From: Sulfitobacter sp. HGT1
Lineage (GTDB): Bacteria > Pseudomonadota > Alphaproteobacteria > Rhodobacterales > Rhodobacteraceae
DNA: 64,000 nt
Direction of reading: 5' to 3'
Assembly (NCBI RefSeq): GCF_013282155.1
Contig: NZ_BLWI01000002.1
Coordinates: 124,001 to 188,000, forward strand
Positions within the stretch are counted from its first letter, which is position 1; each line of letters begins with the position of its first letter. A program made the position numbers and the translations under genes. The notes under the pieces were generated by a model that searched no databases, had not been told where the DNA came from, and saw nothing but the letters and a program-made list of their open reading frames with translations. This document shows positions 1 to 64,000 of this stretch, in pieces.

Positions 1-224
1 TGCTGGAAAATGCCGGTCTGGTGCGCAAGCTGGTGATGGATGACGCCCCTGCCCGCTATGAAATGACGCCCCCTACCGATCACGACCATCTGGTTGACGT
101 CGACAGCGGCGATCTGGTTGAAATTCCCGGCACCGAAATCGCCGAACTTATGGGCCGCGTGGCCGCCGAATTAGGGTATCAGATCGTCAGCCACCATACA
201 GTGATCCGCGCCCGCAAGACGTGA
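1..224 (+). CDS. Fur-family transcriptional regulator, C-terminal fragment
   Basis: The reading frame is open from base 3 to the TGA at 222-224, so this is the last 73 or so codons of a gene that begins outside the window. The visible part contains the Fur dimerisation/metal-sensing half: a His-Asp-His cluster followed by DVDSGDLVEIPG and EIAELMGRVAAELGY, then a second His pair (SHHTVIRARK). This His-Asp-His...Glu...His-His arrangement is typical of Fur/Irr-type proteins of alphaproteobacteria, which control iron or manganese genes. No CxxC zinc motif is present in the visible part. Whether it is Fur/Mur, Irr or Zur cannot be decided without the N-terminal half. It faces a TetR gene tail to tail. 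Confidence 0.8.
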   Translation, partial: LENAGLVRKLVMDDAPARYEMTPPTDHDHLVDVDSGDLVEIPGTEIAELMGRVAAELGYQIVSHHTVIRARKT

Positions 225-262
225 CATGGGCCTAGCGCGGGCCTTGCTGCGTGACACCTTGC

Positions 263-952
263 CTACTTGGCGTCTGCATCCACCAAAGACCGCACCATCG
301 CGGCGGCACCAACGGCGACACTGCGCAAAATCAGGTCGTTCGGAATATCACGGTTCAGCCAGTCGCGCATGGGGCCGAAGGCCGACAGAAACACCATCAG
401 GTTTGACACGATATCAAGGCGGCGGTCTTCGGTATCGATCCCCAGCCGCAGGCTCAGCTGATCGGCCAGATCCTTCATCGCGGCATATTCGCGGGCATGC
501 AGCGCGTGGCGATCTTCGGCTTGCATATGCGGCACGCAACGATAGGCTAACAATGTGCCCTTGCGTTTATGGGCCCAGCATTCGCGGAAATACTGTTCAA
601 TCGCATCCTCAAGGGACACAGATTGATCTTGCAGCATCACCGACAGGGTCGGCACGTCCTCGCGGAACCAAAGCTGGTTCAACAGGCGGCGCAGGATGTC
701 ATTCTTGTTGGCGATATAGTCATAGATGCTGGCCTGATTCACACCCGAGCGCGCGCAAATATCGCGTATGGTGGTGGCCGCGAACCCCTTTTCCAGAAAC
801 AGCTCCAACGCGGCATCGCAAATCTGTTCGCGACGGCTTTGGATCAGGTCCTGGTTCTGAACGCTTGTGATGTCTGCCTCGGCCAACGTCTGCTTGCGCA
901 GGGCGTGAAGACGTTCGGGGTAAACGGTCGCAGACGTGGTTTCGGGCATCAA
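263..952 (-). CDS. TetR/AcrR family transcriptional regulator
   Basis: A 229-residue protein with a TetR helix-turn-helix at about residues 40-85 (REQICDAALELFLEKGF, then TTIRDICARSGVNQASIYDY). The start of the recognition helix, NQASIYDYIANK, is the usual TetR pattern. The C-terminal two thirds is helical and variable, as expected for the ligand-binding and dimer domain, so the effector cannot be predicted. The protein carries an unusually long 40-residue N-terminal extension before the HTH. It starts at an ATG pair (M-M). The gene is monocistronic: the next minus-strand gene upstream (the Do protease) ends with its own terminator. The 5' region at 974-1005 has imperfect inverted repeats that could be an operator. 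Confidence 0.88.
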   Translation of the reverse strand: MMPETTSATVYPERLHALRKQTLAEADITSVQNQDLIQSRREQICDAALELFLEKGFAATTIRDICARSGVNQASIYDYIANKNDILRRLLNQLWFREDVPTLSVMLQDQSVSLEDAIEQYFRECWAHKRKGTLLAYRCVPHMQAEDRHALHAREYAAMKDLADQLSLRLGIDTEDRRLDIVSNLMVFLSAFGPMRDWLNRDIPNDLILRSVAVGAAAMVRSLVDADAK

Positions 953-1024
953 GAGTTCCTTTTTTTCAAAGAAACCTAGCTACTTTCGATATGTGAAACA
1001 ACTAGGAAGGTGTCGCCAGACCGA

Positions 1025-1062
1025 CAAAGCAAAACCCGCCAATGCAGGGCAAAGGCGGGTTT
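1025..1062 (-). terminator. Rho-independent terminator of the Do protease gene
   Basis: On the minus strand AAACCCGCC and GGCGGGTTT form a nine-pair stem around a 13-base loop, continued by a T-rich run (TTTTGCTTTG). It lies 28 bases past the stop codon of the protease gene. Confidence 0.8.
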
Positions 1063-1089
1063 CAAAAACCGTCGATCCAGGATCAAGGA

Positions 1090-2574
1090 TTATTCATCAA
1101 GGCCGATCGCCACGAAACGTGGATCACCGGCACGGCGCACCAGCAGCAGCAAGGATTTGCGCCCTGCATCGCGAGCCTCGGTCACCCGGTCTTCCAGATC
1201 CGCAATCGTTGTGATGCTTTGCTGGCCTGCCTCTGTGATCACGTCGCCCTTGCGCAGCCCCTTTTCGAAGGCTTCCGATGCCTCGTCGACCTCGATCACG
1301 GCCAAACCGTTGGTGCTTTCATCCGCGTCGTATTCTTCGCGCATGTCATCGGTCAGCGGAGTGACGGTCAGACCCAGCATGGACACTGTTTCGGGGCCTT
1401 GCGGCTCTGCACCTTCTTCGGGGTCGGCAGCAGGGGTGCTGTCGTCTTCTGCGTCTTCGCGGCGGCCAAGGGTGACTTTCAACGTCTGGGTTTTGCCCTC
1501 GCGCAGGACCGTGACGCGCACGGCGGCCCCCACGGCGCTGTTGCCAACCTGACGGACCAAACCACGGGTGTCTTGGACTTCGACGCCGGCAAAGCTCATG
1601 ATCACGTCACCGGTTTTCAGACCCGCATCTTTTGCAGGGCCATCCGGCACGTCGGTGATCAAGGCACCGGTTGCAGTCGACAGACCCATCGCATCGGCCA
1701 CGTCCTGCGTCACATCCTGAATGCGCACGCCCAGCCAGCCACGGCGGGTTTCGCCGAATTCCTTGAGCTGGTCCACAACCCGGGTCACCACGTTCGACGC
1801 CATGGAAAACCCGATCCCGATAGAGCCGCCGTTGGGCGACAGGATCGCGGTGTTCACACCGATCACGGCCCCGTCCATGTTGAACAACGGCCCGCCAGAG
1901 TTGCCACGGTTGATCGCGGCGTCGGTCTGGATGTAGTCGTCATACGTGCCTGACAATGCACGGTTGCGCGCCGACACGATCCCGGCCGAGACAGAGAACC
2001 CCTGCCCCAGCGGGTTGCCCATTGCGATCACCCAATCGCCCACGCGCGCGGCGTTGCTGTCGCCGAATGTGACAAAGGGCAACGGGTTCGGGGCTTCGAC
2101 CTTGAGCAGGGCAATATCGGTGTTGGGGTCGGTCCCGATCACCTTGGCGGTCAGTTCCTCGCCCGAGAAAAACTCGATCGTGATCTCGTCCGCGCCCTCG
2201 ATGACGTGGTTGTTCGTCACGACATACCCGTCTTCGGAAATCACAAACCCGGACCCAAGCGCGGATGATTTGCGCGGCGACGGGGTCTGGCCGTCGTTGT
2301 TGCGGTCCTGAAATTCGCGAAAGTAATCTTCGAAGGGGGAGCCTTCGGGCACAATGCCGCGCGGGCCGGTACGCCCTTCGACCGTGGTCGAGGTCGTGAT
2401 GTTGACGACCGAGGGGCTGATCTTTTCAGCGAGCGGTGCCAGGCTTTCCGGCTTGGCATAGGCCATGACGGTCTGCATCAGCACAAAGGCAAGGGCCAGC
2501 ATACCCATCATCAGCCATTTGAACTGTGGCGACGGGGCGATTGATTTTGACACGGATACGGCCTTCGGCTGCAT
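1090..2574 (-). CDS. degP: Do-family periplasmic serine endopeptidase (DegP/MucD type)
   Basis: A 494-residue HtrA protease/chaperone of the periplasm that degrades misfolded envelope proteins. A basic N-terminus followed by a hydrophobic segment (about residues 19-40) serves as signal or anchor. The trypsin-like domain shows all three catalytic residues in context: His in VVTNNHVIEG, Asp in NTDIALLKV and Ser in RGNSGGPLFN. Two PDZ domains follow (the first beginning near RRGWLGVRIQDV, the second near SMLGLTVTPL), separated by an acidic linker rich in Glu/Asp/Pro. Length and domain order fit the Do family. The start is supported by an AGGAGA ribosome site 6-7 bases upstream. It is followed by its own terminator, so it is likely transcribed alone. 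Confidence 0.93.
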   Translation of the reverse strand: MQPKAVSVSKSIAPSPQFKWLMMGMLALAFVLMQTVMAYAKPESLAPLAEKISPSVVNITTSTTVEGRTGPRGIVPEGSPFEDYFREFQDRNNDGQTPSPRKSSALGSGFVISEDGYVVTNNHVIEGADEITIEFFSGEELTAKVIGTDPNTDIALLKVEAPNPLPFVTFGDSNAARVGDWVIAMGNPLGQGFSVSAGIVSARNRALSGTYDDYIQTDAAINRGNSGGPLFNMDGAVIGVNTAILSPNGGSIGIGFSMASNVVTRVVDQLKEFGETRRGWLGVRIQDVTQDVADAMGLSTATGALITDVPDGPAKDAGLKTGDVIMSFAGVEVQDTRGLVRQVGNSAVGAAVRVTVLREGKTQTLKVTLGRREDAEDDSTPAADPEEGAEPQGPETVSMLGLTVTPLTDDMREEYDADESTNGLAVIEVDEASEAFEKGLRKGDVITEAGQQSITTIADLEDRVTEARDAGRKSLLLLVRRAGDPRFVAIGLDE

Positions 2575-2833
2575 TCATCATCTCCTGAACAAAGGGCGGG
2601 GCCACAAGACCCCCATTTCCTGACACCAGAGTGCATCCGCAGTTCCAGTGCTGCAAGCTGAAAGATGGGGTCGATCACGCGCAATTCAACAGGCATCGGG
2701 CGCGGGCAGATCAAGTTACCAAAGATTCAGTGTGTGTTTGGGGGGCTACCCGAACTTTGTTACGGTTCAGGTTCGTTCGGCGAAGGTATGCTTTGCTCAA
2801 GCCCCCTCTTAGTGAAGATCGGCAAGAAGCCGG

Positions 2834-3328
2834 TTAGCCTCCAAATGCGGAAGCGTATAGCACTTCGCCTTTGGCCCGCTCGGTCTGGAATGCGAGCGCC
2901 AGCATGTATTCCGTGGGGACCTCGCCGTATGTAAGATCACCGGGAGATGAAAAGCCGAAGCGGCCATAGTAGGTCGGGTCGCCTAAAAGGACACAACCGG
3001 CGGCGTCGAGTGACCGAAGCCTCTCCAGACCTTTTTCAATCAACTGCCGACCTATTCCTGCACGTTGACGCGCCGGTTGAACCGAAACGGGGCCAAGGCC
3101 GAACCAATGTCCCTGAGAACTCGATAGAGTCACCGGAGAAAAGGCAATATGGCCAACGATCTGATCTTCCTCCACAGCGACGAGTGAGAGGACAAGGTTA
3201 CCGCCTTCACGAAGGCGATCAACGATCTGCGGTTCACTGCCATCGCTCATTTCGACTGGTGCAAAGGCGATTTTTGTTAGCGTATATATCGCTGCTTCGT
3301 CGCCGGGGATTTCATCACGTATTCTCAT
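2834..3328 (-). CDS. GNAT-family N-acetyltransferase (YhbS-like)
   Basis: A 164-residue single-domain acetyltransferase using acetyl-CoA. The acetyl-CoA binding motif A is visible as VQPARQRAGIGRQLIEKGLERL (Q/R-x-x-G-x-G/A core), preceded by GLGPVSV and followed by GDPTYYGRFGF, which is characteristic of the COG3153/YhbS group. The acceptor substrate is unknown; members are often small-molecule or RNA-related acetyltransferases. About 260 bases separate its 3' end from the start of the Do protease gene, and it has its own upstream region, so it is probably a single-gene unit. Confidence 0.85.
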   Translation of the reverse strand: MRIRDEIPGDEAAIYTLTKIAFAPVEMSDGSEPQIVDRLREGGNLVLSLVAVEEDQIVGHIAFSPVTLSSSQGHWFGLGPVSVQPARQRAGIGRQLIEKGLERLRSLDAAGCVLLGDPTYYGRFGFSSPGDLTYGEVPTEYMLALAFQTERAKGEVLYASAFGG

Positions 3329-3526
3329 GATGGAACTTTTACCATCAAAGTTCTTTGACGGAAATCCTATCTTGAAACACCTAAGCTGTTGCAGTGTGCC
3401 AGACTAAAGCCGCTGTTCATGTGCATCGCCGAATTGGTGCAATCGGGCTCAAACCAGACGCTAGGCCTTAGACTGAAGGCTACATCTCGAAGGTCGACAA
3501 TGCGCCCATCCCTGAACCCAAAAACC

Positions 3527-3560
3527 AAAAGGGCCAGCGCGATGGCTGGCCCTTTCAAAT
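3527..3560 (-). terminator. Terminator after hflC
   Basis: On the minus strand AGGGCCAGC and GCTGGCCCT form a nine-pair stem with a six-base loop, followed by TTTTGGTTTTTGG. It lies 24 bases downstream of the hflC stop codon and ends the hflKC transcript. Confidence 0.85.
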
Positions 3561-3581
3561 CTTGGATCACCGAGAGCGGCT

Positions 3582-4481
3582 TTAGTTGCCTTCACCCTCG
3601 ACCGAGCGGCTGCCCTGATCAGAGCGCAGGTAGTTGAAGAACTCGCTGTCCGGCGACATCACCATGGTCGAGTTCTTGCCCTGCAACGCTATTTCATAGG
3701 CGCTCAGCGAACGGTAGAATTCAAAGAATTCCGCGTCCTTGGAATAGGCCTCGGCAAAGATCTTGTTGCGCGCGGCGTCTGCTTCACCTTCGATGATGCG
3801 GGCATCACGGCGGGCTTCCGACAGGATTTCCTCGTAGGTACGATCCGCAAGGGCCGTCACACGCTGTGCGGCCTCGCGGCCACGGGCGCGTTCATCGGTC
3901 GCTTCGCGGGCACGTTCCGCAATCATCCGCTGCAATGTCGCGTCAAAGTTCTGCTCTGGCAGGTTGGTCTGGCGCAAACGCACGTCGACCACATCCAGAC
4001 CCAAAGCCTGCGCACGTGCATCAGACCGTTCGCGGATCTGATCCATCAGCGCCGACCGTTCGGGCGACAGGATCGTGTTCGATGTGACACCTTGCGAACC
4101 CAGAACCGCACGGATCTGACCATCAAGAATACCGTTGAGCTGGATTTCAGCCTGACGGGCCCCATCGGCACCCAAGGCCTGACGGAACTGGCGGATGTCC
4201 GCGATGCGGTACAGAACGAAGGCATCCACTTCCAAACGACGGTCATCGGCTGGCGTGACTTCGATCATCGGGGTTTCAAGCGACAGGATACGGTCGTCAT
4301 AACGCACGACTTCGTCCAGCAGCGGGATTTTGAACCCGATGCCCGCGGTTTCACGCACCTGCTTGATCTGGCCAAAGCGCAGCACCAATGCTTTTTCACG
4401 TTCATCAACGATAAAGATCGAGGACAATACAGCAATCGCTGCAATCACGATTACGGGGATAATGAGATTTGCCTTATGCAT
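3582..4481 (-). CDS. hflC: Protease modulator HflC
   Basis: A 299-residue SPFH/prohibitin-family membrane protein that forms with HflK the large periplasmic cage around the FtsH protease. There is one N-terminal membrane segment (residues 5-24), then the band-7 domain beginning VDEREKALVLRFGQI, a long charged coiled coil rich in Arg/Glu/Ala (about 170-230) and the typical C-terminal AYEIALQGKNSTMVMSPDSEFF motif. The start codon overlaps the hflK stop by one base (TGATG), which indicates translational coupling. Confidence 0.96.
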   Translation of the reverse strand: MHKANLIIPVIVIAAIAVLSSIFIVDEREKALVLRFGQIKQVRETAGIGFKIPLLDEVVRYDDRILSLETPMIEVTPADDRRLEVDAFVLYRIADIRQFRQALGADGARQAEIQLNGILDGQIRAVLGSQGVTSNTILSPERSALMDQIRERSDARAQALGLDVVDVRLRQTNLPEQNFDATLQRMIAERAREATDERARGREAAQRVTALADRTYEEILSEARRDARIIEGEADAARNKIFAEAYSKDAEFFEFYRSLSAYEIALQGKNSTMVMSPDSEFFNYLRSDQGSRSVEGEGN

Positions 4482-5701
4482 CAGTTTGACCCCCGGTTCG
4501 AGCTACGCAATTCATTGAGCGGCAGATAGGGAACAACGCCCTGCCCGCCTCCGTCCTGGTTATTCTCAAGAATGATCTTGTCGACATCGCCCAGGACTTT
4601 CTCCATCGTTTCAAGGTACAGACGCTTGCGCGTCACTTCGGGTGCTGCCGTATATTCGGTCAGAACCGCCTCAAAGCGGCTTGCCTCACCCACAGCATCG
4701 TTCACAACGCGCGCGCGGTAGCCTTCGGCGGCTTCGAGCAATTGCGCGGATTGACCACGTGCTTCGGCGGTACGCTGGTTGGCATAGGCGTCGGCCTGAC
4801 GTTCAACCCGGTCACGTTCCTGCTCGGCGGCCTGAACATCGCGGAAGGCGTCGATGACGGATTCTTGTGACACCCGGCCATTGTCATCGGTCACTGTGAC
4901 CGTCTGGCTGGGCGGATCCACCTTGTTAAAGTTGACGCGGATGATGTTGATACCGGTCTGGCGGTTGTCCAATGTGGTTTGGATCAGCTCGCGGGCCGTT
5001 GCTTCGATTGTGGCACGGTCACGGTTCAGGATCGGTGCCAGTTCGGATTGCGCAATGATTTCGCGCATGGCCGATTCAGAAATCGCCCGCACAGAGGCCG
5101 TGGGGTCACGCAGCGAGAATTTGAAATCCTGCGCGTTCTTCACGTTCCAGACCACCTGAAAATCGATATCGACGATGTTTTCGTCCGTGGTCAGCATCAA
5201 GCCTTCGTTGTCGCCACCGGTACGGCCGGCACCGATGGTTTCGGCGCGGTTGGTGGTGACGTCAAAGACTTCGGCAGTGACAACGGGCCAAGGCGCAAAG
5301 TTCAGACCTTCGGTGCCGATGCCCGAAAATTCACCAAGGAACAGTTCAATCGACTGCTGTTCAGGGCGCACGGTGTAAAAGCTGGCCATCCCCCACAACA
5401 CGACTGCCGCCAAAGCGCCCAGACCGATTGTGCCACGGGTGAAACGCGGGCCGTTGCTGCCCATGCCGCCGCCGGAACCACCGGTGCCCCGGTTGCCGCC
5501 CTTGCCGCCCATCAGAACGCGCAGCTGTTCCTGGCCTTTTTTCACCAGCTCGTCAATTTCCGGTATTTGTGGTTTGTCGCCACCGGGGCCACGGCCCCCG
5601 CCAGTTGGTCGTTGTCCAGTCGGTTTGTTCTGGTCACCGCCAGGTTTATCGCCGCCTGAGTTTCCTCCGCCGCCCCAAGGGCCGCCTGTATTTCCAGCCA
5701 T
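4481..5701 (-). CDS. hflK: FtsH protease activity modulator HflK
   Basis: A 406-residue partner of HflC. The first ~90 residues are a Gly/Pro/Asn-rich cytoplasmic tail, followed by a membrane segment near residues 93-112 and the band-7 domain starting YTVRPEQQSIELFLGEF. The sequence VDIDFQVVWNVKNAQDFKFSLRDP and the coiled coil with AEARGQSAQLLEAAEGYRA are diagnostic of HflK. It is first in the hflKC unit; the gor gene lies 70 bases upstream on the same strand, separated by two hairpins, so read-through from rpiA-gor is possible but not shown. Confidence 0.96.
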   Translation of the reverse strand: MAGNTGGPWGGGGNSGGDKPGGDQNKPTGQRPTGGGRGPGGDKPQIPEIDELVKKGQEQLRVLMGGKGGNRGTGGSGGGMGSNGPRFTRGTIGLGALAAVVLWGMASFYTVRPEQQSIELFLGEFSGIGTEGLNFAPWPVVTAEVFDVTTNRAETIGAGRTGGDNEGLMLTTDENIVDIDFQVVWNVKNAQDFKFSLRDPTASVRAISESAMREIIAQSELAPILNRDRATIEATARELIQTTLDNRQTGINIIRVNFNKVDPPSQTVTVTDDNGRVSQESVIDAFRDVQAAEQERDRVERQADAYANQRTAEARGQSAQLLEAAEGYRARVVNDAVGEASRFEAVLTEYTAAPEVTRKRLYLETMEKVLGDVDKIILENNQDGGGQGVVPYLPLNELRSSNRGSN

Positions 5702-5718
5702 TAACTCTTCCCTATTAT

Positions 5719-5765
5719 GACCGCGAATGCGGTCTCGTCTCGTTCAAACTTGGGCATAGATGCCC
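5719..5765 (-). terminator. Two short hairpins between gor and hflK
   Basis: GACCGC-GAAT-GCGGTC (5719-5734) and GGGCAT-AG-ATGCCC (5752-5765) are perfect short inverted repeats in the gor-hflK spacer. Neither has a T-run, so they may attenuate or protect mRNA ends rather than terminate efficiently. Confidence 0.4.
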
Positions 5766-5770
5766 GGATT

Positions 5771-7243
5771 TCAAGCTGTGCGCGTTGGTGTGCGCATCGT
5801 GACCAGTTCTTCGGACATGGTCGGATGTACCGCACATGTCGCATCAAACTGCTCTTTCGTCAGCCCCGCTTTGACCGCGATGCCCACAAGCTGGATCAGC
5901 TCGCCCGCATTTGGTGCGACGATGTGGCACCCCAAGACAACGCGGGTATTCTGACACACGATCAGTTTCATCATCACGCGCTGGTTCTGTTCGGCAAAGG
6001 CGGTTTGCATGGGGCGGAACGAGGTCACATAGATCTCGACCGGTCCAGCGTCGCGCGCATCTTCCTCGCTCAGACCCACGGTGCCCATTTCGGGCTGGGT
6101 AAAGATCGCCGACGGGATCAGGTCGTGATCCACAGGTGTCGGGTTTCCGGCAAAGACCGTCTGGACAAACGCCATGCCTTCGCGGATTGCGACAGGTGTC
6201 AGGTTCACGCGGTTTGTCACATCGCCGATGGCATAGATCGACGGCACGCCGGTCTGGCTATATTCGTTCACCTTGATCTCGCGGCCCCGGCCAAGGGTCA
6301 CGCCGACCTCTTCCAGACCCATATCCTGGGTCATCGGGGTGCGGCCTGTGGCGAACAGCACCATGTCAAAGACTTTTTCGCGGCCATTGGTGGATTTGAC
6401 CCAGATCGGGCCCTGTGTCCCATCGCGGGCGGAAGCATTGTGACGGTTCAACTCTCCGGCCTGATCGACGGTGGCCCCCATGGCCGCGCCCGAATTGCCG
6501 GGGTTGGTGGTTTCGTCACGGTCCCGTTCAAGCGCCATTTCAACGATGTTGGTGCCGGTGTGGATGTCGATACCATTCTCGCGCATCGATTCAGCGACCA
6601 GACCACGGGCTTCGTCATCAAAACCGCGCAGGATTTGCGCCCCGCGGTAATACTGCGTCACCTCGACACCCAGCCCCTGCAAGATGCAGGCGAATTCGCA
6701 AGCGATATAGCCACCGCCAACAATCAGGATCGACTTGGGCAGCTGTTCCAGATGAAAGATATCATCCGACACAATCCCCAAATCCGCATTCGGCAGATCG
6801 GGCCGCACGGGGCGGCCACCGGTTGCAATCAAGATGTGCTTGGCGGTTTTCACCTCGCCGGTGGACAGTTCCACCGTATGCGCGTCCTTGATCGTGGCGC
6901 GCGCATCAAAGGTTTCAACGCCGGACCCGGCCAGCAGCTTGCGGTACACGGCTTCAAGACGGTCCAGTTCAGCGCTCATACGCTTGCGGAATGCATGCCA
7001 GTCAAAGGTGCCGGGCTTGATGTCCCAACCATAGGCCTGCGCCTCGTCCGCCAAACCGGCATAGCCCGATGCGAACACCATCAGCTTTTTCGGCACACAG
7101 CCCCGGATCACGCAGGTACCGCCATAGCGGTCTTCCTCGGCCAGACCGACCTTGGCCCCGTGTTCGCTGGCCGCGACACGCGCAGCACGCACGCCCCCCG
7201 AACCGCCACCAATTACGAACAGATCAAAATCGAAATCACTCAT
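5771..7243 (-). CDS. gor: Glutathione-disulfide reductase with an inserted loop
   Basis: A 490-residue flavoprotein that reduces GSSG with NADPH in the cytoplasm. The FAD-binding GGGSGG is at residues 12-17, the redox-active Cys44 and Cys49 are in GGTCVIRGCVPKK, the NADPH fold GGGYIACEFA is at about 176-185, and the C-terminal active-site His-Pro is in HPTMSEE. Bacterial glutathione reductases are usually about 450 residues. The excess sits in one place, about residues 240-277, a Gly/Asn/Thr-rich stretch inserted just before the strand VFDMVLFATGRTP. All catalytic parts remain. It follows rpiA by 23 bases, so the two form an operon linking NADPH supply by the pentose pathway with thiol redox. 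Confidence 0.93.
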   Translation of the reverse strand: MSDFDFDLFVIGGGSGGVRAARVAASEHGAKVGLAEEDRYGGTCVIRGCVPKKLMVFASGYAGLADEAQAYGWDIKPGTFDWHAFRKRMSAELDRLEAVYRKLLAGSGVETFDARATIKDAHTVELSTGEVKTAKHILIATGGRPVRPDLPNADLGIVSDDIFHLEQLPKSILIVGGGYIACEFACILQGLGVEVTQYYRGAQILRGFDDEARGLVAESMRENGIDIHTGTNIVEMALERDRDETTNPGNSGAAMGATVDQAGELNRHNASARDGTQGPIWVKSTNGREKVFDMVLFATGRTPMTQDMGLEEVGVTLGRGREIKVNEYSQTGVPSIYAIGDVTNRVNLTPVAIREGMAFVQTVFAGNPTPVDHDLIPSAIFTQPEMGTVGLSEEDARDAGPVEIYVTSFRPMQTAFAEQNQRVMMKLIVCQNTRVVLGCHIVAPNAGELIQLVGIAVKAGLTKEQFDATCAVHPTMSEELVTMRTPTRTA

Positions 7244-7266
7244 TGGTTGCGGGCCTTTAATATCTA

Positions 7267-8055
7267 TTAGTCGTTCAGGTCGGAAAACAGGTTATCCGTC
7301 TCGACGAAATCCATACGGTCACGGTCAACGGTACCTTCGTTGATGTCGCGCACTTCGACGCGGCCATCACCATAGCCGATGACCACGGCATCACAGATAT
7401 CAATGAACAGCCCGTTTTCAACAACGCCGGGCATCTGATTTAGCACCAGCGACAATTGGCGCGCATTGCCAATCCGGTTCAGGTGCAAATCCATGATGTA
7501 ATTGCCCTCGTCGGTGATAAAGGGAATGTCGCCATTCATCCGCAAGGTTGACGTACGGCCCAGCACATCCATCGAAATCAGCGTTTCTTCGACCAAGGCC
7601 TGGGTCGTTTGCCAGCCAAAGGGGATCACCTCGATCGGGAGGGGGAATGCGCCAAGGGTTTCGACCTCTTTGCCGATATCCGCGATCACCACCATTTGGT
7701 CAGAGGCCGTCGCCACGATTTTTTCTTGCAGCAAGGCCCCGCCGCCACCCTTGATCAGGTTCAGTTCGCCGTCAAATTCATCGGCACCGTCAATGGTCAG
7801 GTCCAGCCATTTCGCCTCGTCCAGGCTGATGACTTCGATTCCCACTTCGCGGGCAAGCTGTGCGGTGCGGGTCGATGTCGGCACACCTTTGATCCGCAGA
7901 CCATCATCGCGCACCATTTCGCCCAAGCAGCGCACCAACCAGGCAGCGGTTGATCCGGTGCCCAGCCCGACGCGCATGCCGTCTTCGACAAATTGCGCGG
8001 CACGTTTCGCGGCTACAAATTTCGCCTTGTCAATTGGTGACAGTTCTCCGGCCAT
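7267..8055 (-). CDS. rpiA: Ribose-5-phosphate isomerase A
   Basis: A 262-residue cytosolic isomerase interconverting ribose 5-phosphate and ribulose 5-phosphate in the pentose phosphate and nucleotide pathways. Diagnostic RpiA motifs are present: VGLGTGSTAAWLVRCL near residue 30, TIDGADEFDGELNLIKGGGGALLQEKIVA in the middle, and VVENGLFIDICDAVVIG towards the end. The C-terminus is about 30 residues longer than in enteric RpiA. It is the first gene of an rpiA-gor pair. Confidence 0.96.
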   Translation of the reverse strand: MAGELSPIDKAKFVAAKRAAQFVEDGMRVGLGTGSTAAWLVRCLGEMVRDDGLRIKGVPTSTRTAQLAREVGIEVISLDEAKWLDLTIDGADEFDGELNLIKGGGGALLQEKIVATASDQMVVIADIGKEVETLGAFPLPIEVIPFGWQTTQALVEETLISMDVLGRTSTLRMNGDIPFITDEGNYIMDLHLNRIGNARQLSLVLNQMPGVVENGLFIDICDAVVIGYGDGRVEVRDINEGTVDRDRMDFVETDNLFSDLND

Positions 8056-8291
8056 GATAGCGACTCCTGATTTATCGCTGCCCTTATAGACTCTGACGGC
8101 GGTGGGTGCGACCCCTCAAAACCCGCAACGGCGCGACAGGTTTACGCGATGCTGCAATTTGTGTCCGCAGCACGCTGTAGCGCCCCATTACGGCCCAAAC
8201 CAGCCACGTTTTCCCGCGCTGCCTTCTGCAATGCGCGCGAATATGTCGTTTTCAATCGCTCTGCCCGCCCGTAATCGGCTAACACAGCAAA

Positions 8292-8978
8292 ATGAACAGC
8301 TATATCCTTCATTATGCGCCCGACAACGCGTCGCTTATCATCCGATTGGCGCTCGAGGCGTTGGGCCAGCCCTATCGCACCGTTCTGGTTGACCGTGCCA
8401 CAGCGGCGCAAACGTCGCCGGGCTATCTGGCACTGAACCCGCATGGTTTGATCCCCGTGCTGGAATGCCCCGATGGCGCGATCTTTGAAACCGGTGCGAT
8501 CCTGCTTTGGCTTGCCGACCGGCATGGCGAATTGGCCCCGAAAATCCACAACCCCAAACGCGCAGATTTCCTCAAGTGGTTGTTTTTCATCTCAAACACC
8601 GTTCATCCGGCGTTGCGCATGACGTTTTACCCTGAAAAATACGCAGGCCCCGACCCCGCCCATCAGGCAGCCTTGCGTCACACCATGCAAACCGCCTTGG
8701 CACGTCATCTGAAATCGCTGGATGCACGGGCAGCACAGGGGCCTTTCGACATGGCGCTCCAGTTTTACCTTGCCGCCTTGCTGCGCTGGTGCGTGCTGTA
8801 CCCCGTGCAAAAGGACCACGACTGGTTCGATCTGGATGATCTGCCCCACCTCAAGGCGATGTGCCTGTCGCTTGAAACCCTGCCCTGTACGGCTGCCGCC
8901 CAAAAGGCCGAAGGGCTTGGCCCCACGCCGTTTTCCGCCCCGCAATATGCCACCCCACCCCAAGGAAGTGCCACCTGA
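8292..8978 (+). CDS. Glutathione S-transferase family protein
   Basis: A 228-residue protein with a thioredoxin-fold GST N-terminal domain (YILHYAPDNASLIIRLALEALGQPY, then NPHGLIPVLECPDG and IFETGAILLWLADRHG, the glutathione-contacting region) and an all-helical C-terminal domain. Substrate is unknown. The last codon overlaps the ATG of the following serine dehydratase gene by one base (TGATG), so the two are co-translated. The 236 bases upstream, shared with divergent rpiA, must hold promoters for both; no clear consensus was seen. Confidence 0.87.
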   Translation: MNSYILHYAPDNASLIIRLALEALGQPYRTVLVDRATAAQTSPGYLALNPHGLIPVLECPDGAIFETGAILLWLADRHGELAPKIHNPKRADFLKWLFFISNTVHPALRMTFYPEKYAGPDPAHQAALRHTMQTALARHLKSLDARAAQGPFDMALQFYLAALLRWCVLYPVQKDHDWFDLDDLPHLKAMCLSLETLPCTAAAQKAEGLGPTPFSAPQYATPPQGSAT

Positions 8979-10351
8979 TGTTTCTCTCTGTCTTCGATAT
9001 GTTCAAAGTCGGCATTGGTCCGTCCTCCTCGCACACCATGGGGCCGATGGTGGCCGCCGCGCGGTTCCTGGACCAGATGCGCGCGTCACCGTTCAAATTT
9101 GCAGGTTTGCGCGCGTCGCTGCACGGCAGCCTTGCCTTTACCGGTGTCGGTCACGCCACCGACCGCGCCACAATCCTTGGCCTCGCGGGTTTCACCCCTC
9201 AGGAATATGACCACGCGCAAGCCGAAGCCGTCTTGGCCGAAATTCACGAAACCAACCAGATCACCCTGCCGGATTTCGGCGCGCTAAAGTTCAACCCGAA
9301 AACGGATATGATCTTTGACTATGATCTGAAGCTGCCCGGCCACGCCAATGGCATGATGCTGATGGCCACCGATGCCCAAGGCGACGTCACCCTGCGCGAG
9401 ACGTATTATTCCATCGGCGGCGGCTTTGTGATGACCGAGGCGGAACTGGCCGCGGGCAAGGACACGGATGAAGGCGCGCCCGTGCCCTTCCCGTTCAAAT
9501 CCGCCGCCGAGATGCTTGAGATGGCCAAGACGTCGGGCAAATCCATCGCCGGTATGAAACGCGCGAACGAAGAATCACGCGGCGGTGCGGCGCATCTGCG
9601 CGACGGGTCCAAACGCCTGTGGCAGGTGATGAACGATTGCATCAATCGCGGGCTGGAGACCGGTGGCATCCTGCCCGGCGGTCTGAACGTCAAACGCCGT
9701 GCCAAGGGCATTCACGACGCATTACTGGCTGAACGCGGTCTGAACCAGCAAGCACCCCACACGATCAACGACTGGATGAGCGTTTACGCCATGGCGGTGA
9801 ACGAGGAAAACGCCGCCGGGGGTCAGGTTGTCACTGCGCCCACCAACGGAGCCGCAGGCGTGATGCCCGCGACCTTGCGCTATTACCTCGATCACGTGCC
9901 CGGCGCGTCAGAGGCGCATATCGAAGACTTCCTGCTGACGGCCGCAGCGATTGGCGGGCTTGTGAAATTCAACGCCTCGATCTCCGGTGCCGAAGCAGGC
10001 TGTCAGGCCGAAGTCGGATCGGCCGCCGCCATGTCAGCCGCCGGATTATGCGCCGTGATGGGCGGCACCCCCGAACAGATCGAAAATGCCGCCGAAATCG
10101 CGTTGGAACACCATCTTGGCATGACCTGCGATCCGGTCCGCGGGCTGGTGCAGGTGCCCTGCATCGAACGCAACGGCCTTGGCGCGATCAAGGCGGTATC
10201 GGCGGCGTCACTGGCGCTGCGCGGCGATGGCACGCATCTGGTGCCGCTGGATGCCTGTATCGAAACCATGCGCCAGACCGGTGCGGACATGTCTGAAAAA
10301 TACAAGGAAACCTCGCTTGGCGGCTTGGCCGTGAACGTGCCCAACTGCTGA
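8978..10351 (+). CDS. sdaA: L-serine ammonia-lyase (single-chain, iron-sulfur)
   Basis: A 457-residue enzyme that deaminates L-serine to pyruvate and ammonia. The N-terminal beta domain begins [23 protein letters not shown] and the C-terminal alpha domain carries the Cys residues expected to hold a [4Fe-4S] cluster: [23 protein letters not shown] and VQVPCIERN. Length fits the one-chain SdaA/SdaB family. It is translationally coupled to the preceding GST gene, an unusual partner that may reflect protection of an oxygen-sensitive cluster (inference). Confidence 0.96.
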
Positions 10352-10443
10352 TCTGACGCAGCGGCAGCGCGCAAAGCGGCGCTTGACCCCGCCCGCCCTT
10401 TGCAAGACGCTGACGTCTGTCAGGAAACGTAGGGAGCGACATC

Positions 10444-11124
10444 ATGGAACTGGAACAGGCAATGCTGGGGCGTCGCAGCATCAGGGGTTTTACCAAAGAC
10501 CCGGTGTCGCGCGAGTTGCTGGAAGAGATCATTGCGCTGGCCAACCGCGCGCCCTCTTCGATGAACACCCAGCCGTGGCATTTTCACGTCCTGACGGGCC
10601 AACCGCTCGAAAACGTCCGCGAGGGCAATTCCACCCGCATGTTGCAAGGGGTGCCGCCGGTCCGCGAAATCAGCGATCACGGGGCCTATGCCGGTGTGCA
10701 CCGCGAACGACAGGTCGACATTGCCAAACAGCTTTTCGCCGCCATGGGCATTGAACGCGAAGACAAGGAACGCCGTCAGGATTGGGTGATGCGCGGTTTC
10801 CGCCAGTTCGATGCGCCCGTGTCCATCGTCGTGTGTTTCGACAAGTCGCTGGATGACAACGGCACCATCGCGCATTTCGATCTGGGGGCGGTGACCTATG
10901 GTCTGGTGCTTGCCGCCTGGAGCAAAGGGTTGGGGTCGGTCATCAACGGTCAGGGGATCATGCAATCGCCGGTCGTGCGTGAACATGCGCAAATCCCCGA
11001 CGATCAGGTGATCATGACCTGTGTGGCGCTTGGGTGGCCGGATGAAAGTTTCTCGGCGAATGACGTGAAATCGGTGCGCCGCCCCGTTGACGCTGTGGCG
11101 CGGTTCGTGGGCTTTGACAGCTGA
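10444..11124 (+). CDS. Nitroreductase-family FMN oxidoreductase
   Basis: A 226-residue flavoprotein of the NfsB/NfnB superfamily. It has the FMN phosphate contact RRSIRGF (residues 10-16), the motif NRAPSSMNTQPWHFHV and a C-terminal GWPDESF segment; GLGSVINGQ completes the FMN pocket. Such enzymes reduce nitroaromatics, quinones or enones with NAD(P)H; the physiological substrate is unknown. It follows the serine dehydratase by 92 bases and is closed by a strong terminator. Confidence 0.88.
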   Translation: MELEQAMLGRRSIRGFTKDPVSRELLEEIIALANRAPSSMNTQPWHFHVLTGQPLENVREGNSTRMLQGVPPVREISDHGAYAGVHRERQVDIAKQLFAAMGIEREDKERRQDWVMRGFRQFDAPVSIVVCFDKSLDDNGTIAHFDLGAVTYGLVLAAWSKGLGSVINGQGIMQSPVVREHAQIPDDQVIMTCVALGWPDESFSANDVKSVRRPVDAVARFVGFDS

Positions 11125-11160
11125 AATCGGGCGTCCGCTTGATTAACTTTTTGCAGCCCA

Positions 11161-11207
11161 TTTCCGGGCGAACTGGCATCGGCCGCCGCCCGGAAAATAT
11201 ATTTTTT
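11161..11207 (+). terminator. Terminator after the nitroreductase gene
   Basis: TTTCCGGGCG and CGCCCGGAAA make a ten-pair stem with a 16-base loop, followed by ATATATTTTTT. It lies 36 bases past the stop codon. Confidence 0.88.
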
Positions 11208-11415
11208 GCAAGCATTTGGCCGCGCTTTGCTCATGCTTTGCGTCAGAATTAATTAACGTGAATTAATCTTGAACAGATGATTAAGGCGTCGGGGCGTGGC
11301 GCGGGGTTTCTTAACAGTTTGACCCTTTTGATTCCTGATCTGCCTTGGTTTAGATCAAGGGAAATCCACCCGCCGCAATGCCTTGCACGACACAGCTGCA
11401 CCATCACATTAGAAT
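11208..11415. promoter_or_regulatory. AT-rich spacer with an FNR/CRP-like box
   Basis: This 208-base convergent spacer has no gene that I can support. It contains repeated AATTAAT elements (about 11249-11269) and, at 11345-11358, TTGGT-TTAG-ATCAA, one mismatch from the FNR consensus TTGAT-N4-ATCAA and extended outward by CC/GG to a longer palindrome. No obvious promoter target lies downstream on either strand, so it may serve an unannotated small RNA or be fortuitous. Confidence 0.35.
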
Positions 11416-12366
11416 TTACAAAGATGAACGCGCCGTGACCTCATAACCGCGTTCTTCGGGCTCATCATCGACCAATTCCTGTGGAAACCCGTCCGCCAGT
11501 ATTTTCAGGCCCGTCGCGTCCTCCAGCCGTTCTATTATCCGGTCGGATTGTGCGCGCTCCCCATAGCGTTTTTGCCCGTCTGTCATGATGTCGATGATCA
11601 GCGGGGATACTTCCAAGGGAACCGCGAAATCATCCGCAAGCTTTTGAAAAAGCCCGATATCCTTTTGGATCAGGTCCATGGTAAAGTTCACGTCCCGCGA
11701 CCCCGACAGGATCAGCTGGCTTTCGGTTTCATGGACAAAGGACGTGCCGGAAGACATCGCGATGGCCTGATAGGTTGTCGCCAAATCCATGCCTGCGGCT
11801 TTCATCACCGTCATCGCCTCGCAGACCGAGATCAGGTTCACGGTCGCAAGGTAATTCGTCATCACCTTGAGAACCGAGGCTGTGCCGATATCCCCGGTAT
11901 GCAAAACGCGCCGCCCCATCAGCGTCAGCAATGGCAGGATGCGATCGAACGTGGGTCTGTCACAGGCGGCGAAAATGCTGATGTTGCCGGTATCGGCACG
12001 GTGACAGCCGCCTGAAACCGGGCAATCGACCGCAGCACCGCCCGCCGCGATCACCTCAGCGCCAAGGCGCTTGATCTCGGCGGCATCTGTCGTCGACATC
12101 TCCATCCAGATCTTGCCGGGGCCGACATGGGGCAGCATTTCTGTTACCACCGCCGCCGATGCCGCCGGGCTGGGCAGGCAGGTGATCACCACATCGCAGG
12201 TCTGCATCAGATCGGCAGGCGATGCGCCATCCTTGGCCCCCGCCGCCACCTTGGCCGCCACAAAATCAGCATTCAGATCATGAACATAAAGGTCCACGCC
12301 GTTGCGCAGCAAACTGCCCGAGAGCTTGCCGCCCACATTGCCCAACCCGATAAACCCAACTTTCAT
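11416..12366 (-). CDS. NAD(P)-dependent beta-hydroxyacid dehydrogenase (3-hydroxyisobutyrate dehydrogenase-like)
   Basis: A 316-residue oxidoreductase starting MKVGFIGLGNVGGKLSGSLL, the Rossmann dinucleotide site of the HIBADH/tartronate semialdehyde reductase family. DCPVSGGCHRAD is the substrate-binding motif and the catalytic Lys is expected in SVLKVMTNYLATVNL. The C-terminal all-helical domain is complete. The frame is open further upstream, but only this ATG gives the Rossmann start, and upstream lies the divergent pirin promoter. Family members oxidise 3-hydroxyisobutyrate, 2-hydroxy-3-oxopropionate or related acids; the exact substrate cannot be read. Confidence 0.87.
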   Translation of the reverse strand: MKVGFIGLGNVGGKLSGSLLRNGVDLYVHDLNADFVAAKVAAGAKDGASPADLMQTCDVVITCLPSPAASAAVVTEMLPHVGPGKIWMEMSTTDAAEIKRLGAEVIAAGGAAVDCPVSGGCHRADTGNISIFAACDRPTFDRILPLLTLMGRRVLHTGDIGTASVLKVMTNYLATVNLISVCEAMTVMKAAGMDLATTYQAIAMSSGTSFVHETESQLILSGSRDVNFTMDLIQKDIGLFQKLADDFAVPLEVSPLIIDIMTDGQKRYGERAQSDRIIERLEDATGLKILADGFPQELVDDEPEERGYEVTARSSL

Positions 12367-12519
12367 CTGCCTGCTCCCCTTTAAAGTTAACGATAGGTGA
12401 ACCGCCCCAACCCCGACAGGTCGCGCCTGTTTGCGACACCTGCCCCGCTGACTGCGCAAAGGTGCGGATTTGCACAGATTTGGTTCGCGACTGCGATATT
12501 GCGAGACAGGCGGCACGAC

Positions 12520-12546
12520 CCTATCTTCATCCCAACCCATGATAGG
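12520..12546 (+). repeat. Inverted repeat in the pirin leader
   Basis: CCTATC and GATAGG flank a 15-base spacer directly ahead of the pirin ribosome site (GGAGAG). It could be an operator or a leader hairpin that affects translation. Confidence 0.3.
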
Positions 12547-12555
12547 AGAGCGACA

Positions 12556-13467
12556 ATGTCCCTCAGACCCACACTCGAGACCCGCGCGGCTGTTCCCACC
12601 CTTGAGGGGGCGGGCGTCAAGCTGCACCGCGCATTTGGCTTTCAGGACCCAAGCGAGCTGGACCCTTTTTTGCTGTTTGACGATTTCCGCAACGAACGCC
12701 CGCAGGATTTCGAACGTGGTTTTCCGTGGCATCCCCACCGCGGCATCGAAACAATCACCTATGTGCTGGCCGGCACGGTTGATCACGGCGATTCGCTGGG
12801 CAATGTCGGCACACTGGGGGCGGGCGATGTGCAGTGGATGACCGCAGGGTCGGGCATTTTGCATCAGGAAATGCCGCACGGTAATGCGCGCGGCCAGATG
12901 CATGGCTTCCAGCTTTGGGGAAATTTGCCAGCCGCGCAAAAGATGACCGCGCCGCGCTATCAGGATGTCACGGCCAAGGATATTCCGGTGATCACCGATG
13001 ATGACGGCACCGTCGTCAAAGTCATTACCGGCGAATTCTGGGGCAAGACCGGCCCCGTCGATGGCATTGCCGCCGATCCGCAATATCTGGATATTACCGT
13101 GCCAGCCGGTGTCAAAAAGACTTTCAGGATCGACACCTACCGCCGTGCCTTTGCCTATGTCTTTGAGGGGGCGGCGGCCTTTGCAGATGCGTCGAAACCT
13201 TCTGGCGTGTTGCTGGAAAAGGAAATCGCCGGCGAAGAGGTGAACATCCGCGATCTGAGCGGCGATCGGACGTTGATCCGCTTTGGTACCGGCGACGAAG
13301 TGACCTTGCAGGCCGGGCCAGAGGGGGTGCGTTTCTTGCTGATATCAGGCGCGCCGATTGATGAACCTGTCGCGTGGCATGGCCCCATCGTGATGAACAC
13401 ACAGGCCGAACTGCGTCAGGCGATGCGCGATCTGAACAACGGCACGTTCATCAAAGCGGCCCATTAA
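12556..13467 (+). CDS. Pirin family protein
   Basis: A 303-residue bicupin. The N-terminal cupin shows the metal ligands in FPWHPHRGIETITYVLAGTVDHGDS and SGILHQEMP (three His and one Glu), and MHGFQLWGNLP is a pirin signature. Some bacterial pirins have quercetinase activity and others act as redox-linked regulators; the role here is unknown. The ATG at 12556 is chosen because a GGAGAG ribosome site lies 6 bases before it and the protein start (MSLRPTLETRAAV) matches the family. It is divergent from the hydroxyacid dehydrogenase gene. Confidence 0.93.
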   Translation: MSLRPTLETRAAVPTLEGAGVKLHRAFGFQDPSELDPFLLFDDFRNERPQDFERGFPWHPHRGIETITYVLAGTVDHGDSLGNVGTLGAGDVQWMTAGSGILHQEMPHGNARGQMHGFQLWGNLPAAQKMTAPRYQDVTAKDIPVITDDDGTVVKVITGEFWGKTGPVDGIAADPQYLDITVPAGVKKTFRIDTYRRAFAYVFEGAAAFADASKPSGVLLEKEIAGEEVNIRDLSGDRTLIRFGTGDEVTLQAGPEGVRFLLISGAPIDEPVAWHGPIVMNTQAELRQAMRDLNNGTFIKAAH

Positions 13468-13493
13468 ATCAACGGGGTACGGGCAGCCATGCC

Positions 13494-14081
13494 CTACCCC
13501 GACATCACCGATTTGCGCACCATATCCCAATATTGCGCAATGACCTGATCCAGCGACAGGCGGCCCCCGGCGCGGAACCATGTGTTCACCCCGGTAAGCA
13601 TGGCGATCACGGCAAGGGTCGCGATCTTGGTGTCAGCTATGGCAAAATCGCCCGTCGCGGCACCGCTTCGCAAGATATCTTCCAGACGGTCCTCGTATTT
13701 GCGGCGCAGCGCTTCGACCGTGCTGAAATTCTCGGGCGTCAGATTGCGCAATTCCATGTAGGAAATGAAAACCTCGTCCGGGCGGTCGGCGTGAAACCGG
13801 ATGTGAAAATCCACGAATTTGCGCAGCCGGTCCAGGGGGGAAAGCCCGATGTCATCCTGCCATGCCTCCAGGAGTTCTTCCATATGGGCGCAAAGCAGGG
13901 TGAAAAGCAGAGTTTGCTTGTCGGGGGTGTAGTTATACAGCGCCCCGGCCTGCACGCCGACCTCGCTTGCCAGGGCACGCATCGACACGGCCGCATAGCC
14001 ATTTTTCGCGAACAACCGCAAGGCGGCCTCTCGGACTTTGGGTCCGGTGATGTCTGAATGTGATCCGGTCGTGCGTGCCAT
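13494..14081 (-). CDS. TetR family transcriptional regulator
   Basis: A 195-residue TetR regulator with the HTH at about residues 12-57: VREAALRLFAKNGYAAVSMRALASEVGVQAGALYNYTPDKQTL. The remainder is the helical ligand domain. The AGALYNYTPDK recognition-helix end is like regulators of acyl-CoA and fatty-acid genes, but the ligand cannot be assigned. The ATG at 14081 is preferred to a TTG six bases upstream. A palindrome at 14095-14110 sits 13 bases upstream of the start and is a natural autoregulatory operator. Confidence 0.88.
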   Translation of the reverse strand: MARTTGSHSDITGPKVREAALRLFAKNGYAAVSMRALASEVGVQAGALYNYTPDKQTLLFTLLCAHMEELLEAWQDDIGLSPLDRLRKFVDFHIRFHADRPDEVFISYMELRNLTPENFSTVEALRRKYEDRLEDILRSGAATGDFAIADTKIATLAVIAMLTGVNTWFRAGGRLSLDQVIAQYWDMVRKSVMSG

Positions 14082-14094
14082 GATCAAAGGCTAA

Positions 14095-14110
14095 TTGAAC
14101 AAGTGTTCAA
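14095..14110. promoter_or_regulatory. Probable TetR operator
   Basis: TTGAAC-AAGT-GTTCAA is a perfect six-base-arm inverted repeat placed between the TetR gene and the divergent small lipoprotein gene. Size, symmetry and position fit the operator of a TetR repressor controlling itself and possibly the lipoprotein. Confidence 0.5.
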
Positions 14111-14160
14111 AGGCAAACCCCGCTTGCGCGAAAACCGTTGCTGGTGCATGAATTGACCCC

Positions 14161-14457
14161 ATGAACACTCGCGCCCTTTCCGGCCTTTGCGCCCTTGCCC
14201 TGCTGCTGCCCGCCGCTTGCACGCAGTTTCCGGCCCTTGATAGCCGTGCAACGCCTGAAATGCTGGCCGCGCAATATCCCGCTTTGGTGCCTGTTGATCC
14301 GCTTTTGGCGCAGGCCACTGCCGGTCAGGTTGATACGGGCCAGACCGAACAGGCTTTGGCGGCCCGGGTTGCCGGATTGCAGGCGCGTGCGGCCCGGTTG
14401 CGCGGCTCGGTTCTGACGGGTGTGGAAAAGCAGCGTTTGTCCCAAGGGCTGAGATAG
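14161..14457 (+). CDS. Small lipoprotein
   Basis: A 98-residue protein with a lipoprotein signal: hydrophobic stretch LSGLCALALLLPAAC with the lipobox LPAAC, so Cys20 would be acylated and the mature protein anchored to a membrane facing the periplasm. The mature part (about 79 residues) is Ala/Gln/Leu-rich and probably helical; no family was recognised. It is divergent from the TetR gene across a shared operator-like palindrome and precedes hom by 103 bases. Confidence 0.75.
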   Translation: MNTRALSGLCALALLLPAACTQFPALDSRATPEMLAAQYPALVPVDPLLAQATAGQVDTGQTEQALAARVAGLQARAARLRGSVLTGVEKQRLSQGLR

Positions 14458-14465
14458 GCAAATTT

Positions 14466-14504
14466 GTAACTGGCTGCGTTGCACGTAGGGTTTGAACCCG
14501 TTAC
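14466..14504 (+). other. Compound inverted repeat upstream of hom
   Basis: GTAAC (14466-14470) pairs with GTTAC (14500-14504), and inside is the palindrome GGGTTTGAACCC (14488-14499). It lies in the hom leader or promoter. It does not match a riboswitch class I know. Confidence 0.3.
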
Positions 14505-14560
14505 ATCGCCGCCATAGAATAGTCTTGGCGCGCCCGCGCATCATCTTAAAGGAACTGCAT

Positions 14561-15862
14561 ATGTCACATCCGCTTCAGTCTGGGCCACTTCGTCTTGGGA
14601 TTGCCGGATTGGGCACGGTGGGTGTGGGCGTTGTGCGCATTATCCGCAAGCAGGCCGCTTTGCTTGAGGCACGCACAGGCCGCGCGATCACCATTTCTGC
14701 CGTATCCGCCCGCAGCAAGGGCAAAGACCGCGGCGTGAACCTGTCGGACTACGCATGGGAGGACGATCCCGTCGCATTGGCCAAGCGCGATGATGTCGAT
14801 GTGTTTGTCGAATTGATCGGTGGCGACGAAGGTCCGGCCAAGGACGCAACCGAAGCCGCTTTGGCGGCGGGCAAGAATGTTGTGACCGCGAACAAGGCCA
14901 TGCTGGCGATCCACGGTCAGGCACTGGCAGAACAGGCCGAGGCCGCAGGCAAGAATATCCGCTATGAGGCGGCGGTCGCGGGTGGCATTCCCGTGATCAA
15001 GGTGTTGAGCGAAGGGTTGGCCGGCAATCAGATCACCCGCGTGATGGGCGTGATGAACGGATCGTGCAACTATATCCTGACCCGCATGGAAGACGCGGGC
15101 CTGCCCTATGAGGATGTGTTCGCCGAAGCGGACGGGTTGGGCTATCTTGAGGCAGATCCGGCGCTGGATGTGGGCGGCATCGACGCCGCGCATAAGCTGG
15201 CGATCCTGTCGTCGATCGCATTCGGGTCACGCGTTGATTTCAACGGCATTCACCTTGAGGGCATCGAGCGGGTCAGCATCGAAGACATCCGCGCGGCCGC
15301 TGGCATGGGCTACAAGATCAAATTGCTGGGGGTTGCCCAGATGACCGGTCGCGGGCTTGAGCAACGTATGCAGCCCTGCCTTGTGCCCGACACATCGCCG
15401 TTGGGGCAATTGTCCGGCGGCACAAATATGATCGTGCTTGAGGGCGACGCCGTTGGCCAGATCGTGTTGCGCGGCCCCGGTGCCGGCGAAGGCCCGACTG
15501 CCAGCGCCGTTTTGTCCGACATCTGCGATCTTGCCCGTGGCTGGCAGGGGCCGGTGTTTGGTCAAAAGGCCAGCACCCTGACCGATGCCACATCCGCCAT
15601 GTCGCAGGCCCCCGCAGCATTCTATCTGCGCATGGGTCTGCTGGACAAACCCGGTGCCCTGGCCAAGGTCGCGACCGTATTGGGCGAAGCAGGCATCAGC
15701 ATCGACCGGATGCGCCAGACCGAACACCGCACCGATCATGCGCCGGTTTTGATCGTCACCCACAAAACCACCCGCAACGCGCTGGATGAAGCCTTGACCG
15801 CGATGGCAGGCACAGGCGTCCTGGCGAGTGATCCCGTTGCCCTGCGGATCGAAGACCTTTGA
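14561..15862 (+). CDS. hom: Homoserine dehydrogenase
   Basis: A 433-residue enzyme reducing aspartate semialdehyde to homoserine for threonine and methionine synthesis. The NAD(P) site GIAGLGTVGVGVV is near residue 12, the catalytic-domain motif EAAVAGGIPVIKVLSEGLAGNQI is present with GLGYLEADPALDVGGIDAAHKLAIL, and a C-terminal ACT domain (LRMGLLDKPGALAKVATVLGEAGISIDRM) implies feedback control by threonine. The ATG at 14561 has AAAGGA eleven bases upstream and gives the normal family N-terminus. It is followed after 41 bases by glpX on the same strand. Confidence 0.96.
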   Translation: MSHPLQSGPLRLGIAGLGTVGVGVVRIIRKQAALLEARTGRAITISAVSARSKGKDRGVNLSDYAWEDDPVALAKRDDVDVFVELIGGDEGPAKDATEAALAAGKNVVTANKAMLAIHGQALAEQAEAAGKNIRYEAAVAGGIPVIKVLSEGLAGNQITRVMGVMNGSCNYILTRMEDAGLPYEDVFAEADGLGYLEADPALDVGGIDAAHKLAILSSIAFGSRVDFNGIHLEGIERVSIEDIRAAAGMGYKIKLLGVAQMTGRGLEQRMQPCLVPDTSPLGQLSGGTNMIVLEGDAVGQIVLRGPGAGEGPTASAVLSDICDLARGWQGPVFGQKASTLTDATSAMSQAPAAFYLRMGLLDKPGALAKVATVLGEAGISIDRMRQTEHRTDHAPVLIVTHKTTRNALDEALTAMAGTGVLASDPVALRIEDL

Positions 15863-15903
15863 CCCCGTTTCAACCAGACTGATTTCTAAAAGGACCGTTA
15901 AAA

Positions 15904-16872
15904 ATGACCTCTTCCGCCGAATTCAAAGACCGCATGTTGTCACTGGGCCTTGCCCGCGTCTCCGAAGCCGCTGCATTGGCATCGGCCAAGCTGATCGGGC
16001 GCGGCGATGAAAAGGCGGCGGATCAGGCGGCGGTCAATGCCATGCGCGAGCAGTTGAACCTGCTGGATATTGCAGGCGTTGTAGTCATCGGCGAAGGCGA
16101 ACGGGACGAGGCACCGATGCTGTACATCGGCGAGGAAGTCGGCACCGGCAACGGCCCCGGTGTTGATATCGCGCTGGACCCGCTTGAAGGCACCACGCTG
16201 ACCGCCAAAGACATGCCAAACGCGCTGACCGTGATTGCAATGGGGCCGCGCGGGTCCATGCTGCACGCACCTGATGTGTATATGGACAAGCTGGCCATCG
16301 GGCCGGGCTACGCCGCCGATGTGGTCACATTGGACATGACGCCTGCCGAACGCGTGCAGGCCCTTGCCGCTGCCAAAGGCTGCACCCCGCAAGACATCAC
16401 CGTTTGCATCCTTGAGCGCCCCCGCCACGAGGAAATGATCACGCAGGTCCGTGAAACCGGCGCGGCGATCCGGTTGATCTCGGATGGTGATGTGGCCGGC
16501 GTGATGCATTGTTCGGAACCCGGCACCGGCATCGACATGTATATGGGATCAGGCGGTGCCCCCGAAGGCGTGCTGGCCGCCGCCGCGTTGAAATGTATGG
16601 GCGGGCAGATGTATGGCCGCCTGTTGTTCCGCAATGATGACGAACGTGGCCGCGCCGACAAGGCCGGGATCACCGATCTGGACCGCATCTATACCCGCGA
16701 TGAAATGGTCACCCAAGACGTGATCTTTGCCGCGACCGGCGTGACCGGCGGGACCTTGCTGCCCGGCGTCAAACGCGAACCCGGCTGGCTGACAACCGAA
16801 ACGCTGATCATGCGGTCGAAATCCGGTTCGGTGCGGCGGATCAATTACCGCACACCGGCTGACCAGCACTAA
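15904..16872 (+). CDS. glpX: Class II fructose-1,6-bisphosphatase
   Basis: A 322-residue GlpX-type phosphatase that makes fructose 6-phosphate in gluconeogenesis. Metal- and phosphate-binding motifs are visible: GEGERDEAPMLYIGEEVG, then DIALDPLEGTTLTAKDMPNALTV and GSGGAPEGVLAAAALKCMGG. Length fits the family. The hom-glpX-recJ order with short spacers (41 and 57 bases) suggests one transcript; this grouping recurs in Rhodobacteraceae as far as I recall. Confidence 0.96.
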   Translation: MTSSAEFKDRMLSLGLARVSEAAALASAKLIGRGDEKAADQAAVNAMREQLNLLDIAGVVVIGEGERDEAPMLYIGEEVGTGNGPGVDIALDPLEGTTLTAKDMPNALTVIAMGPRGSMLHAPDVYMDKLAIGPGYAADVVTLDMTPAERVQALAAAKGCTPQDITVCILERPRHEEMITQVRETGAAIRLISDGDVAGVMHCSEPGTGIDMYMGSGGAPEGVLAAAALKCMGGQMYGRLLFRNDDERGRADKAGITDLDRIYTRDEMVTQDVIFAATGVTGGTLLPGVKREPGWLTTETLIMRSKSGSVRRINYRTPADQH

Positions 16873-16929
16873 GCAGACCAGGCGCAGGGCCCCTGCGTGA
16901 ATGATGGATAAAAACGGATCGAGGGATGC

Positions 16930-18678
16930 ATGAGCTTTTTAGGTGTTGATGCGTCCCTTACGGGCCGCAAATGGGTCGGCCCCGGCGTCGAAATCGAACG
17001 CGCCACCGAGGTGCTGTTGCAGCAAACCGCCCTGCCTCAGGCCTTGTGTCAGGTGTTGGCCCGCCGTGGCGTAAGCGCCGCCGAGGCCGAACAGTTCCTT
17101 GCCCCCTCCTTGCGCGACCTGCTGCCCGATCCGCGTTCCCTGCGCGACATGGAAAAGGCGGCGACGCGGTTTCTGGGCGCTGTCAAATCCCGTCAACGCA
17201 TCGCGGTCTTTGCCGATTATGACGTGGATGGTGGCAGTTCAGCCGCGCTGCTGCTGGTCTGGCTGCGCGACATGGGCTGTCAGGCGACGCTTTATATCCC
17301 CGACCGGATCGACGAAGGCTATGGCCCCAATGACGAGGCCATGGCCGCGCTGGCCGCCAAGCACGACCTGATCATCTGTGTCGATTGCGGAACCCTATCG
17401 CACGGGCCGATTGCGGCCGCCGTGGGCGCGGATGTCATTGTTCTGGATCACCACCTTGGCGGCGAAACCCTGCCCGATGCGGTCGCCGTGGTGAACCCCA
17501 ACCGTCAAGACGAGGACGGCGCGCTGGCCCATCTATGCGCCGCTGGCGTGGTGTTCCTGATGTTGGTAGAGGCGGGTCGCCAATTGCGCGAGGCCGGCAC
17601 GCGCGGGCCAGATCTGATGGCGCTGCTGGATCTTGTTGCCCTTGCCACCGTGGCCGATGTGGCCCCGCTGATCGGGGTGAACCGCGCCTTTGTACGTCAG
17701 GGCTTGCGGGTGATGGCGCGGCGCGACCGCGTGGGTCTGGCCGCACTTGCCGATATTGCACGCATGGACACCGCCCCCGCGTCCTATCATCTGGGGTTTC
17801 TGCTGGGCCCCCGGATCAACGCGGGCGGGCGCATCGGCCAAGCGGACCTTGGCGCGCGCCTGTTGGCCACCAACGACCCTCACGAGGCCGCCGCCTTGGC
17901 CGAACGGCTCGATACCCTGAACACCGAACGCCGCGATGTTGAAAACGCCGTGCGCGCCGTGGCGCTGGATCAGGCCGAGGCACGCGGCTTTGACGCGCCG
18001 CTGGTCTGGGCATCGGGTGCGGGCTGGCATCCTGGCGTCGTGGGAATCGTTGCCTCGCGCCTCAAGGAAGCGTCAAACCGCCCCTCCGTTGTGATCGGAT
18101 TCGAGGATGGCATTGGCAAAGGGTCGGGCCGATCGGTTTCGGGCATTGATCTGGGCGCGCCGATCCAACGGCTGGCCGCCGAAGGATTGCTGATCAAGGG
18201 CGGTGGCCACAAGATGGCCGCAGGGCTGACAGTGGCCGAAGACAAGCTGGACGCCGCGATGGCGCGTCTGGCAGAGCTGCTGGAGAAGCAAGGTGCCCAT
18301 CTGGCCGGTGCCGCCGATCTGCGCCTTGACGGGATGCTGATGCCGGCCGCTGCCACCGTTGAACTGGCGGAGCAAATCGAACAGGCGGGCCCTTTTGGTG
18401 CCGGTGCCCCTGCCCCGCGCTACGTCTTTGCCGATATGCAGATTCGTTTTGCCAAGCGCGTCGGCGAAAGCCACCTGAAAATCAGCTTTGGCGATGGCGG
18501 CGGCGGTGCTGGCGTCAAAATGGATGCCATCGCTTTTGGTGCATTCGACGGCCCCCTTGGTCCGGCGCTTGAAAACCACGGCGGTGCACGGTTTCACCTG
18601 GCCGGCCGGTTGGACATCAATAGCTGGCGCGGACGGCAATCAGTACAACTTCGACTGGAAGACGCGGCCCCTGCGTAA
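16930..18678 (+). CDS. recJ: Single-stranded-DNA-specific exonuclease RecJ
   Basis: A 582-residue 5'-3' exonuclease of recombination and mismatch repair. The DHH domain carries FADYDVDGGSSAALLLVWL, VDCGTLSHG and DHHLGG, which together supply the metal-binding Asp/His residues. The DHHA1 domain shows KGGGHKMAAGLTV, and the OB-like C-terminus is present (DMQIRFAKRVGESHLKISF). Full length for the family. It is last in hom-glpX-recJ and directly precedes tRNA-Glu. Confidence 0.96.
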   Translation: MSFLGVDASLTGRKWVGPGVEIERATEVLLQQTALPQALCQVLARRGVSAAEAEQFLAPSLRDLLPDPRSLRDMEKAATRFLGAVKSRQRIAVFADYDVDGGSSAALLLVWLRDMGCQATLYIPDRIDEGYGPNDEAMAALAAKHDLIICVDCGTLSHGPIAAAVGADVIVLDHHLGGETLPDAVAVVNPNRQDEDGALAHLCAAGVVFLMLVEAGRQLREAGTRGPDLMALLDLVALATVADVAPLIGVNRAFVRQGLRVMARRDRVGLAALADIARMDTAPASYHLGFLLGPRINAGGRIGQADLGARLLATNDPHEAAALAERLDTLNTERRDVENAVRAVALDQAEARGFDAPLVWASGAGWHPGVVGIVASRLKEASNRPSVVIGFEDGIGKGSGRSVSGIDLGAPIQRLAAEGLLIKGGGHKMAAGLTVAEDKLDAAMARLAELLEKQGAHLAGAADLRLDGMLMPAAATVELAEQIEQAGPFGAGAPAPRYVFADMQIRFAKRVGESHLKISFGDGGGGAGVKMDAIAFGAFDGPLGPALENHGGARFHLAGRLDINSWRGRQSVQLRLEDAAPA

Positions 18679-18753
18679 AAGTTTTTCGTTTTTTGGCAAT
18701 TTGCACTTGCGCCCTTTCGCGCGATTGCCTAATGAACCGCTCACAAGCTAAGT

Positions 18754-18828
18754 GGCCCGTTCGTCTATCGGTTAGGACGTCAGGTTTTCAACCTGAAAAG
18801 AGGGGTTCGACTCCCCTACGGGCTGCCA
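18754..18828 (+). tRNA. tRNA-Glu (anticodon UUC)
   Basis: A complete cloverleaf: acceptor GGCCCGT pairs with ACGGGCT, the anticodon stem TCAGG/CCTGA encloses loop TTTTCAA with anticodon TTC, the T-arm is AGGGGTTCGACTCCCCT, and discriminator G is followed by encoded CCA. Length is 75 bases including CCA. Confidence 0.95.
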
Positions 18829-19127
18829 CTTGTCCTTCAAAACATTTGATCTTGTTGGCCCATTCCCATTGGGCTGCAACACGGCGCAGCGTCTGTTCCT
18901 TGCACGAGAAACCAGGTGCTGCAGCGTTTATTGCGCAGGAAACCCCGCCCGATTGTTCAAATATCATCTGGTCGGGCGGTACATCACCTTGCAACGCCCA
19001 GCGCCAACAGCGATTTTCCTCGCTAACGCTCCCCTCACTGAGCTCTCCCCCGGACTTTACCCGCCACGCTTGCGGCACGTTTCTGTGGATGGCCTAGGGA
19101 ACTTTCACCCCCATGAAAGGTTGTCAG
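18829..19127. other. Intergenic region after tRNA-Glu
   Basis: About 300 bases without a supportable gene. I looked for an integrase, a repeat of the tRNA 3' end and short ORFs with a ribosome site and found none. It presumably holds the promoter of the FAD/NAD(P)-binding gene; no clear consensus was seen. Confidence 0.5.
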
Positions 19128-20753
19128 ATGACAGCGCTTAAAACGGGGACGTGCAGGTTGGGCAAATCAGATGTGAAATCTGCACGAAAGGTCGCGATCA
19201 TCGGTGCAGGACCGATGGCCATGTACACGGCCAAGGGTCTGCTAAATGGCGATGCCTTGTTCGAGCTGACCATTTTCGAGGGCAGTGACCAAATGGGCTG
19301 TGGCATGCCGTACCGTTCGGGCATGAATGCCGACTACATGTATTGCAACGCGTTCAGCCGCGAGATTCCGTCGATCACCCGACCGCTGGTGTCTTGGCTG
19401 CATGACCAGGACGATGATTTCCTAGACGGTTGGGACATGGCGCGGGACGACATCGACGCGCGCGATTTTTATCCCCGGGTTTTGCTGGGTGAATATATGA
19501 AATCGGAATTCCGCGATTTATGTGATGCTGGCCGCAGCGCCGGGCATGTTATCAATGTCCTGCCAAGGCATCAGGTCCACGACATCACCCCGACGGGCAC
19601 GGGCATGAGCCTTGATATCCAAACCCCTCATGGCAAATCGGTTTTCACCTTTGATCAGGTCGTGGTGGCGACAGGGCATTCCTGGCCGTCCTCGCCCACA
19701 CTGGGGCAGGCTGATCTGGTGTCGCCCTGGCCCTATACGAACATCACCGATCAACCCGCAGGCAAGATCGGGGTGTTGGGGTCGTCCTTGTCGGCCATTG
19801 ATGTGATCGTCGCCCTTGGCAACGCGCATGGCGGGTTCATCGAAGACGGCGATAAAGTAAGCTGGTTCCCCGATGCAGGGCACGAGGATCTTTCGATCAC
19901 GATGGTTTCGCATAAGGGAATCATGCCGGAACCGGATTTCTATTACCCCTTCCCCTATGAGCCGCTGACATATATCCACCCCGACGCAGTTTCAGCAGAG
20001 CTGGAAAAAGGCCCCGACGGGCTGCTTGAACGGGTGTTTGCATTGATGGTGCAAGAACTGAACGACGCGGCCCCACAGTACATGGCCGAGCTTGGGCCTG
20101 ACGCTCAGACGATCAACGGCTTTGCCGATGCTTATTTCCATCATCGCGAAACGCTGGGCGGTCTACGCGCGCTTCGAGAGAGCTTGAACGCGGCGATCAA
20201 ATCCAAGACCCTCAAGGAAACGCAGCATCACAGATATGCGCTTTTGCGGGGGCATGAGAATTTCGAGCTGGTCCTTGAGCATTTGAACGACAGCGACTGG
20301 CAGAGGTTCAACGATATGCTGATGCCGGTCTTTGGCGACTGTTATGCTGCGGTGCCGCATATTTCGGTGCGCCGGGTCTTGGCCTTGTATGATGCGGGTG
20401 TGCTTCAGATCATTCCCACCGGATCAGAGTCGGCTTTCGAAAACACGGTGTCAGGTGGCGTTTCGGTCATGACCATCGACGGAGCGATCGAATTTGACGC
20501 GCTGATTGATGCCCGTGGACAGGCCGCAGCCCCTGTTTCCGCCCTGCCCTTCCCTTCATTGGTTGGTGCGATGGTCGATCCAGACCAAGAGGTGCAGGAA
20601 CCATTCGAACTGGCGCTGCCCAGCAAGGTTCAGGGGGCGGTCTACTGCCTTGCCATGCCGCAAATCCTCAAGCGGCATCCGTTTTCCCAAGGCTTGGCGA
20701 ATTGCGATGCGCTTGGCCGAAGTGTGGCGAAGCATATCCTTGGCGACAGGTAG
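19128..20753 (+). CDS. FAD/NAD(P)-binding protein
   Basis: A protein of about 541 residues with an N-terminal dinucleotide site KVAIIGAGPMAMYTAKGLL and the pattern FEGSDQMGCGMPYRSGMNADYMYCNAF, typical of the FAD-NAD(P)-binding family (PF13454-like). A second GxGxxG-like site is in GKIGVLGSSLSAIDVIVALG, and FDQVVVATGHSWP is the conserved ATG motif. Related proteins occur beside N-hydroxylases and in stand-alone form; the substrate is unknown. The ATG at 19128 is favoured because AAAGG lies seven bases upstream; an ATG at 19113 is also in frame. Confidence 0.8.
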   Translation: MTALKTGTCRLGKSDVKSARKVAIIGAGPMAMYTAKGLLNGDALFELTIFEGSDQMGCGMPYRSGMNADYMYCNAFSREIPSITRPLVSWLHDQDDDFLDGWDMARDDIDARDFYPRVLLGEYMKSEFRDLCDAGRSAGHVINVLPRHQVHDITPTGTGMSLDIQTPHGKSVFTFDQVVVATGHSWPSSPTLGQADLVSPWPYTNITDQPAGKIGVLGSSLSAIDVIVALGNAHGGFIEDGDKVSWFPDAGHEDLSITMVSHKGIMPEPDFYYPFPYEPLTYIHPDAVSAELEKGPDGLLERVFALMVQELNDAAPQYMAELGPDAQTINGFADAYFHHRETLGGLRALRESLNAAIKSKTLKETQHHRYALLRGHENFELVLEHLNDSDWQRFNDMLMPVFGDCYAAVPHISVRRVLALYDAGVLQIIPTGSESAFENTVSGGVSVMTIDGAIEFDALIDARGQAAAPVSALPFPSLVGAMVDPDQEVQEPFELALPSKVQGAVYCLAMPQILKRHPFSQGLANCDALGRSVAKHILGDR

Positions 20754-20819
20754 AACTCGCCGGTCGCAGTGCCGTAGGCATCACCGATTGCGCCGCCCCC
20801 CGCACGGCCTGCCAGCGCG

Positions 20820-20854
20820 TCACCAAAGCCCCCAAGTGCTGGGACCTTTGGTGA
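20820..20854. terminator. Hairpin between convergent genes
   Basis: TCACCAAAG and CTTTGGTGA form a perfect nine-pair stem, with a 17-base loop, in the spacer between the FAD-protein gene and the converging diguanylate cyclase gene. There is no T-run. Confidence 0.45.
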
Positions 20855-20867
20855 TCGGGAGAGTTGA

Positions 20868-21857
20868 TCATACGCGGGCCCCGTTGCGTCGAAACAGGGT
20901 TTGGCGCGACCGCCCTGCCTTTTTGGATTGGTACAGCGCCACGTCTGCATCGGATAAAATATCTTTGGCGTCCATGGTGTGGTTTTCCAAAATCCAGACG
21001 GTTCCGATGCTGGCCGACACCTTGCAGGCCTGTCCTTGGAAGAGGATCGGTTTTTTGAGCCGTTCAATGACCCTGTCGCCGATGGCCAGCAACATCTGCT
21101 CCGTTGCGACGTCAGGCAGGATCAGCGTGAATTCATCGCCCCCCACCCGCGCGACGGTATCGGCGTTGCGGGTTTCCTCGACCATGATCTGTGCGACCGC
21201 CTGCAAGACGTGATCGCCCGCAGCATGACCCAAACTGTCATTGACCGCCTTGAAGAAATCCAGGTCGATCTGCATAACCGCGAAATTCGCCTGATTACCG
21301 ACAAGCCGCGCCAACACGTGATCCATCGCGCGCCGGTTTTTAAGCCCCGTGAGCGTATCGGTAAACGCCTGTTCTTCGGCGGCAATCTTTGCCCCTTGCA
21401 GTCGCAGGTTCAGCCGGCGGGACGCATCCATCGCGGCTGACTTCGCCTCGATCAGATAGAGCATTTCAATGGCAAGGTCGGTTGCGGCGAAATCGGCATT
21501 GCTCAGCGCATAGTCACGCACCCCGTCCAGAATCGAGATGCCAAAAGACAGGTTGATCACCATGCTGCCTGTTCGGTGATCATGGGGCACCAAGACCGCT
21601 TTCAGATCACTGCCGGGGTCGTCTTCCAGCGCAAGGTGCAACCTGCTGCCCGCCTTGCGACGCAGATCATCCATCGTGACAATGCCCTTTGGCCGCTTGA
21701 CGGCGAACCGGTCAAAGAAAGCTTCACCGACCAAAGCGCCGGTTTTGCATATCTTTTGAATTGTCGGTCCGGCGTGGCTGATGGTGCCGTCTTTTTCCAC
21801 TAGCACATGCATGGGGCACAGCACGTCCAGCATCCCGGCTTGCGCAAGGGATGTCAT
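20868..21857 (-). CDS. HNOBA-domain diguanylate cyclase (GGDEF)
   Basis: A 329-residue protein. Residues about 8-125 resemble the HNOBA (H-NOX associated, PAS-like) domain of soluble guanylate cyclases: MLDVLCPMHVLVEKDGTISHAGPTIQKIC, then FFDRFAVKRPKG. A coiled signalling helix (about 130-165) leads to a GGDEF domain with TDTLTGLKNRRAMD, the intact active-site GGDEF at 239-243 and a product-inhibition RxxD (R230-D233) five residues before it. It should therefore make cyclic di-GMP. It overlaps the upstream H-NOX-like gene by four bases (ATGA), so the two are translated together as sensor and output, a split analogue of guanylate cyclase. Confidence 0.88.
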   Translation of the reverse strand: MTSLAQAGMLDVLCPMHVLVEKDGTISHAGPTIQKICKTGALVGEAFFDRFAVKRPKGIVTMDDLRRKAGSRLHLALEDDPGSDLKAVLVPHDHRTGSMVINLSFGISILDGVRDYALSNADFAATDLAIEMLYLIEAKSAAMDASRRLNLRLQGAKIAAEEQAFTDTLTGLKNRRAMDHVLARLVGNQANFAVMQIDLDFFKAVNDSLGHAAGDHVLQAVAQIMVEETRNADTVARVGGDEFTLILPDVATEQMLLAIGDRVIERLKKPILFQGQACKVSASIGTVWILENHTMDAKDILSDADVALYQSKKAGRSRQTLFRRNGARV

Positions 21858-22441
21858 CCCAGGCGCGCACCCAGGTCGAATTGCCGCCCTTGGGCGAAAT
21901 CCTTGTCGACCAGAGTGATAAATATCTTTTCCACACCATTCTTGCCGGTTTCGTGATCCAATAGCACCAAGGCCCCGTAATCATCGGCAATGACGCGTAG
22001 CATGCCCACGAAAACATAGCCGAACCCCGAAACGGACCCGCGGCACAGCAATTCGAAACAACCGTTGCCACGTTCGTCTATTTCCAGTTCGGGCAGATCA
22101 AGGTCCGAGACCGCCAGCCTTGCCCTGTCGGGCAGATCATCCAGCGACAGCAGGAATTCCTCGAAGGTGACGCCGCCAAAGCGCAGCAAACGCCTGACCC
22201 CTTCAAGCTTTGGGGTCGAGACAAGATAGGTGCCCAGATCTTCCAGCAGTTCGTGAATGGGCCGCCCCATCACCAGTGAAACCGCATCAACAAGCCGCGT
22301 CGTCACGTCGTCGTCATAGCTCATCATCGCCTCAAAATCGATAATGGCCAAGTCGGCGCTGCCTGTCACCTGCCCCCAGACGTCATTGCCAAAAGTGTCA
22401 CAAACATAATTTTGAATGCTTCGATTAATGAGGCCGTGCAT
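21854..22441 (-). CDS. H-NOX (heme NO-binding)-like protein lacking heme-ligand motifs
   Basis: A 195-residue protein starting MHGLINRSIQNYVCDTFGNDVW, the standard H-NOX N-terminus, and keeping the family pattern through RRLLRFGGVTFEEFLLSLDDL and VGMLRVIADDYG. Aligned by eye with soluble guanylate cyclase beta-1, Pro104 stands where the proximal heme His105 should be (LDALH versus LDDLP), and the Tyr-x-Ser-x-Arg motif that binds heme propionates reads C-R-G-S-V. Heme binding in the usual way is therefore doubtful. The ATG at 22441 is preferred over one 15 bases upstream because it gives the canonical MHGL start behind an AAGGGA site. It is four-base overlapped with the HNOBA-GGDEF gene. Confidence 0.82.
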   Translation of the reverse strand: MHGLINRSIQNYVCDTFGNDVWGQVTGSADLAIIDFEAMMSYDDDVTTRLVDAVSLVMGRPIHELLEDLGTYLVSTPKLEGVRRLLRFGGVTFEEFLLSLDDLPDRARLAVSDLDLPELEIDERGNGCFELLCRGSVSGFGYVFVGMLRVIADDYGALVLLDHETGKNGVEKIFITLVDKDFAQGRQFDLGARLG

Positions 22442-22586
22442 ATCATCCCTTCCCATTGGTCACGGGGGATCATGGGAAAAGGCCCTTAACATATTGCAAA
22501 AGCCGCCAAGGCACCCACGGTTTTTGCCGCTTTAAATAATTCGGAATTACTTCGAAATTTAGACGAACCCGACTTTGTTGCGCGAT

Positions 22587-24149
22587 CTAGAAATCCGTCG
22601 GTGCCCCGCCTTCGGCTTTGCGCCGTGCCACAAAATCCGCCAGCTCGTCGCGGATCGCATCCTCCATCGGGGGCGCTTCAAAGCTGGCAACGATTTCCTT
22701 GAACATCAAATGCGCGCGCTCGGGTGTCCAGATGGCACCGGCGGCCTCCCAGCCTTCGTAATTTTTCCAGTCACTCAGAAACGGTTGATAGAACGCTTCG
22801 GTATAGCGGTCCTGCGTGTGCTGGATGCCAAAGAAATGCCCCTGATTGCCCACCGATTTAATGGCGTCGAGGGCGATTTCATCCGGGCCTGTCGCGCAGA
22901 TCACCGGGTCCATATAGCGCTGGATCTGCTGGAGCACCTCGCAATCCATGATGAACTTTTCAGGGCTGGCGATCAGCCCGCCCTCAAGCCAGCCCGCCGC
23001 GTGATAGACCATGTTCGTACCCGATTGCACGGCGGCCCACAGACTGTTGGAGGTCTCCCACATGGCCTGGCCGTCCGGCACGTTGGCCGCGCATACCCCC
23101 GACGACCGCATGGGCAGATCGTAAAATCGGCACAATTGCCCGGTCATCTGGGTGGCGCGCATGTATTCAGGGGTGCCAAAGGCAGGCGCGCCGGTTTTCA
23201 TATCCACATTCGATGTGAAGGTGCCAATCGCACAGGGGCATCCGGGGTTGATGATCTGCGCCAAAACAACGGCGCACAGCGCCTCGGCCAGCGATTGTGC
23301 CACGGCACCCGCCATCGTCACAGGTGCCATCGCACCGGCCAGCGTAAAGGGTGTCACGACCAACCCCTGCCCGCGCCGCGCCAGCCGCATCCAGCCGTCC
23401 AGCATCGGGATGTCATGTTTAAGCGGCGAGGTGGAGTTGATGTTGGTGTACATGCGCGGGGTGGCGTCGAATTCCTCGTGGGTAAGTCCGCCCGCGATAC
23501 GCACCATTTCCATCACGTCTTCGACACGTTCCTTGCCCAGACTATAGGCGTGCATGACCTTATCCGTCAGGGTCAGCTTGTCATACAGCACGTCCAGATG
23601 CCGGACAGAGGCGTGGATATCGACGGGTTCCACCGGATAGCCGCCTGCAAAGTGGATACAGTTGAAATATTGCGTCAGCTTCAGCAGGTCCTGACACATG
23701 GCGCGGGTGCCGGGCACCTTGGTGCCAATCGACATGTCCCAATAGTTCGGCGGCGATGACACATTGCCAAACACCAGATGTTTGCCCCCGATGGTGATCT
23801 GGCGGTCCGGGTTGCGCGGGGTCAGGGTGAATTGCGATGGCGCATGGGCGATCCATTCCATCACGAAATCGCGCCCCATGCGGACGTTTTCACCGTTCAC
23901 CGTACACCCGGCTTTGCGCAAGATATCCAGCGCCTCGTGGTTAAGGAATTCGATCCCGATCTCTTCGAGAATGCGCATGGCCCCGTCATGGATCGCCTCG
24001 ACGCCTTCGGGGGTCAGCGGTTCTGTGGGGCGGTCGATGTTAATTGGCGGGTTCCACGGCATCTGTTCGATCACGGAAGTGCCGCGCCGTGTCTTGGCCC
24101 CTGCACGGCCACCGCCACGGGTTCTGCGTTTCGGATCGGTATCTGGCAT
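22587..24149 (-). CDS. MttB-family (trimethylamine methyltransferase-like) protein, non-pyrrolysine
   Basis: A 520-residue member of the MttB superfamily (COG5598), recognised from LTPEGVEAIHDGAMRILEEIGIEF at the N-terminus, DLLKLTQYFNCIHFAGGYPVEPVDI and YHAAGWLEGGLIASPEKFIMDCEVL. The frame is uninterrupted by TAG, so it is not a pyrrolysine enzyme. Non-Pyl members include glycine betaine and other quaternary-amine methyltransferases that pass methyl groups to a corrinoid protein; no corrinoid protein gene is adjacent, so substrate and partner are open. The start has a strong AGGAGG site three bases upstream. The N-terminal ~35 residues are basic and disordered (RRTRGGGRAGAKTRRG). Confidence 0.85.
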   Translation of the reverse strand: MPDTDPKRRTRGGGRAGAKTRRGTSVIEQMPWNPPINIDRPTEPLTPEGVEAIHDGAMRILEEIGIEFLNHEALDILRKAGCTVNGENVRMGRDFVMEWIAHAPSQFTLTPRNPDRQITIGGKHLVFGNVSSPPNYWDMSIGTKVPGTRAMCQDLLKLTQYFNCIHFAGGYPVEPVDIHASVRHLDVLYDKLTLTDKVMHAYSLGKERVEDVMEMVRIAGGLTHEEFDATPRMYTNINSTSPLKHDIPMLDGWMRLARRGQGLVVTPFTLAGAMAPVTMAGAVAQSLAEALCAVVLAQIINPGCPCAIGTFTSNVDMKTGAPAFGTPEYMRATQMTGQLCRFYDLPMRSSGVCAANVPDGQAMWETSNSLWAAVQSGTNMVYHAAGWLEGGLIASPEKFIMDCEVLQQIQRYMDPVICATGPDEIALDAIKSVGNQGHFFGIQHTQDRYTEAFYQPFLSDWKNYEGWEAAGAIWTPERAHLMFKEIVASFEAPPMEDAIRDELADFVARRKAEGGAPTDF

Positions 24150-24256
24150 GTGAACCTCCTGAAAATCAGTTCCAGAAGGCCTGATCCTGCGCATGGGGTC
24201 GTTGCCATTACCGACGAGAAGTGTCGTTTTTCGCGCCTGCCTCGTGTCTGCCCCGC

Positions 24257-24967
24257 CTAGCCGCGTTGCGCATCCAACGCGTCAAGCCAGTCGGGCAGAT
24301 GGCTGATATCCGGCAGAACCACATCGGCATAGGGGGCCAGATCATCGGCCGACGCCATACCTGTCAGCACACCGATACGGGTCATTCCTGCGGCTTTCGC
24401 AGCCAGCAGATCATGGGTGCTGTCCCCGATCATGGCAATGGCAGCAGGGGCCAGCCCGACTTGTTGGGCAAATCCGTTCAGCTGCCCCGGTTCGGGCTTG
24501 CCGCCGAAACCGCTGTCAAATCCGGCGACAAAATCAAACATATGCGTCACACCCGCCTTGTCCAGATGCGCCCGCGCTGGTGCCTCGGCATCATTGGTCG
24601 CCACCCCCAGCTTCAATCCCCGCGCTTTCAGCACCGTCAGAAACGGCACCAAGGGGGTCACTTCGCTTTGCGGGGCCAGTGCGGCTTCTTCGTTGATGAT
24701 GTCGATCAGCCCCTGCCGCGAATGTTCGGGAACGTGCTGCCCCAGCGCACCGGCCACATCACCGGGGGTACCGGCGATCACGATGCTGTCTGTCGAAAAC
24801 CGTTTGGCACTATAGTCATACCCGACCACAGCCCCGATCGCAGTGGCGCGTGCAGCGTCTTTATTGCTGAGCCGGGTCAGAAACGCATGTGCCCATGCCT
24901 CCCAGGTTTTGGCGAAATCGAACAGCGTGCCGTCCTTGTCGAAAAGAATACCTTTGATCATGGTCAT
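24257..24967 (-). CDS. HAD-family hydrolase (phosphoglycolate phosphatase-like)
   Basis: A 236-residue phosphatase with HAD motif I in ILFDKDGTLFDF near the N-terminus, motif II Thr in KLGVATNDAEAPA, and motifs III/IV in GGKPEPGQLNGF and IAMIGDSTHDLLAAKAAGM. This subfamily acts on small phosphometabolites such as 2-phosphoglycolate. The ATG at 24967 overlaps the stop of the upstream DUF3572 gene as ATGA, so it is preferred to the ATG at 24973. Confidence 0.87.
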   Translation of the reverse strand: MTMIKGILFDKDGTLFDFAKTWEAWAHAFLTRLSNKDAARATAIGAVVGYDYSAKRFSTDSIVIAGTPGDVAGALGQHVPEHSRQGLIDIINEEAALAPQSEVTPLVPFLTVLKARGLKLGVATNDAEAPARAHLDKAGVTHMFDFVAGFDSGFGGKPEPGQLNGFAQQVGLAPAAIAMIGDSTHDLLAAKAAGMTRIGVLTGMASADDLAPYADVVLPDISHLPDWLDALDAQRG

Positions 24968-25245
24968 GTCCAATTCACCTGTTCGCCGCCCGGCAAGGAC
25001 TGGCGTGCCTGCATCACCCGTTCATAGGGCATCCGGAGTGTATCGCAAAACGCGATGACCCAGGCATCATCCATCATCACGAAATCCAGCACCGCCCCCA
25101 GAAACCCGGGATCGGTCGCCTGGGTGCGCAAATCGTCGGCGCTGGCCCCGCTTGCATCCATAAACACCGGCAGCAAGTCTTCGTTGGCCACCAGCCAGGC
25201 CAAGGCCTGCAACCCGATGGCTTCGGCGGCTTCCTGCGTAAGCAT
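24964..25245 (-). CDS. DUF3572 family protein
   Basis: A 93-residue acidic alpha-helical protein matching the DUF3572 pattern of alphaproteobacteria: EAAEAIGLQALAWLVANEDLLPVFMDASGASADDLR, then DPGFLGAVLDFVMMDDAWVIAFCD. Function is unknown. It is translationally coupled to the HAD phosphatase gene by a four-base overlap, and is divergent from the PleD-like gene. Confidence 0.85.
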   Translation of the reverse strand: MLTQEAAEAIGLQALAWLVANEDLLPVFMDASGASADDLRTQATDPGFLGAVLDFVMMDDAWVIAFCDTLRMPYERVMQARQSLPGGEQVNWT

Positions 25246-25346
25246 GCGGTTTTTCCTAACGTAAAATTTCTTGGCAACACTTTGTTAACTAATTCGATCA
25301 ACAAGAGAGCACCTGTTCTGATAATTTTTGTGGGGAAGGAAAACAA

Positions 25347-26741
25347 GTGCAAGGCAAGATCCTGATCGTTGATCCGATCGCCACAAACAGAATTCTTTTA
25401 AAGACCAAATTGGGCACTGCATTTTTTGATGTGCGCCAGGCCACCAGCGTTGCCGAAGCATTGGCGCTGGCATATCACGACCCTCCGGACCTTATCATAA
25501 CCGCATTCTACCTTTGTGATGCAGACGCTACGGCCCTTCTGGACGGGCTGGCCCCGAAGGCAGGCGGACAACGCACCCCTGTGATCGCCATCGGCGAAAC
25601 GGGGGATTCCGCCTTGCGCCAGCGGTTTTTGTCGCGCGGTGCGCAGGATGTTCTGATCAAGCCGCTTGTCGATGCCTTCTTGCTCAGCCGCGTGCGCAGC
25701 CTGATCCGTCTGTATCACTCCCCCGAAGAATGGCAGATGCGCGCCGAAACCGGCCACGCCTTTGGTCTGGCCGACCCACCGGCGTGTTTCCAGATGTCGG
25801 GGCATATCCAGCTTGTCGGGTCCGACAAGGCGCTGAACCACATCTGGGCGGCGCAACTGCGGCAGGATAACCTGAACAAGATTTCGGTTTCCGCTGTCGG
25901 AGAGGCGATGACCCGTCTGACCGGCGAAGGGATGCCGGACGTTTTTGTATTGGCGCTGACACCGGACAAGACCAGCGTCACCGATCAAATGCACCTGATA
26001 TCGTCAATCCGCGCCAATGCGGGCACCCGCCATTGCGGGATCATTGTGGTGCAAACCGACCAGAACGCCGATGTCGCAGCCATTGCGCTTGATCTGGGCG
26101 CGGACGATCTGATGCCCCAAGGCTTTGACGTCAAAGAACTGCATTTGCGGCTATCGGCCCTGCTGGAACGCAAACGCCAGATCGACCGCATCCGCGCAAG
26201 TGTCGAACTGGGCCTGCGCGAAGCGATATTTGACCCGCTCACCGGCCTTTATAACCGCCGCTATGGCCTGGCCGAGATGACCCGCCAGACACGGCAAGCG
26301 ACCTCAGACGATCTGCCCTTTGCTGTGATGATGGCCGATATGGATCATTTCAAGCGCATAAATGATGAACACGGCCATGCCGCAGGCGATGCTGTGCTGG
26401 TTGAAACCGCCCGCCGTCTGCGCACACATCTGCGCCCGTCGGATATGGCGGCCCGGATCGGCGGCGAGGAATTCCTGCTGCTGCTGCCCGGCACGAATGA
26501 AGCGGAGGCAACCGCTGTGGCCAACCGGCTGCGCCAGGCGTTTGAGCGCACGCCCTTTGTTATTCCCGGCTCTGCCAAGTTATTGACCGTCACAATCAGC
26601 ATCGGATTGTGCCTGATTTCCCGTTCGGACCTGGCTGGTGACGACATTTCAAATGCGGCAATCGACCGCGCGGACAAGGCGCTTTATGCCGCAAAAAATA
26701 TGGGCCGCAATTGTGTCTTGCTGGACAGGCCGGCTGCCTAG
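25347..26741 (+). CDS. PleD-like diguanylate cyclase with degenerate receiver domains
   Basis: A 464-residue protein with two CheY-like receiver domains followed by a GGDEF domain, the PleD architecture. The first receiver keeps ILIVDPIATNRILLKTKLG and a Lys (LIKP), but the phospho-acceptor Asp53 of PleD is Ala53 here and the acidic pair Asp9-Asp10 is Asp9-Pro10. The second receiver has MPQGFD where KPF is expected. The cyclase domain looks active: DPLTGLYNRRYGL, GGEEF at 372-376 and an RxxD inhibitory site (R363-D366). It starts at GTG with AAGGA eight bases upstream. It should make cyclic di-GMP under a control other than classical receiver phosphorylation. Confidence 0.88.
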   Translation: MQGKILIVDPIATNRILLKTKLGTAFFDVRQATSVAEALALAYHDPPDLIITAFYLCDADATALLDGLAPKAGGQRTPVIAIGETGDSALRQRFLSRGAQDVLIKPLVDAFLLSRVRSLIRLYHSPEEWQMRAETGHAFGLADPPACFQMSGHIQLVGSDKALNHIWAAQLRQDNLNKISVSAVGEAMTRLTGEGMPDVFVLALTPDKTSVTDQMHLISSIRANAGTRHCGIIVVQTDQNADVAAIALDLGADDLMPQGFDVKELHLRLSALLERKRQIDRIRASVELGLREAIFDPLTGLYNRRYGLAEMTRQTRQATSDDLPFAVMMADMDHFKRINDEHGHAAGDAVLVETARRLRTHLRPSDMAARIGGEEFLLLLPGTNEAEATAVANRLRQAFERTPFVIPGSAKLLTVTISIGLCLISRSDLAGDDISNAAIDRADKALYAAKNMGRNCVLLDRPAA

Positions 26742-26855
26742 ATGCCTGAAAAGTCGGCCACTGACCGCCATGCGAAATAAAGAAAGCTTTTGCATTTCAC
26801 GCTAAAAAAGCCTTAATACATCCTATAGTTGATTGAATTGAACCAGAACAACCCA

Positions 26856-27785
26856 ATGATACATGCAGACAGACCCTTAATCGGCATCATTTTGATGCTT
26901 GGTTTTTGCATTGTTGCCCCGATTGGCGATGCTGTGGCGAAGCTGCTGGGGGCTTCCGTGCCGCTTGCCCAGGTTGTTTTGGTGCGGTTTGCGGTCCAGC
27001 TGATCTTGCTCATGCCAATTGTCTTTCTGACGGATCGGACGTGGCGGATGACGGGCATGACGCTGTGGCTGACCTTCTTGCGCACCTTGCTGCATATTCT
27101 GGGCATTGCCGCGATGTTTACCGCGCTGATCTATCTGCCGCTTGCCGATGCGGTGGCGATTGTGTTTGTGATGCCGTTTTTCATGTTGCTGTTGGGCAAA
27201 TATGTCCTGTCCGAAGAAGTGGGCAGCAGACGGCTCATGGCCTGCATCGTCGGGTTCATCGGCACGTTGCTGGTGGTGCAACCCAGCTTTGCCGAGGTCG
27301 GGTGGCCCGCACTTTTGCCGGTGTTTGTCGCCGCCAATTTTTCGGTCTTCATGCTGGTGACACGCAAGATCGCCAAACAGACCGATCCGATCGGCCTGCA
27401 AGCCATCAGCGGGGCCATGGCGGTGGCGCTGATGCTGCCCTTGATCTGGATCGGGCCGAAACTGGACATCGCGGCGGTAGAAATGATCACACCCGACGCG
27501 TTGGAATGGTCGCTTTTGCTGGCAATCGGGGTGCTGGGCAGTGTGGCGCATCTGTTGATGACCTGGTCGCTGCGCTATGCGCCCTCGGCCACGCTTGCGC
27601 CGATGCAATATCTCGAAATCCCGATTGCGACCTTTATCGGTCTGCTGATTTTTGGCGATCTGCCGAACCCGCTGGCCTCATTGGGCATCATGATCACGAT
27701 GGCCGCGGGGCTTTATATCATCATCCGCGAAGGGGCCATCCAACGGCGTCTACAGAAACAAGCGCTTGCGCAACCGGCTGCATAA
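26856..27785 (+). CDS. DMT-superfamily transporter (EamA domains)
   Basis: A 309-residue inner-membrane protein with about ten hydrophobic helices in two homologous EamA repeats (first from GIILMLGFCIVAPIGDAVAK, second from LLPVFVAANFSVFMLVTRKIA). Family members export amino acids or other metabolites; the substrate is unknown. A TTG 27 bases upstream is an alternative start. The 3' end overlaps the converging thiamine diphosphokinase gene by 65 bases. Confidence 0.87.
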   Translation: MIHADRPLIGIILMLGFCIVAPIGDAVAKLLGASVPLAQVVLVRFAVQLILLMPIVFLTDRTWRMTGMTLWLTFLRTLLHILGIAAMFTALIYLPLADAVAIVFVMPFFMLLLGKYVLSEEVGSRRLMACIVGFIGTLLVVQPSFAEVGWPALLPVFVAANFSVFMLVTRKIAKQTDPIGLQAISGAMAVALMLPLIWIGPKLDIAAVEMITPDALEWSLLLAIGVLGSVAHLLMTWSLRYAPSATLAPMQYLEIPIATFIGLLIFGDLPNPLASLGIMITMAAGLYIIIREGAIQRRLQKQALAQPAA

Positions 27786-28410
27786 GCCGGCGCGGCAGGA
27801 TCAGCACCGCATGGGGCTGCGCCATCTCGAGGGTGAAGGCCCCCGTCGCGCGGTTCGAGGTGCCAATGCGTGACAGCGGATCAAAGTTGATGCCGTCAAT
27901 CGGCCATTCCAGCCCCGTGCTGCGCCCGGCCACCGGGGCCAGCGGCATGATAGATATGACATCCCCCGCTGTTGTAGGCACCGTGATTGCGGGGGGGGCG
28001 ATGAAAAGAATCTCGGTCTGGGCAAGCAGAATACAGGGGCGGTGCGCATGAACCGCCAATATGTGCAATGCCGCCAGCTGGTGATCCAGACGCCCGCCCA
28101 AAAAACCGACACCGATGACCAGCGGCGCGTCAATATGGCGAAGGGCCTTGTCAAAATCGGTCGTTTCCTGTTCACTTATTCTAATTTGCCGGTCTGGGGG
28201 GATCTGCGAAAGAGTGTCTGCCGAGATGGAATCCATATCACCGATAACGGCCCGAAGCGGCACATTGGCCCGGCGGGCCAATTCAGCCCCCCGATCGGCA
28301 GCCACACAAACGGGTGCAATATCAAGTGCATCCGCAAGCTGTTCGATATCCGCATCCCCACCACCGACAAGCGTGATTGGGTCAAAGCTGGCGACAATGT
28401 GCCGTTTCAA
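27721..28410 (-). CDS. Thiamine diphosphokinase
   Basis: A 229-residue enzyme that converts thiamine to thiamine diphosphate with ATP. Diagnostic motifs: CVAADRGAELARR, AVIGDMDSIS, ETTDFDKALRHI and GFLGGRLDHQLAALHIL, which match the TPK catalytic domain. The C-terminal beta domain contains SIMPLAPVAG and NRATGAFTLEM. The protein completes thiamine salvage; no thiamine transporter gene or TPP riboswitch was seen nearby. Confidence 0.92.
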   Translation of the reverse strand: MKRHIVASFDPITLVGGGDADIEQLADALDIAPVCVAADRGAELARRANVPLRAVIGDMDSISADTLSQIPPDRQIRISEQETTDFDKALRHIDAPLVIGVGFLGGRLDHQLAALHILAVHAHRPCILLAQTEILFIAPPAITVPTTAGDVISIMPLAPVAGRSTGLEWPIDGINFDPLSRIGTSNRATGAFTLEMAQPHAVLILPRRLMQPVAQALVSVDAVGWPLRG

Positions 28411-28547
28411 GGCTTTTTCCCCTGTTTTTGGAAAACGACCACAATGATGACACTAAATGATACTGGCTTGGGCACAGATTCGATCCGCTTTCGTCTAGAA
28501 CACTATGGTAAACAGTAAGCTGCAAAACCGCAGAGGACGAGCATCCG

Positions 28548-30647
28548 ATGATGAATAACAACAAAATTCTGACGGTCTCATACGGCACGTTCTCGTGTAC
28601 GTTGGAGGGCTTCGACGATTCATTCGGTACAATGAAGGCGATCGCAGAGTATTTCCGGGATCTTGCGTCAGAAGACCGCTATTTCGGGGCAGAGCCGCCG
28701 CAGCCGGATGCAGAAATGCTGGCCCATATCGCGCAGAAAGAAATTTCGCGCAAAGTGGTGGCGCATCAGCAGGACGGCCAGATTGTCCTGAAAGCCCGCG
28801 AGGAGGCAGAACCCGCAAGCCCGCCGGTCCCAAGCGCGCCGCTAAGCAGCATGATGCTTCCGGTTGCGGGCGGCACATCCATTGTGTCCACCTCCTTTGC
28901 ACCGCGTCGCCCGAATGAGCTGTCGGGGTATTACGATGCCTTTAGAATGAACGCCCTGCATAGCGCTGCCGCACAGACCAAAGAAGCCGCCGCGCAAGCG
29001 AAAGCCCCCGAGGCGCAAGCGGATGCCAAGCCTGTTGCAGAGGTCAAACCGGCGGATGCCGCACCAGCGCAAGCCGCGCCCGCAGAACACCCCGTGGCCG
29101 ATCAGGCTGAAATCTCCAAGCCTGCCCCTGCTGCGCCCGAACAAGCTGCGCCAGAAGTTGATCTGAGCGATGTCGATATCGTCCCCGGTCAGCCCGACGA
29201 GGATATCAAGGCATTTTTCGACGAACACGCCAGCCCGGCACCTGCAAATCAGGACGCGCTTCGCGATCCTTCCGAGGCACCGGTCAACAGCAGCATCGCC
29301 GCAAAATTGCAGCGCATCCGCTCTGTCGTGTCCCGTCAGGAAGTCGAAGTCATCGAGGCCGACTATACCGAGGACGAGCACGCCGAAGAAGAACCGGCCC
29401 GCAAAGTCGAAAACCGGGAATTCGTTGCCGACGCTGTAAAAGATATCGAAACCGCGCTTGATGCCGATGACGCAACCGAGGCCGCAATTTCCGACGACGA
29501 TGATGATGACGTCAGCGCCCTGCTGAGCCGTCTTGACGCCGAAACCACATCCGAAGATGACCAGCAAGACAGCCTCATTGCCGAAGATGACACCGCCGCC
29601 GAAGACGATGTTGCCGCTGAAAACCTGTTTGAAACCCCCGAAGCCGCAGCCCCCCGTGGCCGCGTGATCAAGGTCAAGCGCGCCGATCTGGACAATGCAC
29701 TCGCCAAGGGTGACCTTGAGGAATATCTGGACGACGCCGACGAAACATCGGTTGAATCCATCCTCGACGAAGACCTAGAGAGCATCCGGGAAGACACCGC
29801 GCAGGAAACAGCCCAAACAGAAACCGCCGGCGCAGAAACCGAATCCTCCCTCTCGAAAGAAGAGGAAGACGAACTGGCGCGCGAACTGGCCGAAGTCGAA
29901 GCTGGCCTGTCAGGTAACGTCGCCACAGACGAAGCCCCGCAAGACGCGGAACCGCGCCGTAAACTGCCGTCTTTGGAGGATGGAAAAGGGTCGGACATGA
30001 GCCGCCTTTTGGCCGAAACCGACAATCAGATGGACGATCCGGAAAGCGCCGTGCGCCGCGATGCCATCTCGCATCTGCGTGCAGCCGTCGCCGCGAAAAA
30101 GGCCGACATCGCCCTTGGCACAGCCGATGCGCCGGATACCGATGGCAAAGCTTACCGCAGTGATCTGGCCGAAGTGGTAAAACCACGCCGCCCGGCCAGC
30201 CCGTCGCTGCGCACGGAACGCCCCGCCGAAGCACGCCCTGCCCCCCTGAAACTGGTGGCCGAGCAGCGAATCGACACCAATGCGGCCAAACCGGCAGCCC
30301 CCGTACGCCCCCGCCGTGTGGCAGCGGTGGCAGCCGTCGAATCATCCGCAACATCCGTCGATGGTGGCTTTGCCGAATTCGCATCCGACATGGGCGCATC
30401 CACCCTGTCCGAACTGCTGGAAGCCGCAGCCGCCTATATGTCCTTTGTCGAAGGGTTGGATCAGTTCTCCCGTCCGCAGTTGATGAACACCGTGCGTCAG
30501 GTCGAACAAGAAGAGTTCAGCCGCGAAGAAGGGCTGCGATCCTTTGGTCAATTGCTGCGCGCAGGCAAGCTGAAGAAGCTTGATGGCGGCCGGTTCAAAG
30601 CATCCGATGACATCGGTTTCCAACCCGAAGAACGCGCCGCTGGCTAA
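28548..30647 (+). CDS. Long acidic, largely disordered protein of unknown function
   Basis: A 699-residue protein with three regions. Residues 1-80 form a compact conserved-looking domain (KILTVSYGTFSCTLEGFDDSFGTMKAIAEYFRDLA). Residues about 90-560 are low-complexity, rich in Ala, Pro, Glu and Asp, with an Asp run (SDDDDDDVSALL) and many short acidic helices. The last ~115 residues are ordered again (FAEFASDMGASTLSELLEAAAAYMSFVEGLDQF, FSREEGLRSFGQLLRAGKLKKLDGGRF). No signal peptide or membrane segment. I believe homologues exist across Rhodobacteraceae without a known role. The shape suggests a scaffold or regulator with two binding ends (inference). Confidence 0.85.
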   Translation: MMNNNKILTVSYGTFSCTLEGFDDSFGTMKAIAEYFRDLASEDRYFGAEPPQPDAEMLAHIAQKEISRKVVAHQQDGQIVLKAREEAEPASPPVPSAPLSSMMLPVAGGTSIVSTSFAPRRPNELSGYYDAFRMNALHSAAAQTKEAAAQAKAPEAQADAKPVAEVKPADAAPAQAAPAEHPVADQAEISKPAPAAPEQAAPEVDLSDVDIVPGQPDEDIKAFFDEHASPAPANQDALRDPSEAPVNSSIAAKLQRIRSVVSRQEVEVIEADYTEDEHAEEEPARKVENREFVADAVKDIETALDADDATEAAISDDDDDDVSALLSRLDAETTSEDDQQDSLIAEDDTAAEDDVAAENLFETPEAAAPRGRVIKVKRADLDNALAKGDLEEYLDDADETSVESILDEDLESIREDTAQETAQTETAGAETESSLSKEEEDELARELAEVEAGLSGNVATDEAPQDAEPRRKLPSLEDGKGSDMSRLLAETDNQMDDPESAVRRDAISHLRAAVAAKKADIALGTADAPDTDGKAYRSDLAEVVKPRRPASPSLRTERPAEARPAPLKLVAEQRIDTNAAKPAAPVRPRRVAAVAAVESSATSVDGGFAEFASDMGASTLSELLEAAAAYMSFVEGLDQFSRPQLMNTVRQVEQEEFSREEGLRSFGQLLRAGKLKKLDGGRFKASDDIGFQPEERAAG

Positions 30648-30676
30648 ATCTGTCGCCAACCAGGTGTGACAAGACG

Positions 30677-30712
30677 AAAAAAAACGGCCCCCGATGTGGG
30701 GCCGTTTTCTAT
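30677..30712. terminator. Bidirectional terminator
   Basis: AAAACGGCCCC (30681-30691) pairs with GGGGCCGTTTT (30698-30708), with A-run and T-run on the two flanks. It ends both the acidic-protein gene and the converging DUF2842 gene, whose stop codon it touches. Confidence 0.88.
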
Positions 30713-30939
30713 TTCGGGGTGTCGGCTTTTTGCGGGTCTTCCTGGCCGACCCCCTTGAACACAAACTTGAACGGTATCGCCCAAATGATGCCCAGCCCGA
30801 CATAGACCACAAGCTCGATCCAGAAAGGCGGCCTGTCAAACAACGCAATCACCGCGACAGCCGCGATGATGTAGGCGGGCAATCCGATCAATAGAATGAC
30901 CAGCGACCACCTGCGTCGCGCCTTGTAACTCAATGCCAT
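30709..30939 (-). CDS. DUF2842 family membrane protein
   Basis: A 76-residue protein with two membrane segments (WSLVILLIGLPAYIIAAVAVIALF and IELVVYVGLGIIWAIPFKFVF) and a polar C-terminus, matching the DUF2842 family found beside purA or secG in Rhodobacterales. Function is unknown. The ATG at 30939 follows a GGAGAG site; a GTG six bases earlier is less likely. The gene follows purA on the same strand. Confidence 0.82.
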   Translation of the reverse strand: MALSYKARRRWSLVILLIGLPAYIIAAVAVIALFDRPPFWIELVVYVGLGIIWAIPFKFVFKGVGQEDPQKADTPK

Positions 30940-30954
30940 TGTCACTCTCCTGTT

Positions 30955-30988
30955 GCGGTGCGCATCCCTTCAGGTGATGTCGCACCGC
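30955..30988 (-). other. Hairpin between purA and the DUF2842 gene
   Basis: GCGGTGCG and CGCACCGC form a perfect eight-pair stem with an 18-base loop, just ahead of the DUF2842 ribosome site. No T-run; it may attenuate transcription or protect the purA mRNA end. Confidence 0.4.
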
Positions 30989-31000
30989 CCAAAGTCAAAC

Positions 31001-32293
31001 CTAATCGGCAAAGGGATCCGTAACCAGAATCGTGTCTTCCCGTTCGGGCGAGGTCGACAGCAAGGCAACGGGGCAGCCAATCAACTCTTCGACGCGCCGC
31101 ACGTATTTGATCGCATTGGCGGGAAGATCAGCCCAGCTTCGCGCCCCTTCGGTCGATTCGGACCAGCCGGGCATTTCCTCGTAAATCGGGGTGCAGCGGG
31201 CCTGCTGGTCTGCCGCCGTTGGCAGATACTCAAGCGTCGCACCGTCCAGCTCATACCCCGTACAGATCTTGAGCGTCTCGAACCCGTCAAGCACGTCCAG
31301 CTTGGTGAAGGCGATGCCGTTCACACCGGATGTGGCACAGGTCTGGCGTACCAGTACTGCGTCAAACCAACCACAGCGGCGCTTGCGCCCGGTCACGGTG
31401 CCAAATTCATGGCCCCGCTCGCCCAAACGCTGCCCGTCCGCATCATGCAGCTCTGCCGGAAACGGCCCTTCGCCAACGCGGGTGGTATAGGCCTTAACAA
31501 TTCCAAGGACAAAATCGATGGACCCTGGCCCGATTCCCGTGCCCGTCGCGGCCTGACCGGCAATCACATTCGATGACGTAACAAAGGGATAGGTGCCAAA
31601 ATCGATATCAAGCAACGCACCTTGCGCGCCCTCGAACAAAATCCGTTTCCCGGCTTTGCGCTGCTCGTTGAGCACTTTCCACACAGGGGCCGCATATTCC
31701 AACACCGATGGCGCGATCTCGCGCAGGGCCGCCAGCAAGGCATCCCGGTCAATCGGCTCAAGCCCCAGCCCGCGGCGCAACGCATCATGATGCACCAGGG
31801 CACGGTCAACACGCAGCTCAAGCGTGGCATCATCCGCCAGATCCGCAACCCGAACCGACCGACGACCTACCTTATCCTCATAAGCCGGCCCAATACCGCG
31901 ACCCGTTGTGCCGATCTTGGCAACGCTGGTCTGATCTTCGCGCGCGCGATCAAGTTCGCCGTGAATAGGCAGGATCAACGGCGTATTTTCCGCAATCATC
32001 AAGGTTTCAGGGGTGATCGTCACACCCTGCTCGCGCAGAATCGCAATCTCCTTGACCAGATGCCAAGGGTCCAGAACGACACCATTGCCGATCACCGACA
32101 ACTTGCCCCCGCGCACAATGCCCGATGGCAACAAGCTCAGCTTAAAGACCTTACCGTCAATAACCAGCGTGTGCCCGGCATTATGCCCGCCCTGAAAGCG
32201 CGCGATCACATCGGCCCGCTCGCTCAACCAGTCGACAATTTTGCCTTTTCCCTCATCGCCCCACTGAGCGCCTACGACAACAACATTGGCCAT
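31001..32293 (-). CDS. purA: Adenylosuccinate synthase
   Basis: A 430-residue GTP-dependent enzyme joining IMP and aspartate in AMP synthesis. Clear motifs: [19 protein letters not shown] at the N-terminus, [53 protein letters not shown] and [11 protein letters not shown]. Length is normal. The start gives the canonical [12 protein letters not shown]. Upstream lies a 97-base inverted repeat. Confidence 0.97.
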
Positions 32294-32374
32294 GATGATA
32301 TTCCTTTAACGGTGCAAACCCGCGTCGGTATAGCCGCGCCAGCATGGAACCGAAACTGCAAAATGACATCTTCG

Positions 32375-32471
32375 CTTCTCTGGCTCATAAATATCCTCGC
32401 CGAAGGCGAATTCTTTCGAAGCTCCCATAGACTTTTATGCCTTCGGCGAGGATATTTGGAAGCCAGAGAAG
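32375..32471. repeat. 97-base inverted repeat (dispersed Rhodobacteraceae-type element)
   Basis: Two nested arm pairs: CTTCTCTGGCT (32375-32385) with AGCCAGAGAAG (32461-32471), and AAATATCCTCGCCGAAGGC (32389-32407) with GCCTTCGGCGAGGATATTT (32439-32457), separated by a three-base internal mismatch. The loop is 31 bases. It sits between divergent purA and the DUF6524 gene. Partial copies occur at 44306-44336 and 46964-46980. Confidence 0.8.
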
Positions 32472-32487
32472 CAAGGGAACAAATTGA

Positions 32488-32883
32488 ATGGGTTTTATCA
32501 TCAGATGGCTCTGCGCCTATGCGCTTCTCGCAATCACCTTCAACCCGACCGACTATAACTACATCAATTGGGTGCGCGATTACGGGCATATGAACATGTC
32601 TATCGCAGTACTGCTGGGTCTGCTTCTTTTCATCGGATATGTCATCTATCTGCGCGCCACCCTTCGGTCCATCGGCGGGCTTGGCATGATCTTGGTGCTG
32701 GCGGTCGTGGCCGCCGGGCTCTGGGTCCTATTCGATTACGGGGTGCTCAGGCTCGACAACTCCGACTTCAATGTCTGGCTGGGGCTGCTGGCGCTCAGCT
32801 TTGTGCTGGGCATCGGACTGAGCTGGAGCATCGTGCGCCGCGCGGTGTCAGGCCAGGCAGATGTCGACGACGTCGAAGACTGA
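32488..32883 (+). CDS. DUF6524 family membrane protein
   Basis: A 131-residue inner-membrane protein with four hydrophobic segments (about residues 3-17, 36-55, 65-83 and 94-114) and an acidic C-terminal tail (ADVDDVED). The pattern ITFNPTDYNYINWV near the N-terminus is what I associate with the DUF6524 family. Function is unknown. It starts 17 bases after the long inverted repeat, whose right arm therefore lies in its leader. Confidence 0.78.
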   Translation: MGFIIRWLCAYALLAITFNPTDYNYINWVRDYGHMNMSIAVLLGLLLFIGYVIYLRATLRSIGGLGMILVLAVVAAGLWVLFDYGVLRLDNSDFNVWLGLLALSFVLGIGLSWSIVRRAVSGQADVDDVED

Positions 32884-32909
32884 ATAGGCGGGATGGCGGG
32901 CGGGGCGTC

Positions 32910-32984
32910 TTGGCCGCTGGGCCAAGCGCGCCGATGCCATCCGGAGCGCCTTGAGCCGCGCAAGGGGCAATCGTTACTTGCCCC
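32910..32984 (+). terminator. Two hairpins after the DUF6524 gene
   Basis: TTGGCC-GCTG-GGCCAA (32910-32925) and GGGGCAA-TCGTTAC-TTGCCCC (32964-32984) are perfect stems lying between the DUF6524 gene and secG. No T-run follows. Confidence 0.4.
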
Positions 32985-33039
32985 CATGGTCAAACATGCC
33001 TAGATACCTCCAAAGTTCAAACCAAAGCCGTAGGTATTC

Positions 33040-33399
33040 ATGGAAAACGTTGTCCTGATCGTCCATCTCATTCTGGCCCTCGGCCTGATCGCCGTTGTCT
33101 TGCTACAGCGGTCAGAAGGCGGCGGCCTTGGTATGGGCGGCGGCGGCGGCGGTGCCGTATCCGGCCGGTCCGCGGCGACTGCCATGGGCAAGATCACATG
33201 GGTGCTGGCCACTCTTTTCATCATCACGTCGATCACCCTGACCATCATTGCCGCGGAGAAATCCGCCGGATCGTCGGTTATTGATCGTTTGGGTGCCGCA
33301 CCGGCTGCACAGAACGACGCACCGGCCTTGCCAGAAGGCGACAGCCTGCTGCCGCCGACACCTGCCGATAACACGCCACAGGTTCCGACAGCGGATTAA
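33040..33399 (+). CDS. secG: Preprotein translocase subunit SecG
   Basis: A 119-residue inner-membrane component of SecYEG. It has two membrane segments (VVLIVHLILALGLIAVVLLQ and ITWVLATLFIITSITLTIIA) joined by a Gly-rich cytoplasmic loop with LLQRSEGGGLGMGGG, the SecG signature, and an alphaproteobacterial Pro/Ala-rich extension at the end. It precedes pyrG by 178 bases. Confidence 0.94.
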   Translation: MENVVLIVHLILALGLIAVVLLQRSEGGGLGMGGGGGGAVSGRSAATAMGKITWVLATLFIITSITLTIIAAEKSAGSSVIDRLGAAPAAQNDAPALPEGDSLLPPTPADNTPQVPTAD

Positions 33400-33419
33400 T
33401 CAATCCCTACAACAGCTTG

Positions 33420-33466
33420 AGGCAAGGCCAAGTTTCGTAACAGGATGTTGCGACTTGGCCTTGCCT
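33420..33466 (+). other. Long stem-loop between secG and pyrG
   Basis: AGGCAAGGCCAAGT (33420-33433) and ACTTGGCCTTGCCT (33453-33466) form a perfect 14-pair stem with a 19-base loop. It has no T-run, so it is either a secG 3' end structure or a leader element of pyrG. Confidence 0.55.
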
Positions 33467-33577
33467 TACCGATCCTAAATCTGTTAGCCTTAAGTCCCGT
33501 GGTGCTGCGGTTTTACGCAGCTCATTTGGCTGGCTTTTGCCACATCAAATTTGAACTTCACGGGGGTCTTCGATCAC

Positions 33578-35227
33578 ATGGCACGCTATATCTTCATCAC
33601 CGGCGGTGTGGTTTCCAGCCTGGGCAAGGGTCTGGCATCTGCCGCCTTGGGGGCATTGCTGCAAGCGCGGGGATTTTCGGTACGTCTGCGCAAGCTGGAC
33701 CCTTACCTGAACGTCGATCCCGGCACGATGTCGCCTTTTGAACATGGCGAAGTCTTCGTGACAGATGACGGCGCTGAAACCGACCTTGATCTGGGCCATT
33801 ACGAACGGTTCACCGGTGTGGCCGCGCGCAAGACGGATTCGATCAGTTCAGGCCGTGTCTATTCCACGGTTCTGGAAAAGGAGCGTCGCGGCGACTATCT
33901 GGGCAAAACCATTCAGGTGATCCCGCATGTCACCAATGAGATCAAAGATTTCCTGCATATCGGCGATGACGAGGTTGATTTCATGCTCTGTGAAATCGGC
34001 GGTACAGTGGGCGATATCGAAGGCCTGCCGTTCTTTGAGGCGATCCGCCAGTTCAGCCACGACAAGCCGCGCGGGCAATGCATTTTCATGCACCTGACGT
34101 TGCTGCCCTATCTGGCTGCCAGCGGAGAGTTGAAGACAAAGCCGACCCAGCACTCGGTCAAGGAATTGCAAAGCATCGGCATCGCGCCTGATATTCTGGT
34201 CTGCCGGTCCGAGCATCCGATCCCCGAAAAAGAGCGCGAAAAGATCGCCCTGTTCTGTAACGTGCGCAAAGAAGCCGTTGTTGCCGCATATGATCTGAAA
34301 ACCATCTATGATGCGCCGCTGGCCTATCACGCCCAAGGTCTGGATCAGGCCGTGCTGGACGCGTTCCAGATTTCGCCCGCACCAAAACCCGATCTGGCTG
34401 TCTGGCGCGATGTGTCTGACCGTGTGCACAACCCCGAAGGCGAGGTCCGCGTGGCCATCGTCGGGAAATACACCCAGCTTGAAGACGCCTATAAATCCAT
34501 CGCCGAGGCATTGACCCACGGTGGCATGGCCAACCGCGTCAAGGTCAAGGTCGAATGGGTCGATGCAGAAGTATTCGACAAAGCCGATGATGTTGGCCCG
34601 CATCTGGAAGGATACCATGCGATCCTTGTGCCCGGCGGGTTTGGCGAACGCGGCACCGAAGGCAAGATCAAAGCCGCGCAATATGCGCGCGAACACAAGG
34701 TCCCCTATCTGGGCATCTGTCTGGGCATGCAAATGGCCGTGATCGAAGCGGCGCGTAACGTGGCCGGTCTGGCCACTGCCGGTTCCGAAGAATTCGATCA
34801 CGAATCCTCGGGCAAAAAGCGTTTTGAACCGGTTGTTTACCACCTCAAGGAATGGGTGCAGGGCAATCACAAGGTCGAACGCAAAGTCGGCGATGACAAG
34901 GGCGGCACCATGCGTTTGGGTGCCTATAACGCGACGCTGAAAGAAGGGTCACATGTGGCCCAGATTTACGGCAAGACGTCGATTGATGAACGCCACCGTC
35001 ACCGCTACGAGGTCGACACGGCCTACCGCGAGAAGCTCGAGAAAGTCGGCATGACTTTTTCGGGCATGTCCCCGGATGGCAAGCTGCCCGAGATCGTTGA
35101 ATGGGCGGATCACCCGTGGTTCATCGGCGTGCAATTCCACCCCGAACTCAAGTCCAAGCCCTTTGATCCGCACCCGTTGTTCAAGGATTTCATCCGCGCG
35201 GCCAAGGAAATGTCCCGGCTCGTCTAA
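33578..35227 (+). CDS. pyrG: CTP synthase
   Basis: A 549-residue enzyme that aminates UTP to CTP with glutamine. The synthetase domain starts [24 protein letters not shown], with [26 protein letters not shown]. The C-terminal class I amidotransferase has the nucleophile Cys in [20 protein letters not shown] and the His/Glu in [11 protein letters not shown]. The ATG at 33578 (MARYIF) is the family start; an in-frame ATG 27 bases earlier is unlikely. Confidence 0.97.
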
Positions 35228-35248
35228 TCTCGAAAAAGGCGGCCGAAT

Positions 35249-36031
35249 ATGCTAAGTTATCAACATATCTACCATGCGGGCAATTTGGCCGATGTTCACA
35301 AACACAGCCTTTTGGCGTGGATGTTGGGCTATATGACCCGCAAGGACAAACCGCTGACCTATATGGAAACCCATGCGGGTCGCGCGCTTTATGATCTGTC
35401 GGATGCGCCCGCCCTCAAGACCGGCGAGGCGGTGCAGGGCATCGGGCGCGCCCGCGGCTGGTTCGGCAAGGATCATCGCTATACCCGTGTGCTGGATGCT
35501 GTCGCACAGGATCACGGCCCCGATTCCTATCCCGGATCGCCCCTGATCGCGGCGAAATTGCTGCGCGAGACCGACAACATCCATCTGGCCGAACTGCATC
35601 CCGGTGAATTCAGCGCGCTTGATCTTGCGATGTCGCCTTTCAACGTCAAATGCCACTATCGCGACGGGTTCGACATGGCCTTTGCATTGACGCCCCCGAC
35701 CCCGCGGCGCGGATTGATGCTGATTGACCCCAGTTTCGAGATCAAGACCGACTATGTCGATATCCCCCGCCACATTGGCAAGCTGGCCAAGGCGTGGAAC
35801 GTCGGAGTGATTGCGCTTTGGTACCCGATCCTGACCTCCAAGCTGCACCAGCCCATGCTCAGCGCGCTGATGGGCGCGCATCCTGATGCCTTGCGCCACG
35901 AAGTCGGCTTTGCCCCTGCCCGTCCGGGGCATGGCATGATCGGATCGGGAATGTTCGTGATAAACCCGCCCTATGGTCTGAAGGAAGAAGCCGCTAAGCT
36001 GGCCGGGAAATTCAAATCCCTTCCAAGATAA
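35249..36031 (+). CDS. rlmJ: 23S rRNA (adenine(2030)-N(6))-methyltransferase RlmJ
   Basis: A 260-residue SAM-dependent RNA methyltransferase. The N-terminus MLSYQHIYHAGNLADVHKHSLLAWML and YMETHAGRALYDL are RlmJ signatures; the catalytic Asp-Pro-Pro-Tyr-type motif appears as LMLIDPSFEIKTDY. VKCHYRDGFDMA is the adenine-pocket region. It follows pyrG by 21 bases and precedes the DUF1330 gene by 9, so the three are likely cotranscribed. Confidence 0.92.
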   Translation: MLSYQHIYHAGNLADVHKHSLLAWMLGYMTRKDKPLTYMETHAGRALYDLSDAPALKTGEAVQGIGRARGWFGKDHRYTRVLDAVAQDHGPDSYPGSPLIAAKLLRETDNIHLAELHPGEFSALDLAMSPFNVKCHYRDGFDMAFALTPPTPRRGLMLIDPSFEIKTDYVDIPRHIGKLAKAWNVGVIALWYPILTSKLHQPMLSALMGAHPDALRHEVGFAPARPGHGMIGSGMFVINPPYGLKEEAAKLAGKFKSLPR

Positions 36032-36040
36032 GGAATCACC

Positions 36041-36334
36041 ATGCCCAAAGGTTACTGGATCGCCAATGTAGACGTGCATGACGCGGCTGTTTACGACAAA
36101 TACCGCGCTGCAAATGCGAAACCCTTTGCCGATTACGGTGCCAAGTTTCTGGTGCGCGGTGCCACTGCGGATGTGCGCGAAGGCACGTCGCGGCCCCGTA
36201 TCGTTGTGGTCGAATTCCCCAGCCTCGCCGATGCAATCGCCTGCTATGAAAGCGCCGGTTATCAGGCGGCCAAAGACATCCGCGCAAGCGTGTCGGACGG
36301 CACCTTGGTCATCATCGAAGGCTATGCACCCTAA
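36041..36334 (+). CDS. DUF1330 family protein
   Basis: A 97-residue dimeric alpha/beta ferredoxin-like protein of the DUF1330 family: KGYWIANVDVHDAAVYDKYRAANAKPFADYGAKFLVRGA, then RIVVVEFPSLADAIACYESAGYQAAKDIR. Function is unknown. It directly follows rlmJ. Confidence 0.9.
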   Translation: MPKGYWIANVDVHDAAVYDKYRAANAKPFADYGAKFLVRGATADVREGTSRPRIVVVEFPSLADAIACYESAGYQAAKDIRASVSDGTLVIIEGYAP

Positions 36335-36370
36335 GGGTTGCGTCCTTTATACATCAGTCTTTCTGCATCG

Positions 36371-36402
36371 CTGATTCTTGCGGAACAGATCGGCAGAATC
36401 AG
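36371..36402 (+). other. Inverted repeat before the TerB pair
   Basis: CTGATTCT and AGAATCAG form an eight-pair stem over a 16-base loop, between the DUF1330 gene and the first TerB gene. Possible terminator or operator. Confidence 0.35.
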
Positions 36403-36440
36403 TGTTAAATACCCTGAACGAAACCACCTAGTGAGCACCC

Positions 36441-36878
36441 ATGTTCGAACGCCTGTTCCCACGTCGCAAACCTGATCCCAAACCCCTGCCCCAACCCACG
36501 CCGCAACTGGCATTGGGGGCGCTTTTGGTGCGTGTGGCCTTTGCCGACAAAAGCTACCGGGCAGCCGAAGTAAGCCAGATCGACCGTATCCTTGGGCGCA
36601 CGTTCAACCTCAAGCCGCTGGATGCCGCCAAACTGCGCGCCACCTGCGAAGCGTTGGAACGTCATGCCCCCGGCACACCGGAATTCGCCACCATCCTGCG
36701 CGAGGAAGTGCCCTATGCCGACCGCAAGGCGCTTGGCGATGCGATGTGGTCTGTGGCATTGGCGGATGGCGGCCGCGACGAAGACGAAGAAATCCAGCTG
36801 CTTGCCATTGAAACAGCGCTTGGGCTGACGGATCAGGACATGGCAGCCGCCCGCGAAAACGCGCTCAAGGCATTGTAA
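36441..36878 (+). CDS. TerB-family protein (first of tandem pair)
   Basis: A 145-residue cytoplasmic all-helical protein of the TerB/DjlA-like fold. The acidic repeat motifs are visible in LLVRVAFADKSYRAAEVSQIDRIL and MWSVALADGGRDEDEEIQLLAIETALGL. TerB domains bind divalent metal and are linked to tellurite resistance and membrane stress, but no other ter genes are near, so that label should not be taken literally. A paralogue follows after 37 bases. Confidence 0.85.
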   Translation: MFERLFPRRKPDPKPLPQPTPQLALGALLVRVAFADKSYRAAEVSQIDRILGRTFNLKPLDAAKLRATCEALERHAPGTPEFATILREEVPYADRKALGDAMWSVALADGGRDEDEEIQLLAIETALGLTDQDMAAARENALKAL

Positions 36879-36915
36879 GCTTGGCCTTTGTTGGCGGCGG
36901 CTTTATATCACCCTC

Positions 36916-37356
36916 ATGTTTGCAGATTTCCTAAAACGGCTGACACAGCCCGAACCCGCCCAAATGCCCGATGCCGATGCGCGTCTGGCCCTGACCGCCC
37001 TTTTGGTCCGCATTGCCAAGTCCGACAATGACTATGCCCCGGCTGAAAAGGCGCGCATAGACCAGATCACCGCCAACCGCTATGGCCTGACCCCGGCTGA
37101 TGCCGAAGCCCTGCGCGCCCGGGCCGAAGTGCTCGAGACCGAAGCCCCCGATACCGTCCGCTTTACCCGCGCCATCAAGGATGCCGTCCCCTATGACGCG
37201 CGCCTTGGCGTGATCGAGACGCTATGGGCGGTCGTGCTGGCCGACGGCACACGCTCTGACGAGGAAAACGCCCTGCTGCGATTGGTGACAAACCTGCTGG
37301 GTGTGACCGACACGGACAGCGCGATGGCCCGCCAGCGGATCGAAGACCGCGGCTAG
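36916..37356 (+). CDS. TerB-family protein (second of tandem pair)
   Basis: A 146-residue paralogue of the preceding gene: LLVRIAKSDNDYAPAEKARIDQI and LWAVVLADGTRSDEENALLRLVTNLLGV line up with the same blocks. The two proteins are the result of a tandem duplication and probably form a heteromer or work in parallel (inference). The start ATG lacks a strong ribosome site. Confidence 0.85.
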   Translation: MFADFLKRLTQPEPAQMPDADARLALTALLVRIAKSDNDYAPAEKARIDQITANRYGLTPADAEALRARAEVLETEAPDTVRFTRAIKDAVPYDARLGVIETLWAVVLADGTRSDEENALLRLVTNLLGVTDTDSAMARQRIEDRG

Positions 37357-37480
37357 TTTGCACAAGCCTTTGGCTTTACGCAGGGTCAACGCCGTTTATT
37401 TAGGCAAAAACCAAGTTCCGGATTGCAAATTCCCCCCGGAATAACCTTTAATCGCTCAACCAGCGCAACAAGGATGCCTC

Positions 37481-38257
37481 GTGACACAACAGCCCCCTGT
37501 GATTGAGATCAGAAACCTTCACAAAGCCTACGGCGCTTTGGAGGTCTTGAAAGGTGTGTCGATGACGGCACCCAAAGGGCATGTGATTTCACTGATCGGC
37601 TCGTCCGGTTCTGGCAAATCGACGCTGCTGCGCTGCTGCAACCTGCTGGAAGACAGCCAGCAAGGGGATCTGATCTTTAACGGGGAACCGGTGAAGTGGA
37701 AGGGCGATGCGCATAACCGCCGCCCCGCCGACCCCAAACAGGTGCTGCGCATCCGCACGAACCTGTCGATGGTGTTTCAGCAGTTCAATCTGTGGGCCCA
37801 TATGACGATTCTGCAAAACGTGATGGAGGCCCCGCTGACGGTGTTGCGCCGGGACCGCGACGAGGTCGAAAAATCGGCCCGTGCCTATCTGGACAAGGTC
37901 GGCATCGGCGACAAATGCGATGTCTATCCCGCCCAGCTTTCCGGTGGCCAGCAACAACGTGCCGCCATCGCCCGCGCCCTGTGCATGGAACCGGAGGCCC
38001 TGCTGTTCGACGAACCCACGTCGGCACTGGACCCCGAGCTGGAGCAGGAAGTGATCAAAGTGATCAAAGATCTGGCAGCCGAAGGGCGTACCATGCTGAT
38101 CGTGACCCATGACATGAATCTGGCCGCCGATGTGTCCGACCATGTCGTGTTCCTGCATCAGGGCCTGATCGAAGAACAAGGGGCACCGGACCAGCTGTTC
38201 GGCGCACCCAAATCGGAACGTCTGCGTGGGTTCCTGTCACCGGGCCACGTGTCGTAA
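37481..38257 (+). CDS. Polar amino acid/amine ABC transporter ATP-binding protein
   Basis: A 258-residue ATPase of the HisP/GlnQ family. Walker [15 protein letters not shown]-loop [13 protein letters not shown], signature [15 protein letters not shown], Walker [15 protein letters not shown] and the H-loop His in LIVTHDM are all intact. It starts at GTG. It leads an operon with a binding protein, two permeases and genes for gamma-glutamylation of amines, so the import substrate is probably a polyamine or a related amine/amino acid. Confidence 0.92.
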
Positions 38258-38286
38258 ATTGAACGAGTAAGTTGGGAGACTTCAAA

Positions 38287-39021
38287 ATGAAAAAACTACT
38301 GTTGGCGACAGCCGCCCTCGCGCTGAGCACCGGTTTCGCAATGGCCGACGCCCATGGCAAAACCATCCGCATGGGAACCGAGGGGGCCTACCCTCCCTAT
38401 AACTTCCTGAACGATGCCGGCGAAGTTGACGGTTTCGAGCGCGAAGTCGGCGACGAACTGTGCGCCCGCGCAGAGCTGACCTGCGAATGGGTCACAAACG
38501 AATGGGACAGCATCATCCCGAACCTCACATCCGGTAACTATGACACCATCATCGCCGGCATGAGCATCACAGACGCCCGCGAAGAAGTCATTGATTTCAC
38601 GCAGAACTACTTCCCGCCAGCGGCATCCGCCTATGCGGCGAAATCGGCTGACGCGGACATCGCAGGTGGCGTTGTTGCTGCACAAACCAGCACAATCCAA
38701 GCCGGCCACGTTGCCGAATCCGGTGCCACATTGCTGGAATTCGCAACCTATGACGAAACCGTTGCAGCCGTGAACAATGGCGAAGCCGACGCTGTTTTCG
38801 CTGACAAGGACGCTTTGGCACCGACTGTCGAAGAATCCGCAGGTGCGCTGATGTTTGTTGGCGATGACGTGCCTTTGGGCGGCGGTATCGGTCTTGGCCT
38901 GCGCGAAAGCGACACCGAGCTGAAAGACAAGTTTAACGCGGCCATCCAGTCCATGAAGGACGACGGCAGCCTGAACAAGCTGATCATCAAATGGTTTGGC
39001 GAAGGCGCGAAAACATTCTGA
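38287..39021 (+). CDS. Periplasmic substrate-binding protein of the amine/amino acid ABC transporter
   Basis: A 244-residue family 3 solute-binding protein. The signal peptide is KKLLLATAALALSTGFAMA with cleavage after AMA. TIRMGTEGAYPPYNFLNDAGEVDGFEREVGDEL is the family signature, and ITDAREEVIDFTQNYFPP the second block; a Cys pair (LCARAELTCEW) may form a disulfide. It is followed by an intercistronic hairpin that probably gives it more mRNA than the permeases. Confidence 0.92.
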   Translation: MKKLLLATAALALSTGFAMADAHGKTIRMGTEGAYPPYNFLNDAGEVDGFEREVGDELCARAELTCEWVTNEWDSIIPNLTSGNYDTIIAGMSITDAREEVIDFTQNYFPPAASAYAAKSADADIAGGVVAAQTSTIQAGHVAESGATLLEFATYDETVAAVNNGEADAVFADKDALAPTVEESAGALMFVGDDVPLGGGIGLGLRESDTELKDKFNAAIQSMKDDGSLNKLIIKWFGEGAKTF

Positions 39022-39043
39022 TATCAGAATTCTGATCCTATGG

Positions 39044-39065
39044 GGGGCGGCGTCACACCCGCCCC
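39044..39065 (+). other. Intercistronic hairpin after the binding-protein gene
   Basis: GGGGCGG and CCGCCCC form a seven-pair stem with an eight-base loop in the 82-base gap before the first permease gene. Such structures commonly stabilise the abundant binding-protein message. Confidence 0.5.
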
Positions 39066-39103
39066 TTATCCAAAACCAAGACGCCATCTAACGGCGCAAC
39101 CTT

Positions 39104-40000
39104 TTGGGACATTTCGTTATTTTTGCCTGCACCGATCCACAAACGCTTTCTGGCCTGTCCTGGCTGACCTGCTACCTGACCACGGGTAAGCATCTGGCGT
39201 TCTATGGGGCGTTCGGCACCGTGCTTTTGCTGCTGGCCGTGACGGCCCCTGCGGCGATGGCCTTTGGCTTTGGCGGGGCGATGGCCGCGCGGTCGCGGAT
39301 TTTGCCGCTGTCATGGCTGGGTCGGGGCTATATCGCCATCGTGCGCGGCGTGCCTGACATTGCCTTCTTTCTTTTCTTTGTGATCGCGCTGGATCAGGGC
39401 ATCGAATACCTGCGTCACAAGATCAAATGCCCCGACTGGGACGAACCGCTGCGCCAGGGCAGTGATTTCATTGTCTGTCAGGCGGCCAAGATGCCCTTGG
39501 GCAATTCCCCGCAATGGATCCACGAAGCCTATGGGTTTTCGCTGGCCGTGCTGACCTTTGCCATCGTGTTCGGGGCGTTTTCGGCCAATGTGCTTTACGG
39601 GGCCATGCGCGCCGTACCACATGCCCAGCTTGAGACAGCCGAGGCTTACGGCATGTCGCCCCGCCAGACCTTCTGGCGCGTGTTGGTGCCGCAAATGTGG
39701 GTCTATGCCCTGCCCGGTTTGGGCAACCTGTGGATGGTGCTGATCAAGGCCACGCCGCTGTTGTTCCTGCTGGGCGTCGAAGACATCGTCTATTGGGCGC
39801 GTGAACTGGGCGGGGCGAAGACGCCACGCTTTACCGACTTTCCGCACCCCGACTGGCGCATGTGGTATTTTCTGGCGCTGCTGGTATTTTACCTGTGCTT
39901 CACCCGTGTCTCCGAAATCGTGCTGGACCGCATCATGCGCCGGTTGACGCGCGGCCAAGCCACAGCCGGTGGCGAAGCCCAGCGAAAGGCACTGACATGA
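39104..40000 (+). CDS. ABC transporter permease (HisM/GlnP family)
   Basis: A permease of about 298 residues with roughly five to six membrane segments, the HisM-type pattern IVRGVPDIAFFLFFVIALDQG (the EAA-preceding region) and the EAA loop ETAEAYGMSPRQTFWRVLVPQMWVYALPGL. An extra periplasmic loop with two Cys (KIKCPDWDEPLRQGSDFIVCQAAK) separates the first helices. The start is uncertain: no ATG is available and TTG at 39104 is the best candidate. Its stop overlaps the next permease start by four bases (ATGA). Confidence 0.88.
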   Translation: MGHFVIFACTDPQTLSGLSWLTCYLTTGKHLAFYGAFGTVLLLLAVTAPAAMAFGFGGAMAARSRILPLSWLGRGYIAIVRGVPDIAFFLFFVIALDQGIEYLRHKIKCPDWDEPLRQGSDFIVCQAAKMPLGNSPQWIHEAYGFSLAVLTFAIVFGAFSANVLYGAMRAVPHAQLETAEAYGMSPRQTFWRVLVPQMWVYALPGLGNLWMVLIKATPLLFLLGVEDIVYWARELGGAKTPRFTDFPHPDWRMWYFLALLVFYLCFTRVSEIVLDRIMRRLTRGQATAGGEAQRKALT

Positions 40001-40803
40001 GCTGCTGGGAAACCGTTCAGGCTTACGGCCTCCGCTCTCTGGGAATCGGCGAACGCTTGCTGCCGCGAAATGACTTTACCTTGTGTGAACAGTTCACCCT
40101 GATCGGGTCGGGCATGATCTGGAACGTCTATTTCGGGCTTTTCGCGCTGGTGTCCGGCTTTGTGCTGGCAACCGCCCTTGCCGTGGCCAAGGCAAATCCG
40201 AACCCGTGGCTGCGCAAACCGGCGGAATGGTTCATCTTTATCTTTCGCGGCTCGCCGCTGTTCATCCAGTTCTTCTTTGGCTACTTCCTGTTTCTCAGCC
40301 TGAAATCCGTGCATCCGTTTTTTGACGCCTTCACCTCGGCTTGGCTGGGCGCGCTGGTGGTCTTGTTCTTTAACACCTCCGCCTATTCCGCCGAGATTTT
40401 CTATGGCGCGCTGCACTCCATTCCCAAGGGCGATACCGAAGCCGCCGATGCCTATGGCATGTCAGGCTGGCCGCGTTTCAAGAGGGTGATCTGGCCCACG
40501 ATGCTGCGTCTGGCATGGCCCGCCTATACAAACGAAGCGATTTTCCTGTTTCACGCGACCACATTGGTGTTCTTTACCGGCTTTCCCGCACTGCAACAGC
40601 GCGGCGATGCGCTGTATTATGCCAGCTATTTTGCCGACAAAACGTTCAACCCCTTTGTGCCCTATCCGATTTTAGCGATGTATTTCATCATGTTGACGCT
40701 GGTTATCATCGGCGTCTTCGGGCTGATCAACCGCCGGCTGAACAAACACCTGCCGCAAAATCAAATTCGGAAAATTCGCTTGCGTCCCAATCTGATACGG
40801 TAG
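39997..40803 (+). CDS. ABC transporter permease (HisQ/GlnP family)
   Basis: A 268-residue second permease. The conserved IFRGSPLFIQFFFGYFLF block and the EAA loop GDTEAADAYGMSGWPRFKRVIWPTMLRLAWPAYTNEA are intact, with about five membrane segments. A short N-terminal soluble part (SCWETVQAYGLRSLGIGERLLPRND) precedes the first helix. The ATG at 39997 overlaps the previous stop. Confidence 0.9.
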   Translation: MSCWETVQAYGLRSLGIGERLLPRNDFTLCEQFTLIGSGMIWNVYFGLFALVSGFVLATALAVAKANPNPWLRKPAEWFIFIFRGSPLFIQFFFGYFLFLSLKSVHPFFDAFTSAWLGALVVLFFNTSAYSAEIFYGALHSIPKGDTEAADAYGMSGWPRFKRVIWPTMLRLAWPAYTNEAIFLFHATTLVFFTGFPALQQRGDALYYASYFADKTFNPFVPYPILAMYFIMLTLVIIGVFGLINRRLNKHLPQNQIRKIRLRPNLIR

Positions 40804-40847
40804 TATCAATCTTTTGATCAAATTATTTGGCGCGTGGGCGTCAATCC

Positions 40848-40872
40848 CGGTTTTCGACCTTCGAAAAACCCG
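40848..40872 (+). other. Hairpin before the first glutamine-synthetase-like gene
   Basis: GGTTTTCGA pairs imperfectly (one bulge) with TCGAAAAACC. It follows the palindrome TTTGATCAAA (40813-40822). In the 98-base gap between the transporter and catabolic halves of the operon it may act as attenuator or processing site. Confidence 0.35.
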
Positions 40873-40901
40873 TTTCATGCCCGCCGCTTACAAGGTGTGT
40901 T

Positions 40902-42236
40902 ATGAAAAACTGGCTCCGCAAACATCCTCAGGTCCGCACAATCCGTGTGGCCGCCGCCGACCTGAACGGTCAGGCCCGTGGTAAACGTATCCCCACACGC
41001 TTTGCCGATAAGGTCGTCGAAGACGGCACCCGCTTTCCCATGTCTGTCCTCAACCTTGATATCTGGGGCGAAGACATCGACGACAGCCCGCTGGTGTTTG
41101 AAAGCGGCGATGCCGATGGCGTATTGTTCCCGACCGAGCGCGGTTTTTTGCCGATGCCATGGCTTGATGCGCCATCAGCCCTGTTGCCGATCTGGATGTT
41201 TCACGAGGATGGCCGCCCCTATGCCGGTGACCCGCGCCATGCCTTGCGCGCCGTTGTGGAACGTTTCAAAGACCGCGGCCTGACCCCTGTCTGCGCGGTC
41301 GAGCTTGAATTCTTTCTGATCGACGATTCGGGCCGCAAATTGCAGGTGCCAATGTCACCGCGATCCGGCAAACGCCGCAAGGCCGCCGAAACCCTGTCGA
41401 TCCGCGCGCTGGACCAGTTCGATGAATTCTTCACCGATCTGTATGATGCTTGCGAAGAAATGGATATTCCCGCCGATACCGCCATTTCCGAGGCCGGCTT
41501 GGGCCAGTTCGAAATCAACCTGATGCATTGCGATGATGCCCTGCGCGCCGCCGATGATGCGTGGTTCTTCAAGATGCTGGTCAAAGGCCTTGCCCGCCGC
41601 CACGGCTTTGCCGCCAGCTTTATGGCGAAGCCCTATGAGGATTATCCCGGCTCCGGCCTGCACACGCATTTTTCGGTGCTCGACAAGAACGGCAACAACA
41701 TCTTTGACGATGGCGGCCCTGACGGCACGGCCATCATGCGCCACGCCATTGCAGGGTGCATGAATGCGATGGCCGGATCGTCGCTGGTTTTTGCGCCCCA
41801 CGCCAACAGCTTTGACCGGATGGTGCCGGGTGCCCATGCGCCCACAGGTATTTCATGGGCCTATGAAAACCGCACGTCCTCTATTCGTGTGCCTTCGGGC
41901 AGCCACAAGGCACGGCGGATCGAACATCGCGTATCGGGCGGCGATGTGAACCCCTATCTGATGTTGGCCGCCGTCTTGGGGGCCGCGATAAACGGGATCG
42001 AAGACGCGATTGATCCGCCCCCCCCGATTACCGGCAACGCCTATGCCGCCAACCTGCCCCAGATTCCCGGCGACTGGAAAACCGCAATCGATAAATTCGA
42101 AGCCTCGCCCGAGGTCGCGCGGATTTTCGCGCCCGAACTGATCCGCAACTTTGTCCTGACGAAACGCCAAGAACTCCATTATATGCAAGAGCTTACCCCA
42201 CAAGAACAGGTCGAGATATATCTCGACACCGTATAA
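40902..42236 (+). CDS. Glutamine synthetase family protein (gamma-glutamylamine ligase-like), copy 1
   Basis: A 444-residue ATP-dependent ligase of the GS-III-like PuuA/GlnT group. Visible GS motifs: AADLNGQARGKRIP near the N-terminus, CAVELEFFLID (metal Glu), SEAGLGQFEINLMH (metal Glu), GSGLHTHFSVLDKNG (His), RTSSIRVPSGSHKARRIEHRVSGGDVNPYLMLAAVLG. In the Puu pathway such enzymes attach glutamate to putrescine or other amines. The context (importer, amidotransferase, second ligase, amine oxidase) supports this over true glutamine synthesis. The start ATG 40902 has a weak ribosome site. Confidence 0.88.
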   Translation: MKNWLRKHPQVRTIRVAAADLNGQARGKRIPTRFADKVVEDGTRFPMSVLNLDIWGEDIDDSPLVFESGDADGVLFPTERGFLPMPWLDAPSALLPIWMFHEDGRPYAGDPRHALRAVVERFKDRGLTPVCAVELEFFLIDDSGRKLQVPMSPRSGKRRKAAETLSIRALDQFDEFFTDLYDACEEMDIPADTAISEAGLGQFEINLMHCDDALRAADDAWFFKMLVKGLARRHGFAASFMAKPYEDYPGSGLHTHFSVLDKNGNNIFDDGGPDGTAIMRHAIAGCMNAMAGSSLVFAPHANSFDRMVPGAHAPTGISWAYENRTSSIRVPSGSHKARRIEHRVSGGDVNPYLMLAAVLGAAINGIEDAIDPPPPITGNAYAANLPQIPGDWKTAIDKFEASPEVARIFAPELIRNFVLTKRQELHYMQELTPQEQVEIYLDTV

Positions 42237-42246
42237 GGGCACCGTG

Positions 42247-42927
42247 ATGAAAATCGGCATACTTCAAACCGGCCATTCCCCCGACAACATGAAAGACCAG
42301 TTGGGCGACTACGGTGAAATGTTCACCAAACTGCTGGGCGGGCATGATTTCGACTTTCAGATCTGGTCGGTCGTCGATGGCGAGTTTCCGGATTCTGCGG
42401 TGGATGCAGACGGGTGGTTGATCACCGGGTCCAAATTCGGAGCCTATGAGGATCACGACTGGATTCCGCCACTAGAACAGCTGATCCTTGCCATTCGCGA
42501 CACCGGTCGCCCGCTGGTCGGCATCTGCTTTGGCCACCAGATCATTGCGCAGGCCCTTGGCGGCAAGGTCGAAAAATTCGCGGGCGGCTGGTCTGTCGGG
42601 CGCACCGAATACACCGTGAACGGTCAGCCGATGGCCCTGAACGCATGGCATCAGGATCAGGTCACCGCCCTGCCCCAAGGGGCGCAGGTCGTGGGATCAT
42701 CCGAGTTTTGCGCCAATGCGGCACTGCTGTATGATGACCAGATCTGGACGATCCAGCCCCACCCCGAATTCAACGCCGATTTCATCGACGGGCTGATCCG
42801 CACCCGCGGTAAAGGTGTGGTTCCCGACGCGCAACTGTCAGCCGCGGCCACGCGACTGGATGCCCCCACGAATAACGCGGATATCGCGAAACATATTGCC
42901 GAATTCTTCAAAAAAGAGAGACCATAA
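42247..42927 (+). CDS. Class I glutamine amidotransferase-like hydrolase
   Basis: A 226-residue protein with the class I amidotransferase triad: Cys in VGICFGHQIIAQALGG, and His and Glu in IQPHPEFNADF. Alone and without a synthetase domain, it most likely hydrolyses a gamma-glutamyl bond, filling the place of PuuD in the pathway (inference; it is shorter than PuuD and closer to the GuaA-like stand-alone group). The ATG at 42247 is preferred to GTG three bases before. It overlaps the next gene by one base (TAATG). Confidence 0.87.
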   Translation: MKIGILQTGHSPDNMKDQLGDYGEMFTKLLGGHDFDFQIWSVVDGEFPDSAVDADGWLITGSKFGAYEDHDWIPPLEQLILAIRDTGRPLVGICFGHQIIAQALGGKVEKFAGGWSVGRTEYTVNGQPMALNAWHQDQVTALPQGAQVVGSSEFCANAALLYDDQIWTIQPHPEFNADFIDGLIRTRGKGVVPDAQLSAAATRLDAPTNNADIAKHIAEFFKKERP

Positions 42928-44285
42928 TGTCCGACTGGATTGACGACCTTCCCCAAGCCGCCCGAGAGTATCTGGAAGGCAAACGACTGGATGAGGTGGA
43001 ATGCATCATCCCCGATCTGCCCGGTATCGCGCGCGGCAAAGCCGTGCCTGCCAAGAAATTCGAACGGCAGGAATATTTCCACCTGCCCGACAGCATCTTT
43101 TACCAGACCATCACCGGTGAATGGGGCGAAGCCGCAGGGGCCGAAGGGTTCATTGAAAAAGACATGATCCTGCGCCCCGATATGTCGACCGCCACTGCCG
43201 CACCGTGGACAGCCGACTGGACGCTTCAGGTGATCCATGACGCCTATGACCGCGATGGCAATGTGGTGGAATATTCCCCGCGCAATGTGCTCAAACGCGT
43301 GGTTGACCTCTATCACAAGCAAGGCTGGGACCCCATTGTCGCCCCCGAGATGGAGTTCTTTCTGGTTGCCCGCAATCTGGACCCGGCCCATGCGATCAAA
43401 CCGATGATGGGCCGCTCTGGCCGCCCCGCTGCGGCGCGTCAGGCCTATTCGATGACCGCCGTTGACGAATTCGGGCCGGTGATCGACGACATCTATGACT
43501 TTGCCGAAGCCCAAGGGTTTGAGATCGACGGCATCACGCAGGAAGGCGGTGCCGGCCAGCTTGAGATCAACCTGATCCACGGCGACCCCGTGCGGCTGGC
43601 GGATGAAGTGTTCTATTTCAAACGTTTGATCCGCGAAGCCGCCCTGCGTCACGATTGCTATGCCACCTTTATGGCCAAACCGATCGAAGACGAACCCGGC
43701 AGCGCCATGCATATGCACCATTCGGTGCTGGACATCGAAACCGGCCAGAATATCTTTTCGGATTCGAACGGGGATGAAACGGAAGCGTTTTACCACTTCA
43801 TCGCCGGTATGCAGAACCACATGCCCGATGCGCTGGCCGTGCTGGCCCCTTATGTGAACAGCTATCGCCGCTACGTCAAAGACCACGCCGCCCCGATCAA
43901 TCTGGAGTGGGGCCGCGACAACCGCACCACCGGCATTCGCGTCCCGCTGTCCAAACCTTCGTCGCGCCGGGTTGAAAACCGTCTGGCCGGCATGGATTGC
44001 AACCCCTATCTGGGCATCGCGGCATCCTTGGCCTGTGGCTATCTGGGCCTGATGGAAAAGAAGCAACCCAGACCGGAATTCAAGGGCGACGCCTATGAAG
44101 GCGACGGTGACATCCCGCAGGTTTTGGGATCGGCGCTGGATTTGTTCGAGGAAGCCACCGAGATGCACAAGGTTCTGGGCCCTGATTTCGCCCGGGTCTA
44201 TGCCATCGTCAAACGCGCCGAATACGATGAATTCCTGCAAGTCATTTCCCCGTGGGAACGCGAGCACCTATTGATGAACGTTTGA
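42927..44285 (+). CDS. Glutamine synthetase family protein (gamma-glutamylamine ligase-like), copy 2
   Basis: A 452-residue paralogue of copy 1. Motifs: ECIIPDLPGIARGKAVPAKKF, APEMEFFLVARN, TQEGGAGQLEINLIHGD, GSAMHMHHSVLDIETGQN and NRTTGIRVPLSKPSSRRVENRLAGMDCNPYLGIAASLACG. The substrate-pocket regions differ from copy 1 (for example HMHH versus HTHF), so the two may charge different amines. It is followed by a 75-base gap holding a dispersed repeat and then the oxidase gene. Confidence 0.88.
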   Translation: MSDWIDDLPQAAREYLEGKRLDEVECIIPDLPGIARGKAVPAKKFERQEYFHLPDSIFYQTITGEWGEAAGAEGFIEKDMILRPDMSTATAAPWTADWTLQVIHDAYDRDGNVVEYSPRNVLKRVVDLYHKQGWDPIVAPEMEFFLVARNLDPAHAIKPMMGRSGRPAAARQAYSMTAVDEFGPVIDDIYDFAEAQGFEIDGITQEGGAGQLEINLIHGDPVRLADEVFYFKRLIREAALRHDCYATFMAKPIEDEPGSAMHMHHSVLDIETGQNIFSDSNGDETEAFYHFIAGMQNHMPDALAVLAPYVNSYRRYVKDHAAPINLEWGRDNRTTGIRVPLSKPSSRRVENRLAGMDCNPYLGIAASLACGYLGLMEKKQPRPEFKGDAYEGDGDIPQVLGSALDLFEEATEMHKVLGPDFARVYAIVKRAEYDEFLQVISPWEREHLLMNV

Positions 44286-44305
44286 TCCGGTCGCCGGTGG
44301 CGGAT

Positions 44306-44336
44306 GCCTTCGGCGAGGATTTAAAACCATTTGGAA
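44306..44336 (+). repeat. Partial copy of the dispersed repeat
   Basis: GCCTTCGGCGAGGATTT at 44306-44322 followed by ATTTGGAAGC matches the right arm of the 97-base inverted repeat at 32439-32464 with a small insertion. It lies in the leader of the PuuB-like gene. Confidence 0.7.
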
Positions 44337-44360
44337 GCGGGGGAAGGAGCCCTTTTTACA

Positions 44361-45665
44361 ATGAACCTGCTTTATGCGAATGATAGAAAAGCCGCCTATC
44401 CTGACAGCTGGTACGCGGCCACGGCCACGCCCTTGCAACAGTTCCCCCCCCTAAAAGGGGCAACCAAGGCAGATGTTTGCGTTGTGGGGGCCGGCTATAC
44501 CGGCCTGTCTGCGGCGCTGTATCTGGCCCAAGCGGGGCGCGACGTGGTTTTACTGGATGCCCAGCGGGTGGGTTTCGGTGCGTCCGGGCGCAACGGCGGG
44601 CAGTTGGGCAGCGGCCAGCGGGTTGAGCAAGACACGCTGGAAAAGATGCTGGGCATTGATCATGCGAAAAAGCTGTGGGACTTGGGCGAAGATGCCAAGG
44701 CCTTGGTCAAGGGCCTGATTGCCGAGCATGACATCGATTGCCATCTGAAACCCGGTGTCGCCTGGACCGCATCCACCGCCAGCGACCTGCGCCATTTGCA
44801 CGACTATGCGGACCATCTGCGAAACCACTATGGCTATGACCAGATCGAGGTCTTGGACCGTGCCGCCCTGCAATCGGTCTGCCCTTCGCCCGATTACAAG
44901 GGGGGCATCCTGGATATGGGGGCCGCCCATCTGCATCCGCTCAACCTTGCCCTGGGGTTGGCACGGGCCGCGCAAAAGGCGGGCGTGCGGATCTATGAAG
45001 GTTCTGCGGTGCACCACATCAAGGAAGGCGCAAAGGTCACGGTTCAGACCGATGGCGGGCAGGTTCTGGCTGACCATGTGGTATTGGCGTGCAACGGCTA
45101 TCTGGGCGGATTGAACCGCAAGGTCGCTGCCCGCGTGATGCCGATCAACAATTTCATCGCCGCCACCGAACCGCTTGGCGACCGGGTGCGCGATGTGTTG
45201 CCCCGCGACGTCGCCGTGGCTGACAGCCGTTTTGTGGTGAATTACTTCAGGCTCAGCCACGACGGGCGGCTGCTGTTTGGCGGCGGCGAAAGCTATGGCT
45301 ACAAATTCCCCAGCGACATCGCAGCCAAAGTCCGCAAACCGATGTCGGTCGTGTTCCCCCAGCTCAAAGACGTGGCAATAGATTATGCGTGGGGCGGTAC
45401 CCTTGCCATTACCATGAAACGGCTGCCCTATCTTGCGCGCGTGGCACCGAACATCCTGTCAGCGTCGGGCTATTCCGGCCACGGGGTCGGGACGGCAACC
45501 CACGCAGGGCAACTGATGGCGCAGGCCATAATGGGCGACAGTGACGGGTTCGATGTGATGGGCACGATCCCCACCACCCCCTTCCCCGGCGGTGCCGCAC
45601 TGCGCACACCTTTGCTGACACTGGCGATGACCTGGTACAGCTTGCGCGATAAACTGGGCCTCTAG
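44361..45665 (+). CDS. FAD-dependent oxidoreductase (gamma-glutamylputrescine oxidase PuuB-like)
   Basis: A 434-residue D-amino-acid-oxidase-fold flavoprotein. It starts LLYANDRKAAYPDSWYAAT, typical of PuuB/OrdL proteins, followed by the FAD site CVVGAGYTGLSAALYLAQAG and GFGASGRNGGQLGSGQR. FGGGESYGY and GYSGHGVGTATHAGQ complete the flavin pocket. It should oxidise gamma-glutamylated amines to aldehydes with release of hydrogen peroxide. The last gene of the operon; no aldehyde dehydrogenase (PuuC) is present here. Confidence 0.9.
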   Translation: MNLLYANDRKAAYPDSWYAATATPLQQFPPLKGATKADVCVVGAGYTGLSAALYLAQAGRDVVLLDAQRVGFGASGRNGGQLGSGQRVEQDTLEKMLGIDHAKKLWDLGEDAKALVKGLIAEHDIDCHLKPGVAWTASTASDLRHLHDYADHLRNHYGYDQIEVLDRAALQSVCPSPDYKGGILDMGAAHLHPLNLALGLARAAQKAGVRIYEGSAVHHIKEGAKVTVQTDGGQVLADHVVLACNGYLGGLNRKVAARVMPINNFIAATEPLGDRVRDVLPRDVAVADSRFVVNYFRLSHDGRLLFGGGESYGYKFPSDIAAKVRKPMSVVFPQLKDVAIDYAWGGTLAITMKRLPYLARVAPNILSASGYSGHGVGTATHAGQLMAQAIMGDSDGFDVMGTIPTTPFPGGAALRTPLLTLAMTWYSLRDKLGL

Positions 45666-45760
45666 TCACAAATGTTTAACACGGCCCCTTCCTGAATTCG
45701 CTTGGCCTGAGGGCAGGCTTGTTTTACAATTCTGAAAACAAGTATTCAGGATTTTGAAAT

Positions 45761-46939
45761 ATGAGCCTGCCAGACATGCACCGCGCCGAAGCCATCCCGC
45801 AAGAGGCCCGCGCCGAAATCGAACGGCTTTTGCAAACCGGCGATCTGTTTCGCTATACCGCAGCCGCCGACGCACCTGTGTCCCTGCTCGAGGCAGAATT
45901 CGCCCAGATGATGGGCAGCCGCTACGCCCTTGCAGTCTCCTCCTGCTCGGCCGCGCTTTTCCTGTCGCTGATGGCGCTGGATCTGCCGAAAGATGCTCGG
46001 GTTCTGATCCCGGGCTTCACCTTCGCGGCGGTGCCCTCATCGGTGATCCATGCCAACTGCCAGCCGGTCCTATGCGAAGTCGGCGATAACTACCGCATTG
46101 ATATCAAAGACTTCGAAGCCAAGCTGCCCTCGGTTGATGCCGTCATCATCAGCCATATGCGCGGCCATACCTCCGACATGGACGCAATCATGGCGCTGTG
46201 TGACGCGGCAAACATCCCGGTGATCGAAGACGCGGCCCATTCGCTTGGCACACTATGGCACGGGCAGAAAATCGGCACGATCGGCAAGATCGGCTGCTTC
46301 TCCTTCCAGTCCTACAAAATGGTCAACGCCGGCGAAGGCGGGATCATGATCACCGATGATGCCGACCTGATCGCACGCGCGATTATCATGTCCGGTGCCT
46401 ATGAACATAACTGGAAGAAACACCAAGGCATCGCTGACGCCTGCGACCGCTGGCAAAACAAACTGCCGCTCTACAATCTGCGGCTCAACAACCTGTCCGC
46501 AGCCCTTGTGCGCCCGCAACTTGCGCAATTGCCACGCCGCGTTGCCGACGGTCTGCGCAACCACGACTATGTCGCAGCCAAACTGAACGCCTCCCCCCAT
46601 ATCAATGTCCCTGCCCCGCTGGCCCCGGAAACCCGCGCACCTGACTCGATCCAGTTCAATATGGTCGGGCTGGACGATGACACCATCCGCGCCTTTGCCG
46701 CCGCCAGTGCTGCGGCAGGTGTCAAAGTGCAGGTCTTTGGCCAAAGCACCGATAACGCCCGCGCCTTCTGGAACTGGCAATTCATCGAAAACCTGCCAGA
46801 GCTTCCACAGACCCGTAAAATGCTGATGGCCGCCTGCGACGTCCGCCTGCCCGTCCAACTCACCCAGAACGATCTTGATGCGGTGATCGACGTTCTTCTG
46901 GGCGCGCTTCAAACCGCCACAGGTACCCAAGCCGCTTGA
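45761..46939 (+). CDS. DegT/DnrJ/EryC1/StrS family aminotransferase
   Basis: A 392-residue PLP enzyme. The phosphate-binding and cofactor motifs are LAVSSCSAALFLSLMAL, VLIPGFTFAAVPSSVI, PVIEDAAHSLG and the Schiff-base Lys in FSFQSYKMVNAGEGG. These enzymes usually transaminate nucleotide-linked keto sugars, but no sugar or polysaccharide genes are nearby, so the substrate is unknown; some lone members act on small keto compounds. Start ATG at 45761. A short GCCTCCGGCGGGAG-type repeat follows the gene. Confidence 0.9.
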   Translation: MSLPDMHRAEAIPQEARAEIERLLQTGDLFRYTAAADAPVSLLEAEFAQMMGSRYALAVSSCSAALFLSLMALDLPKDARVLIPGFTFAAVPSSVIHANCQPVLCEVGDNYRIDIKDFEAKLPSVDAVIISHMRGHTSDMDAIMALCDAANIPVIEDAAHSLGTLWHGQKIGTIGKIGCFSFQSYKMVNAGEGGIMITDDADLIARAIIMSGAYEHNWKKHQGIADACDRWQNKLPLYNLRLNNLSAALVRPQLAQLPRRVADGLRNHDYVAAKLNASPHINVPAPLAPETRAPDSIQFNMVGLDDDTIRAFAAASAAAGVKVQVFGQSTDNARAFWNWQFIENLPELPQTRKMLMAACDVRLPVQLTQNDLDAVIDVLLGALQTATGTQAA

Positions 46940-46963
46940 ACACGGCCTTTCATTTTGCCCGAT

Positions 46964-46980
46964 AAACTCCCGCCGGAGGC
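46964..46980 (-). repeat. Dispersed GC-rich repeat, variant copy
   Basis: AAACTCCCGCCGGAGGC is the reverse complement of GCCTCCGGCGGGAGTTT, a variant of the element seen at 32439 and 44306. It follows the DegT gene. Confidence 0.55.
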
Positions 46981-46992
46981 ATCAGCCTTGCG

Positions 46993-47022
46993 CAAAAAGC
47001 CCACCCTTTAACGGGGTGGGCT
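46993..47022 (-). terminator. Terminator after phaR
   Basis: On the minus strand AGCCCACCC and GGGTGGGCT form a nine-pair stem with a seven-base loop followed by TTTTGCGC. Confidence 0.8.
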
Positions 47023-47075
47023 CAGGCATTATCCGGATCAAAAAATAGAAATCGCACGTCAGTGCGTCCGCAGGA

Positions 47076-47654
47076 TCACTTCAGCTTGGACAGTTTTTCC
47101 TGCAAGTCGGCCAATTGCTGCTTGATCGCGTCCAGACTCTCGTCCTGATCCTTGGCGGATTTGCCCGCTTTGGCAGAACTCTCCGGCTCTTTCTTGGGCA
47201 TGCCGGGCCATGCTGCCGGGATATTTCCGGTCATGGCTTTCATAAAGGCTTCCTGCTGGGCCTGCATCACATCAAACCCGGGCATTTTCGACATCGGGTT
47301 GATCGTGTTGATGTTCTCCAACACCCGCGACTGGCCGTCGCGCAGCATGTCAAAGGAGGCTTTCAGAAACTGCGGCACAACGCTTGCGCCAGGTGACATG
47401 TAACTGCGCACCAGATCATTGAGCACATCAACCGGCAAAACCGATTCACCACGGCTTTCGTGATCTGCAATGATCTGCAGCAAATATTGGCGCGTCAGAT
47501 CATCGCCGGATTTCAAATCCATGATCTGAACTTCGCGCCCATCCCTGATAAAGCCCGAAATATCCTCAAGCGTGACGTAATCGCTTGTTTCGGTGTTATA
47601 AAGCCGCCGGCTGGCGTAGCGCTTGATAAGCAGAGGCTTGTCTGTGTCGGCCAC
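47076..47654 (-). CDS. phaR: Polyhydroxyalkanoate synthesis repressor PhaR
   Basis: A 192-residue DNA-binding repressor that also senses PHA granules. The N-terminal PHB/PHA accumulation DNA-binding domain reads PLLIKRYASRRLYNTETSDYVTLEDISGFIRDG, then VQIMDLKSGDDLTRQYLLQII and the second PHB_acc repeat region; the C-terminus is a Lys/Glu/Gln coiled tail (DAIKQQLADLQEKLSKLK). GTG at 47654 is chosen: it has GGAAGG upstream and gives the family N-terminus (ADTDKPLLIKRY), whereas an in-frame ATG at 47684 lies inside a PhaR operator. Confidence 0.92.
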   Translation of the reverse strand: MADTDKPLLIKRYASRRLYNTETSDYVTLEDISGFIRDGREVQIMDLKSGDDLTRQYLLQIIADHESRGESVLPVDVLNDLVRSYMSPGASVVPQFLKASFDMLRDGQSRVLENINTINPMSKMPGFDVMQAQQEAFMKAMTGNIPAAWPGMPKKEPESSAKAGKSAKDQDESLDAIKQQLADLQEKLSKLK

Positions 47655-47678
47655 GGTGGATCCTTCCCAAATTGCGTG

Positions 47679-47689
47679 CTGCATTGCAG
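47679..47689. promoter_or_regulatory. PhaR operator upstream of phaR
   Basis: CTGC-ATT-GCAG fits exactly the CTGC-N3-GCAG consensus reported for PhaR of Rhodobacter/Paracoccus. Its position 25 bases before the GTG start suggests autoregulation. Confidence 0.7.
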
Positions 47690-47728
47690 CTTAGGGCAGC
47701 GCGTTTCAAAAAGAAAGGGCACAAAGAA

Positions 47729-47754
47729 AGGGCAGACTTTTGCAAGCCTGCCCT
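47729..47754 (-). terminator. Terminator after phaP
   Basis: On the minus strand AGGGCAG and CTGCCCT pair across a 12-base loop and are followed by TTCTTT. Confidence 0.75.
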
Positions 47755-47788
47755 AACACTCATGAAAGTGCTCTAACCTGACGGCGAA

Positions 47789-48232
47789 TTACTTCGCTGT
47801 GGCTTTTTTCGTAGCTTTTGTCGCGTCGTCTGTCGCTTTTTTCACGGCAGCTGTTGCTTCTTCGGACATGTTCTTGCCCGCAGCCATCATCAGCTCGACT
47901 GTGTCCATCTGGACGGATTTTGCGATCTCGGCGAATGCGGCCATGTGCTCGGCTGCAACTTCGGCAGAGGCAGATGTGAAATCTGTCATTGCTTTTGCGT
48001 AATCGGCTGGCTCGGTCTTGGCTTTCGACATTTCTGCCAGCTTGGCCAGAGTTTCTTTCTGCCATTTGCTGGAGATTTCTGCAGATTTCTCGGCAGCTGT
48101 CAGCGCAACGCCGGACAGTTTTTCATTCAATGTAGCCGTTGTTTTGAACGCATCGTTCATGGCTGTTGTATCAACTGGGAATGCGCCCATAACGTCTTTC
48201 ATCATGGCGGCGATATCTGGTGTCTTTGTCAT
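47789..48232 (-). CDS. phaP: Phasin (PHA granule-associated protein)
   Basis: A 147-residue amphipathic helical protein that coats PHA granules. It has the phasin-type pattern MKDVMGAFPVDTTAMNDAFKTTATLNEKLSGVAL, heptad-rich central helices (KWQKETLAKLAEMSKAKTEPADYAKAMTDF) and an Ala/Lys-rich tail with repeated AVKKATDDATKATKKATAK, common in phasins and reminiscent of PHA-binding tails. The ATG at 48232 follows GAGGAAGAG; the frame stays open upstream but that part is promoter with PhaR boxes. Confidence 0.9.
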   Translation of the reverse strand: MTKTPDIAAMMKDVMGAFPVDTTAMNDAFKTTATLNEKLSGVALTAAEKSAEISSKWQKETLAKLAEMSKAKTEPADYAKAMTDFTSASAEVAAEHMAAFAEIAKSVQMDTVELMMAAGKNMSEEATAAVKKATDDATKATKKATAK

Positions 48233-48296
48233 AGTCTCTTCCTCTTTCGGTTGAGAGCGGCGAGAGCCTGCTCGTTCTGGTATGACACTGATATAC

Positions 48297-48339
48297 ATGC
48301 TGCGGTGCGGCATTTCAAGTTTTTTCTGCACCGCAGCAT
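48297..48339. promoter_or_regulatory. Paired PhaR boxes upstream of phaP
   Basis: ATGCTGCGGTGC (48297-48308) and GCACCGCAGCAT (48328-48339) are perfect 12-base inverted arms. The right arm contains CTGC-ACC-GCAG (48326-48336), an exact PhaR box; the left contains CTGC-GGT-GCGG, one mismatch. They lie 65-107 bases upstream of the phasin start. Confidence 0.65.
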
Positions 48340-48373
48340 AAGATAATTGACGTTGGGGAAAAGAACAATCAGA

Positions 48374-50179
48374 TCAGCTATTTGCCTTTCGCGCGACATA
48401 TGTTCCGGGGGCATCGCACAAGATTTCCTGACCATTCGCGCCCGGTATGCGTGCATCTACTTCGTCGCCTTGATGATTCTCCAGCCAGCTTGCCCAGGTC
48501 GGCCACCACGATCCGGCATGGAACTCGGCCGCTTCCAGCCAGTCTTTGTAATCCAGTGAAATGTCGGGGTTGGTATAGTGACCGTACTTGCCCTTGCTGG
48601 GCGGGTTCACGATCCCCGCGATATGGCCCGATTGGGTCATGATAAAGGTCTTGTCCTTGCTGCCCATTTGCTGGACCCCGCGGAAACTGTCCTTCCAAGG
48701 CGCGATGTGATCGGTTTCGCATCCGACAGCCAGCAGCGGCACGTCGATATCGCCCAGTTCAAGGTGATGGCCCAGCAGGTCAAACCCGCCATCGGCCAGC
48801 TTGTTTTGCTGGCACAAGCCGCGCAGGTATTCCATCGCCATGCGTTCCGGCAGGTTCGCCCCGTCCCCGTTCCAATAGAGCAGGTCAAAGGCCGGCGGCG
48901 TATCACCCAGCATATAGCTTCTGATCGCCGGCCCATACACCAGATCGTTCGAGCGCAAGAACGAAAAGGTCCGCGCCATGATGATGGACGGCAAGATGCC
49001 CTTATCCTTGGTTTCGGCCTCGATCCCGTCGATGAAATCATCAGTCAGGAAGGGCTGGAATTCGCCCTGATCCGAAAAATCGGTAAGCGCGGTAAAGAAG
49101 GTGGCGGATTTGACCGATTTGTCACCGCGTTGCTTGAGCAAGGACAATGTCAGCGACAGTGTGGTGCCAGCGATGCAATAGCCCACCGCGTTCACCTGAT
49201 CCTGTTTCGTGATCTTTTTGACTTCCTCGATGGCCGCGATGAAGCCTTCCTCGATATAGTCGCCCATGCCGACGTCGTGATAGCTTTTGTCGGGGTTGAC
49301 CCAGGACACCATGAACAAGGTATGCCCCTGATCCACGATCCACTTCACCAGGCTGTTCTGTTCCTTAAGGTCCAGAATGTAGAATTTGTTGATCCAGGGC
49401 GGAAAGATCACGATCGGTGTGGCATGCACCTTTTCGGTCGTGGGCGTGTATTGGATCAGTTCGAACATGCGGTTGCGAAACACCACCTTGCCCGGTGACG
49501 TGGCAATGTTGCGGCCCAGTTCGAACGCTTTTTCATCGGCCAGCCGGACGATCATCTCGCCGTTATTCGCCTCGAGGTCGGAAATCAGGTTTTCCAGCCC
49601 CTTGATCAGGCTTTCACCTTCGGTGGCCACCGCGCGTTCCAACGCGTCGGGATTGGTGGCCAGAAAATTGGTCGGGCTCATCATGTCGATGATCTGGCGG
49701 CTGAAATACCCCAACCGCTGTTTCTCGCGCGGTTCAAGGTCGGGCACATCGGCAACCGCCTGGCTCAGCGCCTCGGAATTGATCAGATATTGCTGTTTTA
49801 CAAAATTGAAATAAGGGTGGGATTTCCACAAAGGATTGGCAAAACGCCGGTCGTCGGTCGGGGCATCGGCGGGCGCTTCCAGCTTGCCCTTGGCCAATGC
49901 CTTTTGCGCCTCGACAAAATGCGAGACGGATTTGGTCCAGAATGACACCTGATGCTCGATCAGCTTGGCGGGATTCTGTACCGCCTCGTTCCAATAGGAT
50001 TGGGCGGCCTTGGCGAACAGCTCTTGATTCGGCGCGTCCAGACTGGCCTGGTGCCCCTCCCGGTTCAGCATAATCTGCGACAGCCGCGCGCCCAGAGCCT
50101 CAACTTTACTCATATTCTCGGTCATCCGGGCCAGTGCAGCAGCGTCCGGTTCAGTCGGTTCATTCGTTTTTGTTGTCAT
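48374..50179 (-). CDS. phaC: Class I poly(R)-hydroxyalkanoate synthase
   Basis: A 601-residue polymerase that forms PHA from hydroxyacyl-CoA at granule surfaces. The N-terminal domain holds FWTKSVSHFVEAQK, RFANPLWKSHPYFNFVKQQYL; the alpha/beta core has the lipase-like box with nucleophile Cys in VNAVGYCIAGTTLSL, the Asp in AVGCETDHIAPW and the His in TQSGHIAGIVNPP. Length fits class I. It is divergent from phaZ across 105 bases; phaP follows downstream on the same strand with its own promoter. Confidence 0.96.
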   Translation of the reverse strand: MTTKTNEPTEPDAAALARMTENMSKVEALGARLSQIMLNREGHQASLDAPNQELFAKAAQSYWNEAVQNPAKLIEHQVSFWTKSVSHFVEAQKALAKGKLEAPADAPTDDRRFANPLWKSHPYFNFVKQQYLINSEALSQAVADVPDLEPREKQRLGYFSRQIIDMMSPTNFLATNPDALERAVATEGESLIKGLENLISDLEANNGEMIVRLADEKAFELGRNIATSPGKVVFRNRMFELIQYTPTTEKVHATPIVIFPPWINKFYILDLKEQNSLVKWIVDQGHTLFMVSWVNPDKSYHDVGMGDYIEEGFIAAIEEVKKITKQDQVNAVGYCIAGTTLSLTLSLLKQRGDKSVKSATFFTALTDFSDQGEFQPFLTDDFIDGIEAETKDKGILPSIIMARTFSFLRSNDLVYGPAIRSYMLGDTPPAFDLLYWNGDGANLPERMAMEYLRGLCQQNKLADGGFDLLGHHLELGDIDVPLLAVGCETDHIAPWKDSFRGVQQMGSKDKTFIMTQSGHIAGIVNPPSKGKYGHYTNPDISLDYKDWLEAAEFHAGSWWPTWASWLENHQGDEVDARIPGANGQEILCDAPGTYVARKANS

Positions 50180-50200
50180 TGAACTTTTTCCTCCCTATGT

Positions 50201-50212
50201 TTGCACTTGCAG
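50201..50212. promoter_or_regulatory. Weak PhaR-like site between phaC and phaZ
   Basis: TTGC-ACTT-GCAG resembles CTGC-N3/4-GCAG with one mismatch and lies in the 105-base divergent spacer of phaC and phaZ. Confidence 0.35.
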
Positions 50213-50284
50213 CATCGCGCCGTCCTGACTGGGAGGGGACCGGCGGAGTGCCCAAGCACAGGGCCAACCAAAAGGAGACCCCTC

Positions 50285-51568
50285 ATGAAGTATATGGCAT
50301 CTTACGATCTAATGGAAACAATGCGGAACACTAATCAATGGTTAGGTGCGACCGCGCAGGCTTTTGCCTCTTATCCGGCATTTTCCGCCATTCCAAACCC
50401 CGCACTTGACTGGATGGCCGCCTGGGGCGAAGTCACCGAACGCAGCTTTGCGCGGATGGTTGCGAAACCCGACTGGAACCTGCCGCCGGTTGTCGGCAAA
50501 GACGGCGCGGACCACCCCGTCGAGATCAAGAAAGAAATTCAGGGTGCCTTTGGCGACCTGCTGCATTTCGTCGTGCAAAAGCGCGAACTGCCAAAACGCA
50601 AAGTCCTGTTGGTTGCCCCGATGTCCGGCCACTATGCCACATTGTTGCGTTCGACCGTGATCAGCCTGATCCCTGATACCGACCTTTATATCACCGACTG
50701 GCACAACGCCCGCGAAATTCCTGTGAGCGCCGGCAAGTTCGACGTCGAAGATTACACGCTGCACCTTGTTGAATACATGCGCCACCTTGGCCCGGATGTT
50801 CACGTGATCGCCGTGTGCCAGCCTGCGCCCCTGACCCTTGCCGCGACCGCCTATCTGGCCGAGGAAGACCCAAGCGCACAGCCCAGTTCCCTGACCCTGA
50901 TCGGCGGCCCCATCGACCCCGATGCCAGCCCCACCGAAGTCACCGATTTTGGCGACCGCGTTCACATGGGCCAGCTTCAGGAAATGTCGATCCAGCGCGT
51001 TGGCTTTAAATACCCCGGCGTCGGTCGCAAGGTATATCCCGGTCTGTTGCAGCTGAATTCGTTTATCTCGATGAACAGCGAAACCCACACCAAGGCGTTC
51101 CGCGACCAGATCATGCGCGTCGCCCAAGGCGAAGCCAGCGATCACGACAAACACAACAAGTTCTATGACGAATACCTTGCCGTCATGGATATGCCTGCCG
51201 AATTCTACCTCTCTACAGTCGAGCGGATCTTTAAAAACAACGAGATCGGCACGAATAATTTTACCGTTGCGGGCAAAAAGGTCGACATCGGCAAGATCAC
51301 AACCGTTGCGGTCAAAACCGTCGAAGGCACCAAGGACGATATCTCGGCCCCCGGTCAATGTATCGCAGCACTTGGCCTGTGTACCGGTCTGCCCGACAGC
51401 AAAAAGGCCAGCCATCTTGAAGACGGTGCCGGCCACTATGGTATCTTTGCGGGCAAAAGCTGGCGCGACAACATCCGCCCGCTGGTGCTGAAATTCATTG
51501 ATGCCAACCAGAACGGCGCGGCGCAGGAAAAACCTGCAAAGCCAGCCAATAATAACGCTGCCGCATAA
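50285..51568 (+). CDS. phaZ: Intracellular polyhydroxyalkanoate depolymerase
   Basis: A 427-residue intracellular PHB depolymerase that mobilises stored polymer. It starts KYMASYDLMETMRNTNQWLGATAQAF, typical of PhaZ. LVAPMSGHYATLLRSTV and LYITDWHNAREIP are conserved blocks; the nucleophile is the Cys in VIAVCQPAPLTLAAT, and the C-terminal His is in EDGAGHYGIFAGKSW. It is divergent from phaC and its stop overlaps the DUF6151 start by one base (TAATG). Confidence 0.95.
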   Translation: MKYMASYDLMETMRNTNQWLGATAQAFASYPAFSAIPNPALDWMAAWGEVTERSFARMVAKPDWNLPPVVGKDGADHPVEIKKEIQGAFGDLLHFVVQKRELPKRKVLLVAPMSGHYATLLRSTVISLIPDTDLYITDWHNAREIPVSAGKFDVEDYTLHLVEYMRHLGPDVHVIAVCQPAPLTLAATAYLAEEDPSAQPSSLTLIGGPIDPDASPTEVTDFGDRVHMGQLQEMSIQRVGFKYPGVGRKVYPGLLQLNSFISMNSETHTKAFRDQIMRVAQGEASDHDKHNKFYDEYLAVMDMPAEFYLSTVERIFKNNEIGTNNFTVAGKKVDIGKITTVAVKTVEGTKDDISAPGQCIAALGLCTGLPDSKKASHLEDGAGHYGIFAGKSWRDNIRPLVLKFIDANQNGAAQEKPAKPANNNAAA

Positions 51569-52152
51569 TGTTCAAAGCGCCGCGCGACGTCCCGTTTTCA
51601 TGCTCTTGTGGCACGGTCACCGGAACGTTGCGCGGCGCATCCCCTGCCATCGGCAATCACCTTGAATGTTTTTGCAAGGATTGCCGCGCCGCCGAGGTCT
51701 ATTCGGGTCAGCCCGACACGCCCTCTGTCGCACTATTCCAAACCACGCCCGACCGGATCGTCTTTGATCGGGGGGCGGATCAGCTGGCAGTGTTTTCCTT
51801 TGGGGAAACCAATATTCTGCGCTGGCACACGAAATGCTGCGGGTCGGTGATCGGCAACACCCTGCGCAATCCCAAGATCGCGTTTTCCAGTATCCGCGTG
51901 GCGCTTTTGTCCCAGCCCGATGCCCTTGGCCGGGTCACAACCAAGGCGTTTTACAAGACGGTCAAAGGCAAGCCGCAGCATAAAGGCATGGCGCGTTTTG
52001 TCTGGGGTGTGTTCAGCCGCGTGACCGCAGCACGGGTCACAGGCCGCTGGAAAGACACGCCGTTTTTTGACCCCGAGACGCTGAAACCCGTCCAAGAGGT
52101 TCACGTCGTGCCCAAAGCCGAACGCGCCGAGATCACTGCCCGGCTTGTCTGA
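51568..52152 (+). CDS. DUF6151 family (Gfa-like zinc-site) protein
   Basis: A 194-residue protein with Cys motifs like those of the GFA/glutathione-dependent formaldehyde-activating fold: FSCSCGTVTG, ECFCKDCRAAE and HTKCCGSVIGNT, which would bind one or two zinc ions. The family is recognised as DUF6151; the activity is unknown. It is translationally coupled to phaZ, which suggests a role connected with PHA breakdown or merely shared expression. Confidence 0.82.
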   Translation: MFKAPRDVPFSCSCGTVTGTLRGASPAIGNHLECFCKDCRAAEVYSGQPDTPSVALFQTTPDRIVFDRGADQLAVFSFGETNILRWHTKCCGSVIGNTLRNPKIAFSSIRVALLSQPDALGRVTTKAFYKTVKGKPQHKGMARFVWGVFSRVTAARVTGRWKDTPFFDPETLKPVQEVHVVPKAERAEITARLV

Positions 52153-52162
52153 GCCTTTTGCG

Positions 52163-52873
52163 TTATTGCAAGACGTAGGGCTGGCGCATCCAGTGGATCA
52201 ACGCGTCTGTCACCGCTTCGGGCTGTTCCAGCGTCGGGATATGCCCTGCCCCTTCGATCACCTGCAAAGACCCGCTGGGAATAAGTTCCGCCATAAAGCT
52301 GTGGCGCTTCACGGTGTTGATCGTATCTGACGCGCCGCACATCACGAGGGTCGGACAGCGCAGCTTGCGCAGCACCGCTTGCTGATCGCGGCAACGTTGC
52401 AGGGCGCGGGCCTGTTTCAAATATACTTCGACGCCCAGCGTGTCGGCCATGTCGAGCAAGATATCCATCACCGCCGCGCGGCTTGGTCCTTGGGCCAGAG
52501 CGGTCAGCGGGACTTCTTCGCGCATCACATCGGCCAGACGCCCCGACTTGGCCTTGACGATCAGCAACTCGCGCATGGCCGATCCTTGCGGTGTCCCCGC
52601 CAAGGGGCTGGTATCCATCAGGGCAAGCCGCGTGACGCGGTCGGGTGCACGGCGCACGATTTCCAACGCCACCATGCCGCCCAGCCCCAACCCGGCCAGC
52701 GCAAATTTCTGCGGCAGAAGATCCAGCAAACCGGATGCGATTTCATCGATCCTTTCGCCTTGGGTAATCGGGGCCACCGTCACAGCCAGCGTCGCCGACA
52801 ATTCGGCAATCTGAGGCCAGAACACCCGCGCGTCGCACATCAGTCCGGGCAAAAGCACAAGCGGTTCAGCCAT
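52163..52873 (-). CDS. Alpha/beta hydrolase-fold protein lacking the nucleophile Ser
   Basis: A 236-residue alpha/beta hydrolase with the oxyanion region LVLLPGLMCDARVFWPQI and later Asp and His candidates in LVMCGASDTINTVKRH and IEGAGHIPTLEQPEAV. The nucleophile elbow, usually G-L-S-M-G-G in this subfamily, reads G-L-G-L-G-G: residue 63 is Gly. The codon is GGG, so a recent Ser-to-Gly change by one base (AGC/AGT to GGN) is possible. The protein is probably inactive as an esterase, or works by another mechanism. It converges on the phaZ-DUF6151 unit. Confidence 0.85.
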   Translation of the reverse strand: MAEPLVLLPGLMCDARVFWPQIAELSATLAVTVAPITQGERIDEIASGLLDLLPQKFALAGLGLGGMVALEIVRRAPDRVTRLALMDTSPLAGTPQGSAMRELLIVKAKSGRLADVMREEVPLTALAQGPSRAAVMDILLDMADTLGVEVYLKQARALQRCRDQQAVLRKLRCPTLVMCGASDTINTVKRHSFMAELIPSGSLQVIEGAGHIPTLEQPEAVTDALIHWMRQPYVLQ

Positions 52874-52942
52874 AAATTGCCCTGTCTTTCATCGTGTTGA
52901 TTGCGAAATACATGTCACTGCCCTGCCGATTTGCTGCCCACA

Positions 52943-53578
52943 TCAACATGGATAGGCAATGCCATGCAAGGGCGGAAAGTCACGGTACCGCTGCTGCCGC
53001 TGTTCGACCGGTTCCGACGGGGCCTGCCCTGCCCGCAGCAACATCCCCTTTGGCGCGATATAGCTGGAGATCATGCGCAAGGGTACCGGCCGCCACACCA
53101 GATTGAACGCCGCCAGCTTGGGAAAGAACCACATCTCGGAATAGGGCAGATGATCATGCACCCACCACGCCAGATCGCGCCAGTCACGCCCCTGATCATA
53201 TTGATCGGCAAACCACGGGATCACGACAGACGCCCCCGCAATGGCCGCATCGCCGCTGTTACGGTCCCAGATGTGGCATTCAATCGGGTTGTCGCTGGCG
53301 GCACAGTTCAGCTTGTTGGCGTTGCCATAGTCATTCAGCGCCCGCGACCGATAACCGGACCGCACCGCGATCCGGCCAAATGTTTCTTCAAGCGGGTCCA
53401 GCAAGGCGGTGCAAAACGCCCGCCCGTTTTCAATCGCCAGATCGGGATTATCGGGGATGTTGGGGATGCCATGAAAGCCGCTGATCTCGGAATACAGGAA
53501 ATCGCGCATGTAAAAGTGTTTCGACAGACGCACCCGCCCGACCGTCTCGAGGCTCCACATGCTGGCGGGTTTACGCAT
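52943..53578 (-). CDS. Peptidase M15-like protein of unknown function
   Basis: A 211-residue protein that resembles D-Ala-D-Ala carboxypeptidase-like (M15A) domains: RLSKHFYMRDFLYSE, LAIENGRAFCTALLDPLEETFGRIAVRSGYRSRALN. The expected SxHxxGxAxD zinc motif appears changed to ECHIWDRNSGDAA, and the last His of the ExxxHxH part is not seen (SEMWFFPKLAAFNLVWRP). It may therefore be a non-catalytic relative. The start overlaps the end of the upstream alpha/beta hydrolase gene by eight bases, placing it last in a three-gene unit. Confidence 0.65.
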   Translation of the reverse strand: MRKPASMWSLETVGRVRLSKHFYMRDFLYSEISGFHGIPNIPDNPDLAIENGRAFCTALLDPLEETFGRIAVRSGYRSRALNDYGNANKLNCAASDNPIECHIWDRNSGDAAIAGASVVIPWFADQYDQGRDWRDLAWWVHDHLPYSEMWFFPKLAAFNLVWRPVPLRMISSYIAPKGMLLRAGQAPSEPVEQRQQRYRDFPPLHGIAYPC

Positions 53579-54329
53579 CCACAGCCTTGTCCAACACCTC
53601 GTGGACCGCGGCCTGCATCAGCCCCAGACAGCGATCGTCGGAAAAGCGGTGATCGGCGTCCTTGACCAGTTGCAACTGCATGTCCGGCCCTGTGGCATGT
53701 TCCAGCAACCGCACCGCCGTTGCGACACTTACCGCCGTATCGGCCGTGCCCTGCAAGAACCGCACCGTAAACGGCAGATGCAACGGCGAGCGTAACACCA
53801 GCTGCTTGCGCCCGTCCTCGATCATCCGCTTTGTGATGATGTAGGGCTCCATATAATCCGACGGCAGCTCGACGTGGCCCACTGTGTCCAACTGCTGCTT
53901 TTGCGCGTCGGTAAAGCTGGCCCAATATCCGTCTTCGGTAAAATCGGGTGCCGCCGCGATGGTGACCAGCCCGGCGATCCGTTCAGGCATCGCGCGGCAC
54001 AGCAACAACGATTGCCAGCCGCCCATGGACGACCCGACAGGCACGATCCTGCCCGTGGTCAACGCGCTCACTGCGGCCAGCGTATCCTGGGCCCAATCGC
54101 CAATGCAGCCGTCGGTGAAATCACCCGAGGAGTCACCATGCCCCGAATAATCAAACCGCAAAAACGCGCGGCCCTCGCGGCGGGCCCAGTCCTCAAGGAA
54201 CACCGCCTTGGTGCCTTGCATGTCGGATTTCAGACCGCCCAGGAAAACAACGCAAGGCCCCTGACCGGCCGTCAGATGATAGGCCAGCTTGCGCCCTTGC
54301 GGGGTCTCGAGGGTCTGCGCCATGTTCAT
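53571..54329 (-). CDS. Alpha/beta hydrolase (ABHD10/YqiA-like)
   Basis: A 252-residue hydrolase with an intact triad: nucleophile Ser in VPVGSSMGGWQSLLL, Asp in FLQGTADTAVSV and His in VKDADHRFSD. LRFDYSGHGDSSGDF and VVFLGGLKSDMQGTKA resemble the palmitoyl-thioesterase ABHD10 family common in alphaproteobacteria. The substrate is unknown. The start ATG overlaps the stop of the upstream small gene (ATGA), and the end overlaps the M15-like gene. Confidence 0.88.
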   Translation of the reverse strand: MNMAQTLETPQGRKLAYHLTAGQGPCVVFLGGLKSDMQGTKAVFLEDWARREGRAFLRFDYSGHGDSSGDFTDGCIGDWAQDTLAAVSALTTGRIVPVGSSMGGWQSLLLCRAMPERIAGLVTIAAAPDFTEDGYWASFTDAQKQQLDTVGHVELPSDYMEPYIITKRMIEDGRKQLVLRSPLHLPFTVRFLQGTADTAVSVATAVRLLEHATGPDMQLQLVKDADHRFSDDRCLGLMQAAVHEVLDKAVDA

Positions 54330-54559
54330 CCGCCCAGATAAGGGCCCTTGGCGGGGCGGTAGAAAATCTTTTGATTGTGCAGACGTCCCAGCAGATCGTC
54401 GATCTTGCGCAGCGACTCCACCGTTTCATCGGCGGGCAACATCTCTTGGGTGCCGTTATAGACATCCGCCGACAGGTCGCGCTTGGTCACGTGCAGGGCT
54501 GCCTCGATCAGGTCGATATCGCTGATCGTCAGCTCGAAACTGCGGTTATGTTTGGACAT
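54326..54559 (-). CDS. Small conserved-looking helical protein
   Basis: A 77-residue protein: RSFELTISDIDLIEAALHVTKRDLSADVYNGTQEM followed by VESLRKIDDLLGRLHNQKIFYRPAKGPYLGG. It is predicted mostly helical and has no membrane segment or metal motif. The ATG at 54559 follows AAGGA eight bases upstream, and the stop overlaps the hydrolase start by four bases. I do not recognise the family. Confidence 0.75.
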   Translation of the reverse strand: MSKHNRSFELTISDIDLIEAALHVTKRDLSADVYNGTQEMLPADETVESLRKIDDLLGRLHNQKIFYRPAKGPYLGG

Positions 54560-54620
54560 TTCGCCATCCTTTTGAATGCATGTTCCACCCGCCAAGTCAT
54601 AGAACCTGTCGCGCCAAGGA

Positions 54621-55919
54621 TCAATCAGCAGCTTCGACCTCGCGCAGACCAATTGCCGCAGCCGCTGCGCCAATCGCCATAAGTGCGAATAAAACCAGCG
54701 TTGCCGTCGGCCCGATCAGCGCAACACCGCCGCCAGCGACCCCCGCAACCAGCAACAGCACGCCGATCACCGTATTTGACACGGCGGCATAGGCCGACCG
54801 CTGGTTTTCCGGCGACATGTCCACCAGATAGGTCGACCGGCCCTGCCGCACACCGTGATAGGCGATCATCAGGATGAACAGCACCAGCGGCATCGCCCAG
54901 ATTTGCATGGCCAGCCCCAGCATGCTTAGCGCCACAGCGCCCAGCATCGCCACGGCCCCCACACATCCCGTCAGCATCAACACCTTGCGGCTGGACCGGT
55001 CCGACAACCGCCCCCAGATATAAGAGCTTAGGAAAGACGCCAGGGCAGATGCCAGAACCAATGCGCCCAACTGGCCAAGGGCGGACTGGTCCTCGCCCCC
55101 AGCAAGTACGACGAAATACGGCGGGGCCAATGCGGTTGACGCCAGCAACCCGCGCACAAGGATAAAGCGGCGCAGGTTCGCATCCTTTTTCAATATGCCG
55201 AAATCCGCGCCTTCGCCCTTGGACGGGTCGCTTTTCATTTCCTTCAATGTGGAAAACAACAGCGCCGCAGCGCCCCACAGACCGGCGGCCAATGCGATTG
55301 CGGCGATGACGATGCGGCGGTCCTCGAACAGGCCCGACATCAGCAGCACCGCAAGGATCACCACCCCCACCGCAGATACCGACCCTGCCAACCCCGTAAT
55401 CGCGCCGCGCCGCGACTGACCGACGGTCTTGCCCAGAATATCCTTGTAGGACACCGAACACGCCGCCCGCGACAAAGCCAGCCCACCAAGGGCCGCGCAA
55501 ATGGCATACCCCGCCGCGGCCCCGTCCAACGTCAATGCGGCCAACACGATCAGCGCGGCAAATATCCCCTGCCCCGCACTGCCCAACACCCACACCCACT
55601 TGCGCCGCGGCATCGACTGCACCCAGGACGCCATCAACATCTGCGGCAGCAACGCGCCACTTTCACGGATCGGCACCAAGACCCCGGCAAACACCGCCGG
55701 TGCGCCCAGCGACGTCAAAAGCCAAGACAACATCAGCTTGGGGTCAATCAACCCGTCCGCGATCTTGGTCATCGACAGGCTGGCAACATGGCGCAACGCA
55801 TTTGGCGCTTCGGCCTTTTGCGCCCCTTGTGACAGATCGTCCGCCTCACCCTCAGCCCCCGAGAGTTTCTCGAACGCCGCGCTTGCCAATCCGTCCTGCA
55901 TTCTGTCGCTTCCCGTCAT
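54621..55919 (-). CDS. MFS transporter
   Basis: A protein of about 432 residues with twelve hydrophobic helices after a ~45-residue acidic cytoplasmic tail. Recognisable parts are VFAGVLVPIRESGALLPQMLMASWVQSMPRRKWVWVLGS, the loop SYKDILGKTVGQSRRGAITGLAGSV, and LSSYIWGRLSDRSSRKVLMLTG between the halves. The family resembles the major facilitators without assigned substrate often found in Rhodobacteraceae. The start is uncertain: ATG at 55919 or 55901 are both possible. Confidence 0.85.
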   Translation of the reverse strand: MTGSDRMQDGLASAAFEKLSGAEGEADDLSQGAQKAEAPNALRHVASLSMTKIADGLIDPKLMLSWLLTSLGAPAVFAGVLVPIRESGALLPQMLMASWVQSMPRRKWVWVLGSAGQGIFAALIVLAALTLDGAAAGYAICAALGGLALSRAACSVSYKDILGKTVGQSRRGAITGLAGSVSAVGVVILAVLLMSGLFEDRRIVIAAIALAAGLWGAAALLFSTLKEMKSDPSKGEGADFGILKKDANLRRFILVRGLLASTALAPPYFVVLAGGEDQSALGQLGALVLASALASFLSSYIWGRLSDRSSRKVLMLTGCVGAVAMLGAVALSMLGLAMQIWAMPLVLFILMIAYHGVRQGRSTYLVDMSPENQRSAYAAVSNTVIGVLLLVAGVAGGGVALIGPTATLVLFALMAIGAAAAAIGLREVEAAD

Positions 55920-55991
55920 ATTATCTGTCGCGTCAATATCTTGACCCAACGCGCAAGCCTGCCAAGAAGTTTCCAAAGCCGCCCCAAGTTA

Positions 55992-56020
55992 TTGACAACC
56001 CTGCCCCGCGCGGCCATCTA
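55992..56020 (+). promoter_or_regulatory. Possible sigma-70 promoter of thrS
   Basis: A perfect -35 box TTGACA (55992-55997) and a weak -10 CATCTA (56015-56020) are 17 bases apart. A leader hairpin GCGGG/CCCGC follows. Confidence 0.45.
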
Positions 56021-56081
56021 GCGGGAGCAAATAACCCGCAACCGGGCGTCTCGTAGGCGCCAAACCGACGAGGAGGCCCAA

Positions 56082-58028
56082 ATGGCCCAGATCACCCTTA
56101 CCCTTCCCGATGGCAATGCACGACAGTACGGCGCAGGTATCACTGCGGGCGACGTCGCCAATGACATCTCCAAATCCCTTGGCAAAAAGGCGATCAGTGC
56201 CACCGTGAACGGTGCGCATTTCGATCTGGCCTGGCCGATTGACGCAGATGCAGACATCGCGATCCACACCATGGCCGACGAAGATCAGGCCAACGAACTG
56301 GTGCGCCACGACCTTGCCCACATCATGGCCCGCGCCGTTCAGGAAATCTGGCCCGACACACGCGTCACCATCGGTCCGGTGATCAAGGACGGCTGGTATT
56401 ATGACTTTGACCGCGCCGACCCTTTTACCCCCGAAGACCTTGGCGTGATCGAAAAGAAGATGAAAGAAATCATCAACGCCCGCGATCCCGTACGCACCGA
56501 AGTCTGGGACCGCCCGCGCGCGATCAAGCACTACGAAGATCTGGGCGAACCCTATAAGGTCGAACTGATCGAAAGCATTCCGGGTGATGAGCCGCTGCGC
56601 ATGTATTGGCACGGCGACTGGCAAGACCTGTGTCGTGGCCCGCACCTGCAACACACCGGCCAGGTGCCCGGTGACAGTTTTAAACTGATGTCCATCGCTG
56701 GCGCTTACTGGCGCGGTGACAGCGACCGCGCGATGTTGCAACGCATCTACGGCGTGGCCTTTACCGGCAAGGAAAAGCTGCGCGCGCATCTGAATATGCT
56801 CGAAGAGGCCGCCAAACGCGACCACCGCAAACTGGGCCGCGAGATGGACCTGTTCCACATGCAAGAAGAAGCCCCCGGTCAGGTGTTCTGGCACCCCAAC
56901 GGCTGGCTGATCTACACCCAGCTTCAGGATTACATGCGCCGCAAACAGCGCGCCGGCGGCTATGTCGAGGTGAACACACCCCAAGTCGTCGACCGCAAAC
57001 TGTGGGAAAAATCCGGCCATTGGGACAAGTATCAAGAGCATATGTTCATCGTTGAAGTCGACGAAGAACACGCCCGCGAGAAAACCGTGAACGCGCTGAA
57101 ACCGATGAACTGCCCCTGCCACGTGCAGATCTTTAACCAGGGCATGAAATCCTATCGCGACCTGCCGTTGCGCATGGCCGAATTCGGTTCGTGCAACCGC
57201 TATGAACCCTCGGGCGCGCTGCACGGTATCATGCGCGTGCGCGGCTTTACCCAGGACGATGGCCACATCTTCTGCCGCGAGGACCAGATCGAGGAAGAAA
57301 CCCTGATCTACATCGAATTCCTGTCCGCGATCTACAAAGACCTCGGATTTGAAAACTTTAAGGTCAAGTTCTCGGACCGCCCCGACACCCGTGCCGGATC
57401 GGACGAAGTCTGGGACAAAGCCGAAGCGGCCCTGCTGTCTGCGACCCGCAAAGCGGGGATCGAACCTGAAATCAACCCCGGCGAAGGTGCGTTTTACGGC
57501 CCCAAGCTGGAATTCGTGCTGACCGACGCGATTGGCCGTGACTGGCAATGTGGCACCCATCAGGTGGATTTCGTGCTGCCCGAACGGCTGGACGCGACCT
57601 TTGTCGGGTCCGACGGCGCGAAACACCGCCCCGTCATGCTGCACCGCGCGACCTTGGGATCGTTTGAACGTTTCATCGGCATCCTGATCGAAGAACACGC
57701 AGGCAAGCTGCCGTTCTGGCTGGCCCCGCGTCAGGTCGTTGTGGCCTCCATCACCTCAGAGGCGGATGATTACGTGCGCGAGGTCATCGAGACCCTGACC
57801 GCCGCAGGTGTCCGCGCCGAAGCTGACATTCGCAACGAAAAGATCAACTACAAGGTCCGCGAACATTCGGTTGGCAAGGTGCCGGTCATCTTGGCCGTCG
57901 GTGCCCGCGAGGTCGAAGAAAAAACCGTATCCGTGCGGCGTCTTGGCGAAAAACAGACCTCGGTTCAGTCGCTTGCCGACGTCGCAGCAGCACTTGGTAT
58001 CGAGGCGACCCCGCCCGATCTGCGTTAA
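56082..58028 (+). CDS. thrS: Threonine--tRNA ligase
   Basis: A 648-residue class II synthetase. The N-terminal TGS domain ([30 protein letters not shown]) is followed by the editing domain with [17 protein letters not shown] and [13 protein letters not shown], then the catalytic core with [40 protein letters not shown] and the motif 3 region [21 protein letters not shown]. The anticodon-binding domain ends the protein. All domains are complete. The start has GAGGAGG upstream. Confidence 0.97.
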
Positions 58029-58049
58029 ATTCTACTGTAACAAACCCGT

Positions 58050-58119
58050 CCGGGCGGACATATGTGCCGCCCGGATGTGACGGATTGTTTCAAGAAAAAT
58101 GCCGTTTTCAGCATTTTTC
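58050..58119 (+). terminator. Hairpins after thrS
   Basis: GTCCGGGCGG and CCGCCCGGAT give a ten-pair stem (one wobble; about 58048-58075), and AAAAATGC/GCATTTTT a second AT-rich stem (about 58097-58120). Together they probably end the thrS transcript before the bufferin locus. Confidence 0.6.
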
Positions 58120-58252
58120 CGCCAAATATTACAGAAAACCACCAGATTTCCTGACGTTCATGTGAGACACTTCGACGTGAGTAGCTTTGTCGCACCAACA
58201 CGGCTTTAAATGAGTTACGAAGACAGAACATCCAATCAGGAGGAACACCGAA

Positions 58253-58555
58253 ATGTCCAACACGATGAAAACTTTCGCCGTCGCCGGTGCCGTTGCCGCA
58301 GCTTTGGCCGCCCACAGCACTCCCGCCGATGCCGCCGCCAAAGAAAAATGCTACGGCGTTGCACTTGCGGGTGCAAATGACTGCGCCGCAGGTCCGGGCA
58401 CAACATGCGCAGGCTCCTCTGTGACCGATTTCCAAGGCAACTCCTGGACGCTGGTTGACGCAGGCACATGCGAATCCATGGAACTGCCGGAAATGGCAGA
58501 CGGCACAGCGCGCAAAGGCTCGCTCGAGCCACTTGACCGCGACTTGCCAGCCTAA
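58253..58555 (+). CDS. bufA: Bufferin precursor peptide (DUF2282 family)
   Basis: A 100-residue exported peptide. The signal sequence [23 protein letters not shown] precedes a mature part with four Cys: C33 (EKCYGV), C44 (NDCAAG), C52 (TTCAGSS) and C73 (GTCESM). This spacing and the [10 protein letters not shown] start match DUF2282 proteins, recently described as bufferins: RiPPs exported to the periplasm after Cys modification by an MNIO enzyme and involved in copper handling. The next gene encodes that enzyme. The ribosome site AGGAGG lies nine bases before the ATG. No sigma-F-like promoter could be confirmed. Confidence 0.88.
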
Positions 58556-58625
58556 ACCGATCCGGCGCAGGCAGTGTTTACCGCTGCCTGCGCCCCTTTG
58601 ATATCCAGCCAAGGGAGCGTGCGTC

Positions 58626-59474
58626 ATGCTCGACAGTCAACGCCGCTTTGACCGACTGCCCGCCGCCCCGGGCGTTGGCTATAAGCCCCAGCATTTCAGC
58701 GACTTGCAGCGCGACCCCGATCCCGTCGAATGGATCGAAATCCATGCCGAAAACTACATGGGCGATGGCGGGCGTCCCCTTGCCCAACTGCGCGCATTGA
58801 CCGACAGGTTTGCCCTGTCCGTGCATGGTGTCGGCCTGAGCATCGGCGGCGAAACCCCGCTGGACCGCGACCACCTGAACCGGCTGAAAACGCTGTGCGA
58901 CCGGGCGCAACCGGCCAGCTTTTCCGAACATCTTGCCTGGTCGACCCACGGGGCCGAATTTCTGAACGATCTGTTGCCGCTTCCCTATACCGGTGCCACC
59001 CTGACCCGCGTTGCCAGCCATATTGCCCAGGTCCAGGATATGTTGGGCCGGCAGATGCTGCTCGAAAACCCATCCAGCTATCTGGCCTTTGCTGAATCCA
59101 CCCTGTCCGAGACCGAATTTCTGGCCGAACTGGTGCGCAAAACCGGCTGCGGGCTGCTGTTGGACGTCAATAACGTCTTTATCTCGGCCACGAACCTTGG
59201 CCTGTCGGCACAAAGCTATATCGACGCCTATCCGCTGGCCCATGTGGGCGAAATCCACGTTGGCGGCCATGACGAAGACACCGATGATGCCGGTGCGCCG
59301 CTGTTGATCGACAGCCATGGCAAACCCGTGGTCGATCCGGTCTGGGCGCTGCTTGAGTATACCCTTGCACGGACCGGCCCCAAGCCGGTTCTGGTCGAAT
59401 GGGATAACGACGTGCCTGACTGGCCCGTTTTGCAAGCCGAAGCACAGCGCGCAGCCCTTGCGTTGGCCGCATGA
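58626..59474 (+). CDS. bufB: MNIO-family (DUF692) peptide-modifying oxidase
   Basis: A 282-residue TIM-barrel protein of the multinuclear non-heme iron oxidative (MNIO, DUF692) family. Metal-ligand-type motifs are visible: [73 protein letters not shown] and [10 protein letters not shown]. In characterised bufferin loci this enzyme converts precursor Cys residues to oxidised heterocycles. It needs a partner (DUF2063, next gene, overlapping by four bases as ATGA), which is present. Confidence 0.93.
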
Positions 59475-60220
59475 CAGACCAATCCGCCTTTCGCCAAGGG
59501 TTGCTTGACCCGTCTGCCCCCGTGCCACAAGGGCTGGAGGGCGCGCATCATACCCCTGCCGGAAAACGCTATGACGTTTACCGCAATAATGTCACCCATT
59601 CGCTGATTGCCGCGTTGCAAACCGCCTTTCCCTTGGTGCGCAAAATTCTGGGCGGGCAAAGTTTTGACAGCCTTGCCCCGGTATTTGCCCGGGCGCACCC
59701 GCCGACATCACCCTTGATGATGCACTATGGCGGCGAATTCCCAAGATTTCTTGAACAGCTGCCACAAGTCGCGAAACTCGGCTATCTTGCGGATTGCGCT
59801 CGGCTCGATCTTGCGATGCGCTCTTCCTATCATGCGGCGGATGCACCGGCCTTTGATCTTGTAGGCTTTCAGCAGCTGTCGCCCGACGCGATCATGCAAC
59901 ATAGATTTACGCTTGCGCCCGCCACGCGGATCATCAGATCGGCTTGGCCGCTCTATGACATCTGGCGTTTCAACATGGTCGAGGGTGCCGAAAAGCCCGT
60001 GATGCAGGCCCAAGACGTCCTGATCACCCGGCCCGATTTCGACCCCGAACCCCGCTTGCTGCCCTCCGGTGGGGCCAATTGGTTGGCGCATCTGGAACAA
60101 GGCAAAACCCTCGGCGATGCCGTTGACGCCACCGCCGCTGAAATCCCCGCATTCGATCTGGCCGCCGCACTGACAGTGGCCCTATCCAGCAATGCCTTTT
60201 GCGCAAAGGAAACCATCTGA
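59471..60220 (+). CDS. bufC: DUF2063 family partner of the MNIO enzyme
   Basis: A 249-residue protein. The N-terminal DUF2063 domain is visible as [47 protein letters not shown] and [21 protein letters not shown]. The family was once called a putative DNA-binding domain, but in bufferin and related RiPP loci it serves as the precursor-recognition partner of the MNIO enzyme. Four-base overlap with bufB. The second half is variable. Confidence 0.9.
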
Positions 60221-60221
60221 T

Positions 60222-60764
60222 ATGCACAGGGTGTTTGATATGTACGACGCCATCGTTATCCGTCTGATGCGCCAGAACTGGATGCTGCCCACCTTTGCTC
60301 GCCTGGTGTTTGCGGCCGTTTTGATGGTGTATTTCCTGAACTCCGGACTGACGAAACTGGGCAACGGATTTGGCGGAATACTGAACCCCTCCGCAGGTGC
60401 CTATATCCAGATCTGGCCCAAAGCGTTTGAAGCGGTGGGCTATGACAGCTCGGCGCTCAGCAGCTTTCACCATGCGGTCGTCATCGCCGGAACCATGGCC
60501 GAATTCTTGCTGCCCGCCCTGATTGTATTGGGGTTGTTCACGCGGCTGGCGGCGATTGGCATGATCGGGTTTGTGTTCTTGCAGTCGGCCACCGATATCT
60601 ACGGTCATGGACAGCTTGATGCCCTTGGCCGTTGGTTCGACCATATCCCGGACGGTACCATTCTGGACCAGCGCGCGTTGTGGCTGCTGTTGTTGTCCGT
60701 TCTGTTTGTCAAAGGCGCAGGGCCGCTGTCGCTGGACAAGGTATTGGTCGCGCGCCGGACCTAA
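60222..60764 (+). CDS. DoxX family membrane protein
   Basis: A 180-residue inner-membrane protein with about four helices: FARLVFAAVLMVYFLNSGLTKLG, VIAGTMAEFLLPALIVLGLF, IGMIGFVFLQSATDIYG and ALWLLLLSVLFVKGAGPLSLD. DoxX proteins commonly form the fourth gene of DUF2282-DUF692-DUF2063 loci, which supports a shared role in metal or redox stress. The ATG at 60222 starts one base after the bufC stop. The end overlaps the converging ArsC-like gene by four bases. Confidence 0.88.
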   Translation: MHRVFDMYDAIVIRLMRQNWMLPTFARLVFAAVLMVYFLNSGLTKLGNGFGGILNPSAGAYIQIWPKAFEAVGYDSSALSSFHHAVVIAGTMAEFLLPALIVLGLFTRLAAIGMIGFVFLQSATDIYGHGQLDALGRWFDHIPDGTILDQRALWLLLLSVLFVKGAGPLSLDKVLVARRT

Positions 60765-61075
60765 ACGCCAAGTGCGTCCTGCACGGGTTTGGCCCAGCCC
60801 AGATGCAGTTCTTCCCCTGTCGCGATCAGGGGGCGCTTCATCAAGGCGGGATGCTGCGCCAGCAAGGTCAGCGGTTCTTGCCCGCGGGCATCATCATCCA
60901 GCCCCCGCCAGGTGGTCGAGCGTGTGTTGACCAACGCCATGCCGAATTGCGCAAAGGCGCGTTGCATCACATCATCCGGAACGCCGTCCACGCGCACATC
61001 GACAAGCTGCGCATCGGGAAGGGATTTCATCGCCTTGCGGCAGGTATCGCAGTTCTTGAGCCCGTAAATGATCAT
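60761..61075 (-). CDS. ArsC/Spx-family thioredoxin-fold protein
   Basis: A 104-residue protein: MIIYGLKNCDTCRKAMKSL with a CxxC motif (Cys-Asp-Thr-Cys), VDVRVDGV, STTWRGL, HPALMKRPLIATGEELHLGW. It resembles the YffB/ArsC-like small family rather than true arsenate reductase, since the Arg residues of the arsenate site cannot be confirmed. Probably a glutathione- or thiol-dependent reductase or regulator. The ATG at 61075 is preferred over GTG at 61081. Confidence 0.85.
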   Translation of the reverse strand: MIIYGLKNCDTCRKAMKSLPDAQLVDVRVDGVPDDVMQRAFAQFGMALVNTRSTTWRGLDDDARGQEPLTLLAQHPALMKRPLIATGEELHLGWAKPVQDALGV

Positions 61076-61191
61076 CGTCACATCTCGTCCTTAAGATTTC
61101 GCCCCGAAGGCGCGGCTTTGCAGAGGATTGTCTGTATTTTCCGGTCTGCCAGACAAGGGCAGCCAGATGGCCCACACCTGGACCCATTTCA

Positions 61192-61221
61192 GCAAAAAGC
61201 CCGATGCGCAAACACCGGGCT
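61192..61221 (-). terminator. Terminator after the small secreted protein gene
   Basis: On the minus strand AGCCCG and CGGGCT pair across a 12-base loop and are followed by TTTTGC. Confidence 0.65.
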
Positions 61222-61247
61222 ATTCAAATGCCTGTGGGCTGCCGCGT

Positions 61248-61544
61248 TTAGCTACAGCCTTTTTCACCCGGAATGCAGGAATACGTCACAGGGCGCGGCT
61301 TGTGGTAATGCGCTTTGCGGACCTTCTTGACCGGATGCGCTTTGACCTGCTGATAGGTCATGGTCTGGTTTGGCGTACCGCAGCAGATCACACCTTGAAT
61401 CGTAATGGGCTGAAGCCCGGCCGGGCAGTAGTTTGCACTGGTGGGGTATGGGTACACTTTGGCTTCGGCAGAAACCTGAGCAGGCAGGACAATCGCCCCC
61501 ATCATGCTAAGGCCGGCGATCATTGCTGTTGGTAAACGCATCAT
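61248..61544 (-). CDS. Small secreted Cys/His-containing protein
   Basis: A 98-residue protein with a signal peptide (RLPTAMIAGLSMMGAIVLPAQVSA). The mature part has five Cys (NYCPAG, GVICCGT, YSCIPGEKGCS) and a His/Lys stretch (AHPVKKVRKAHYHKPRP). Such a layout suggests a disulfide-bonded periplasmic protein, possibly metal-binding; no family was recognised. It lies 0.7 kb from the bufferin genes but on the other strand. ATG at 61544 or 61541. Confidence 0.75.
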   Translation of the reverse strand: MMRLPTAMIAGLSMMGAIVLPAQVSAEAKVYPYPTSANYCPAGLQPITIQGVICCGTPNQTMTYQQVKAHPVKKVRKAHYHKPRPVTYSCIPGEKGCS

Positions 61545-61560
61545 ATCCCTCGTCTATTTT

Positions 61561-61623
61561 CCGCTTTTGTTCAGCTTTGCCCACTGGGGGCCATCAAGTC
61601 TAGCCCTTTTGCAACAAAAGCGG
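61561..61623. repeat. Inverted repeat between P450 and the small secreted protein gene
   Basis: CCGCTTTTGTT (61561-61571) and AACAAAAGCGG (61613-61623) are perfect 11-base arms with a 41-base spacer. It may be the P450 terminator or an operator for the secreted-protein gene. Confidence 0.5.
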
Positions 61624-61630
61624 GCCAAAT

Positions 61631-62818
61631 CTAGGGAAATGGCCGGGAGGGCAGATAGGCCGGACCGTGAAACCGGATGCGCCCGCCCAGCTTGCGGCCC
61701 TGTTTCAACCTGTAGTCGGGATAGCGGTTCAGGAACCGCGCCAGCGCGATGCGCCCCTCCATCCGCGCGAGGGTCAAGCCGACGCAGACATGCGGCCCAC
61801 CGGCAAAGGCAAGGTGGCGGTTGGGGTGACGGGTGATGTCGAACCGCGTGGGGTCATCAAACACCGCAGGGTCGCGATTGGCGGCACCGATGCACAGATG
61901 CAGGTTGCTGCCCGCGGGGATGGCGTGACCGCCAAGGGTGACGGGGGCGGTCGTCTCGCGATTGCCGAACTGGTTGGGGGACCGGAAACGCAGCACTTCC
62001 TCGACCGCCGTGTTGATCAGCGACGGGTCGGCCAACAGTCTGGCGCGTTGATCGGGGTGATCGTGCAGCAGGGCAAGGCCCGATCCGATCAGGTTCGTCG
62101 TGGTTTCATGGCCCGCGTTCAGGATGAAAATGCAGTTCTGGATCAGCTCGATTTCCGACAGCGTCCCGCCGTCGTCGCCGTTGATCAGACGGGTCAGCAC
62201 ATCGGTTTCGGGATCACCGGGGGATGCTTTGCGCCGCGCGATCAGGTCTTGCAGGTAGGCTTTGAAATCGCGCACCGCCTGATGGCCGCGTTCCAGTTGC
62301 GCGCCCGTCAGCGTGGGCTCCAGCGCGCCAAGGATGGCGAGAGACCAGTCGCGCAGGGGGCCGCGCTCGGAGAGCGGCACGTCAAGCAGGTTGCCAATGA
62401 TCTGGATCGGAATGGTCGCGGCGAAATTTTCGACCAGATCGGCATCTTGCGGCATCGCGTCGAGCAGGTGATCGACGATGGCGATCAGCCCCGGCTCCAT
62501 CCGCGCCAATGCCTTGGGCGTCAGGGCGGCGGTCATGATGCGGCGCACGCGGGTGTGCAGGGGCGGATCGTTGAACACGAGGCTGGTGGTATGATGTTCG
62601 AACAGCGGCGAGCCGACCCTGAATTTCGGCGCAAACGCCGCGCGTTTATCCGAGATATAGGTGGTGGTGTCACGGTAGATCGCGCTCAGATGGGCATGGC
62701 CGGAGATCAGAAACGACCCGTCGGGCTGCGGACACACAGGCGCGTCGGCGAGCAGCCGGTCGTAATGGGGAAAGGGGTTGTCGGTGAACCCGTCGGGGGG
62801 ATTGGAGAGATCAAACAT
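61631..62818 (-). CDS. Cytochrome P450
   Basis: A 395-residue soluble class I bacterial P450. The I-helix oxygen-activation motif is ILNAGHETTTNLIG, the K-helix ExxR is in VEEVLRF, and the heme-Cys loop is LAFAGGPHVCVGLTLARMEG. No ferredoxin or ferredoxin reductase gene is adjacent, so redox partners must come from elsewhere. The substrate is unknown. It starts with MFDLSNPPDGFTDNPFPHYDRLL, typical of the CYP family in Rhodobacteraceae. Confidence 0.94.
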   Translation of the reverse strand: MFDLSNPPDGFTDNPFPHYDRLLADAPVCPQPDGSFLISGHAHLSAIYRDTTTYISDKRAAFAPKFRVGSPLFEHHTTSLVFNDPPLHTRVRRIMTAALTPKALARMEPGLIAIVDHLLDAMPQDADLVENFAATIPIQIIGNLLDVPLSERGPLRDWSLAILGALEPTLTGAQLERGHQAVRDFKAYLQDLIARRKASPGDPETDVLTRLINGDDGGTLSEIELIQNCIFILNAGHETTTNLIGSGLALLHDHPDQRARLLADPSLINTAVEEVLRFRSPNQFGNRETTAPVTLGGHAIPAGSNLHLCIGAANRDPAVFDDPTRFDITRHPNRHLAFAGGPHVCVGLTLARMEGRIALARFLNRYPDYRLKQGRKLGGRIRFHGPAYLPSRPFP

Positions 62819-63179
62819 GGGAGGAGTTTGAGCGGATTTGGGGGTAAGTCAATGCGGTGTTATGGGGTTACCCGTGGGTGGTGTTAAGGTGTTGGTATTG
62901 TTGGTTTGTTTATGGTTGAGGGGGTGTAGGGTGGGATTTATCCCACGTTGCGGTCAGGTGGGGAAAATCCCCACCTTACGGTTGCCGCGCCCGAACCGAG
63001 GGGCGGGAAGCGAAGCGCCCTCCCCGTGGGGGCGGTTCGGGCGCTGCCAAATCGGAGATTTGGCATGGGTTAGGGATGTCCTTAGGAAAGGGTAAGGTTG
63101 GACGTCATCCCAAGATATAGAATTGTGAAGTAAATTTCAGCTCCCGAGTTTCGAGAACGCAATTTAAGATAAATAGAAC
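62819..63179. repeat. Gene-free spacer with four clustered palindromes
   Basis: About 360 bases without a gene. From about 62860 to 62940 the plus strand is almost free of C. Then four perfect hairpins follow: GTGGGA-TTTA-TCCCAC (62931-62946), AGGTGGGGA-AAA-TCCCCACCT (62956-62976), GCGCCCGAACCG (62987-62998) with CGGTTCGGGCGC (63033-63044), and TGCCAAATC-GGA-GATTTGGCA (63045-63065). After 63110 the DNA becomes AT-rich. The cluster looks like a REP-type or boundary element. Confidence 0.8.
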
Positions 63180-63854
63180 CTATAGAAACTTTTTACGAAT
63201 GAGGTCAGACGCCGCGCTTAGATACTCGTGCAAAGATGTTGTAACTTCCATAAAATCACTTCGTTCGCCATGATTAAACGCAACAAAACTTGTGGTTTCA
63301 GCATCAAATTTAACATGCCTACTTACAAGTGCCCCGTGGTTCGAATGAGTATGGTCACTCAGCAGGCGATAGAGTCCATCGTATTCTTCGTTCATTCCAG
63401 CTAATCGAAATTTCTCTTCAACTGAAACCCTTCTTTTCCACTTCTTCTCTATCTTATCTATCACGCTCTCGTTTTCTGAAATCTCATTGTCCAAATTTTG
63501 AATACTATTCAGACTTGAAAAATACGGGTTACCTTTCTTTGCGTTTTCGAATTTTTTCTTTTTAGATCTCGCAGATCGAAACCTTAGGTTATCCAAATAT
63601 GAGGGATCACTCTCCAAAACTTTCATCTCAATGAATGTTTCGACTATTTGCCTCAAAATAGGATAGGAATGGTATCCTAGACGTTTATCTAACATGGCTA
63701 GACATCCCCACGCCATTTCCATCATTGATAGGTATAAGCTCACAAACTCAAAATCGGCAGGTTTACCTTTGTGGAATACGATTCTTTCGGTCTCAGGTAT
63801 GAGCGTCTCAAAAATTAGACTTTGCACCGCTTCAAAGTCATAACCTCCACTCAC
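63180..63854 (-). CDS. AT-rich DUF5677-like protein gene
   Basis: A 224-residue, mainly helical soluble protein: SLYLSMMEMAWGCLAMLDKRLGYHSYPILRQIVETFIEMKVL, then a Lys-rich loop (RSARSKKKKFENAKKG) and LYRLLSDHTHSNHGALVSRHV. The LRQIVET and SDHTHSNHG pattern is like DUF5677 proteins, found in defence and mobile contexts. Its base composition is clearly lower in GC than the rest of the window, with Lys, Ser, Asn and Ile codons ending in A or T, which suggests recent transfer. It starts at GTG, whose GTGA overlaps the stop of the upstream gene. Confidence 0.7.
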   Translation of the reverse strand: MSGGYDFEAVQSLIFETLIPETERIVFHKGKPADFEFVSLYLSMMEMAWGCLAMLDKRLGYHSYPILRQIVETFIEMKVLESDPSYLDNLRFRSARSKKKKFENAKKGNPYFSSLNSIQNLDNEISENESVIDKIEKKWKRRVSVEEKFRLAGMNEEYDGLYRLLSDHTHSNHGALVSRHVKFDAETTSFVAFNHGERSDFMEVTTSLHEYLSAASDLIRKKFL

Positions 63855-64000
63855 CCAATAACCCCCATAAACTCACGCCACTCGCCTTTACTCATCCCAG
63901 AGGTCTCTTGCGTGACTTCCTCACCCTTCAACATCCGGCGGATACAATCAAGGGATGTATGGGAAAGGGTCGCTCCACCAAGACGGTAATCCTCGAAGGC
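63851..64000 (-). CDS. C-terminal end of a probable FAD-dependent thymidylate synthase
   Basis: The last 49 codons of a gene entering from the right edge: AFEDYRLGGATLSHTSLDCIRRM, then SGMSKGEWREFMGVIG and TGA. The AFxxYRLxG pattern resembles the C-terminus of ThyX of Rhodobacterales, as I recall it; the diagnostic RHRxxS motif is outside the window, so the call is tentative. Composition is normal for the genome, in contrast to the coupled downstream gene. Confidence 0.45.
   Translation of the reverse strand, partial: AFEDYRLGGATLSHTSLDCIRRMLKGEEVTQETSGMSKGEWREFMGVIG

Follow-up and report, generated by a model that had tools for sequence, protein, structure and literature searches.

A Pro-type H-NOX-fold protein of Sulfitobacter sp. 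HGT1 has lost both heme motifs, is encoded with a diguanylate cyclase, and may be its gas-blind regulatory subunit

H-NOX proteins without the heme-ligating histidine are already on record. Kumar and Spiro (2017; PMC5588039), in the passages of their article that concern these proteins, describe the H-NOX proteins of P. denitrificans and R. sphaeroides as lacking the axial His, and they credit this observation to Iyer (2003) and to Plate and Marletta (2013). The review by Lee-Lopez and Yukl (2022; PMC8738867), in its passages on classification, assigns such proteins to group 5, a P. denitrificans-based cluster in which under 10% of members have His and most have Pro, and asks how group 5 senses anything. 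The replacement of His by Pro is thus known as a trait of a whole H-NOX group, and the initial annotation was anticipated by both publications. In the same passages, both assume NO control of c-di-GMP for this branch. They also continue to regard the P. denitrificans protein as probably sensing NO, which counts against the explanation that we favor below. Named database relatives are likewise called "heme NO-binding" proteins. In the open-licence literature that we searched, which leaves out most subscription papers, we came across no study that had measured heme in a Pro-type protein.

Two relatives have been studied experimentally. The protein of Dinoroseobacter shibae is listed in the relevant part of a review (PMC8846402, citing Bedrunka 2018) among the heme sensors of the HNOB type, with inhibition of Dgc1 in the presence of NO as its effect. 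In P. denitrificans, according to the biofilm experiments reported in PMC5588039, an hnoX mutant underproduces biofilm and a double mutant with the cyclase overproduces it, biofilm is still stimulated by NO in hnoX mutants, and the authors favor NO-dependent inhibition. Attempts to detect c-di-GMP in that organism failed, as stated in the corresponding passage of PMC12582929; cyclase inhibition is thus unproven there, which also counts against the explanation that we favor.

The window, the whole stretch of 64,000 nucleotides that was analyzed, carries a gene pair of this kind on its minus strand:

20868..21857, minus strand: diguanylate cyclase of 329 aa, with a weakly HNOBA-like N terminus (residues 7-68) and a GGDEF domain (164-318), by Pfam
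21854..21857, minus strand: ATGA in which the stop codon of the H-NOX gene overlaps the start codon of the cyclase gene, read from the sequence
21854..22441, minus strand: Pro-type H-NOX-fold (HNOB) protein of 195 aa, by Pfam HNOB, AF2 model, and Foldseek
22031..22045, minus strand: C133-R-G-S-V137 replacing Tyr-x-Ser-x-Arg, by alignment to Alr2278
22130..22132, minus strand: codon 104, CCC (Pro), at the site of the heme-ligating His, by gap-free alignment to Alr2278
22587..24194, minus strand: MTTB-family methyltransferase, upstream of the H-NOX gene (Pfam MTTB, E = 2.9e-219)

The H-NOX reading frame starts with MHGL at 22441, and its stop codon ends at 21854. The 195-aa product matches Pfam HNOB (PF07700) with 84.3 bits (E = 1.2e-23; curated cut-off, 25.5), which is the single HNOB match in a profile search of the genome, and the PDB H-NOX protein Alr2278 matches residues 6-158 of the 200-aa open reading frame (E = 4e-20). 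With the H-NOX protein as query, NCBIfam and PHROGs returned no match at E ≤ 0.01. A confident AF2 model (pLDDT 88.7, pTM 0.84) matched Nostoc H-NOX in Foldseek (E = 5.1e-14, TM 0.81). These data support the initial view that the H-NOX fold is kept and place the protein in the HNOB sequence and fold family PF07700, with its fold as predicted by the model.

In the alignment to Alr2278, the heme His (NLDNLHARVGL) pairs without gaps with SLDDLPDRARL of the window protein, which puts Pro104 (counted from MHGL; codon CCC) in the proximal position, and a 99-sequence profile recovered the same column. The Y-Q-S-T-R of Alr2278 aligns to C-R-G-S-V. Both replacements had been read from the sequence at the outset and are borne out, and close homologues share the Pro: position 104 of the query and its 120 best-listed homologues is Pro in 111, Ala in 5, Ser in 3, and His in 2 of the 121 sequences, so that neither sequencing error nor chance explains Pro104. 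We found no other conserved His to take the proximal place. One alternative, His98, lies six residues before it and was rejected, as this residue, His in 219/263 group 5 relatives, is Leu in the window protein and its nearest clade. Judged by these alignments, the window protein lacks both the proximal His and the Tyr-x-Ser-x-Arg motif that mark a heme-based NO- or O2-sensing H-NOX.

We next placed the protein in a wider family set composed of 160 group 5 loci, the best 120 of 4,912 database matches, and 31 canonical H-NOX proteins; removal of duplicates reduced the 311 sequences to 294 (263 group 5 and 31 canonical). Group 5 loci had a profile score of at least 176, whereas the remaining H-NOX loci did not exceed 96 or gave no score. 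Among the 263 group 5 sequences, a set that leans to the window's near kin (80 of the loci are the best 80 of 577 matches), position 104 is Pro in 220, Ser in 14, His in 13, Ala in 9, Gln in 2, and Thr, Glu, Arg, Lys, or Asn in one each. It is His in 31/31 canonical proteins, which come from the same bacterial family and are mostly top HNOB scorers, hence canonical partly by choice. The Tyr of YxSxR is present in 0/263 group 5 versus 31/31 canonical proteins and the Arg in 9/263 versus 30/31.

A second sample was spread over genera, mostly with one genome per genus (80 loci fetched, of which the non-group 5 locus L153 was dropped). Its 79 loci, drawn from the better-scoring matches listed, with weaker matches outside its coverage, have Pro in 61, His in 10, and other residues in 8. 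His104 thus makes up 13% of this sample, compared with 5% of the 263 group 5 sequences and with the "fewer than 10%" given in print. On these residue counts, the window protein would sit in group 5, in which the proximal position is mostly Pro and rarely His. Ser, Ala, or Thr at position 104, with the next helix residues kept, was found mostly in Ruegeria (loci L112, L118, L119, L120, L121, L124, L130, L137, L139, L142, L147, L150, and L152). A second H-NOX was present in 13/61 Pro-type versus 0/10 His-type genomes, a difference that is not significant (Fisher p = 0.19, with 62 Pro-type genomes when the window's one-H-NOX genome is included).

The coupling to a diguanylate cyclase, also proposed at the outset, held at every locus examined. 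The ATGA overlap joins the two genes in the window, and a cyclase relative adjoins the group 5 H-NOX on the same strand in 152/152 distinct loci. Of these, 144 satisfied a distance rule, and inspection added the other 8, which had missed it only through a larger overlap of their stop-to-stop frames. The cyclase itself has a clear GGDEF domain (Pfam E = 2.9e-44) with an intact GGDEF motif, which is also intact in 142/144 neighbor frames examined. An RxxD, which we take to be the usual inhibitory site, lies five residues ahead of the motif. The partner is a GGDEF cyclase with a putative HNOBA-like N terminus, for which the HNOBA match is weak (20.9 bits, under the cut-off of 23.4); HNOBA was detected at E ≤ 0.01 in 17/20 partner cyclases scanned. 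An MTTB gene lies upstream in 110/152 loci, was not found in 39, and could not be scored in 3. Beside the MTTB gene of the window are a HAD-like hydrolase assigned by eye (24257-24973, minus strand; a HAD is annotated beside MTTB in L197 as well) and, nearby, a DUF3572 protein (24964-25245, minus strand; Pfam E = 7.3e-33). A second GGDEF protein of 464 aa (25347-26741, plus strand), which starts some 2.9 kb away from the H-NOX and cyclase genes, has an N terminus that reads by eye as PleD-like response-regulator receiver domains.

Position 104 drifts within group 5. On a FastTree phylogeny built without column 104, with uncertain deep branches and from a short protein, this position shows 31 changes, close to the median of 34 for all sites, whereas W22, G70, R87, A110, P117, and D153 do not change at all. 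The 13 tips with His104 require 12 changes, compared with a mean of 12.8 and a lowest value of 11 after shuffling, and His104 thus occurs sporadically over the group 5 tree; two His104 sequences share 82% identity with a Pro relative. In the loci, a single base separates the codons for Ser, Ala, Thr, His, Gln, and Arg at this position from a Pro codon, and more than one base separates those for Glu, Lys, and Asn (one each). As position 104 swaps among Pro, Ser, Ala, Thr, and His while its neighbors are conserved, we infer that no fixed metal ligand resides there. A bolder scenario, which we consider rather doubtful, is that this branch, in most of the Rhodobacteraceae genera where it occurs, went from gas sensor to gas-blind switch: the heme site was lost once and early, the pocket now binds another small molecule that sets c-di-GMP synthesis via the HNOBA-like domain, and His104 recurs by single base change. 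We also asked whether His104 is tied to a regained Arg137 and rejected this idea, with Arg or Lys in 2/13 His-type versus 9/250 other sequences (p = 0.10). Trp135 accompanies His104 in 5/13 versus 4/250 sequences (p = 1e-5, uncorrected for kinship and for the number of sites tried).

The erosion of both heme motifs could also mean that the protein is what remains of an NO sensor in the course of decay. This is very improbable and already largely refuted. The dN/dS values of the window protein against four relatives are 0.049, 0.064, 0.068, and 0.133, with dS near saturation, and two pairs among the relatives gave 0.045 and 0.049 (two of the eight pairs gave no value, their dS being saturated). 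The protein is under strong purifying selection. The many invariant sites, the unbroken pairing with the cyclase, and the P. denitrificans deletion phenotype reported in the biofilm passages of PMC5588039 likewise speak against decay.

Selection maintains something other than the heme motifs. Group 5 conserves W22, D68, R149, D153, and D154 almost without exception, whereas these residues are uncommon among the 31 canonical sequences, and R83, R84, and R87 hardly change within the group. Together with the predicted intact fold and Cys133, present in 121/121 nearest sequences, this conservation would suit a protein that uses its emptied heme pocket to sense a different small molecule, or Cys133 to sense an oxidant, and passes the signal to the cyclase. 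Precedent comes from V. cholerae, whose heme-free H-NOX answers oxidants via a zinc-bound Cys, as described in the corresponding passages of PMC7108781. We nevertheless hold this alternative to be rather unlikely, as Cys133 falls to 227/263 in group 5 and to only 43/79 in the genus-spread sample, is Ala in P. denitrificans, and is joined by the less conserved Cys14 (60/121) and Cys128 (11/121). Cys133 is a lineage trait, and the statement in the group 5 passages of PMC8738867 that the group has no conserved Cys needs a qualifier to that extent.

A further alternative keeps the heme: NO would be sensed through another ligand, for example His2, with Pro104 tolerated. His2 is found in 254/263 relatives versus mostly Lys in canonical members, and the D. 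shibae protein, from the same branch, is the one entered as a heme NO sensor in PMC8846402. Genome G035 was identified as D. shibae by a 4,001-base stretch of plasmid pDSHI01 that matches at 100%; this stretch (L072) matches both contigs C2 and C4 of G035 at 100% and is common to two D. shibae replicons. Locus L032 was equated with Hnox/Dgc1 (Dshi_2815/2814) on the basis of the sole HNOB match in the genome and its cyclase neighbor. Its H-NOX reads LDDLHDRARL, with His at position 104, and has Cys133 and Arg137. In P. denitrificans (strain HAMBI_2443), position 104 is Pro. D. shibae, the source of the reported heme and NO evidence, is thus a His-type exception; its evidence says nothing on Pro-types, to which the NO model should therefore not be extended. 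With YxSxR gone and His98 lost in the window protein as well, heme binding via His2 seems decidedly improbable.

Genome content and structural models were compared between the two types. His104 showed no link to nirS or nirK, which occur in 4/10 His-type genomes and in 26/70 others including the window genome (Fisher p = 1), so that the result speaks for neither side on heme sensing; nirS was counted at a PF02239 score of at least about 386 bits (22 genomes, leaving out a 95-bit fragment in G256) and nirK above the curated cut-off (8 genomes). The window genome has nirK, a copper nitrite reductase above the cut-off, and can probably make NO. The Pro-type model scored higher against the active than the inactive structure of all four pairs (8hbh 21.8/8hbe 20.3, 6jt2 20.9/6jt0 19.9, 4u9b 19.3/4u99 19.0, and 6pat 17.0/6pas 16.0). 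A His-type control, L133, gave the same order for these pairs (23.0/21.6, 21.9/20.9, 19.6/19.5, and 17.7/16.8), showing that the active-like resemblance is not caused by Pro104, and we discarded the idea of an NO-like locked state; this lack of a Pro-specific resemblance to the NO state counts against the explanation favored below. The one secondary-structure difference noted in helix 93-110 is a break at residue 99, which the Pro model has and the His model lacks; this compares one model each of two different proteins, and we give it no weight. The structure of S. oneidensis H103G, 2kil, is among the structural matches and reportedly traps the inhibitory form.

On balance, we lean slightly toward the view that the window protein is a gas-blind regulatory subunit of its cyclase, probably an inhibitor, within the group 5 branch. 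The group 5 branch of Rhodobacteraceae would have lost canonical heme coordination, and the protein, presumably heme-free, would be made together with the overlapping cyclase and most likely contact its HNOBA-like N terminus. It would tune, most likely lower, the synthesis of c-di-GMP and would not respond to NO or O2 through Fe-His chemistry; its input would be either its own abundance or a signal for which the proximal His is not required. The in vivo evidence from the Pro-type of P. denitrificans, as given in the biofilm passages of PMC5588039, is compatible with such NO-independent inhibition, and two results count for it: loss of hnoX shifts biofilm in the direction opposite to the cyclase double mutation, and NO still stimulates biofilm in hnoX mutants. 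Mutants of soluble guanylate cyclase (sGC) point both ways: in the relevant passages, the H105C variant of sGC beta has no heme and resembles the activated enzyme (PMC8196705), which favors our explanation, and sGC H105A is not NO-bound-like in FLIM-FRET (PMC5322342), which counts against it. Useful additions to what was known are the His exception of D. shibae, the finding that position 104 drifts, and the recognition of Cys133 as a trait of this lineage.

Heme-independent H-NOX folds are known elsewhere. The sGC alpha subunit contains a "pseudo-H-NOX" with the fold but without heme, and the human sequence is without the His, as described in the alpha-subunit passages of PMC8196705; unlike the window protein, it is a eukaryotic fused domain whose N-terminal extension blocks the heme site. 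The heme-free V. cholerae H-NOX provides a heme-independent response of the same fold through a zinc/Cys redox switch and a histidine kinase partner (PMC7108781, in the passages concerned), but the proximal His is conserved in its groups according to the classification in PMC8738867. The closer comparisons are with the two cyclase-coupled relatives. D. shibae Hnox/Dgc1 shares overlapping genes, 44% identity, and Cys133 with the window pair, and an MTTB-like gene lies further upstream, with another open reading frame between (by eye); the D. shibae protein differs in His104, in Arg137, and in its listing as a heme NO sensor in the entry of PMC8846402. H-NOX/DgcA of P. denitrificans (Pden_3719/3720; PMC5588039, in the passages on this locus) has Pro104 and an overlapping GGDEF gene as in the window and differs in Ala133; the two H-NOX proteins are taken as kin from an identity of 37-39% that spans almost the full sequence. 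Group 5 as delineated in the passages of PMC8738867 devoted to it is said to have no conserved Cys, where the window lineage has Cys133. A neighborhood figure legend in that review names GGDEF and MTTB families, which the text, in these passages, does not tie to group 5. Like the window locus, group 5 has mostly Pro at the proximal position and conserved Gly residues.
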